Shown in pieces: positions 1 to 37,788 of a stretch of 37,788 nucleotides of DNA; within the stretch, counting starts at the first letter, position 1; each line of letters begins with the position of its first letter. The stretch covers positions 1-37,788 of the forward strand of contig JALNYB010000006.1 in the NCBI GenBank assembly GCA_023230065.1, in the 5' to 3' direction. The position numbers and the translations under genes are program-made. The notes under the pieces were generated by a model that worked only from the letters and a program-made list of their open reading frames with translations, made no database searches and was not told the origin of the DNA. The DNA is from Candidatus Methanomethylophilaceae archaeon. Lineage in GTDB: Archaea; Thermoplasmatota; Thermoplasmata; Methanomassiliicoccales; Methanomethylophilaceae.

Positions 1-86
1 AACATTCCTAAAAGTATCATTCCAGGAATGATGGCTCCATAGCTATCCCTGTTATGATATTCATGAGGTGTGAACGGTACGTTCAT
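1..86 (-). CDS. Partial hypothetical protein, N-terminal end only
   Basis: A minus-strand frame opens at an ATG at 84-86 and runs off the left edge of the window. The visible 28 residues begin MNVPFTPHEYHNRDSYG and turn hydrophobic (AIIPGMILLGM), which could be the start of a membrane segment. An in-frame TAA lies upstream and no other ATG intervenes, so this ATG or a slightly earlier GTG is the likely start. I do not recognise the family. It reads in the same direction as the rubredoxin gene upstream of it, 73 bases away. The call rests only on frame openness and composition. Confidence 0.35.
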   Translation of the reverse strand, partial: MNVPFTPHEYHNRDSYGAIIPGMILLGM

Positions 87-159
87 ATTGCCCACATAAT
101 GTTTTGCCGATATAACTATTGACTCGCTTTCATAAAGACATTGATTTTATTGTGAACAA

Positions 160-327
160 TTATTCTTCTTTCATCTCGATGAAGTTCTTTTTCGGTTCTC
201 CGCATATAGGACACACCCAATCTTCAGGTAGATCTTCCCATTTAGTGTCGGGCGCAATTCCATCTGAGGGAATCCCTATTGTCTCATCATAAATGAAACC
301 GCAAACTGGACAAACATATTTCGTCAT
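160..327 (-). CDS. Rubredoxin
   Basis: A 55-residue protein with the two rubredoxin iron-binding knuckles, CPVCG at residues 6-10 and CPICG at 39-43, and the conserved aromatic/acidic core (FIYDE near 11-15, DLPEDWVCP near 32-40). Length matches the family, about 52-55 residues. Rubredoxins are small cytoplasmic one-electron carriers holding a single Fe(Cys)4 centre. In strict anaerobes they commonly feed peroxide or oxygen detoxification enzymes such as rubrerythrin, and a rubrerythrin gene lies at 29803 in this window. The gene ends in TAA and stands alone between the edge fragment and the ABC exporter. A specific electron partner cannot be read from the sequence. Confidence 0.93.
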
Positions 328-413
328 TTTTAATCCTTCTAATATCGATTATAAGATATTTAATAAAGCCATACCTTGAAGAAAATCTCTTTCAAGATAT
401 GGCGATATTGTTC

Positions 414-2252
414 TCAATCCATTTCGGCTTCCTCGAATTGACTGTTGTACAGATTGCAATAGAAACCGCCGTCCGCAAGAAGCTGTTCGTGAGTGCCGCT
501 CTCGATGATGCTTCCATTTCTCATAACAAGAATAAGATTCGCATTCTTGATCGTTGAAAGACGATGAGCTATCACGAACGATGTACGTCCTTCGGTGAGC
601 TTGTCCATAGCTTCTTGAATGTGTTTCTCCGTCCTTGTATCAACGGAACTTGTAGCTTCATCTAATATCAAAAGCGGTGCATTCTCGATCATTGCACGTG
701 CGATGGTTATCTGCTGTTTTTGTCCTGCAGATAAGGTTGTCTTGTCGCTCAGGACAGTATCGTAACCGTCTGGAAGGGTCATTATAAAATGATGGATACC
801 TACGGATTTAGCTACTGCTTCGACCTGTTCTTCTGTGATCCCCTCTTTGCAGTAGATGATATTATCACGAATTGTTCCATCAAATATCCATGTATCTTGC
901 AATACCATACAGAACAAATCGTGAACGTTCTCACGTGTGAGTTCTTTTGTAGATACTCCGTCTATCAGGATATCTCCGCTGTTTACCTCATAAAAACGCA
1001 TTAGAAGGTTCACCAACGTGGTTTTGCCAGCGCCGGTTGGTCCGACGATGGCTATCTTCTGTCCTGCCTTTATGTTGGCTGAGAAGCCGTGAATGACCTC
1101 TTTATCAGGCGAATAACCGAAATGAATCTCCCGGAATTCCACATCTCCCTTGACATTTTTAAGAACGGTTTTCTTCTCGCTTTCATCGTTGAGTTCGGGT
1201 TCTTCCAGGAATTCAAACACACGTTCTGTAGCTGCTGCTACGGACTGCATACCTGTGACAGCCTGTGCAATCTGCGAAAGAGGCTGTGTGAACAGACGTA
1301 CGTATATCATGAATGCCACGATTATGCCGAATGATATCGCGCCGTTCAAAACCAATATCGCACCTACGATACATACTGCGACATATCCTATGTTGCCTAT
1401 GAAATTCATAAGAGGCATCATCAGTCCAGAAAGGAATTGTGATTTGAATCCGCTTTTGAACAGATTATCATTGATTGCATCGAACTTTTCCTTTGCCTGC
1501 TTTTCTCCGTTGTATACCTTTACAATGTTGTGGCCGGAATATATCTCTTCCACATGACCATTCATTGCACCGAGGTTCTTCTGTTGGATTGCAAAGTATT
1601 TCTGAGATCTGCCCATTATAAAGAACATCAGTCCGAATCCTACCAATGTTGACAAGACTACAGTGGCCATCATGGTGAGGTTGGTCACAGTCATCATTAT
1701 CAATGAACCGACGAGAAGAGTTATTGCTGTAACCAGAGTGCTTATGCTCTGATTCATCGACTGACCGATGGTATCAGCATCATTGGTCACACGACTCAGC
1801 ACATCTCCTGTGCTAGAACTGTCAAAGTATTTGAGTGGAAGACGATTGATTTTCTTTGAAATATCATCACGTAGATTCCTTGCTGTTCTTTGCGACACTG
1901 TAGCAAGAATATATCCTTGTAAGAACGAAAGTATAGCACTTATTCCGTAGATAATGATAAGGAACACACCTATTGCGCTTATTGCGCCGAGATCCGTAGT
2001 ACCTGAAATAATACCTTCTTCAATAATATTGGTAATATCACTGAGTTTATTAGGTCCTACAAGTGTCAGCATCGTTCCTATTGCTGCCAGTATGACCGCT
2101 CCTATGAAGATCACTTTGTAGGATTTCATGTATACGAATAGTTTCTTCCATGCGATCTTGAAATTCTTGGCCTTTTCTACAGGCGCTCCTAGACCGTGAC
2201 CAGGGCCTCTACCGGGAAGAACGTTTCTTCTTTCACCGTTATCATCGCTCAT
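414..2252 (-). CDS. ABC exporter subunit with canonical ATPase domain (MdlB/LmrD-like half-transporter)
   Basis: A 612-residue half-transporter. An ABC membrane domain with about six helices spans roughly residues 40-340, followed by a nucleotide-binding domain. Visible motifs are Walker A GPTGAGKT (404-411), Q-loop LQDT (451-454), signature LSAGQ (507-511), Walker B ending LLILDE (527-532) with the catalytic glutamate E532, and the switch histidine H563 in IAHRLST. It therefore supplies the canonical residues. Its start overlaps the stop of the upstream ABC gene by 4 bases, so the two are translationally coupled and probably form a heterodimeric exporter. Drug or lipid export is usual for this family, but the substrate is not visible. 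Expression is probably controlled by the MarR gene at the head of the operon. Confidence 0.93.
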   Translation of the reverse strand: MSDDNGERRNVLPGRGPGHGLGAPVEKAKNFKIAWKKLFVYMKSYKVIFIGAVILAAIGTMLTLVGPNKLSDITNIIEEGIISGTTDLGAISAIGVFLIIIYGISAILSFLQGYILATVSQRTARNLRDDISKKINRLPLKYFDSSSTGDVLSRVTNDADTIGQSMNQSISTLVTAITLLVGSLIMMTVTNLTMMATVVLSTLVGFGLMFFIMGRSQKYFAIQQKNLGAMNGHVEEIYSGHNIVKVYNGEKQAKEKFDAINDNLFKSGFKSQFLSGLMMPLMNFIGNIGYVAVCIVGAILVLNGAISFGIIVAFMIYVRLFTQPLSQIAQAVTGMQSVAAATERVFEFLEEPELNDESEKKTVLKNVKGDVEFREIHFGYSPDKEVIHGFSANIKAGQKIAIVGPTGAGKTTLVNLLMRFYEVNSGDILIDGVSTKELTRENVHDLFCMVLQDTWIFDGTIRDNIIYCKEGITEEQVEAVAKSVGIHHFIMTLPDGYDTVLSDKTTLSAGQKQQITIARAMIENAPLLILDEATSSVDTRTEKHIQEAMDKLTEGRTSFVIAHRLSTIKNANLILVMRNGSIIESGTHEQLLADGGFYCNLYNSQFEEAEMD

Positions 2253-3991
2253 ACACTCAACTCCTCTTCTGAGAGTTGCGAACTGGCTATCTCATAATAT
2301 ACGGGGCATGTCTTCAACAATTCTTTGTGTTTACCGATACCTACGATACGTCCCTCATCGATAACAACGATCTTATCAGCATCCATTATGGTACCGATCC
2401 TTTGTGCTACGATCAAACTTGTAGTACCTCCAGTCTCTTTCTTGAGAGCATTCCTGAGCATGTGGTCTGTCTTGTAATCCAACGCAGAAAACGAATCATC
2501 AAAAATGTAGATCTCTGGTCTCCTGCATACTGCACGTGCTATGGAAATACGCTGTTTCTGTCCTCCTGATACATTTGTACCACCCTGCGATATCAGACTA
2601 TTGTACTTTCCTTCCATCTTCTCAACGAAATCAGTACTCTGTGCTATTGATATGGCTTTACGGATATCTTCTTCGGTATCGAATTTACTTCCATATGTGA
2701 CGTTGGATGATACCGTACCTGCGAATATCACGGCTTTTTGCGGAACATATCCCATTTTACTGTGAAGTGCATCTTGAGTGTATTCACGTATGTCCACGCC
2801 ATCGATGGTTATCTGTCCTTCAGTGACGTCATAAAAACGTGGTACTAGATTCACAAGTGTGCTCTTACCGCTTCCTGTGGAACCTATGAATGCGACCGTC
2901 TCTCCTTTGTGAACATCGAAACTCACATCCTTGAGAACATAATCCGATGCGCCTGGATATTTGAATCCGACATTTTTGAATGATATTTCTCCTACTTCAT
3001 TATTGGGTGCAGTTGTAACGGTTCCATCAAGGATCGTGGATTCTGTGTTTATGACTTCTTCCACACGTCTTGCAGCTACCGTTGCACGCGGAAGTATCAT
3101 GAATAAGATTATCAGCATCATGAACGCCATGACTATCTGCATGGCGTATGCAGAGAACACAACCATATCTGAGAACAATGTCAATTGAGAAGCTGTACCA
3201 GCAGATGATATTAATATTGCCCCTATCCAATAAACAGATAAAGATAGGAGACTCATTATTGTCGTCATTGACGGCATCATCACGGACATTGCACGAGTTG
3301 TGAATAGATTATTCGCCGTCAGGTCTTCATTAGCTTGATCGAATCTATTTTCCTGATATCCTTCAGCATTGTATGCGCGTATAACACGGATTCCCGTAAG
3401 ATTTTCTCTTGTTGTACGATTGAGATTATCTGTCAGCCACTGTATCTTCTTATAACGCGAAGTGACAAAGAACATCAATAGACCGATTATCAAGATCAGC
3501 ACGAATACAGCAACAGATGTTGCTGCTGTCCACTGCCAACTTTTTCCCGAAATCTTTATTATTGCCCAAACAGCCAAGATAGGTGCCTTTATGGTAATCT
3601 GAAGACCCATAGCAAGTGCCGTTTGTATCTGTGTTATGTCATTTGTAGAACGCGTGATCAAACTTGCAGTGGAGAATTTATTTATCTCCTCCATAGAAAA
3701 TGATTCTACTTTATCAAATTGCAATTCACGAAGACGTTTTGATAATGATGTTGCTACCCACGTGGCCATATAACCTACGATGATGGATGACACAAGGCTT
3801 CCGAGTGCGCATGCGATCATGCCCCAACCCTCAGCCATAACCATATCCGATGTTCCGTGTGTGGATATTATGTTAGTTATAGCAGACATGTACCCAGGGA
3901 TCTCCAGGTCAAGATAGACTTGCAGTCCGATCAGGACGACACATGCAACTATGATGCCCCATTCCTTTCCTTTGAGGTATTTAAGTATCAT
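2249..3991 (-). CDS. ABC exporter subunit with degenerate ATPase site (MdlA/LmrC-like half-transporter)
   Basis: A 580-residue half-transporter with an N-terminal six-helix ABC membrane domain (about 10-300) and a C-terminal nucleotide-binding domain: Walker A GSTGSGKS (370-377), signature VSGGQ (474-478), Walker B IYIFDDS (494-500). The catalytic glutamate is replaced by aspartate (D499) and the switch histidine by glutamine (Q530 in VAQRIGT). These two substitutions are typical of the degenerate-site partner in heterodimeric exporters such as TM287/288 or LmrCD. The partner at 414-2252 carries the intact residues, so the pair should have one active and one weak site. The start ATG overlaps the extended marR stop in an ATGA junction, which argues for coupling to the regulator upstream. 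Confidence 0.92.
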   Translation of the reverse strand: MILKYLKGKEWGIIVACVVLIGLQVYLDLEIPGYMSAITNIISTHGTSDMVMAEGWGMIACALGSLVSSIIVGYMATWVATSLSKRLRELQFDKVESFSMEEINKFSTASLITRSTNDITQIQTALAMGLQITIKAPILAVWAIIKISGKSWQWTAATSVAVFVLILIIGLLMFFVTSRYKKIQWLTDNLNRTTRENLTGIRVIRAYNAEGYQENRFDQANEDLTANNLFTTRAMSVMMPSMTTIMSLLSLSVYWIGAILISSAGTASQLTLFSDMVVFSAYAMQIVMAFMMLIILFMILPRATVAARRVEEVINTESTILDGTVTTAPNNEVGEISFKNVGFKYPGASDYVLKDVSFDVHKGETVAFIGSTGSGKSTLVNLVPRFYDVTEGQITIDGVDIREYTQDALHSKMGYVPQKAVIFAGTVSSNVTYGSKFDTEEDIRKAISIAQSTDFVEKMEGKYNSLISQGGTNVSGGQKQRISIARAVCRRPEIYIFDDSFSALDYKTDHMLRNALKKETGGTTSLIVAQRIGTIMDADKIVVIDEGRIVGIGKHKELLKTCPVYYEIASSQLSEEELSV

Positions 3992-4452
3992 TCTGAATCC
4001 TTCTTGGCCTCATGGTAACTTTTATCGTCCCCGAGTTCACTCTTTATTTTCGTATATATCTTACTCATTATCGATTTCAGTAATATGGCCTCTTCGTCAG
4101 TCAGACTACCGAGTAATTCATCACTGATTTCATGCATTGATTTCTATATCAAAACCTCAGCTTCATGACCTCTTTCGGTAAGCACAAGTTTGTATTTCTG
4201 AGGATACTCACTTATGTTGTCAACGAATCCTGTCTCCATAAGTTGCTTCACCGCACGAGTGGTCAGTGCTTTGTCAACAGACCTCTCTGCAGTAAGGTCT
4301 TTCATAGACGTTCCTTCGTTTTTGCCTATTGAAACTATGAAAAAACTCTGAGATGCAGTAATGCCCATTGATTCTATTTTAGAATTCATCTTTTTATCCA
4401 TATATGATTTCATCAGGTGTGGTATAAAGATATCATGCAGCCCTATATTCAT
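3988..4452 (-). CDS. MarR-family repressor with in-frame amber codon (candidate pyrrolysine protein)
   Basis: The frame from ATG 4452 encodes a MarR winged helix (HTH around SMKDLTAERSVDKAL and TTRAVKQLMETG, wing ending KLVLTERG). At 4144-4146 it meets TAG, codon 103, then continues in frame for 51 codons (KSMHEISDELLGSLTDEEA...). That is just where MarR proteins carry the C-terminal dimerisation helices. It stops at TGA 3988-3990, in an ATGA overlap with the ABC exporter start. Read through, it gives 154 residues, the usual MarR size. Stopped at TAG, it would lack those helices. Other checked genes here avoid TAG, so insertion of pyrrolysine or another amino acid is plausible. A start 17 codons upstream (4503) is less likely, because it would translate the TATA box and operators. 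Alternatives are a nonsense-mutated gene or a sequencing error. Confidence 0.75.
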
Positions 4453-4456
4453 ACCA

Positions 4457-4497
4457 GTTGACATATCAACAACATATTTAACCGTTGACATATCAAC
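4457..4497 (-). promoter_or_regulatory. marR-ABC exporter promoter with twin 14-bp operators
   Basis: Two identical copies of GTTGACATATCAAC lie at 4457-4470 and 4484-4497. Each is an inverted repeat (GTTGA-N4-TCAAC), and they sit 27 bp apart, start to start. Between them, at about 4473-4480, is a TATA-like TAAATATG on the minus strand. It is placed about 25 bases before ATG 4452, as expected for a leaderless archaeal transcript. A dimeric MarR protein bound at either copy would block TBP or polymerase, so autorepression and control of the exporter are the natural reading. The binding protein itself is inferred from position. Confidence 0.75.
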
Positions 4498-4516
4498 GTA
4501 CATAACGATAACTTAA

Positions 4517-4531
4517 TTTACACAGTGTAAA
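4517..4531. promoter_or_regulatory. Palindromic operator between marR and tetR
   Basis: TTTACAC-A-GTGTAAA is a perfect 7-bp inverted repeat with one central base in the 64-bp space before tetR. Its core fits TTAC-N5-GTAA, a pattern seen twice more at 5397-5409 and 5426-5438. Position and symmetry suggest a TetR autoregulatory site. Confidence 0.6.
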
Positions 4532-4567
4532 CATTTATTATAGCAAAACACATCGTGGAGCGTAATT

Positions 4568-5194
4568 ATGGACCTGAAATTCAAGCGGGCACGCAGCAAA
4601 GAGAATAAAGAAAAGAGATTTTCAGATATACTTGACGTGTCCGTAGAATTGTATGACAAATTACGTTATCCCGGTTTGACTTTCGAAGAAATATCAAAAA
4701 GATTGAATATCACGCGTCCCGCGATATATAAATACTTCAAAACAAAGGATGAGATTCTTGTAGAAATACTTCTTAGAGATTTTAGTCGCCTATGTGATGA
4801 TCTTTTAGATAATTTTAATCCTTCTGTAGAATATACGAAAGAAGAGGTCGCTGCATTATGGACCGATGTCATGATGAAGAACAAGAGAGTCATGGATGTT
4901 TTGTCACTTCATTCTTCGTCCATTGAAAAGATGATTTCTGCTGAATATAACAGCGGACCAGAAAGTATCATAAAAAAATATATTGAGATACTTAAAGAAT
5001 TAACAAAACGTCTTATTCCCGGCATCGATGATGATACTGCCGTTGATTTCATCTTATATCAGATATCGTTTGCTGTGGGTCTATATCCATTCATGAAAAT
5101 AAAAATGAATGATAGCGATCCAAACAAGGAGATATTTAGATTTAACAGGATATATCGTGAGAATATTCTTATAAAATTGGAATCGATGAATTGA
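4568..5194 (+). CDS. TetR-family transcriptional regulator
   Basis: A 208-residue protein with a TetR N-terminal DNA-binding domain. Helices before residue 35 lead into the HTH at about 37-62 (LTFEEISKRLNITRPAIYKYFKTKDEIL), including the family hallmark AIYKYFKTKDEI. The remaining 140 residues form a variable helical ligand/dimer domain with no recognisable ligand signature. GGAG at about 4557-4560 is a suitable ribosome site for ATG 4568. The gene is divergent from marR and convergent with the small lysine-rich gene at 5264, from which a strong hairpin separates it. A palindrome sits just upstream, and similar palindromes flank the promoter of that small gene, so both are probable targets. 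The ligand is unknown. Confidence 0.9.
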   Translation: MDLKFKRARSKENKEKRFSDILDVSVELYDKLRYPGLTFEEISKRLNITRPAIYKYFKTKDEILVEILLRDFSRLCDDLLDNFNPSVEYTKEEVAALWTDVMMKNKRVMDVLSLHSSSIEKMISAEYNSGPESIIKKYIEILKELTKRLIPGIDDDTAVDFILYQISFAVGLYPFMKIKMNDSDPNKEIFRFNRIYRENILIKLESMN

Positions 5195-5208
5195 TTTTAA
5201 TTAAATTT

Positions 5209-5233
5209 CCATGCTGTCCGGATGACGGCATGG
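5209..5233. terminator. Bidirectional terminator hairpin
   Basis: CCATGCTGTC pairs with GACGGCATGG (10 bp, one T-G wobble) around a 5-base loop. It lies between the convergent tetR and the small gene at 5264. An A-rich run follows on the plus strand, which is a T-run for minus-strand transcription. Confidence 0.6.
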
Positions 5234-5263
5234 AAAAAGAAAATGATGAATACAAAAAAAAGT

Positions 5264-5362
5264 TCAGTTCTTTGCATTTTTCTCTGCTTTTACCTTCGCC
5301 TTCTCTGCTTTCTTTTTTGCGCTGTTCTGTTTCATTTCTGCCATTTTGTCTTTGAAGCTCAT
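5264..5362 (-). CDS. Tiny lysine-rich protein, 32 residues
   Basis: The minus-strand frame encodes MSFKDKMAEMKQNSAKKKAE and ends KNAKN before TGA. It is about one third lysine with many Ala and Glu and no Cys, and is predicted to be a short charged helix. A GGGGG-containing stretch 5-10 bases upstream of the ATG can serve as a ribosome site. A TATA-like TTATTTATAC (about 5415-5424, minus strand) is flanked by two TTAC-N5-GTAA palindromes, and a terminator hairpin follows the stop. A dedicated, apparently regulated promoter and terminator make a real gene likely despite its size. I do not recognise a family. A similar lysine-rich mini-protein lies at 5954-6091. Confidence 0.6.
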   Translation of the reverse strand: MSFKDKMAEMKQNSAKKKAEKAKVKAEKNAKN

Positions 5363-5394
5363 TTTTGTTACCCCCTTGCATGTTCTGCAAGTTA

Positions 5395-5438
5395 AATTAC
5401 ACATAGTAATTAAAGTATAAATAAGTTACTTAATGTAA
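5395..5438 (-). promoter_or_regulatory. Promoter with paired TTAC-N5-GTAA operators
   Basis: Two imperfect palindromes, TTACACATAGTAA (5397-5409, extended to AATTAC-N5-GTAATT at 5395-5411) and TTACTTAATGTAA (5426-5438), flank the TATA-like box of the 32-residue gene. Both match the core of the palindrome beside tetR at 4518-4530, suggesting one repressor serves both places. Confidence 0.55.
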
Positions 5439-5536
5439 ATTAAAAAAAGAAAATCATAAAAGATGTTAATCGATAAGAATGATGTTTCGATGCGTTAATT
5501 ATACAGATTATCATAATCAATGAAGAGAACGTAAAA

Positions 5537-5879
5537 GCAAAATCGTATTGTGAATTATTTTATCTTCCATTTGATAAAAATTCTCAAGACCACTTTTCAA
5601 GAATACAATCAAAACACCACGCATCAAAAAGAGGGGTTTTATCAGATATTATTCAAATTGATGTCCGTATACAATAAAATGTGTTCAGATTATCAATAAC
5701 ATCGCAAAGAATAAAGATGTCCCTTTTGAAACTATTTATTTTGAAACGACAGAACAAGCTCAAAATGCACATGCGCCCTTCACATCATATAGTTTGTTCC
5801 ACAATGGTGAATTTATGACGAACGGATATTATCCGATAAGAAATTCGAAAAAATTATGCGGACGTATGTGAATAATTGA
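5537..5879 (+). pseudogene. Decayed GNAT acetyltransferase, YoaP-like C-terminal part
   Basis: Several broken frames add up to the C-terminal region of GNAT proteins with a YoaP-like domain. One frame reads CELFYLPFDKNSQDHFSRIQ near 5550-5600. A second reads VPFETIYFETTEQAQNAHAP then FTSYSLFHNGEFMTN (5731-5823). A third picks up ERILSDKKFEKIMRTY (5820-5867) and stops at TGA 5877-5879. The second and third are out of frame by one base near 5820, where intact relatives read straight through (from memory of the family pattern). The N-terminal acetyltransferase domain is absent. This looks like a dead gene rather than programmed frameshifting, because at least two breaks are needed. Confidence 0.6.
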
Positions 5880-5892
5880 TGTTTGGATGACA

Positions 5893-5909
5893 GAGAGATA
5901 CAATCTCTC
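5893..5909. terminator. Hairpin, probable terminator
   Basis: GAGAGAT-ACA-ATCTCTC is a perfect 7-bp stem with a 3-base loop, between the GNAT remnant and the convergent small gene at 5954. Confidence 0.45.
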
Positions 5910-5953
5910 CGTCTATCATAAAACGAAGATATACTATCGAAAATTAGGATAGT

Positions 5954-6091
5954 TTACTTGATCTTCTTCTCGAGCTTAGCAAGTTTTTTCTTTGCACCGT
6001 TATCTCCAGAGTTTACCTGTTGAGTGAGTTTCTCTGCTTTCTCTTTCTTCACTTTGTTCTGTTTTGATAACTGTTTTTTGCTCATCGCCAT
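5954..6091 (-). CDS. Small lysine-rich protein, 45 residues
   Basis: The frame from ATG 6091 (a second in-frame ATG lies at 6085) encodes MAMSKKQLSKQNKVKKEKAE, then a short Gly/Asn/Asp linker, and ends KKKLAKLEKKIK before TAA. It is strongly basic, likely two charged helices, without Cys or membrane segment. TATA-like ATCTAAATAG lies near 6122-6134. No strong ribosome site is visible, so a leaderless or short-leader mRNA is possible. It is similar in style, though not clearly homologous, to the 32-residue protein at 5264. Nucleic-acid or ribosome association would fit the composition, but nothing shows it. It sits just downstream of trpA in the same direction. Confidence 0.5.
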   Translation of the reverse strand: MAMSKKQLSKQNKVKKEKAEKLTQQVNSGDNGAKKKLAKLEKKIK

Positions 6092-6219
6092 GCAATAGTC
6101 ACTTGACCCCGTCTTGGATTACGCCCTATTTAGATTTTTGCTTTTTAAAAACCAATTGAACAAATAGAAATAATCGATCATTTTTCGGAGACATTGTAAA
6201 CATGATATGGTTTCACATC

Positions 6220-6996
6220 TCAAATATCACGAATCGCATCCTTCATAGATTTCACATATTCACCTATGTGAGAAATAGAATCTCTACCTTCTTCGGCAAC
6301 GATCTTGATGATGGCGCTTCCTACGATAACACCGTCGCTCAAATCAGCCATTTTCGCCGCTTGCTCCGGCTTTGAGATACCGAATCCAACCGCACAAGGG
6401 ATATCCGTACTCTTCCTTACCAGTTTTACCATTGATCCTATATCCGTGGTTATCTCGGTCCTTGTGCCTGTGACTCCTAAAGAAGAGACTATGTATACAA
6501 ACCCTTTAGCCTCTTTGGCTATCATCGATATACGATCTTCGGATGTGGGTGCGATCAATGATATGAGGTCTAATCCATATTTACGGCATATCGGATCGAA
6601 CTCATCCTTTTCTTCGAATGGTACATCTGGTAAAATCAGGCCATTGATGCCGATATCCCTGCATATTGAGATAAACTTATCAGAATCATAAGAGAACACC
6701 ACATTCGCATATGTCATGAACACGATAGGCACTTTGATATCCTTACGTATCTCCCGGACCATATCGAAGATCTTGTCAGTTGTGATCCCGTTTTTCAAAG
6801 CACGTACATCGGCAGCCTGTATCACAGGTCCTTCCGCTGTCGGATCCGAGAAAGGAATTCCCAATTCTATGAGGTCCGCACCATTTCTGACCATTTCCTT
6901 TACTGCTTTTTTAGTTGTCTCGATGTCTGGATCCCCGCATGTGATGAATGCAATGAATGCTTTACCGTTGGCAAATGCGTCTTTGATATTGCTCAT
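6220..6996 (-). CDS. trpA: Tryptophan synthase alpha subunit
   Basis: A 258-residue TIM-barrel subunit that cleaves indole-3-glycerol phosphate to indole and glyceraldehyde 3-phosphate and passes indole to TrpB. The conserved GDP (21-23), the catalytic glutamate E44 in [10 protein letters not shown], and the phosphate-binding GSAI(V/I) region near the C-terminus are visible. The position equal to E. coli Asp60 is glutamate (E55 in TAEGP), a variant also found in other TrpA proteins as I recall. It is the last gene of the trp operon, and its start overlaps the trpB stop by 4 bases, implying coupled synthesis of the alpha2beta2 complex. Confidence 0.96.
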
Positions 6997-8180
6997 TCTT
7001 CAACATCCTCCCCTCTATATCTTGCGATGGCTGCACAATCCTTATCGCCACGACCTGAGAGTGTAACTACCAATATGTCATCCTTTTTCATATCTGGAGC
7101 TATCTTCATGGCATATGCTAAAGCATGTGCTGATTCTATTGCGGGGATTATACCCTCCATTTTCGAAAGATATTCGAAAGCATTGACTGCTTCCTCATCT
7201 GTAATTGGAACATATTCTGCCCGATGAATATCATGTAACCACGCATGCTCAGGTCCAATACCGGGATAGTCCAATCCTGCCGATATCGAATAAACAGGAG
7301 CGATCTGACCATATTCATCTTGACAGAAATAAGATTTCATTCCATGAAATATCCCCACGCGTCCGGTATTTATGGTGGCGGCGGTCTCAAATGAATCTAT
7401 TCCGCGTCCTGCTGCTTCACAACCGATCAAACGAACATTCTCGTCGTTGATGAACTCGTAGAATGAACCGATAGCATTGGAACCTCCTCCGACACATGCT
7501 ATTATCGCATTTGGAAGTCTGCCTTCTTTTTCCATGATCTGCTGTTTTATCTCTTTACCTATCACACTTTGAAAATCCCTGACTATCATCGGGAACGGAT
7601 GGGTCCCCATAACAGACCCGAGACAAAAATGAGTATCCTCTATGCGATTTGTCCATTCGCGCATAGCTTCGGAAACAGCATCTTTGAGTGTTCCGGTACC
7701 TGATTCCACAGGGATCACTTCGGCTCCTAGAAGCCTCATCTTGTAAACGTTGAGAGCCTGACGTTCCATGTCGTTCTTGCCCATGAATACTACACACTCC
7801 ATTCCCATCAACGCAGCTGCCGTAGCAGTAGCCACTCCATGCTGTCCAGCCCCGGTCTCGGCTATCAAACGGGTCTTACCCATCTTCTTAGCCAATAATG
7901 CCTGTCCCAGCACATTGTTTATTTTATGTGCGCCAGTATGATTCATATCCTCACGTTTCAAATAGATCTTCGCACCGCCCAGATCATTTGTCATCCTTTC
8001 TGCAAGATACAACCTGCTGGGCCTTCCTGCATACTCTTTGAGGAGCTTATCTAATTCAAAAACAAATTCCGGATCCGTTTTATAATGACCATATGCTTTC
8101 TCTAATTCGATGACCGCATTCATCAGGGTCTCTGGTATATACTGTCCCCCGTATTCTCCGAATCTTCCTTTCTTCGTCAT
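6993..8180 (-). CDS. trpB: Tryptophan synthase beta subunit (TrpB1 type)
   Basis: A 395-residue PLP enzyme that condenses indole with serine. The PLP lysine K86 lies in HTGAHKINN, followed by ETGAGQHG and the phosphate-binding GGGSNAIG. Length and the [12 protein letters not shown] motif indicate the canonical TrpB1 that partners TrpA, not the longer TrpB2. The frame begins one base after the trpF stop and overlaps trpA, consistent with one polycistronic message. Confidence 0.97.
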
Positions 8181-8795
8181 TTATTCATCTTCTGTATTAA
8201 ATCTAACAGCATCTATGAACTGCTTCATCTTCTGACTGTCCTTGCTTCCATCCGTCTCTACTCCGGAACTTATATCAACGGCATAAGGGTGGAATGATCT
8301 TACAACCTCAGATACGTTGTATGAGTCTAATCCTCCTGCAAAGAAAAACGGACGACAGTCCTTATCTATGAAAATTCTATTGAATTGTTCACCTGTACCA
8401 CCCGTTCCGTTATCAAACAATATTATATCAGCAGCAGATAAGATCGCTTTCTCGAAATCATTCCTGTTACTTATTCCGAATGCTTTCATTATTGGTACGT
8501 CTATCATTTTGCGTATCGTCTCTATGAACGCATCATCTTCATTACCATGTAGCTGTACTATGTCGATAGTTCCGTTTTTCACCAATTCTACTATGAATTC
8601 AGCAGAATGATCAACAAATACTCCGACACTTAGTATCCTGCGATCCATTAAAGAACGTAGATTGGCTGCTGTTTCGGGCGTGACATATCTGTGGCTTTTA
8701 TCATAGAATACAAATCCTGCATAATCAGGTAGCAATGCATTGATGTATTCCACATCCTGAGATGTCCTGATGCCGCATATCTTGATCTTTGTCAT
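8181..8795 (-). CDS. trpF: Phosphoribosylanthranilate isomerase
   Basis: A 204-residue TIM-barrel protein with the N-terminal KICGIR motif holding the catalytic cysteine C7, QLHGNE in the middle and a catalytic aspartate in ILFDNGTGGTG. It performs the Amadori rearrangement of phosphoribosylanthranilate in tryptophan synthesis. It is a separate protein here, not fused to TrpC as in some bacteria. Its start overlaps the trpC stop by 4 bases and its stop abuts the trpB start. Confidence 0.95.
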   Translation of the reverse strand: MTKIKICGIRTSQDVEYINALLPDYAGFVFYDKSHRYVTPETAANLRSLMDRRILSVGVFVDHSAEFIVELVKNGTIDIVQLHGNEDDAFIETIRKMIDVPIMKAFGISNRNDFEKAILSAADIILFDNGTGGTGEQFNRIFIDKDCRPFFFAGGLDSYNVSEVVRSFHPYAVDISSGVETDGSKDSQKMKQFIDAVRFNTEDE

Positions 8796-9580
8796 AGAAC
8801 ACCTTTCAATTCATCGAGTTTTCTCTTTTTATCATTAGCACGCATCAGCGTCTCTCCGACGAGCACACCGTTTACTTTGGATGCGCGAAGAATATCCACA
8901 TCATTAGAACTGTTTATACCGCTCTCGGCTATGAATAGGATATCTTTTGGTACCATCTCTCTCAATCTCCTGCTGTTATCGATATCGATGGTGAAATCGC
9001 TCAGATTCCTATTGTTTACACCTATTATCCTTGCACCCGCGTCTATTGCAGATGATATCTCTTCTGCGTTATGTGCTTCTACTAATGCAGAAAGACCCAG
9101 ATCATCGCAGATTCCTATATATCTATTAAGATCGTCGTTATCTGTTATCGAACATATCAGCAATACTGCCGAAGCACCGAGTGTCTTTGCTTCGTAGATC
9201 ATGTATTCATCAACTGTGAAATCCTTTCTCAAACATGGTATTGATACGACCTCTGATATCTTCTTCAAATGTTGATTGTCTCCTAAAAACCATTTTGGTT
9301 CAGTTAATACAGATATGCATGAAGCGCCGGCGGCCTCGTATTCCTTAGCTATTTTTTCAAATTGATATTCTGTTGTTATCTTTCCTTTAGACGGAGAAGC
9401 TTGTTTGCATTCACATATGAAAGATATGTCATCGTTAGATAGAGCTTTCTCAAACAGGAATCCGTTATCACATTCCATAGACAATGCTAAGGTTTTCATT
9501 TCTTCAAGGGACACATATTTTTTGGATTCACTGACACGGACCTTCGCATATTCTGCTATCGTCTGTAGAATGTTCGTCAT
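8792..9580 (-). CDS. trpC: Indole-3-glycerol phosphate synthase
   Basis: A 262-residue protein with the family motifs ECKQASPSKG (57-66), CLRKDF with the catalytic lysine, GVNNRNL, and the C-terminal ESGI and GVLVGETLM phosphate-binding segments. It closes carboxyphenylaminodeoxyribulose phosphate to indole-3-glycerol phosphate. The gene lies 7 bases after trpD and overlaps trpF. Confidence 0.96.
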   Translation of the reverse strand: MTNILQTIAEYAKVRVSESKKYVSLEEMKTLALSMECDNGFLFEKALSNDDISFICECKQASPSKGKITTEYQFEKIAKEYEAAGASCISVLTEPKWFLGDNQHLKKISEVVSIPCLRKDFTVDEYMIYEAKTLGASAVLLICSITDNDDLNRYIGICDDLGLSALVEAHNAEEISSAIDAGARIIGVNNRNLSDFTIDIDNSRRLREMVPKDILFIAESGINSSNDVDILRASKVNGVLVGETLMRANDKKRKLDELKGVL

Positions 9581-9587
9581 GTGTATA

Positions 9588-10604
9588 TCACGCGTTTGAG
9601 ACTTCTATGAATTCTTCTAATTTCGAAACAGCTGCACCACTGTCTATAGTCTTCATTGCAAGATCTATACCGTGGCCTATGTCAACTGCCTTGCCAGCCA
9701 GATACAATGCTGAACCTGCATTTATTAATACAGCATTACGACAGGTTCCCTTGTCTCCATTCAATATAGAATGAGTTATAGCTGCATTCTGAACAGGTGT
9801 TCCTCCGACAAGTTCTTCTTTATTACCTATCGGGAGACCGAAATCTTCAGGAGATATCTCGAACGATCTGTGATGCCCATTCTTTATCTCGCAAACTGTA
9901 GTCGGGGCGCAGATAGAAATCTCATCTAATTTATCCTGTCCGTAGACTACCATTCCGTGTTCTACACCTAATTTGATCAGTACTTTTGCCAAAGGCTCTA
10001 CCAAAGACTCACTGTATACTCCTAGAAGTTGCATGGACGGCGATGCCGGATTAGTCAGAGGGCCCAAGATATTGAACACCGTACGAAATCCCAATTCTTT
10101 CCTTATTGAACCGACATACCTCATCGATGTATGATATTTTTGTGCAAAAATGAAACATATTCCTATTTTATCTAGCATTTCAACACATTTCTGAGGTGAG
10201 AGATCTATATTCACTCCCAATGCCTCTAAACAATCAGCTGTTCCGCATTTCGATGAGGCTGCACGATTTCCATGTTTTGCTATCTTTACACCGGCTGCTG
10301 CAGCCACCAATGCAGATGTGGTCGAGATATTGAAGCTCTGTGATCCATCACCGCCTGTACCGACTATATCCATAACATTGAGATCGTGCTTGACCTTCGT
10401 GGAATGTTCTCTCATAGCCGCAGCGCAACCTGTTATCTCGTCTATGGTCTCTGCATTGGTATTCTTTGTACTCAACGCAGCGAGAAATGCCGCATTCTGA
10501 ATCTGAGTTGTCTGCCCAGTCATGATCTCATTCATTACCTGATAGGCTTCATCATATGTGAGATCCTTTTTATCGACTATCTTGATTATTGCTTCTTTAA
10601 TCAT
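9588..10604 (-). CDS. trpD: Anthranilate phosphoribosyltransferase
   Basis: A 338-residue enzyme that transfers phosphoribosyl from PRPP to anthranilate. The PRPP-binding glycine motif [15 protein letters not shown] (81-95) and [15 protein letters not shown] (about 109-123) are intact. It is not fused to TrpG as in enterobacteria. Its start overlaps the trpG stop by 8 bases. Confidence 0.96.
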
Positions 10605-11184
10605 GATATCCTCTCTTTATCATTTTGAGGAAGTTGCGCATCATTTGTTCCCCATTGGGTGTCATTATAGACTCCGGATGGAACTGAACCCCATAAACGT
10701 CATAACTTCTGTGGCACACAGCCATGACCTCCCCATCATCACTCTTGGCTATTGTTCTAAGACATGAGGGGAGAGTTTCCTGAACAACTGCAAGAGAGTG
10801 ATAACGTGCTACCGGAACACTTTCCGGACATTCTCTGAATATTGGACTTTCAGTGTATAATCTCACAATCGACTGTTTACCGTGCATCTGTGTTTTTGCA
10901 TACGATACAGTTGCGCCATAGGCCTCGCATATGGCCTGATGTCCGAGACAAACTCCCAATATCGGTATGCTCTTTCCAAATCTGCGTATTACATCTATAC
11001 ATATGCCTGCATTTTCGGGCCTTCCTGGTCCGGGTGACAATACTATCGCAGCCGGGTTCATTTTCTCGATCTCATCGAGTGTTATCTTATCATTTCTGAC
11101 AATTTTTATGTCAGGATCTATAGAACCGATCAGTTGATACAGATTATAAGAAAAACTATCATAATTATCAATAAGAAGTATCAT
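10597..11184 (-). CDS. trpG: Anthranilate synthase glutamine amidotransferase subunit
   Basis: A 195-residue class I amidotransferase from ATG 11184 ([14 protein letters not shown], the typical start). The longer open frame to 11241 would only run back into trpE. The catalytic triad is visible: C79 in GVCLGHQ, and H169 and E171 in FHPES. The oxyanion strand [11 protein letters not shown] is also present. It releases ammonia from glutamine for TrpE. It starts two bases after the trpE stop. In some organisms this subunit is shared with folate synthesis, but the operon context points to tryptophan. Confidence 0.95.
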
Positions 11185-11186
11185 CC

Positions 11187-12641
11187 TTATTCCTCCGACA
11201 TTTTGAGTGCTTTTACTACTGCGGCCGCCTTGTTTATGCATTCCTGATGTTCTTTCTCAGGTACTGAATCAGCAACTATCCCTGCACCGGTCCTTATAAA
11301 GACCTTTCCGTTCTTTTTGTATGCTATTCTGATTGCGATACATGTATCCAGATTTCCAGTGAAGTCGATATACCCTATGGCTCCGCCGTATATTCCGCGT
11401 TTATTGTTCTCAATGTCATTTATCAGCTGACATGCTCTTATCTTAGGTGCTCCGGAAAGCGTTCCTGCAGGCAATACGGCATCCAATGCATCGAGTGCAT
11501 CGAATTCTTCACGTATTTCTCCGCGAACTGTAGAACCTATGTGCATCACATGAGAAAAGCGTTCTATGGAATGATATTTTTCTACCTTGACCGTACCGAA
11601 TTTGCTTATCTTGCCGATATCGTTCCTTCCGAGGTCTACAAGCATATTATGTTCTGCAAGTTCTTTAGTATCAGATAAAAGGTCCATTTCCAAAGCTTTG
11701 TCTTCTTCTTTCGTCTTTCCTCTCGGACGTGTGCCTGCCAGAGGGAATGTATGTAAGATCCCGTCCTTGAGTTTGACCAATGTTTCGGGGGATGCACCAG
11801 CCACTTCCATATCTGAACCTGAGAAGTAGAACATATACGGAGAAGGATTAAGTTTTCTCAATGCACAATATGTATTGAGCAGACTTCCTTCGTATTCAGC
11901 TTCCAAACGATTTGATAGGACCATCTGGAATGCATCTCCCTCTCTGATGTGGCGCTTTGCTGTCTCAACCATAGCGCAATATCTTTCCTTGTCGAAAAGA
12001 GGTTTCAATTCAGTCAGCATCTTTCCTGGTTCGTCCTCTTTCTGTTTGCCGTTGTTCACAAGGTCTACCATCTGCTGCAGATCTAACACGGCCTTGTTGT
12101 AATTCGTCTCAACATCAGAAAGATCGATATTCACGATGAATACGATCTTATTTTCCAGATTATCGAAGGCGATGACCTTGTCGAAAAGCATTATATCTAC
12201 ATCTTTGAATCCTTCAGTATCTTCAGCATCCAGATTCAATATGGGTTCAGAATATTTCAGATAATCATATGAGAAATATCCAACGAATCCTCCCGAAAAA
12301 GGAGGAAGGTAATCCATACGCGGACTCCTGTATTCATCTAATACTTGTCCTATGTATTTTCCAGGATCATTTGTTTCAAATGATAACGCATCCACCTTCA
12401 TATTTCCATTTACACATGTTAACGACATCTTTGGATCATAACCTAAGAAGGTGTATCTTCCCCATGTTGCATCATTTTCCACAGACTCCAATATGTAGCA
12501 GTGGCTTGAAATGTTCTTTAAAATGCGAAGGACATCGATCGGCGTCTTTTCGCCAGAAGGGGTCTCTGTGCTAACGGGTGCTGTTTTATATGCACCTCTG
12601 TTGGCCAATTTCCCTATCTCTTCAATACTGGGGCTGATCAT
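11187..12641 (-). CDS. trpE: Anthranilate synthase component I
   Basis: A 484-residue chorismate-utilising enzyme. The N-terminal tryptophan-binding motif appears as ILES (50-53), suggesting feedback inhibition. The C-terminal catalytic domain has the DLGRNDIG, AGTLSGAPK and GAGIVADSVPE-KEHQE signatures. GAGGAAGT 6-13 bases upstream of ATG 12641 is a good ribosome site. It heads the seven-gene trp operon and is preceded by a roughly 60-base leader and a promoter with paired operators. I see no leader peptide rich in Trp codons, so repressor control is more likely than attenuation. Confidence 0.96.
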   Translation of the reverse strand: MISPSIEEIGKLANRGAYKTAPVSTETPSGEKTPIDVLRILKNISSHCYILESVENDATWGRYTFLGYDPKMSLTCVNGNMKVDALSFETNDPGKYIGQVLDEYRSPRMDYLPPFSGGFVGYFSYDYLKYSEPILNLDAEDTEGFKDVDIMLFDKVIAFDNLENKIVFIVNIDLSDVETNYNKAVLDLQQMVDLVNNGKQKEDEPGKMLTELKPLFDKERYCAMVETAKRHIREGDAFQMVLSNRLEAEYEGSLLNTYCALRKLNPSPYMFYFSGSDMEVAGASPETLVKLKDGILHTFPLAGTRPRGKTKEEDKALEMDLLSDTKELAEHNMLVDLGRNDIGKISKFGTVKVEKYHSIERFSHVMHIGSTVRGEIREEFDALDALDAVLPAGTLSGAPKIRACQLINDIENNKRGIYGGAIGYIDFTGNLDTCIAIRIAYKKNGKVFIRTGAGIVADSVPEKEHQECINKAAAVVKALKMSEE

Positions 12642-12707
12642 TTTATTACTTCCTCAACGACATCAGACACTAGAAATGCAGGTTCTAATGCCTTCTATAA
12701 TAACCTT

Positions 12708-12750
12708 AAACATACATCATGTATATATTTAACTACATTGATGTATGTTT
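12708..12750 (-). promoter_or_regulatory. trp operon promoter with paired inverted operators
   Basis: AAACATACATCA (12708-12719) and its exact reverse complement TGATGTATGTTT (12739-12750) flank a minus-strand TATA-like TTAAATATATA (12722-12732). Each arm lies within its own smaller palindrome, ATACAT-C-ATGTAT (12712-12724) and TACAT-TG-ATGTA (12734-12745). Transcription would start near 12698, leaving about 57 bases before trpE. The layout suits a repressor that excludes TBP, functionally like TrpY of other methanogens, but no such regulator gene is in the window. Confidence 0.65.
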
Positions 12751-12835
12751 TAGTTCATCTATAATTTTATCAACCTAGAAACAATCAAATGCCATTAGAA
12801 AGTATTATAATGAAATAGCGTGGCCGATATATTGT

Positions 12836-13642
12836 TCAAAAATTACAGATAACCTCGTCTAAATGTGCAAGGAAAAGTTCTTTGAATTCATTATATTCAC
12901 CGAGTCCCTTTATCACGCAGTGCACGTTATAACCATGTCTCTTCAAAATACATTTCAATGAGTCACTGTCATCGCCAGCCATATCATTACTAGCATGATC
13001 GCCCGCAACCAGCATGAACGGGAAAAGAACTACATTTTCATACCTTTTTTCTTTCATGAGTTCGATGGTGTCTTCAAACGAAGGAAATCCTTCAACGGTT
13101 GTAACGTGAACATCTTGGTATCCGTTTAATCTGAGCTTCAAATATAATTGACTGTAAACGGCATTTGAAAAATGCTCGCTACCATGTCCCATTAGAATTA
13201 CAGCTGTATCCTTACCTGCGATACTATGAGCTTCCGCCACCAATGAAGAACCTATTGCGTAAACAACATGATCAAAATCTTCTTCTGTCGTAAGCAAAGG
13301 TTTTCCCAATGATAATGAATCAAATGACCCTTTGTATTCATCAACTATTCTGACTACATCATCATATTCTAATCCGTTCATGATGTGTGTCGGTTGTACG
13401 ATCACATCTTTAATGCCGTCAGAAACAAGTCTTTCCAAAGCATCGGACACATAATCTATTCTTTCGTTATCACGTTCTGCTAATTTCTTGATGATCATCT
13501 TACTTGTGAAAGCGCGTCTCACATCCCAATCAGAATATTTATCTGCTATCATCGATTCGATTGCTCCGATTGTCCTCGTGCGACTATCGTTATAGCTTGT
13601 TCCGAAACTAACCACAAGTATTGCTTTACTGACTGATATCAT
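12836..13642 (-). CDS. cbiK: CbiK-type sirohydrochlorin cobaltochelatase
   Basis: A 268-residue protein from ATG 13642. The upstream extension to 13699 covers a TATA-like TTATTTATG and is unlikely to be translated. The class II chelatase pattern is clear: ILVVSFGTSY near the N-terminus, metal-site histidines in MGHGSEH (H153, H157), E184 in TTVEGFPS, and H216 in AGDHASNDMAGDD. CbiK inserts cobalt into sirohydrochlorin at the entry to anaerobic cobalamin synthesis. Corrinoids are required by methyltransferases in methylotrophic methanogens, which would give it a clear role here. Related heme or nickel chelatase functions cannot be excluded. The gene stands alone and looks leaderless. Confidence 0.85.
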   Translation of the reverse strand: MISVSKAILVVSFGTSYNDSRTRTIGAIESMIADKYSDWDVRRAFTSKMIIKKLAERDNERIDYVSDALERLVSDGIKDVIVQPTHIMNGLEYDDVVRIVDEYKGSFDSLSLGKPLLTTEEDFDHVVYAIGSSLVAEAHSIAGKDTAVILMGHGSEHFSNAVYSQLYLKLRLNGYQDVHVTTVEGFPSFEDTIELMKEKRYENVVLFPFMLVAGDHASNDMAGDDSDSLKCILKRHGYNVHCVIKGLGEYNEFKELFLAHLDEVICNF

Positions 13643-14013
13643 ATCTATCAGTTGGAAATATAATCCAACATAAATAACGATAACGTAACGTATCGGCATT
13701 CAGACACAACATAAATGATAAAAAACATCTTTGAATTAAAAAAATTGATAATATCGATGATATCTGAAATAATACTGATGAAACAACATGAATTTATCAT
13801 ATTCAACACAATAAAAATGGAATCAATCCAAACGTTTATAAAGACGAAAAACCAGATTAACCAATATATTCTGTTCATAACATTGAATCAAAATCATACA
13901 CGATGGTTCGATGGCGTTTATTTGCTAAGATGATTTCGTATTAATCATGTGATGAAACCCTCCCCTAACTGGAACCTGACAATGATTATAGACTCAAAGA
14001 GGAATGATGCATT
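13643..14013. other. AT-rich gene-free stretch
   Basis: Between the chelatase gene and the MerR remnant I see only AT-rich sequence, the chelatase promoter near 13670 and short overlapping open frames on both strands with low-complexity Ile/Asn/Lys composition. No credible gene or RNA was found. Confidence 0.5.
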
Positions 14014-14139
14014 ATGCAGTATCGTATCGGAGAGTTCTCTAAAATGGCAAAGGTGTCTGTTAAGACATTGCGTTATTATGATGAAGTAGGTCTCCTAAAA
14101 CCTGAGCGTATTGACGGATGGAACAAGTATAAATTATAA
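14014..14139 (+). pseudogene. Truncated MerR-family regulator
   Basis: ATG 14014 opens a textbook MerR N-terminus, YRIGEFSKMAKVSVKTLRYY then DEVGLLKPERIDGWNKYKL, and stops at TAA after 41 residues. That covers only the helix-turn-helix and the start of the wing, whereas MerR proteins are usually over 100 residues. Downstream sequence to 14250 contains no continuation. A 12-base direct repeat ACGGATGGAACA (14114-14125 and 14175-14186) and a repeated AAATTATAAT at 14131 and 14161 mark the break, suggesting a local rearrangement. Function as a mini DNA-binding protein is possible but unlikely. Confidence 0.65.
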
Positions 14140-14251
14140 TTTCCAGAAAAATTAGATCCGAAATTATAATGATTACGGATGGAACAGCTAATAATCCGTG
14201 GAATAGATCGATGGTCACAATCAATTCAAATCAACTTAAAAATAGAAACAA

Positions 14252-14328
14252 TGGTGGACTAGGCGAGATTCGAACTCGCGACTTCTTCGTTGCGAACGAA
14301 GCGATCTACCGGGCTGATCTACTAGCCC
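14252..14328 (-). tRNA. tRNA-Ala (anticodon CGC)
   Basis: The minus strand folds as a full cloverleaf. The acceptor GGGCTAG pairs with CTAGTCC and includes the G3-U70 wobble that marks alanine tRNAs. The anticodon stem CTTCG/CGAAG encloses the loop TTCGCAA with anticodon CGC. The T arm is GCGAG-TTCGAAT-CTCGC. Discriminator A73 is followed by an encoded CCA. No intron is present. A TATA-like GTTTATATC at about 14356-14363 lies upstream, and a T-run (TTTCTATTTTT) follows the 3' end. Confidence 0.96.
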
Positions 14329-14427
14329 ATTGTATGACCGTTCATTGATGCAAAGGATATAAACTTTGATGTACGGTAAAATCAGGAATATAAATATACT
14401 CTTGTTTCAATTCCAGAAAAGATCACA

Positions 14428-14832
14428 ATGACTTGTAAACTTACATCTGAAATAAAGGAAGAGATGAAAAAACAGAAAATCTTCGCAGTGGCCACAGCAT
14501 CTAAATCTGGTATACCCAACGTTGTTCCTGTGGGTTTTGTGCTTATACATGATGATAACACAATATGGATAATTGATAACTTCTTCAAAAAAACACTTGC
14601 CAACATGAAAGAGAATCCAGTAGCATCATTATACGTTTGGAATCCTGAATGCAAAGACAGCTATCAGATAAAAGGAAAGATATCTATTGAGAATGGTACA
14701 CCAGATCACATAGCGGCTGCAGATATGGCTCATAAAATCAAAGAGACCTATCCTGTCAAGAATCTGGTAAAATTTACAATAACCGATATATTCTACGTCT
14801 CATCCGGCCCGAAGGCTGGAGAGAGAATTTGA
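14428..14832 (+). CDS. Pyridoxamine 5'-phosphate oxidase-like flavin-binding protein
   Basis: A 134-residue protein of the split-barrel FMN-binding fold. An N-terminal helix is followed by the strand pattern FAVATASKSGIPNVVPVGFV, then IWIIDNFFKKTLANMKENPV, and VSSGPKAGERI at the C-terminus. Proteins of this size and pattern bind FMN or F420 and act as small reductases, and the exact substrate is unknown. TATA-like AATATAAATATAC at 14387-14399 leaves only a few untranslated bases. It is convergent with the small membrane protein gene one base away, with no room for a terminator hairpin. Confidence 0.8.
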   Translation: MTCKLTSEIKEEMKKQKIFAVATASKSGIPNVVPVGFVLIHDDNTIWIIDNFFKKTLANMKENPVASLYVWNPECKDSYQIKGKISIENGTPDHIAAADMAHKIKETYPVKNLVKFTITDIFYVSSGPKAGERI

Positions 14833-14833
14833 A

Positions 14834-15034
14834 TTAGTCTTCTTCGTCATCTTTCTCATCTCTGACGTACTGTGAAGCCCATCCCATCGCTGCCGCGATA
14901 GGGATGAAGAATAAGTACACAAAAGACGGGTTGAGAGCGTAAAATGCGAAAAATATGAAAAGACCGGCAGCAGCACCGATGATGAGCCCATATTTCATAC
15001 TAGCCTTCTTGTGTTCAGAGAATGCGGCCATCAT
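14834..15034 (-). CDS. Small membrane protein
   Basis: A 66-residue protein with two predicted membrane helices (GLIIGAAAGLFIFFAFYAL and FVYLFFIPIAAAMGWAS) and an acidic tail ending RDEKDDEED. The start ATG 15034 overlaps the purB stop by one base, and a GTG one codon earlier is the alternative. This indicates translational coupling to purB. I recognise no family and no enzymatic motif. Confidence 0.65.
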   Translation of the reverse strand: MMAAFSEHKKASMKYGLIIGAAAGLFIFFAFYALNPSFVYLFFIPIAAAMGWASQYVRDEKDDEED

Positions 15035-16401
15035 CACACCTTTTTACCCAACGCCTGCTCAACATCAGCGATCATCATGTCTACGATCTCTCCGGATGCT
15101 CCAACATAATTAGCAGGATCCATAACGATGATAATCTCTTCTTTTGTAAGAACCTTCTTAACATCTTCTCTTTCTAGAAGTGCTTCTCTGAGATTTATAT
15201 CCTTTTCCACCGCTACCATGGATGCTTCGCGTACAATCTCGTGTGCATCCTGTCTGCCTAGACCTTTTTCTGTTAATTTCATCATTACAGGTTCTGCCAT
15301 GATTAGCCCTTTTGCAGATTCGATATTCCTGAGCATCTTATCAGAGTGAATCTCGAGACCCGTGAAGACCTTGTTCATCTTAAAAAGCATCTCATCTATC
15401 AAAACAAATACGTGCGGAAGTGTGAATCTCTCTGCAGATGAGTTGGAAAGATCTCTTTCGTGCCAGAGTACCTGATTTTCAAATGTGGGAGTGACGAATC
15501 CTCTGAGAACACGTGCCAATCCACAGACGTTTTCTGAATTTATGGGATTCCTTTTTTGGGCCATTGTTGAACTTCCAACCTGTTTTTCAGCATTGAAAGC
15601 TTCTGATGCCTCTGCGATCTCGGACCTCTGAAGATTCCTGACCTCTGTTCCGTATCTCTCTAGTGAAGTTGCTATGTTGGCAAGCAGACATATGAGTTCT
15701 GTGTATCTGTCACGTCCCACAACCTGTGTTGCTGCTGGTTCGAATGTAATTTCAAGATCTGCCATGACTTCAGTCTGTATTTTCCTGAAGTTCTTACCCA
15801 ATGCTGCACCGGTACCAACTGCTCCCGCCATCTTTCCAGCACATGCCCTAGGCATTATCTGCTGAAGTCTCTCTTTGTGTCTCAGAAGCTCTGCTATATA
15901 TCCTGCGATCTTAAATCCAAATGTTATGGGGATGGCAAACTGTGCGTGTGTCCTTCCAATCTCCAATGTATCTCTTTCCCTTTTTGAAATTGTTGCGAAT
16001 GTGTATAGAAGAGTATCAATATCTGCCTGAACAATCTTCAATCCGTCTCTGATCTGAAGTGCTGTTGCCGTATCTACTATATCGTTCGATGTAGCTCCCA
16101 GATGAACATACTTTCCAGCATTTCCCTTGCATTGTTCAGTCATTGCTTTGACCATTGCCATCAAATCATGATTCGTTTCTTTCTCAATCTCCTTTATTCT
16201 GGAGACCTGAACGACATCAAGACTTGCTACACGTGTTATCTCATCAGCATCATCTGTACTGATGGTTCCAAGAGAAGCATGAGCTCTAGCCAATGCGGCC
16301 TCAACATTCATCTGGTACTGGATACGGCTCTCTTCGGTGAAGATGGACTTCATCTCTTTACGTCCGTACCTATAATCGAGCGGGCAGATACAATCATTCA
16401 T
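15034..16401 (-). CDS. purB: Adenylosuccinate lyase
   Basis: A 455-residue fumarase/aspartase superfamily enzyme. It shows the HLGATSNDIVDT segment (100-111), the catalytic THAQFA (H152) and the signature GSSTMAQKRNP (276-286) that carries the mobile-loop serines. It eliminates fumarate from adenylosuccinate and from SAICAR in purine synthesis. A TATA-like ATTATAAATAA near 16425-16436 lies about 28 bases before the ATG, so the message is probably leaderless. The gene is divergent from the coiled-coil gene at 16671 and is followed by a coupled small membrane protein. Confidence 0.95.
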   Translation of the reverse strand: MNDCICPLDYRYGRKEMKSIFTEESRIQYQMNVEAALARAHASLGTISTDDADEITRVASLDVVQVSRIKEIEKETNHDLMAMVKAMTEQCKGNAGKYVHLGATSNDIVDTATALQIRDGLKIVQADIDTLLYTFATISKRERDTLEIGRTHAQFAIPITFGFKIAGYIAELLRHKERLQQIMPRACAGKMAGAVGTGAALGKNFRKIQTEVMADLEITFEPAATQVVGRDRYTELICLLANIATSLERYGTEVRNLQRSEIAEASEAFNAEKQVGSSTMAQKRNPINSENVCGLARVLRGFVTPTFENQVLWHERDLSNSSAERFTLPHVFVLIDEMLFKMNKVFTGLEIHSDKMLRNIESAKGLIMAEPVMMKLTEKGLGRQDAHEIVREASMVAVEKDINLREALLEREDVKKVLTKEEIIIVMDPANYVGASGEIVDMMIADVEQALGKKV

Positions 16402-16624
16402 TTGAATCGGCTGTAGGATTGCATTACATTATTTATAATCTGTCAAACTCACGCAATTGATTTAAAAAGTACAATGCAATATCCTAGAAGATTTACATCT
16501 ATCTGGTTACATGAATCCGACATCTTTGTCAATAAAATATAAATGTCGTGTATTTGCTTGATAGAATGGCATTTTATTTGTCGAAACCCTTATAAGTAAC
16601 ATGCTTTATAGTGCGAATAGAGTG

Positions 16625-16646
16625 GGCCATGCTTTTGATTATGGCC
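16625..16646 (+). promoter_or_regulatory. Hairpin in the 5' leader of the coiled-coil gene
   Basis: GGCCAT (16625-16630) and ATGGCC (16641-16646) form a 6-bp stem with a 10-base loop. It lies between the TATA-like TTATAAGT (16590-16597) and ATG 16671, so it would be transcribed in the leader. GAGTGAT, about 8 bases before the start codon, can act as ribosome site. A role is unproven. Confidence 0.35.
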
Positions 16647-16670
16647 AAGTCGAATATTGAGTGATGATTT

Positions 16671-17717
16671 ATGGAAGAGTTTGTGGAGGAAATACAGCAG
16701 ATTGATTCTCAGGAAAACCAACAGCCGGCAGTCGAAGAAAAGACAGCCGATGTTCTTGTAGAACAGGAAGCACAGGTAAGCGAGGCCCCCGTTGAGGCCG
16801 CAACTGAAGAGAATGTAAGTTCAGAATCAACTGAACCAGTCTCAGCAGAAAACCTGGAAGACCTTGAGCAGAAACGCAGCATCGTCAACAATGACGCCGA
16901 AAAACACAGGCGCTTGAGAGACGATCTGAACAATCAGACCAAAGACTGGAAATCTAAGAGAGACGCATTAAACTCTCGTGTACGTGAGCTTGTCGATGAG
17001 GCAGGAAAGTGCAGGGAAGAACGTGACTCCTTTAACCAGAAGGTCAGAGAAACAAAAGTTGTAAGGGATGAATGGAATCAGAAGGTTTCAACCCTGAAAG
17101 AACAGATCAATGCCCTCAGGCCTGAAAAGACCGCTGAGGAAAAAAGCGAAGTATCTGTCAGACAGCTCAAAAAGCAACTTCAAGATCTAGAGTATACCCA
17201 ACAGACCAAATCACTTGGCAAAGATAAAGAGAATGAGATTGTTAAACAGATCTCAGTCCTTGCACGTCAGATCGATGAAAAAGAAAAAACTGTCGAGCAG
17301 AGCGGAGAAGTCCGCGAAATCGTTCAGCAACTCAGAGATGCAAAAGTACAGGCAGAGGCCTGTCACCACCAAGTATCGGAGTTCGCAGAGCAGGCTCAGA
17401 CAGCTCATGACAAAATGTTGAAACTGTATGAAGAGGCAGATGCACTCAGAAAAGAGGCAGATGCAGCTCAGGGCAAATTCATTGAGTGCAAACAGGCAGC
17501 AGACGAAGAGCACAAGAAGCACATCGAACAAATCAAATCTGTCCACGAAATGGATAAGGATGTCGCAGGCTACAGGAACAAAAAATCCGCAGCTAAGAAA
17601 AAGAGAGTCGACACTGAATCCAAGAAAGAGGCAAAAGAGATCTTCGAGAAATTCAAGGCCGGAGAGAAACTCAGTACCGACGACCTTATGGCCCTTCAGA
17701 AATCTGGCTATCTGTGA
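16671..17717 (+). CDS. Archaeal coiled-coil protein (COG1340-like)
   Basis: A 348-residue hydrophilic protein. Residues 1-70 are acidic and low in complexity, rich in Glu, Val, Ala and Ser. Residues 70-320 are a long heptad-rich coiled coil (NNDAEKHRRLRDDLNNQTKD, then repeated RDALNSRVRELVDEA-like units). The C-terminus is a short conserved-looking EIFEKFKAGEKLSTDDLMAL-QKSGYL. This arrangement matches the archaeal COG1340 coiled-coil family, found next to housekeeping genes in many archaea, whose function is not established. The C-terminal motif resembles a small folded interaction unit. No membrane segment or nucleotide-binding site is visible. Confidence 0.75.
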   Translation: MEEFVEEIQQIDSQENQQPAVEEKTADVLVEQEAQVSEAPVEAATEENVSSESTEPVSAENLEDLEQKRSIVNNDAEKHRRLRDDLNNQTKDWKSKRDALNSRVRELVDEAGKCREERDSFNQKVRETKVVRDEWNQKVSTLKEQINALRPEKTAEEKSEVSVRQLKKQLQDLEYTQQTKSLGKDKENEIVKQISVLARQIDEKEKTVEQSGEVREIVQQLRDAKVQAEACHHQVSEFAEQAQTAHDKMLKLYEEADALRKEADAAQGKFIECKQAADEEHKKHIEQIKSVHEMDKDVAGYRNKKSAAKKKRVDTESKKEAKEIFEKFKAGEKLSTDDLMALQKSGYL

Positions 17718-17870
17718 TTTCAAATCACTTGCCAGCATATTATGGCAGATCAAACCCCTTAATTAAACTCTTTAATTTTGAGCTATGAATATGGATCAAA
17801 CCCGTATAGCCCAACAAACATCGAATTATTTTAACAATCTTTATATAGATTCTTGACACATAACCAACCA

Positions 17871-17936
17871 CGGGGAGACAGGTCAGTTTTGTAGAGTGCA
17901 TCCCATCCCTTCTGACTGGCTGGCCTATTCCCGCAC
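17871..17936 (+). ncRNA. Candidate small structured RNA upstream of srp54
   Basis: A TATA-like TTTATATA at 17840-17847 predicts a start near 17871, and TTTT at 17937-17940 could end transcription, well before the separate srp54 promoter. The roughly 65-base product can fold with CGGGGA (17871-17876) pairing to TTCCCG (17928-17933) and GGTCAG (17881-17886) to CTGACT (17912-17917), allowing G-U pairs. No open frame explains the GC-rich island in AT-rich surroundings. It is too short for SRP RNA and lacks a T-arm, so it is not a normal tRNA, although the AGTTTTGTAGAG segment resembles a tRNA D-arm. Confidence 0.35.
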
Positions 17937-17991
17937 TTTTAATTTCTTGCAATTCAAATAAATATTATCGACACTATCTAGGTACGATTAC

Positions 17992-19362
17992 ATGGTGCTG
18001 GAAGGTTTGGGAAAATCATTAAGGGGTGTCGTAGAACACATCAGTAACTCTTCAACAATAGATGAGAATCTTATCAAAGATGTGACCCGCGAGCTTCAGC
18101 GCGCACTACTTCAGGCAGATGTCAATGTTCAGCTTGTTTTGGAATTAACCAACAAAATACAGGAGCGTGCACTTAATGAAGAACCTCCGGCAGGAAAAAG
18201 CCCTAAAGATTTCGTTATCAATATTATCTACAAGGAACTTGTAAACCTTCTCGACAACGGAGATGGTCTTGCCATTAAACCGCAGACCATTATGATGGTC
18301 GGTCTTTACGGACAAGGTAAAACCACTACCACAGGTAAGTTAGCCAATTATTTCATCAAAAAAGGATTCACAGTCGGTCTTATTGGAGCAGACGTTTACA
18401 GGCCTGCAGCTTTAGATCAATTAAAACAACTAGGAGAAAAAGTCAATGCTGATGTTTACGGTGAACCTGGTGAAAAAAATGCATCGAAGATCGTAAAGAA
18501 CGGTCTTACTAAATTCTCTGATAAGAAAATCATCATTATCGATACCTCCGGACGTCATGCTCTGGAAAATGATCTCATTCAGGAAATCAAAGATATCGCA
18601 AATATCGCCAAACCTGACGAAAGAATACTTGTTCTGGATTCACAGGTCGGCCAACAAGCTGGACCACAGGCAGAAGCATTCCACAACGCAGTGGGTGTAA
18701 CAGGTGTCATACTTACCAAAATGGATGGTACTGCAAGGGGCGGTGGAGCACTTTCAGCTATTGCTAAGACCAATGCAAGGATTGTATTCCTCGGTACAGG
18801 GGAACACATACGTGATCTCGAAGCATTCAATGCAGACAGATTCATATCCAGATTATTGGGAATGGGCGACCTCGCTTCGCTTATGCAGATCGCCAAAGAA
18901 GAAATCGGAGAAGATGATGCGCTGGAACAGGTAGCTAGAAATATGCTTTCTGGAAGATTCACCCTCAGCGATATGTATCAGCAGATGGCTGCCGTCACCA
19001 AAATGGGACCTCTACAGAAAGTTATGTCGATGATTCCAGGAATGAACAAGATGGAAGACAAAATCGATTATGAAGCATCTCAAAAAAAGCTCGCTAAATA
19101 CCGCGTCATAATGGATTCCATGACACAGTATGAGAAAGACGAACCGAATTCCATAAAAGGAAAACGCATCGACAGGATTGCTCAAGGTTCAGGTGTTGCA
19201 GGCCATGATGTACGTGAACTATTGAAACAATACAACCAGAGCAAAAAAATGATGGGTTCCATCGGGAAGGATCGTAAGATGCGCAAACAGATGATGAAGC
19301 AATTCGGCGGAATGGACATGGAAGGCCTGCAGGATCTGCAGAACGGCAACGATAATCAGTGA
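17992..19362 (+). CDS. srp54: Signal recognition particle 54 kDa protein
   Basis: A 456-residue SRP GTPase. The N domain (1-about 95) precedes the G domain with P-loop GLYGQGKTTTTGK (104-116), DTSGRH and TKMDGTARGGGA. The methionine-rich M domain begins near residue 300 (GMGDLASLMQIA) and includes MSGRF-like MLSGRFTLSDMYQQM and the SMIPGM RNA-binding region. It binds signal sequences and SRP RNA and delivers ribosomes to FtsY at the membrane. A TATA-like AAATATTAT about 30 bases before the start suggests its own promoter. trmY follows six bases after the stop. Confidence 0.97.
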   Translation: MVLEGLGKSLRGVVEHISNSSTIDENLIKDVTRELQRALLQADVNVQLVLELTNKIQERALNEEPPAGKSPKDFVINIIYKELVNLLDNGDGLAIKPQTIMMVGLYGQGKTTTTGKLANYFIKKGFTVGLIGADVYRPAALDQLKQLGEKVNADVYGEPGEKNASKIVKNGLTKFSDKKIIIIDTSGRHALENDLIQEIKDIANIAKPDERILVLDSQVGQQAGPQAEAFHNAVGVTGVILTKMDGTARGGGALSAIAKTNARIVFLGTGEHIRDLEAFNADRFISRLLGMGDLASLMQIAKEEIGEDDALEQVARNMLSGRFTLSDMYQQMAAVTKMGPLQKVMSMIPGMNKMEDKIDYEASQKKLAKYRVIMDSMTQYEKDEPNSIKGKRIDRIAQGSGVAGHDVRELLKQYNQSKKMMGSIGKDRKMRKQMMKQFGGMDMEGLQDLQNGNDNQ

Positions 19363-19367
19363 TTCCC

Positions 19368-19961
19368 ATGAAATATTTCGTCATAACAGGCCACAAAGCC
19401 TCAACATCTGGAGATTTTAAATTAGACGACATTTCTGGGGGAGCTGGCAGATTAGATATCATGTGCAGATGCATCAATTCGGGATTCTTTCTATCCCATG
19501 ATCTGAGAAAGGATGTTCAAGTCTATCTTGTATTAGAAGGCGGAAATGATGCCCCAAAGACCGTTAGATTTTCCGGTGAAGATATAAGATATCTTAATCC
19601 AGATGAAAGAAGCACATCATCTCTCATCAGAAATGCACTTCTAAAAAAAGTATCTATCGATGAAGAAGTAAAATCGTCACCCGGAGTATATGTTTCCAGA
19701 ATGTCATTTGAAAAGGTCATAAACAAACTTTCCGAAATTGGATCTTTCGTATATCTGAAAGAAGATGGAGAAGATTGCAGAGCCTATGAATTCCCCGAAA
19801 ATCCTGTATTTGTGTTGGGGGACAATCGGGACCTCACCGACGAAGAAGAGAATATTTTACTCGAAAAAAATCCAGAAAAAATATCAATAGGGCCCCGTAG
19901 CCTTCATGCGGATCATTGTATAATCATTGTTCACAATGAGATGGACAGAAGATGTTCCTAA
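19368..19961 (+). CDS. trmY: tRNA (pseudouridine-54-N1)-methyltransferase
   Basis: From ATG 19368 (a GTG at 19359 would overlap srp54) the 197-residue protein starts MKYFVITGHKASTSGDFKLD, the DUF358/TrmY N-terminus, and carries GGAGRLDIMCRCINSGFFLS and the late FVLGDNRDLTDEEE segment of the SPOUT-type SAM-binding knot. TrmY methylates pseudouridine 54 in the T-loop of archaeal tRNAs. It probably shares a transcript with srp54. Confidence 0.9.
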   Translation: MKYFVITGHKASTSGDFKLDDISGGAGRLDIMCRCINSGFFLSHDLRKDVQVYLVLEGGNDAPKTVRFSGEDIRYLNPDERSTSSLIRNALLKKVSIDEEVKSSPGVYVSRMSFEKVINKLSEIGSFVYLKEDGEDCRAYEFPENPVFVLGDNRDLTDEEENILLEKNPEKISIGPRSLHADHCIIIVHNEMDRRCS

Positions 19962-19991
19962 GTTTTTTATCCTATACGATGATTCAGTATC

Positions 19992-20195
19992 ATGGAAAAT
20001 TTCTCTGAGAAGATACCGCAACACAGACATTGCACGGTCTGCGGCAAAGCATTCATCGGCGAAGGCTACTTCTGTAGTGATGGATGCAAAAACTCAGCAG
20101 GAAAGGAAGCTCGGGGTAAACTCGGAAAATACATGATTGTCTGGGTTGTAATAATCGTAGCAACCATTGCACTCCTTCTGGTTACCGGAATTTGA
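19992..20195 (+). CDS. Zinc-ribbon membrane-anchored protein (DUF2116-like)
   Basis: A 67-residue protein with an N-terminal zinc ribbon, HCTVCGKAFIGEGYFCSDGC (two Cys pairs), a basic linker and one C-terminal membrane helix (IVWVVIIVATIALLLVTGI). This layout matches small archaeal DUF2116 proteins of unknown function. The stop TGA lies within GAGTGAT, which serves as ribosome site for the next gene, so the two are probably coupled. Confidence 0.75.
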   Translation: MENFSEKIPQHRHCTVCGKAFIGEGYFCSDGCKNSAGKEARGKLGKYMIVWVVIIVATIALLLVTGI

Positions 20196-20203
20196 GTGAT
20201 ATT

Positions 20204-21151
20204 ATGTTCTCAGCAGTTGCAGGAACTTTCAATATTCTTCACAGCGGTCATAAAGAACTTATCGATAGAGCATTCGACATCGGGGATGAGGTCTTCATAG
20301 GCATTACTACGGATTGCATGGCCTCTTTGAACAGGTCAGATATTATTCCACTATATCTAAGAAAAAAAGAATTAGAAAATTATCTTTCAAATAAGACCAA
20401 ACCGTGGTCGATTGTAGAAATAGATACTATATATGGTCCTTTAGACAAGATGGATAAAGTGGATATTCTCGTGGTATCAGAAGAAACACTTGATAACGGA
20501 AAAAAACTTAATGAAGAAAGAAAAAGCAGAGGCATCAGACCACTTGAATTATGTGTAATGCCCTTAAGAATATCCTCAGACGGTGAAAAAATCAGTTCTA
20601 CGGGCATATTAAAAGGAAGATATGCAAGGAACGGTGAATCCAATGTTATGGATATTGCTGTCGGATCACTTAATCACATAAAGATCGAAGCGGTCCGTAC
20701 AGTGATGGAACGCGTATATGGAGATGTAAAGATAACAGCCATAGATGCAAACAGTGGAGTTCCTCCTCAACCTTTTGAAAATGAGACAAGACTTGGTGCT
20801 ATCAACAGAGCCAAAAGTGCAATTGGAACGCATATGATGTCAGTAGGTATCGAAGCGGGTGTATTCGAAAAACTTGACGGGTTATATGATTATCAGTATT
20901 GTGCGATATTAGATCGTGAAGGGAAGATGACGATTGGAACAGGATGCGGATTCAGATATCCGGATAAGGTTGCAGATCTTGTCCGCAACGGTTACACTGT
21001 GGGAGATGCAGTTCACGAAATCTACGGCAACATCGATATTGGAAAAAAACAAGGCGCGGTAGGACTTCTCAGTAAAGGCCTTCTGGACAGAAAAAATCTA
21101 ACAGAACAGTCGGTCACAGCTGCAATGATACCTAGGTTATGGGATGAATGA
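20204..21151 (+). CDS. Fusion: phosphopantetheine adenylyltransferase and DUF84 ITP/XTP pyrophosphatase
   Basis: From ATG 20204 (a TTG four codons earlier is the alternative) the 315-residue protein has two domains. Residues 1-about 145 are an archaeal CoaD-like nucleotidyltransferase with GTFNILHSGHKELIDRAF (the HxGH-type site), ISSTGILKGRY near its end and an FIGITTD strand. Residues about 148-315 start MDIAVGSLNHIKIEAVRTVM and contain GVPPQPFENETRLGAINRAK and SVGIEAGVF, the DUF84/YjjX family of inosine/xanthosine triphosphatases. The first domain makes dephospho-CoA, and the second removes non-canonical purine NTPs. Neither domain looks broken. FAD dehydrogenase follows after 3 bases. Confidence 0.85.
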   Translation: MFSAVAGTFNILHSGHKELIDRAFDIGDEVFIGITTDCMASLNRSDIIPLYLRKKELENYLSNKTKPWSIVEIDTIYGPLDKMDKVDILVVSEETLDNGKKLNEERKSRGIRPLELCVMPLRISSDGEKISSTGILKGRYARNGESNVMDIAVGSLNHIKIEAVRTVMERVYGDVKITAIDANSGVPPQPFENETRLGAINRAKSAIGTHMMSVGIEAGVFEKLDGLYDYQYCAILDREGKMTIGTGCGFRYPDKVADLVRNGYTVGDAVHEIYGNIDIGKKQGAVGLLSKGLLDRKNLTEQSVTAAMIPRLWDE

Positions 21152-21154
21152 CAT

Positions 21155-22696
21155 ATGATACATTCACGTAAACTAGAATCTGATTCACCATACCTAACAG
21201 ATGAATCGAAACTATCAGGTGCAGCGGATATGCTGTTTATTCCAGATGATGAGGAAGATGTCGTTAAAATCGTCGTATCACACAATTCTTCGAAGACCCC
21301 CCTGACTATTTCTGCAATGAGGACAGGAGTATGTGGGGGATGCGTTCCAAAAGAAGGCGATATCGTTTCTATGGAGAAATTCAATAAGATTATTGGTATA
21401 GGAAAAGATGATAAAGGATATTTTATAAGGACCCAGGCTGCAGTAACTGTAAAAGATCTGAATGAAATCATCAGAAAAAAACTTTATTCTGAACTTCAAA
21501 ATATCACAGATGATGCTATAGAATGCATACTATCTGAAAGAACAGATTATTTTTACCCGGTTGACCCAACAGAACTCAACGGTTCCATAGGCGGTAATAT
21601 TTCCACTAATGCATCAGGACCAAGAACATACAAATATGGACCTACAAGAGATTGGGTCAGACGGATAAGGATAATCCTTTCAGATGGAAATGTACTGGAT
21701 ATCTTGAGAGGGGAGATCAAAGCAAAGAACAGAGTTTTCTCAATACCTGTCGATGGAAAAAATATCACAGTTCATATTCCATCATATGAATTCAACAGAG
21801 ATGTGAAGAATACAACAGGATTGATGACCGGCCCAGATATGGACCTTATAGACCTGTTCATAGGTAGTGAAGGTATGTTCGGCATCATTACAGAAGCTGA
21901 CATATACATCACAGAATGGCATCCTCTGATGTCTAATATCATATTCTTCCCTAGTGATGATAACGCATATAATTTTGTCAAAGAATTCGTAAATTCACAT
22001 ATTGATCCAGAATTCATTGAATTCTTTGATACGGGCTCCCTTAACCTAATAAGAAAGTCGAAGAAGAACGATCCTAAATTCACAAAAATGCCTGACATTC
22101 CAGATTATGCAGGTTCTGCTATATTCTTTGACATATCCAACGATGAAAACATCGTTTCGAAATACAATGAACTAAGTCAAATAGCAAAAATATATGGTGG
22201 ATCCCTAGATCACAGCTGGTGCGGACATGAGCTCAAAGACCGGGAAAGATTTTTTGCATTCAGACATTCCGTACCTCAAACAATATTCGAATACGTAGCT
22301 AGTCTAAAAGGTTCTATGCCTGGAATGCACAAGATGGGGACGGATATGTCCGTTCCTTTGGACCATCTTGATGAAATGATCGATTCATATTCGGAAGTAT
22401 TAACGTCCAAAAAACTAGAATATGTTATATTCGGACACATAGGCAACGGACATCTTCATGTAGAGATAATACTGAAATCTATGGATGATTTATCAAAGGC
22501 AAAGAAAGCATATCGCACTCTAGCTTTAAGATCCATTGAATTAGGAGGCTCCCCTAGTGCCGAACATGGTATCGGAAAGATAAAATCGGAATACATCGAA
22601 CTCCTCTATGGAAAACAAGGCGTTGAAGATATAAAGAAAACAAAGAGGGAATTGGATCCGAATTGGATCTTCTGTCCTGGTAATGTGGTGGAATAA
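21155..22696 (+). CDS. FAD-binding D-lactate/glycolate dehydrogenase-like subunit
   Basis: A 513-residue flavoprotein of the GlcD/D-2-hydroxyacid dehydrogenase family. The FAD_binding_4 domain shows YFYPVDPTELNGSIGGNIST and NASGPRTYKYGPTRDWV, with DLFIGSEGMFGIITEADI at its end. The C-terminal FAD oxidase domain has GHIGNGHLHVEIIL and SAEHGIGKIKSEY, the substrate and metal histidine motifs. No cysteine cluster for an FeS centre is visible. Its stop TAA overlaps the etfB ATG by one base and etfA follows, the same gene set as the electron-bifurcating lactate dehydrogenase/Etf complex of acetogens, in a different order. The substrate could be D-lactate, glycolate or another 2-hydroxy acid. Confidence 0.88.
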   Translation: MIHSRKLESDSPYLTDESKLSGAADMLFIPDDEEDVVKIVVSHNSSKTPLTISAMRTGVCGGCVPKEGDIVSMEKFNKIIGIGKDDKGYFIRTQAAVTVKDLNEIIRKKLYSELQNITDDAIECILSERTDYFYPVDPTELNGSIGGNISTNASGPRTYKYGPTRDWVRRIRIILSDGNVLDILRGEIKAKNRVFSIPVDGKNITVHIPSYEFNRDVKNTTGLMTGPDMDLIDLFIGSEGMFGIITEADIYITEWHPLMSNIIFFPSDDNAYNFVKEFVNSHIDPEFIEFFDTGSLNLIRKSKKNDPKFTKMPDIPDYAGSAIFFDISNDENIVSKYNELSQIAKIYGGSLDHSWCGHELKDRERFFAFRHSVPQTIFEYVASLKGSMPGMHKMGTDMSVPLDHLDEMIDSYSEVLTSKKLEYVIFGHIGNGHLHVEIILKSMDDLSKAKKAYRTLALRSIELGGSPSAEHGIGKIKSEYIELLYGKQGVEDIKKTKRELDPNWIFCPGNVVE

Positions 22697-23460
22697 TGAA
22701 ATATGTGATACTGGTAAAACAGGTCCCTGACACCACTAGGATAAAAGTGGATGAAAATGGAAATTTAATCAGGCAAGGTGTACCGTCGATATTGGATCCA
22801 TACTGCGAATATGCACTAGATATGGTATGCAGAATAAGAAAACCCGAAGATTCGGTCATTGTAGTCTCTATGGGCCCCCCTCAAGCCAAAGAATCAATAT
22901 TCAGATGCCTGGAGCTAGGCGCAAATGAAGCATATCTTCTCTCAGACAAAGCATTCGCGGGAGCAGATGTTTTCGCCACTTCTAGAACACTCACTGCATT
23001 CATCCGCAAATTCGCAGCTGATTATGATCTAATATTCTGTGGAAAACAAGCAGCTGACGGAGATACTGCAGAGGTCCCTGCCGAAACAGCGGCAATGCTG
23101 AATGTCCAACAGTTTTGTTATTCTGAAAATATAATTATTTCAGATACGATTAAAGTAACGCAGAATTACAACGACGAAATACGTGTATGTACAGTACCTA
23201 AAGGTTCCGTGCTATCTGTGTCCATAGGAGATATCAACAGACGTGTACCTTCTATATCAGATCACATAAAAGCTTTGAACATAGAGATCAAAACCCTTGA
23301 CAGAATAGCTTTGGGCCTCGGTATGTACTCTGTGGGAATCAAAGGTTCCAAAACCAAGATCGAGTCATCATATTCTCCCAGATATGAACACAGTGGAAAG
23401 ATAATAGACGGGACCGACCCATCAGAAGCAGCAAAACTACTGATCAAAGAGGTGCTATGA
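22696..23460 (+). CDS. etfB: Electron transfer flavoprotein beta subunit
   Basis: A 254-residue EtfB. It starts with MKYVILVKQVPDTTRIKVDE and has ILDPYCEYALDMVCRI and GKQAADGDTAEVPAETAAML, the nucleotide-binding region. The GxQAxDGDTA form is the one kept by flavin-type Etfs that bind NAD(H) and a second FAD, so bifurcation is possible, though the motif alone does not prove it. It overlaps the dehydrogenase stop and the etfA start, indicating a stoichiometric complex. Confidence 0.92.
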   Translation: MKYVILVKQVPDTTRIKVDENGNLIRQGVPSILDPYCEYALDMVCRIRKPEDSVIVVSMGPPQAKESIFRCLELGANEAYLLSDKAFAGADVFATSRTLTAFIRKFAADYDLIFCGKQAADGDTAEVPAETAAMLNVQQFCYSENIIISDTIKVTQNYNDEIRVCTVPKGSVLSVSIGDINRRVPSISDHIKALNIEIKTLDRIALGLGMYSVGIKGSKTKIESSYSPRYEHSGKIIDGTDPSEAAKLLIKEVL

Positions 23461-24518
23461 TGGGATGTGAATCATGTTCAGGCGGTTCTTGCGACAGGGA
23501 TAAGACAGGACTTCCTCCTGGAATGTTATCCGAGTATAATCTGAATCAGTCCCCGGCAGAAGGGTCTCTTGTCTGGATAGAGGTCATCAATGATGGAAAT
23601 ACCATAATGATGAATGACTCTTCAAAAGAAATACTAGGGAAACTGCAAGAAATTTCAGATGGCCGCATATTCGGTGTCATATTCGGAGATACGGAACTTA
23701 AAGTGTTGTATGGTGAAATATTCTCTTATGGCGTAGATACACTTTATCATATCAAAGATAAGAAGATGATACAGTTCCAACCAGAAGTATACTGCGAGAT
23801 GCTTGTCGATCTCTGTAACCGCGTCATGCCTGCTGTAGTACTCATGGGAGCAACACCCAGAGGAAGAGAATTAGCCCCGCGCTTAGCAGCTTCATTAGGT
23901 ACAGGATTGACCGCAGACTGTACTGAGCTGAAAATGGATGGTCGTTTCTTACAGATGACAAGACCTGCGTTTGGAGGCAACATCATAGCTACGATCTCAT
24001 GCGATCATTTCCCTCAGATGGCAACCGTTCGTCCGGGAACATTCCCTATGCCTGAACCTATGATAGGAAGGGAGGGCACAGTGATCTACCGTCAATACTA
24101 CGGGTCTAATTACAAGAATATAATCTCATCTGAAAGGATAATTTCTGTGGATTATGATATAACAAGAGCCAAAATACTCATTTCTTTAGGAAACGGTATC
24201 AAAGAAAAGGAATCCGTAGCTGTAGCAGAATCCATAGCAAAGAAACTCGGCGGAATGGTGTCATGTTCTAGAGCCCTGGTAGAAAGAGGTTGGTTCCCTC
24301 AAAGCAGACAGGTCGGACAATCTGGAAACAATGTATTCCCTGACATCTACATGGCATTCGGAATATCTGGTTCTATTCAGCATAAAGCAGGAATAGGGCC
24401 TGCAAAACGTGTAATAGCTGTAAATATAGATCCTGAGGCGCCTATTCACGAAATAGCCGATATAAGTGTAATAGGAAATGCGGATTCTATTCTTAAAGAG
24501 ATGAATAAATTACTCTAA
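23457..24518 (+). CDS. etfA: Electron transfer flavoprotein alpha subunit with Cys-rich N-terminus
   Basis: A 353-residue EtfA. The C-terminal FAD domain is canonical: RALVERGWFPQSRQVGQSG, then YMAFGISGSIQHKAGIG and INIDPEAPIHEIAD-like VNIDPEAPIHEIAD. The N-terminal domain carries GATPRGRELAPRLAASLGTG. Before it lies an unusual leader with three cysteines, GCESCSGGSC (residues 3-12), which may bind a metal or disulfide; acetogen homologues instead carry a ferredoxin-like extension. GAGGTGCT directly before ATGATG is an excellent ribosome site inside the etfB end. Its stop abuts the convergent peroxiredoxin gene. Confidence 0.92.
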   Translation: MMGCESCSGGSCDRDKTGLPPGMLSEYNLNQSPAEGSLVWIEVINDGNTIMMNDSSKEILGKLQEISDGRIFGVIFGDTELKVLYGEIFSYGVDTLYHIKDKKMIQFQPEVYCEMLVDLCNRVMPAVVLMGATPRGRELAPRLAASLGTGLTADCTELKMDGRFLQMTRPAFGGNIIATISCDHFPQMATVRPGTFPMPEPMIGREGTVIYRQYYGSNYKNIISSERIISVDYDITRAKILISLGNGIKEKESVAVAESIAKKLGGMVSCSRALVERGWFPQSRQVGQSGNNVFPDIYMAFGISGSIQHKAGIGPAKRVIAVNIDPEAPIHEIADISVIGNADSILKEMNKLL

Positions 24519-24986
24519 TCACTTCTTATTCAAAGATATTGCCTTCTCCAATACCTTTGCAGCGTGACCGGATACCTTTACATTATTCCAAAATGCTTCA
24601 ATGATGCCATCCTTTCCTACAATATATGTAGAACGTATAGTGCCTTGAACTTCTTTTCCATATGATATCTTAACACCGTATGCTCCTACCTTCTCCATAA
24701 GAATATGTTCAGGATCACTCAAAAGTTTTACTTTAAGATTGTTATGATCCTTGAACTTCCTGTGTGATGCGGGCGTATTCTTACTTACTCCAAACACAGG
24801 AATGTTCCTGAGCATGAATTTAGTATAGAGTGCAGTAAAGTCCTGAGCTTCTCTTGTGCATCCTTCTGTTCCATCCTTGGGATAGAAATATAAAACATAT
24901 CTGATATTCTGAAGGTTCTTACTATCCAACATATCTCCGTTCTCATCTGCAAGAACAAACTCCGGGAACTTCTCACCTACATCCAT
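24519..24986 (-). CDS. bcp: Peroxiredoxin of the Bcp/PrxQ family
   Basis: A 155-residue thioredoxin-fold peroxidase with the active-site segment FYPKDGTEGCTREA and peroxidatic cysteine C43. The PrxQ resolving cysteine five residues later is absent (the position is in TREAQ), so it is probably a 1-Cys form. It reduces hydroperoxides. It follows pheT by four bases and is likely read on the hmgA-pheT transcript. Confidence 0.92.
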   Translation of the reverse strand: MDVGEKFPEFVLADENGDMLDSKNLQNIRYVLYFYPKDGTEGCTREAQDFTALYTKFMLRNIPVFGVSKNTPASHRKFKDHNNLKVKLLSDPEHILMEKVGAYGVKISYGKEVQGTIRSTYIVGKDGIIEAFWNNVKVSGHAAKVLEKAISLNKK

Positions 24987-24990
24987 GATA

Positions 24991-26655
24991 TCAGAACAGA
25001 CTGTTAGCTTTCGTTAATATTATCGGCGTTAGATCTAATTCGAGCATTATCACAGGATGCGTAATCTCAAAATCAACTACAACCTTCGGCGATACTTCTC
25101 CGAATAAACCTGCATCCTTTCCTTCGATGTTGACGAATGCTCCTCTTCCATCTATGAAAGTTGAATAATCGCACGGCGATAGCGAATATTTAGTGGATGT
25201 CTCCCTCAATACAGATTCCGCTATAGATTTGATCTCTGTAAAAGAAGTCTTAGATGCTGTTGCCAATGCACAGAGATGAAGTACTACCTTATTGTCTCTG
25301 ATAACATACCCTACTTCGAATATCTTTTGAGGAAGATCACGGTGTTTATTGTGTCTTAAAATCCTCATTAAACTAGGCATCAAATACGATCTTAAACACG
25401 TATGTTCTTCCGTGATAGGATTGGTAACACGAACATTCTGCATCTCCGGCAATCCTGAGATTTGGAATTCCTCTCTATCATTGCTTAGTGTAAGTGTCGT
25501 GACCTCAGTGAATCCGAGTCCGATCATGATGTCCCTCATGCTTTCAGAGAAAGTGGTATCTGCGCTAAGGTGTCCCATTGTCTGATTTAATTTGTATGAG
25601 CCTCCGAATTTATCGAATCCGTATCCTATGGCCACATCCTCGAAGATATCTGCTTTATGCATTATATCCAATCTTGTAGACGGTATGCATACGTGGACTG
25701 CATCGGTATCTTCAGAATCAACGAATGCATTCATCTCCATTCTTCTGAGTGCCTCTATGATACCTTCGGAACCGAGATCCACACCGATGAATTTATCGCA
25801 TTCTTTAACCGATATGACATATTTTTCTACTGAAAGGTCAGGAGATATGCACTCTTCTGTTCCTTTCATAAGGACTGAACCAATCTTTCCGCCACGTTCT
25901 GCAAGGGCAGTCACAACAATGTCCAATGCACCTTTGACGGCCTTCCTATCATTTCCAGTTACATCGATAAACAGATTGTGCGTATTCGTTGTCACTGTGG
26001 TTAGCGCACCGTTTATTATAGGCGGGAATGAAAGAACATTCTTATTTTTGTCAAATATAACAGGATATCTGTCCAATCCTTTCAAAAGATGCGCATAATC
26101 AACACCTTTCTCGTGTTCGGTGAGGATCTCTGCCATCGTCATAGACTCTGTTTTTGCCAACGGTACGAATCTGACTTCGTCTGGCTTGACCGTTGTGTAT
26201 GTGAATGGAGCCTGAACCTTATCGAGATCATGAATCCCGATAGCGAATTTGTTTCTCTTCCTTCCGATGGTAATATGCAACTTCTCTTGAAGTTCCATCA
26301 TGGATCTGAGGAATTCATCCGAGATGTTAACATCGAATACAGCAGCACAAAGGAAATATGGTCTGATATTCCTGACGCTCTCATCCGCTGTAACAACGAT
26401 GTCCGTCTTTTTTACATCATATTCCTGCATTCCGGGTTTGATGTCCAGAAACGCTCTCATTCCTCTTGCGAGACCTTCTACACTGAATAGATCGGGACGG
26501 TCTGGAAAGAATTCTACAGACATTTCATCTTCATTGCCTTCTGTATCGTGCATATCTGCACCTATAAGGGGAATTCTCTGTATGAGAGTCTGCTGCGGTA
26601 CTTTCTCGCCTATGAGCGAGCAAAGATCTTCGTATTTGAAATTGATTACAGGCAT
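24991..26655 (-). CDS. pheT: Phenylalanyl-tRNA synthetase beta subunit
   Basis: From ATG 26655 the 554-residue protein begins MPVINFKYEDLCSLIG, the standard archaeal PheT start. The longer open frame to 26751 runs back into hmgA and is rejected. VEFFPDRPDLFSVEGLARGM (B1-like editing region), the B5 domain around IPSTRLDIMHKADIFEDVAIGY and the catalytic-like fold with LRSYLMPSLMRILRHN are visible. It lacks the bacterial EMAP-like N-terminal domain, matching archaeal and eukaryotic length. The pheS partner is not in the window. Confidence 0.95.
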   Translation of the reverse strand: MPVINFKYEDLCSLIGEKVPQQTLIQRIPLIGADMHDTEGNEDEMSVEFFPDRPDLFSVEGLARGMRAFLDIKPGMQEYDVKKTDIVVTADESVRNIRPYFLCAAVFDVNISDEFLRSMMELQEKLHITIGRKRNKFAIGIHDLDKVQAPFTYTTVKPDEVRFVPLAKTESMTMAEILTEHEKGVDYAHLLKGLDRYPVIFDKNKNVLSFPPIINGALTTVTTNTHNLFIDVTGNDRKAVKGALDIVVTALAERGGKIGSVLMKGTEECISPDLSVEKYVISVKECDKFIGVDLGSEGIIEALRRMEMNAFVDSEDTDAVHVCIPSTRLDIMHKADIFEDVAIGYGFDKFGGSYKLNQTMGHLSADTTFSESMRDIMIGLGFTEVTTLTLSNDREEFQISGLPEMQNVRVTNPITEEHTCLRSYLMPSLMRILRHNKHRDLPQKIFEVGYVIRDNKVVLHLCALATASKTSFTEIKSIAESVLRETSTKYSLSPCDYSTFIDGRGAFVNIEGKDAGLFGEVSPKVVVDFEITHPVIMLELDLTPIILTKANSLF

Positions 26656-26659
26656 TATA

Positions 26660-27814
26660 TCAGCGTCCGAGTTCCTGATGTGCTTTACCAAGCTGACCTG
26701 CTGCCTGAGCTGCAAGTGTTGATAATTCTCCAGCCAGCACTGTGGCAGCAACTAGTTCGGAGAATTTCCTGGCTCCACCGTCACCGAGGCATCCCATTAT
26801 AGTAAGCGCCTCTGATTGACATGGAAGTCTTGTTCCTCCACCCACTGTTCCTACTTCTACAGAGGGCATCCTTACGCAAATGTAGAGGTCCCCGTCGACA
26901 TTCTCACATGTTGTGATCGTCATACTTCCACCTACTACCTGTGCAGGGTCCTGTCCTGTTGCGATGTAAAGAGCTGCTACCATGTTAGCTGCATGTGCAT
27001 TTGCTCCAAATGTAACTGCCATCGTACTTCCAACCAGATTCTTCCTATAATTGGTCTCAACGACCGTTTCAGTATCTGTGTGAAGCTTCTCTATGACGAT
27101 ATCCTTTGGTATAAGGGCCTCTGCGACCACCGTTTTTCCACGGCCTTGGATCATATTTATGGCTGCCGGTTTCTTGTCACTACACATATTTCCGGATACT
27201 GATACCATGACTGCGCCCGTCTCTTTCTCGATGACCCTAGATACAGCTTCTGTTGCAATGGTGGCCATATTCATTCCCATAGCATCTCCTGTCTCATACT
27301 GAAGTCTTAAGAACAAACTCCTTCCGTTTGGATATGCTTCCAAACTGTAGAGTTTTCCATGAGTGGTCGTAGTCTTTGTTGTCTGAGCCAATAATTCAAA
27401 ATTATTGTGTATCCAATCGATAACCTCGGATGAATGTGCGATATCCCTTACACGAAACACCGGTGCTCTGGTCATGAAGTCCCTGAAAACCTTGGAACGT
27501 ACTCCACCTGATGCATTGATTACAGACATGCCTCTAGATATTGAAGCTACAAGTGCGCCTTCTGTTGTTGCCAGAGGTATTATGAAATCACCCTGGGCAT
27601 AATCTCCACTTATTGTAATCGGACCAGCGAATCCTAGTGGTATTTGCGTTGAACCTATCATGTTTTCAATGTTCTTAGAAGCTTTTTCGGAATCAAAACA
27701 ATATTTCGAAATGTTTTCCAGATGGGTATTGGAGAATTTCTCCACTGCTTCACGCCTTTCATCGACGTCCGCATGAGAATATCCTCTGTTCTTCAGACCC
27801 TTCTTTTCAGACAT
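26660..27814 (-). CDS. hmgA: 3-hydroxy-3-methylglutaryl-CoA reductase, class I
   Basis: A 384-residue NADPH-type reductase producing mevalonate for archaeal isoprenoid lipids. Catalytic residues are visible: E85 in TTEGALVAS, K214/K215 in SDKKPAAIN, D289 in GQDPAQ, and H379 in GKAHQELGR near the C-terminus. There is no membrane anchor, as in other archaeal enzymes. It heads the hmgA-pheT-bcp set and is divergent from the membrane protein at 27897. pheT starts four bases after its stop. Coupling lipid precursor supply to a tRNA synthetase is unexplained. Confidence 0.96.
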   Translation of the reverse strand: MSEKKGLKNRGYSHADVDERREAVEKFSNTHLENISKYCFDSEKASKNIENMIGSTQIPLGFAGPITISGDYAQGDFIIPLATTEGALVASISRGMSVINASGGVRSKVFRDFMTRAPVFRVRDIAHSSEVIDWIHNNFELLAQTTKTTTTHGKLYSLEAYPNGRSLFLRLQYETGDAMGMNMATIATEAVSRVIEKETGAVMVSVSGNMCSDKKPAAINMIQGRGKTVVAEALIPKDIVIEKLHTDTETVVETNYRKNLVGSTMAVTFGANAHAANMVAALYIATGQDPAQVVGGSMTITTCENVDGDLYICVRMPSVEVGTVGGGTRLPCQSEALTIMGCLGDGGARKFSELVAATVLAGELSTLAAQAAGQLGKAHQELGR

Positions 27815-27896
27815 AGACCCTTGATTGATTTATTAATAATATATCTGTCGATTAACACCGATTATTATAGATACCGACAAATGATTCACAATATAA

Positions 27897-29057
27897 ATGG
27901 GTATTAAAAAACTAGACATATCATTCAATATTCCTAAAATTCCAGGAATTCCCAACGTACCTAATGCTGTAAGTCATATAATGACGATGATACATGCTGA
28001 TGAAAAAACAAAACAAGACAAATTAGATGAAATAATAGTGAACATATTCCCTATATTCATTGTCGCGTGCGCCATACTATCTATTGTTTTGATATTAATC
28101 ATGAATGCATATACTTTCAGCGAGATAATTTACGGAATATGTCTCGGATATACGATAGGATTCATCATATTAGGTGCGTTGTGCATGCCATTGGCCAATA
28201 AAGGAGTTCGTAGTTGGAAATTCACCGCTCCCATAGTAATCCTGATTCCTGCAGCTACGGCATGCTTTCTATACATATTCGGAGAGGAATTCGATCCAAG
28301 CATATATCTTATCAGATTCTTTGACATATTCGGTGGAAAAGTTACTCTAGATGCATTAATTGTATGTGTATATTCGATCGCAATAATGATCGTACTTGTA
28401 TCATACGGTGTAGTGGCTGTGATCGTCGGATACTTTAGAAGTTACTTCTATCGCATCATAAGATCACTAGAGGCACCTCCTGAGAAAAGAACCAACCATA
28501 TCCCAGAATGGCTGTTTCAAATACCTGATATAATCGATGTCAAAGATATAGAATTAGAACCTGACCTAGATGATGATAAATTCAACAGGGAATTATTCGT
28601 GAATGTTACATTTAGTATTTTCATATTAGGATTAGTCATATGTTCATACATATTCCTGAATCCTCTATTCCTTAAAACAATGCCATTTGGTGAGATGCTT
28701 GTTATCGCAACACTCGTGTCTCTATTCATGTCTCCACTTGTTATCCCATGGAGTATCGTGAAATCTATCGGCGCAAAAGTGATATCAGACGCCCCCAGGC
28801 CACTATATCTATGGAAAGGAATGAAGGGAAGATTATACCAGGGATTCTTCGCCATCGCATTTTTCATGATGTTGCTTATGATGTCTGCATATCTAGGGAT
28901 GGATTTCTCCCGCATCGCTGTAACATACCTTGGATACATCGCGTTCATGGGAGTAATATCCATTGTTACCGCATTCGTATATGTGAATTACTTCTACAAC
29001 GGATTCAAAAACGGTATCATCAAAAGCTATTACCTATCTAAATACAAGAACTCATAA
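27897..29057 (+). CDS. Polytopic membrane protein of unknown function
   Basis: A 386-residue protein with an N-terminal amphipathic stretch, about four helices between residues 48 and 190, a charged loop (EAPPEKRTNHIPEWLFQ to about 235) and about four more helices to residue 375. The two helix blocks joined by a soluble loop loosely recall TadC/T2SF-type secretion platform proteins, but I see no decisive motif. TATA-like ATTATTATAG sits about 30 bases before the ATG, so it is likely leaderless. The TPR gene follows after 32 bases, and a joint role is possible. Confidence 0.75.
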   Translation: MGIKKLDISFNIPKIPGIPNVPNAVSHIMTMIHADEKTKQDKLDEIIVNIFPIFIVACAILSIVLILIMNAYTFSEIIYGICLGYTIGFIILGALCMPLANKGVRSWKFTAPIVILIPAATACFLYIFGEEFDPSIYLIRFFDIFGGKVTLDALIVCVYSIAIMIVLVSYGVVAVIVGYFRSYFYRIIRSLEAPPEKRTNHIPEWLFQIPDIIDVKDIELEPDLDDDKFNRELFVNVTFSIFILGLVICSYIFLNPLFLKTMPFGEMLVIATLVSLFMSPLVIPWSIVKSIGAKVISDAPRPLYLWKGMKGRLYQGFFAIAFFMMLLMMSAYLGMDFSRIAVTYLGYIAFMGVISIVTAFVYVNYFYNGFKNGIIKSYYLSKYKNS

Positions 29058-29089
29058 AGAATTATTAATGGAATCACATATTCAGTTTC

Positions 29090-29716
29090 ATGTCAGATCC
29101 CGTATATGAAGCAATGTCGAAGGCAAAACGCCAATCCGAAAGTGGAAACGTGAAGGGTGCCATCGATACCCTGGAGAACTATCTTTCTACTGATCCTCAT
29201 AACAACAAAGTCAGACTTCTTCTCGCAAATATTTCGATCTACGGAATCAATGACATAGAATATGGGACAATGCAACTTGACATAATTTTAGACATCGAGC
29301 CAAATAATGTGGATGCATTGAAAGCTTCTGTAACGGTTCTTATGAAAAACAAGAAGAACAATAAGAAAGTTCAAGAACAATATGAAAAACTTCTCTCAAT
29401 AGCTCCGGATGCAGAGTTGTACAACACATATGCGGTATTCCTGAAAATGCAAATGGTAGATTTCGAGAAATCTGCTGAATACTATGAAAAAGCAATTACT
29501 CTGAATCCAAACAAATACGAATATCATCAAAACTACGCTGTGATACTCTTGAACGATCTAAGAGATTATGAAAAAGCAAAATTCGAATTAGAAGAGGTCC
29601 TAAGATTGGATCCAAAAAATTTCTCAGCGAAGAAAAATTATGACCTTCTTATAAAAAAGAAGTTTGATTCTAAAGGAAATCTAAAGAAAAAGAAATTATC
29701 CTTTCTAAAAAGATGA
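29090..29716 (+). CDS. Tetratricopeptide-repeat protein
   Basis: A 208-residue helical protein with about five TPR-like units. Examples are AIDTLENYLSTDPHNNKVRL, then MQLDIILDIEPNNVDAL, YEKAITLNPNKYEYHQNYAV and KFELEEVLRLDPKNFSAKKN, followed by a very basic tail (KKKFDSKGNLKKKKLSFLKR). TPR solenoids bind other proteins, and the tail could contact RNA or membrane phosphates. Neighbour of the membrane protein upstream. Partner unknown. Confidence 0.85.
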   Translation: MSDPVYEAMSKAKRQSESGNVKGAIDTLENYLSTDPHNNKVRLLLANISIYGINDIEYGTMQLDIILDIEPNNVDALKASVTVLMKNKKNNKKVQEQYEKLLSIAPDAELYNTYAVFLKMQMVDFEKSAEYYEKAITLNPNKYEYHQNYAVILLNDLRDYEKAKFELEEVLRLDPKNFSAKKNYDLLIKKKFDSKGNLKKKKLSFLKR

Positions 29717-29730
29717 TTTCATATTATTTG

Positions 29731-29755
29731 ATTAAGTAAGTACTTAATTATATGC
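29731..29755 (+). promoter_or_regulatory. Rubrerythrin promoter with palindrome
   Basis: ATTAAGTA-AG-TACTTAAT (29731-29748) is an 8-bp inverted repeat directly before and overlapping a TATA-like ATTATATG (about 29747-29754). It lies 50-70 bases before the rubrerythrin start, and GAGGTAAC is the ribosome site. A redox-responsive repressor site is a reasonable guess. Confidence 0.45.
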
Positions 29756-29802
29756 ATAACTATCTTAATACATAATGCATTTCAGAAATTCGAGGTAACA
29801 AA

Positions 29803-30342
29803 ATGGAACTCAAAGGATCCAAAACAGAAGCAAATCTGCTGACCGCATTCGCAGGAGAGTGCAAGGCCAGAACAAAGTACACCTACTATGCATCACAGGC
29901 AAAGAAAGAAGGCTACGAACAGATTGCCGACATCTTTATGGAGACAGCAGAGAATGAGAAGGAGCATGCCAAACTCTGGTTCAAAGCTCTTAACAACGGC
30001 TGCATACCTGCAACAATAGAAAACTTGAAAGACGCAGCTGCCGGAGAGAATTATGAGTACTCTGATATGTACAAACATTTTGAAGAGACTGCCAGAGCAG
30101 AAGGATTCAACCAGCTCGCCGATTTATTCAAAGGTGTCGCAACAGTCGAAAGGACACATGAGAAAAGATATCTCGAATTACTCAAAACAGTTCAGGAAGG
30201 AAAGGTATTCGAAAAAGATGTTGTCTGCATATGGAAATGCAGAAACTGCGGACATCTTCACGTTGGAACTACGGCTCCAGATGTTTGTCCTGTATGTAGT
30301 CACTGTCAGGCCTACTTTGAACTACAGAGTCACAACTGGTAA
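29803..30342 (+). CDS. Rubrerythrin
   Basis: A 179-residue peroxide reductase. The ferritin-like four-helix domain carries the diiron ligands around E19, E52 and H55 (ENEKEH) and a second set in the EETARAEGF and VERTHEKRY helices. The C-terminal rubredoxin-like domain has [12 protein letters not shown] and CPVCSH for an Fe(Cys)4 site. It reduces hydrogen peroxide, probably with electrons from rubredoxin (gene at 160-327). GAGGTAAC before the ATG is the ribosome site, and a hairpin follows the stop. Confidence 0.95.
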
Positions 30343-30351
30343 ACTTCATAT

Positions 30352-30367
30352 GTCCCCTACGGGGGAC
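30352..30367 (+). terminator. Hairpin after rubrerythrin
   Basis: GTCCCC-TACG-GGGGAC forms a 6-bp GC-rich stem 9 bases after the rubrerythrin stop. Confidence 0.5.
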
Positions 30368-30473
30368 TGAAACAATATTTAGCCTCATATTCAGCATACA
30401 ATTTAAATCTACATAACAACGGTATTCTAGTTCGGAAGCATAAAAATATAATCATTTGAACAAATATTTGATT

Positions 30474-30980
30474 ATGAATATCAAAGAGATAGTCAAATTA
30501 CCCAACGGCACGGTAGCATTCGTTGCACTCAGATTCATTATTGGATTCTTGCTCATATGGGCATTCCTTGACAAAACATTCGGTCTTGGATTTGCAACAA
30601 AAGCAGGTGCAGGTTTTATCAGCGGTGGATCTCCAAGCACGGGATTCTTGAAGTATAATGATGGAATATTCGCGTCGTTCTTTAATGCACTTGCAGGAAG
30701 CACCGTAGTTGATGTTTTACTTCTATTGGCATTCTTGTGCATAGGTACAGGATTGATATTGGGAATTGCGAAAAAACTCACTTGCATCGCAGGCTGTCTT
30801 CTATTTCTGTTGATGTATCTTGCATCACTCCCACTTGCAAATAATCCTATCATAGACGAACATATCGTGTACATCGTCGTTCTGATTGGTATATACCTCT
30901 CAAATGCTGGCATATATTTAGGATTAGGAAACAAGTGGAATGAACTCTGCCTGGTGAAAAGATTCCCTATCCTTCAATAA
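30474..30980 (+). CDS. DoxX/DoxD-like membrane protein
   Basis: From ATG 30474 (a TTG at 30456 is the open-frame alternative) a 168-residue protein with four hydrophobic helices. VALRFIIGFLLIWAFLDKTF resembles the first helix of DoxX/DoxD (thiosulfate:quinone oxidoreductase small subunit-like) proteins, and the region before the last helix has IIDEHIVYIVVLIGIYLSNAG. TATA-like AAAAATATAA near 30442 places transcription start close to the ATG. Function in this family is diverse and redox-linked, so no substrate is assigned. Confidence 0.7.
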   Translation: MNIKEIVKLPNGTVAFVALRFIIGFLLIWAFLDKTFGLGFATKAGAGFISGGSPSTGFLKYNDGIFASFFNALAGSTVVDVLLLLAFLCIGTGLILGIAKKLTCIAGCLLFLLMYLASLPLANNPIIDEHIVYIVVLIGIYLSNAGIYLGLGNKWNELCLVKRFPILQ

Positions 30981-30987
30981 ACAATAA

Positions 30988-31006
30988 GCCCGGGAATGTC
31001 CCGGGC
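30988..31006. terminator. Bidirectional terminator
   Basis: GCCCGGG-AATGT-CCCGGGC, a perfect 7-bp GC stem, lies between the convergent DoxX-like and zinc-ribbon genes. Confidence 0.7.
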
Positions 31007-31053
31007 AATTTAAAAACAAAATTTATTAAAATATTTTACCTCTCTCGTCGTTA

Positions 31054-31590
31054 TCAATCCACAAAGGCATTCTTGGACTTATATATCAGAAATACTACAA
31101 CGAATCCGATTATTCCAGCGATCATTGTCAACGCACAGAGTGAAGCGATGATACATGCGATAAGTGCAACGATGTAGAATCTTTTCAGACCGCACAATAC
31201 AGCTGTCAATACTGTTAAGATCGCACTTGCAAACATGAAATAACCAAGATAAGTAAATGAATCCAAAAGCATCTGTTCTGTGATTCCAGAATTTATGATC
31301 TGCTGCCATACTTCTGCGTTAGCTTTCAACTGATCGATCATATATTGTCCGTCTACATCGAAAGTATATCCTAGATAAAACGCGATCAAAGCCCAAATAA
31401 TTGAAAGAACTACAATAAGATTAAGATAATTCGGATCTGAATGACCCATCTCACGGCTCATATGATCCTGTAAACCTGAATTACTCTCGATCCCATCATT
31501 CAACAAATATCCACACTCGGAACAGTAATATTCTGATTCTTTCGTCTTGGCACCGCATTGCGGACAAAAACTAGGATTGTCTTCTACCAT
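31054..31590 (-). CDS. Zinc-ribbon membrane protein
   Basis: A 178-residue protein. Residues 9-27 are a zinc ribbon (FCPQCGAKTKESEYYCSECG). After a polar linker come about four membrane helices (LIVVLSIIWALIAFYLGYTF, YLGYFMFASAILTVL, a GLKRFYIVALIACIIA stretch and a final IIGFVVVFLIYK). This zinc-ribbon plus helices form is common among uncharacterised archaeal and bacterial membrane proteins. No enzyme motif is seen. It is convergent with the DoxX-like gene. Confidence 0.75.
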   Translation of the reverse strand: MVEDNPSFCPQCGAKTKESEYYCSECGYLLNDGIESNSGLQDHMSREMGHSDPNYLNLIVVLSIIWALIAFYLGYTFDVDGQYMIDQLKANAEVWQQIINSGITEQMLLDSFTYLGYFMFASAILTVLTAVLCGLKRFYIVALIACIIASLCALTMIAGIIGFVVVFLIYKSKNAFVD

Positions 31591-31731
31591 AGTACAAGTG
31601 ATTGCGTTTTCTATTATTTGATAATATTATACAATTACCGGAGTAGACCGTTTTCTTTCAATATATTTCATATGACCCTTATAACCTTGTAAAAGCAAAT
31701 CCGATCAATTCATATACTGTGACGTACTCTC

Positions 31732-31840
31732 AAGGGTCACGGATATCAAATCCCATCGGTTTGATGAGGTTTGCCGTGGCAGGATTTTCTCCTGCAGGTC
31801 GCATGGGGGCGAAAGCCGAACATGCGAAATTGAATTTTTT
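31732..31840 (+). ncRNA. Candidate structured non-coding RNA, three hairpins
   Basis: An intergenic island folds into three successive hairpins. The first is CACGG (31738-31742) with CCGTG (31774-31778), enclosing ATCAAA (31745-31750) with TTTGAT (31760-31765). The second is GCAGGA (31779-31784) with TCCTGC (31790-31795). The third is CGCATG (31800-31805) with CATGCG (31821-31826), enclosing GGC-GAAA-GCC, a GNRA tetraloop, above an asymmetric GG/GAA internal loop. A T6 run at 31835-31840 could end the transcript, and the rpS19e TATA box (about 31862-31869) lies beyond it, so it is not a leader of that gene. TATA-like sites occur near 31661, 31679 and 31711. I match it to no known family. Confidence 0.55.
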
Positions 31841-31935
31841 AGTATTCATTATTAGCAATGCTTTTATATGAATTGTCGCATACCTTTGTTCGTTATTGTT
31901 CAAAAATCACTTTTGGACAGTCATGAGGAATCAAA

Positions 31936-32364
31936 ATGGTAACAGTCTATGATGTTCCCGCTGAAAAACTCATACTCAAAACAGCCGCAAAGCTCAAAGA
32001 GAACGAAAAGATCGTTCCCCCAGAGTGGGCAGAGTATGCCAAAACCGGTAGGCACACAGAGAGAGCACCTGCACAAGAAGATTGGTGGTATACAAGAGCC
32101 GCTGCTATTCTCAGGAAGCTCTATGTAAAAGGACCCATGGGATCTTCCAAACTCGCAGCTGAGTATGGTGGATTTGCAGACAAAGGCTCAATGCCTAACA
32201 GGGCCGTGAAAGGTAGCCGTAACATTGCTAGAAAATGTATGATACAGCTCGAAGCCGCAGGATACCTTGTATCCAAAGACAAGCAAGGCCGTGCAATCAG
32301 CCCAGCAGGTCAGTCATTACTTGACAACTCTGCTAAAGAGGTCTTTGACGAGAGCAAGAACTGA
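31936..32364 (+). CDS. rps19e: Ribosomal protein S19e
   Basis: A 142-residue archaeal/eukaryotic small-subunit protein: [20 protein letters not shown] at the N-terminus, [15 protein letters not shown] and [14 protein letters not shown] in the middle, and [13 protein letters not shown] at the end. It begins the conserved archaeal run S19e-PDCD5-L39e-L31e-eIF6. TATA-like TTTATATG at about 31863-31870 and GAGGAATC before the ATG support the start. Confidence 0.97.
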
Positions 32365-32377
32365 AGGAGAGATTAAC

Positions 32378-32719
32378 ATGGGAGATCCAGAATTAGAAGC
32401 GCTCAGACAGAAAAGAATGCAACAGCTCCAGCAGCAACAAGGAAACCAAGCTGCACAGCAGGCACAGCAAGAAGAACAGAACAAACAGTTTGAGCAACAG
32501 AAGCAATCAATTTTAAGACAGATTCTTACCCCGGAAGCGAGGGATAGGCTGGCTAACATTAAACTTGCTAACCCGGATCAAGCCAATGCCGTTGAAATGC
32601 AACTTATACAACTTGCACAGAACGGAAGACTGCAGAGCGTAATTACGGACGCCATGTTAAAAGAAATCCTTCAGAAAATCATGCCTCAGAAGAGAGAGAT
32701 CACTATAGAGAGGAGATAA
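32378..32719 (+). CDS. PDCD5-family DNA-binding protein
   Basis: A 113-residue protein with a charged N-terminal helix ([20 protein letters not shown]), a Gln-rich stretch and the conserved three-helix core [20 protein letters not shown] and [11 protein letters not shown], matching archaeal PDCD5/TFAR19 proteins. ATG 32378 follows GGAGAGAT. Its place between S19e and L39e is conserved in many archaea. Its role, reported as nucleic-acid binding, remains poorly defined. Confidence 0.93.
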
Positions 32720-32721
32720 TC

Positions 32722-32877
32722 ATGTCAAGCACTAAACCACCAGCAATGAAAGGTAGGCTGAATAAGAAAGTAAAACAGAACCGCCGTGTCCCAGCATGGG
32801 TTATGATGAGGACTAACAGGCAGTTCCTTCGCCACCCTAAGAGAAGATCATGGCGCATGGGTAAATTAAAAGAATAA
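32722..32877 (+). CDS. rpl39e: Ribosomal protein L39e
   Basis: A 51-residue basic protein: [20 protein letters not shown], then [16 protein letters not shown] and a C-terminus ending [11 protein letters not shown]. This is the L39e pattern with the conserved RVPAWV and RRSWRR-like end, which lines the ribosomal exit tunnel. AGGAGAT at the pdcd5 end provides the ribosome site, 2 bases between genes. Confidence 0.95.
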
Positions 32878-32889
32878 GGAGGGAAATAA

Positions 32890-33177
32890 ATGGCAGACGA
32901 AATAGAGAGATTTATTACAATTCCCCTGAGGGAAACCAAACAAGCCCCCCGTACAAAGAGGTCAGCACGTGCTATTAAAGAAGTAAGGGCCAACATTGTT
33001 AGGCACATGAAGGTCGAACCAGAGAACGTTTGGATCGACGCAAGTCTTAACAACAAGATCTGGGAGCACGGAATTCGCAACCCACCTCACAAAATTACAG
33101 TCAGGGCTGTCAAATTCGATGATGGACTTGTCGAAGTATCATATATCGAACCAGAAAAGAAATCCGCTTCGGAGTGA
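32890..33177 (+). CDS. rpl31e: Ribosomal protein L31e
   Basis: A 95-residue large-subunit protein: RFITIPLRETKQAPRTKRSA, then AIKEVRANIVRHMKVEPENV and VWIDASLNNKIWEHGIRNPP, all characteristic of L31e. AAGGAGGGAAAT before ATG 32890 is a strong ribosome site. It is followed by eIF6 in an overlapping GGAGTGATCACAATG junction. Confidence 0.96.
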   Translation: MADEIERFITIPLRETKQAPRTKRSARAIKEVRANIVRHMKVEPENVWIDASLNNKIWEHGIRNPPHKITVRAVKFDDGLVEVSYIEPEKKSASE

Positions 33178-33182
33178 TCACA

Positions 33183-33842
33183 ATGATGAGACTTTCGAGA
33201 TATGCCGGAAATCCTAATATCGGAGTATTCGCTGCAGTAAACGAGAGTCTCGCATTGGTAGCCTGTGACTCGACACCTGAATTCATTCAGGATCTTGAAC
33301 AGGCATTAGGGGTTAAAACATTCATGACGACTGTGGCAGGATCATTCGTGGTCGGGTCATTAGTCGCCATGAATTCATTCGGTGCAGTCGTTTCTGAACT
33401 TTCAGAACAAAAAGAACTGGACGAAATACGCAAACTCTTACCCATAGCGACACTTACCGATAGAACGAATGCAGCCGGAAACAATATTCTTGTTAATGAC
33501 CGTGGAGCTTTGATCAATCCCGAAGTCGGCGCAAAAGCAATGAAGGAAATCGCAGATATCCTCAATGTGGAAGTCGTGAAGGGAACGATCGCAGGTTGCA
33601 CAACAGTCGGTTCTGTATGCAGTGTAACCAACAAGGGATGCGTATGCACAGTTGATGCAACAGATGATGATGTAAAGCTTTTAGAAAGCATCTTCAAGGT
33701 CGAGGTCAAAAGGACCACTGTAAATCACGGTTGCAAATACGTGGGATCAGGTATCTTATCAAATTCAAAGGGCGCACTCATCGGCGATGAGACAACACCA
33801 ATAGAAATGGGTAAAATCGAAGATGGTCTGGTACTCTATTGA
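33183..33842 (+). CDS. eif6: Translation initiation factor 6
   Basis: A 219-residue eIF6 with five quasi-repeats of the pentein-fold unit (GNPNIGVFAAVNESLALVAC, GSFVVGSLVAMNSFGAVVS, NNILVNDRGALINPEV, GCTTVGSVCSVTNKGCVCT, KYVGSGILSNSKGALIGDE). It binds the large subunit and prevents premature joining. The ATG at 33183 (or 33186) lies just after GGAGTGATC, a near-perfect anti-SD match that includes the L31e stop. The usual neighbour L18ae is not next to it here. Confidence 0.95.
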   Translation: MMRLSRYAGNPNIGVFAAVNESLALVACDSTPEFIQDLEQALGVKTFMTTVAGSFVVGSLVAMNSFGAVVSELSEQKELDEIRKLLPIATLTDRTNAAGNNILVNDRGALINPEVGAKAMKEIADILNVEVVKGTIAGCTTVGSVCSVTNKGCVCTVDATDDDVKLLESIFKVEVKRTTVNHGCKYVGSGILSNSKGALIGDETTPIEMGKIEDGLVLY

Positions 33843-33844
33843 TC

Positions 33845-34486
33845 TTAACGATCAAATACCCAACATCCAACAAATTCTGTCAGATCCTCAACTGACAGCT
33901 CTACTTCATTTCCTACATATATCAACATATCCTTATCAATACCTTCTATAAATTCATCCAAATTCTTTGCTGGAAAAGTCAATCCACCAACCCGGTAATG
34001 CATTGGAACGACAACCTTTGGTTTTACTCTATTTAAGAAAAGGTTCAACTTAACAAGAGGTATGGTAAATATTTCTCCAACTGGAACAAAAAGAATGTCA
34101 ATATCTGTAAGCTTGCTCATGACATCATCTGCGGGAATATCTCCAAGATCCCCACAATGACATATCGAAATACCATCCATTTTGAACTTGAATATTGTAT
34201 TCTTTCCTCTTTCTGAGCCTTCGGACTCATCATGATATGATGCAAGCCCCTCGAAGGTTATGCCGTTGACACTTGTGAATCCTAATGTTCCTAATATATC
34301 AGTATGTGTTCCTCGTACTATACGGACCACATTGTGATCTGAATGATTATGAGATACAAGTACGATATTCGCATTTGATATTGGTGGCTTTATGCCTATC
34401 GATTTTCCATCGTGAGGATCGATCAGGACATCATTGTTTTGATCAATAAATTCAAAACATGAATGCCCATGCCAAATTATCTGCAT
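33845..34486 (-). CDS. Metallo-beta-lactamase-fold hydrolase (UPF0173-like)
   Basis: From ATG 34486 (WHGHSCFEF start; the open frame to 34543 would cover a TATA-like AACTTTATC) a 213-residue protein. It carries the zinc-binding SHNHSDH (45-51), the aspartate strand VLIDPHDG, ICHCGDLGDIP and a late PMHYRVGG histidine. This resembles the UlaG/UPF0173 branch of the fold. Members hydrolyse phosphodiesters or lactones, and no substrate is indicated. It is convergent with eif6 two bases away. Confidence 0.85.
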   Translation of the reverse strand: MQIIWHGHSCFEFIDQNNDVLIDPHDGKSIGIKPPISNANIVLVSHNHSDHNVVRIVRGTHTDILGTLGFTSVNGITFEGLASYHDESEGSERGKNTIFKFKMDGISICHCGDLGDIPADDVMSKLTDIDILFVPVGEIFTIPLVKLNLFLNRVKPKVVVPMHYRVGGLTFPAKNLDEFIEGIDKDMLIYVGNEVELSVEDLTEFVGCWVFDR

Positions 34487-34590
34487 GATAGCGTCATATT
34501 CTGCAGAATAGATAAAGTTTATTTGGCTGTAATTAACATCCATCCCGACGATATTTTAAAGAAATAACAATATTAACAGTTTCGATAAAA

Positions 34591-36666
34591 ATGATTGATA
34601 AATCTGATATGGTTCTAGGAATTGTACTTCTTGCAGGAATAATCATCTGCGTAGGTATTGTGATTGCTACAGGTGCATTGAATGATAACTCAGATAACAA
34701 CGATTATACTGGAACATATGCAGTATATTCATTCGATGATTATGATGAAGATGTCAGCGGAGACCTCTTTTATGATCTCGCATTCATTGATGGCGATATC
34801 TCAGCAATATATAGAGAAGATGGCACTGTAATGTACTCAATAACTGGATACAACAACGGAAATTATACTGTTGTATCCGATTTAGATCTGAATGGAAATT
34901 ATATCCTCGACAGAACATTGGATCTCAGTTCTGTTGTAGATTTTGCTGGATTCACATATTCATATTCTTATCTAGGTAAAAATCCAGAACAAAATGTATG
35001 GATCAAGGAATTTTATAATTCAATGGGATATCAAGTCACACAATTGATTTATTCAGACAATAGCGAAACATTAGTGGGATCCACCATATACTGGATACAT
35101 ATAACTTCATACAAGACAGATTCAGATAAGACCAATCTTATAAAGTTCGATTACAACATAGAAAACAATATGGTGACAGACATAACCTATAGCGCCACAG
35201 AAAATAGTACTAGTATCATATCGTACAACCCATTCATAAAATCTTTTGACAGGGACCCTGATTCAGAAGGCTTGGATGATAGATTTGGATATATCATCAA
35301 CGAAGAAATCTATTCAGATATAGGTAGTGACAGTACAGGAAATTATGTAAAAACAATAGAGATCAACAAAGAATCACAATTAATAATCTCATCGAGTTTC
35401 AATTACGATGTTACGAATTACGGCTATGATTACTACCTATTGAGAACGAATGTAACGATACCCGTTGCTGTAATGGATGATACCGCATCTGCTACCTATA
35501 AATTCAATGAGACCGGAAAAATAACTTCAGAAGATGAACTTTACAATTATATGTTTGTATCCGGTCCGTCATCCGTAACATATTACCAAAATGGAACCGT
35601 AAGTTACACTGTTCTGAACATGTATACAATAGATAATTCTTTCTTCTATATGGTAGGAACAGACAAAGACCTCACTGGCAATGTATATTGGACAGGCATT
35701 GTAGAACTCGATGATGTCGTGGATACGAATGGTTTTATCCCTATGTATCAATATATCATCATTGATGGAAATGTTGAATATCTCTGGCAAAAGATCATAA
35801 AAGATGGAGATCAGACTCTTACATATATTTTGTACAGTGATAACAGTTCAGCACTCAGTGGCACCTCGACCGTCTTCAGGATCGAATTGAACATTTACAT
35901 AGATACGGTCCCCGTACAATACATAGGCAAAATCGCATACACTCTTGATAATAATGTAGTGACCGGTATAACATATATTGTGAATTCCTCTATAATAACA
36001 TCACAAAAACACCATCCTTTTATGACAGATTATACTTCTAATGCAAGTTTGGGAATAGTTTACATAGAAGACCTTCCGAGAGCTGTATATTACTATCCTG
36101 ATACAGAAATAACAATAAATGGAGAGACGTACGTATATTCGAAAGAATTTGAAATAACAACTGGACTTAACATGTATATGACCCTTAGCAGTGAATCACT
36201 CGGGTATGATTATAATGAATATATCATTACAAGTGATATCAATGTGCCTCCCGCAGTCGGAGTGAATTCATCATTCACATATGTATCCACAGACAATGAA
36301 GGCGAATACATATACAGGTTTGATGTTATAAACTCGGATAATACTGGATATACTTTAAATGTATACCAGATAGACGGCGAGAACTCTACTTTGACCAATG
36401 TTATCACCATACCTGCACCATATCACTTCATAGTGTCCAATATGGATGATGGAACGGCCATTCAAACAGGCATAACAACATTCGAAAGATACGATGGATC
36501 TATAATACCAGTCGAGGTCTATGAATTCACTTATGAAGGAGATCGCATCGTATTCTATGTGAATAATTGCATAGTTTACGGCTATGAATGCTATGCTGAA
36601 GGTGAAATAGAACCATATTCTGTGGGAGAGTTGACACTTTATACTATAGAATTACCAAGTGCATAA
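34591..36666 (+). CDS. Large membrane-anchored surface protein with internal repeats
   Basis: A 691-residue protein with one N-terminal hydrophobic segment (MVLGIVLLAGIIICVGIVIA, an uncleaved anchor or signal) followed by an acidic, Tyr/Asn/Asp/Ser/Thr-rich exterior. It contains two long repeats, about residues 40-300 and 300-545, with matched marks: FIDGDISAIY versus FVSGPSSVTYY, LIYSDNSETL versus ILYSDNSSAL, NNMVTDITY versus NNVVTGITY, and NVTIPVAV versus NVPPAVGV. A third partial unit runs to the end. Many N-x-S/T sites suggest glycosylation. There are almost no cysteines. Likely a beta-rich adhesin or surface-layer protein, family unknown to me. A strong terminator follows. Confidence 0.75.
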   Translation: MIDKSDMVLGIVLLAGIIICVGIVIATGALNDNSDNNDYTGTYAVYSFDDYDEDVSGDLFYDLAFIDGDISAIYREDGTVMYSITGYNNGNYTVVSDLDLNGNYILDRTLDLSSVVDFAGFTYSYSYLGKNPEQNVWIKEFYNSMGYQVTQLIYSDNSETLVGSTIYWIHITSYKTDSDKTNLIKFDYNIENNMVTDITYSATENSTSIISYNPFIKSFDRDPDSEGLDDRFGYIINEEIYSDIGSDSTGNYVKTIEINKESQLIISSSFNYDVTNYGYDYYLLRTNVTIPVAVMDDTASATYKFNETGKITSEDELYNYMFVSGPSSVTYYQNGTVSYTVLNMYTIDNSFFYMVGTDKDLTGNVYWTGIVELDDVVDTNGFIPMYQYIIIDGNVEYLWQKIIKDGDQTLTYILYSDNSSALSGTSTVFRIELNIYIDTVPVQYIGKIAYTLDNNVVTGITYIVNSSIITSQKHHPFMTDYTSNASLGIVYIEDLPRAVYYYPDTEITINGETYVYSKEFEITTGLNMYMTLSSESLGYDYNEYIITSDINVPPAVGVNSSFTYVSTDNEGEYIYRFDVINSDNTGYTLNVYQIDGENSTLTNVITIPAPYHFIVSNMDDGTAIQTGITTFERYDGSIIPVEVYEFTYEGDRIVFYVNNCIVYGYECYAEGEIEPYSVGELTLYTIELPSA

Positions 36667-36668
36667 AC

Positions 36669-36686
36669 AACGGGCTTAGGCCCGTT
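36669..36686 (+). terminator. Terminator hairpin after the surface protein
   Basis: AACGGGC-TTAG-GCCCGTT, a 7-bp stem followed by CTATTTG, lies two bases after the TAA. Confidence 0.65.
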
Positions 36687-36752
36687 CTATTTGTGTATCT
36701 TCCCAGCAGTTAATATACCCAATCAATCTTATATTGATAGTGTGATTTGTTT

Positions 36753-37788
36753 ATGATGAAGAAGACTTTGATTCTTGTCGTTGACAGGGATGATGATTTC
36801 GGAGTAAAAGGAAAAGTCGACTCTCCTGTAATAGGTGTAGAAGAGTGCTCGGTTGCAGCCACGGCACTGGGGATAGCTGACCCTGAGGATTCTGATATCA
36901 ACGCTCTTTACGCTGCCATCAACATCTACAAAGAGATGAAAGATGAACACGAAGGAGAAGTCGAAGTCGCACTCATCTGCGGTAATCAAAAAGTAGGATA
37001 CAAATCAGATTCTGCAATCATCGATGAATTAGAGATAATTCTTGAAAAGATCAATCCCACACGTATCATCCTTGTTGGAGACGGCGCAGAGGATGAATAC
37101 GTCTATCCTATCATATCGTCACGCGTACCTATTGACTCTGTTAGAAAAGTGTATGTTAAACAAGCACCAGGATTGGAAGGAACAGTATATATCATATCCA
37201 AAATCATGGAGGATCCAGGAAAGAGAAAAAGATTCCTTGCACCTTTGGCATGGATCATAATCTTGATATCATTGGTATATATGACGCCATCTATCATCGA
37301 TCATATCAACAAAGGAACTTCATTTTCTAATGTCACTACGCCGATGGTAGTATTACTGATTGGTTTTGTATTCCTGTTGTATGCATACAACCTGGAAGAC
37401 TCGCTCAGCCGGTGGAAGACCAAATGGACATCTAGATTAAGAAATGGAAGTATTACTGTCACTTTTTTGTTGGTATCTATATTATTCCTACTATCGGGAT
37501 TGGTGATAGGCTGGTATTCTCTAGAACAGGTCTACACCACAAACATATTGCAAGAAATAATCTGGTTTGTATCGAATGCATTATGGTTTATGATATTTGG
37601 CATATTGATATACAAGACCGGGGATCTGATTGATAGATATATTTCTACAAAAAAACTCAACATGAGTTTCGTTTTTGTAAGCATAAACGTTGTTGCAATG
37701 GGGCTGATCGCAACCGGCTCACTCGATCTGGCTCAGATATATTTGAAAATAGGAATCAACAACTCCGTTATTGCGATTCTTGAACTGG
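36753..37788 (+). CDS. DUF373-family membrane protein, partial at window end
   Basis: The frame from ATG 36753 is open to the window edge (345 codons seen). Residues 1-about 150 form a soluble domain starting MMKKTLILVVDRDDDFGVKG, with IIVGDGAED-like ILVGDGAEDEYVYPII and SSRVPIDSVRKVYVKQAPGL. These are the marks of archaeal DUF373 proteins. From about residue 165 there are repeated membrane helices (FLAPLAWIIILISLVYMTP, VVLLIGFVFLLYAY, VTFLLVSILFLLSGLVIGW and others). The family is widespread in archaea and its function is unknown. TATA-like CTTATATTGA lies about 25 bases upstream, so the message is probably leaderless. Confidence 0.85.
   Translation, partial: MMKKTLILVVDRDDDFGVKGKVDSPVIGVEECSVAATALGIADPEDSDINALYAAINIYKEMKDEHEGEVEVALICGNQKVGYKSDSAIIDELEIILEKINPTRIILVGDGAEDEYVYPIISSRVPIDSVRKVYVKQAPGLEGTVYIISKIMEDPGKRKRFLAPLAWIIILISLVYMTPSIIDHINKGTSFSNVTTPMVVLLIGFVFLLYAYNLEDSLSRWKTKWTSRLRNGSITVTFLLVSILFLLSGLVIGWYSLEQVYTTNILQEIIWFVSNALWFMIFGILIYKTGDLIDRYISTKKLNMSFVFVSINVVAMGLIATGSLDLAQIYLKIGINNSVIAILEL

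Follow-up and report, generated by a model that had tools for sequence, protein, structure and literature searches.

An in-frame amber codon, probably decoded as pyrrolysine, in an archaeal MarR-family repressor gene

The marR-type gene that precedes a two-gene ABC exporter in an archaeon of the Methanomassiliicoccales, probably a gut methanogen, is interrupted by a TAG codon that is flanked, in the same frame, by coding sequence of one protein, the arrangement by which a pyrrolysine-containing protein is recognized. We consider it likely that this codon is decoded as pyrrolysine and that the repressor works as a normal, full-length MarR dimer. The gene lies on contig JALNYB010000006.1 of Candidatus Methanomethylophilaceae archaeon, within a stretch of 37,788 nucleotides that was analysed as a whole and is referred to here as the window. 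Decoding of the TAG is well supported, if indirectly, and an amber-coded gene of this sort is expected in organisms of this kind.

The first-pass annotation had described a TAG at codon 103, 51 open codons behind it in frame and an ATGA overlap with the exporter gene, all of which was confirmed; the strand, which it did not state, is the minus strand. From the ATG at 4452, 102 codons (4147–4452) lead to LTERGHEAEVLI and, as judged by the open reading frame, the Pfam MarR_2 match and helix prediction, comprise helices 1–4, the wing and the start of helix 5. The TAG itself (4146–4144) falls within predicted helix 5 (residues 93–114), and the frame then continues with KSMHEISDELLGSL for 51 sense codons (codons 104–154, 3991–4143), which codon usage and profile homology mark as coding and which are predicted to form the remainder of helix 5 and helix 6. 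It ends at a TGA (3990–3988) that overlaps the exporter ATG (3991–3989) as ATGA (3988–3991). With read-through the product has 154 residues from ATG 4452; the frame is also open further upstream, to an ATG at 4503, and the third codon behind the TAG is also an ATG (4137–4135). By its winged-helix MarR signature the gene encodes a MarR-family regulator: the 102-residue part scored 28.0 bits with Pfam MarR_2 (cut-off 27) and 24.9 with MarR (cut-off 24.6), and a 171-residue read-through version, carrying the tail and 17 extra N-terminal residues, came just under these cut-offs (26.8 versus 27 and 24.1 versus 24.6).

By sequence comparison the stretch after the TAG is genuine MarR coding sequence, and the argument rests most heavily on its homology to MarR proteins. 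Against a profile built from the 30 bacterial loci that matched best, the first 102 residues scored 65.2 bits, the full protein 95.4 and the tail alone 18.6, and none of 1000 shuffled tails brought the full score to 95.4 (mean 67.4, maximum 77.3). The 30 loci, translated in pieces cut at stops, were the best matches from a search in which 128 of 398 genomes (the phylum of genome G001) matched. Since the read-through sequence had served as the query in choosing them, and this favours homology in the tail, the test was repeated with MarRs chosen by gene order, namely nine upstream ORFs judged by eye to be MarRs in an examination of 32 of 43 loci with exporter relatives. The score against this second profile rose from 11.8 to 34.8 bits with the tail (15.0 for the tail alone), and the best of 1000 shuffled tails gave 24.4. 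These exporter-adjacent MarRs are 13–20% identical to the window MarR and were rejected as close relatives of it.

Among NCBIfam models, adding the tail raised the scores for BilQ (from 50.2 to 61.1 bits), TcaR (22.5 to 33.4), MarR (19.4 to 25.1) and Saro_0803 (16.0 to 24.5), and that for OhrR by 3.3; the weak or winged-helix-only models Sta1, Lrs14, Csa3 and AdcR showed no gain, and the tail alone gave two chance-level NCBIfam matches and none to a MarR model. An open stretch of 51 codons has a probability of about 0.013 under a first-order Markov model, and the codon-usage score of the tail (13.4 bits) ranks at the 39th percentile among 187 coding segments drawn from window genes, a level reached by one of 935 off-frame segments. 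A chance open frame is thus disfavoured by the codon usage and open-frame statistics as well as by both profile tests. Helices 5 and 6 form the dimerisation region of MarR proteins. The earlier suggestion that the post-TAG part represents dimerisation helices agrees with the predicted helices and the alignment, which place it at the end of helix 5 and in helix 6; these C-terminal helices would be complete only if the TAG is read through.

The residue that replaces the TAG in homologues had been proposed as a check on the amber reading, and all 30 best bacterial matches were found to have a sense codon there, among them codons for Lys (9), Glu (7) and Gln (3). The site is variable among the aligned relatives. 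Several places in the bacterial match search were flagged with internal stops; among the 30 loci this was the case for L058 only, which carries one TAG, aligns on both sides of the site and has Q at the site itself. MarR/SlyA-type proteins of known structure or curated family, including MTH313 (3bpv), M. mazei 3s2w, MexR (1lnw) and BilQ (NF045593), resemble the read-through window MarR in fold and length, but the aligned relatives have sense codons where the window gene has TAG, and the BilQ score of the window MarR remains below the curated cut-off of 125. The amber codon probably originated at this variable position through substitution of a single base in a codon for Lys, Glu or Gln (AAG, GAG or CAG), and was probably retained because decoding of TAG is efficient. 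The pyrrolysine residue would probably be neutral, tolerated rather than needed. A dispensable pyrrolysine has reportedly been found in a tRNA-His guanylyltransferase.

A search of about 5.8 billion proteins yielded 73 candidates that shared words with the query, two of which passed an E value of 0.01. The first, P0002 (115 residues), is 97% identical to the window MarR, with 2 differences over 102 residues, and the second, P0003 (120 residues), is 83% identical, with 16 differences over 102 residues. Both end exactly at AEVLI, at the residue before the window TAG, and their clusters come from different sources (ncbi/ena and jgi). The stop of both is probably also TAG, the comparison being one of database protein ends rather than of DNA. 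When searched alone, the tail retrieved one protein, P0004 (49 residues, 2 changes), whose annotated start corresponds to the ATG three codons beyond the TAG. We take P0002 and P0004 to lie on one contig (1,656,407 bases), so that this sister of the window would carry both pieces of marR as two ORFs. Persistence of one codon over 16% protein divergence would be unsurprising under neutrality as well, and it therefore argues against error or decay more than for a need of pyrrolysine. Searches of genome-contig and viral-contig collections yielded no relative of the window gene.

The annotation of the sister as two separate ORFs is what a true stop would produce, and the amber position is known from the window and two relatives only. 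The TAG would then mark either a recent pseudogene or a truncated, 102-residue protein without dimerisation helices, the tail being a relic. Changes in the sister are no rarer in the tail (2 of 49) than before the TAG (2 of 102), although these numbers are tiny. We think this reading rather unlikely, since the tail keeps normal codon usage, an open frame and MarR homology and is intact in the sister, since the same boundary is found in the 83% identical P0003, and since the ATGA overlap with the exporter exists only with the TAG read through. It is further disfavoured by the stop-codon usage around the gene.

Indeed, window genes avoid TAG as a stop. Among 32 of them selected from the ORF table by eye, with marR excluded, none ends in TAG, 20 end in TGA and 12 in TAA, against 788 TAG among 3719 stop triplets (P of about 5e-4). 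Archaea that use TAG throughout as pyrrolysine have reportedly been found. According to Borrel et al. (PMC4153887), the share of TAG among stops is 1.6% in M. alvus and 11.3% in M. luminyensis. The window has a GC content of 40% and carries archaeal-type genes for ribosomal protein S19e, a dsDNA_bind protein, eIF-6, a DUF373 protein and HMG-CoA reductase. In favour of a true stop, no pyl gene or tRNA-Pyl was seen in the window (ARAGORN found one tRNA, for Ala), and membership of the Methanomassiliicoccales alone does not guarantee pyrrolysine decoding, since MALP, a basal genome of this order, is described as being without the Pyl system (PMC6147122). A PylS search did not return the contig of P0002 among the 120 matches listed of 3453, and the PylS family search of the Christensenella genome of bacterial locus L001 gave one match, below the cut-off.

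A PYLIS-type RNA element after the TAG was rejected: a 120-base segment starting just upstream of the TAG showed no significant folding (z of −1.43; 16 of 200 shuffles as stable), and Rfam at its gathering thresholds found tRNA only in the window. RNA structure after the TAG has been described as not required for decoding (PMC9499178). Listing the window ORFs with TAG read as sense shows further amber-interrupted candidates besides marR, of which those at 36986–37297 and 37301–37684, both on the minus strand, were discounted as antisense to the DUF373 gene.

The MarR family typically controls efflux genes and binds palindromic sites. Upstream of marR, a putative operator GTTGACATATCAAC (4457–4470) adjoins the ATG at 4452, and an identical second one (4484–4497) lies 27 bases from the first. 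Each copy agrees with its own reverse complement at 12 of the 14 positions, and with up to 2 mismatches allowed the window has no further copy; at least two such matches were also obtained in 17 of 100 shuffles. In the upstream frame these sites encode the peptides VDMST...VDMST, which are also present in P0003, suggesting that the putative operators have been kept. Between the two lies a possible TATA box, TTAAATAT (4474–4481, minus strand), about 26 bases before the ATG, a placement that would suit a leaderless transcript under repression by the protein it encodes. A separate palindrome, TTTACACTGTGTAAA (4517–4531), stands between marR and a divergent TetR-type gene (4568–5194, plus strand), to which it may belong; a weaker copy, at chance level, is found at 5397–5409.

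The marR stop overlaps the start of the first exporter half-transporter gene (2249–3991, minus strand), which is joined by another ATGA overlap to the second (414–2252, minus strand). Such 4-base overlaps occur in 6 of the 14 same-strand neighbour pairs listed in the window, the marR/exporter pair included. In the arrangement that we favour, an amber-decoding tRNA would read codon 103 as pyrrolysine to give a 154-residue repressor that dimerises through its terminal helices, and the dimer would bind the two GTTGACATATCAAC sites flanking its own promoter and so repress both itself and the two half-transporters translated after marR via the ATGA overlaps. Half-transporter 1 reaches 63% identity with bacterial proteins, most of them from Clostridia by record title, which suggests that it was acquired horizontally; between the window MarR and its closest bacterial match, identity is only about 32%. 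A scan for relatives of half-transporter 1 gave 43 loci, all bacterial by title; as the scan used six exact 8-residue patterns, an absence of archaeal relatives does not follow.

As a special case of pyrrolysine decoding, the supply of pyrrolysine might itself be a regulatory signal, scarce Pyl-tRNA giving a truncated repressor and a derepressed exporter. Truncation would remove the remainder of helix 5 and all of predicted helix 6, and competition at UAG between Pyl-tRNA and an archaeal release factor has been proposed, along with degradation of the truncated products (PMC9499178). A switch of this kind would, however, need both a variable pyrrolysine supply and a real truncated product; constitutive expression has been argued for M. 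alvus (PMC4153887), and no methylamine gene was seen among the window proteins scanned. Moreover, a stop at the TAG would leave the exporter start 152 bases downstream, and the loss of the ATGA overlap could lower exporter translation. Because stopping would impair the repressor and at the same time remove the overlap, its effect on the exporter could take either sign, and we regard such a switch as unlikely. The interpretation put forward in the first-pass annotation was thus strengthened by the MarR nature of the tail, the sense codons of homologues, TAG avoidance and the two relatives ending at the same residue, but the dependence of the exporter on pyrrolysine that it proposed is unsupported; in M. 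alvus, TAG stops are described as rare by Borrel et al. (PMC4153887).

It is also quite unlikely that the pyrrolysine in helix 5 is functional, either because the repressor is complete only with Pyl-tRNA or because the pyrroline ring senses amines, so that the exporter would follow methylamine metabolism. In a methyltransferase this electrophilic ring is described as forming adducts with ammonia or hydroxylamine (PMC2933860). In MtmB, MtbB and MttB, whose in-frame TAG read as pyrrolysine makes them comparable to the window marR, the residue is thought to activate the substrate (PMC2933860), whereas the site in the window MarR varies among relatives and is probably a tolerant one.

A stop at the TAG followed by a restart at the ATG of 4137–4135, from which the sister tail P0004 is annotated, would give a split MarR of two polypeptides; we consider this very improbable, as the break would fall inside one continuous predicted helix 5 and no split form was seen among the 30 aligned loci. 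A sequencing or assembly error at the TAG, a single base in one window, is hardly credible given that two database clusters (ncbi/ena and jgi), 97% and 83% identical to the window MarR, share this end point.

Amber-containing regulators are already in print, and the MarR example adds to them. MA2902 of Methanosarcina acetivorans, which has a counterpart in M. barkeri, is likewise a regulator with an in-frame TAG in a pyrrolysine-decoding archaeon, although it belongs to the TetR family (PMC1914089, PMC3639795). In Ca. Methanomethylophilus alvus, 16 non-methyltransferase pyrrolysine proteins have been predicted, ordinary genes with an in-frame TAG like the window marR, among them AGI85186.1, an 'Rv0623-like transcription factor' (PMC4153887); for ISO4-H5, of presumably the same order, 46 amber-containing genes are described (PMC5011839). 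No MarR appears in Table 7 of the former source or in the ISO4-H5 passages of the latter. A literature search over titles and abstracts, with most subscription papers outside its reach and absence accordingly unproven, found no description of a pyrrolysine-containing MarR, in agreement with the first-pass statement that none is described, the amber TetR MA2902 notwithstanding.

If the TAG is decoded, synthesis of a complete repressor depends on the machinery for the 22nd amino acid, and in-frame amber codons can tie ordinary regulation to an expanded genetic code. The gene would make a small test case, with a short protein, a readable target promoter and a site with known sense-coding relatives. 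It also bears on annotation: with the marR of the sister entered as two fragments, similar genomes may conceal further amber-coded genes in this way.

Elsewhere in the window, two short lysine-rich ORFs were identified by eye on the minus strand, at about 5260–5370 and 5955–6092, and a 691-residue protein (34591–36666, plus strand) matched no Pfam model at 1e-5 and no NCBIfam model at 1e-3. Fusions of phosphopantetheine adenylyltransferase and NTPase occur in Thermoplasmata, and one such fused gene (PF01467 and PF01931) lies at 20192–21151 on the plus strand, scoring 267.5 bits with NF002250, below the cut-off of 489.
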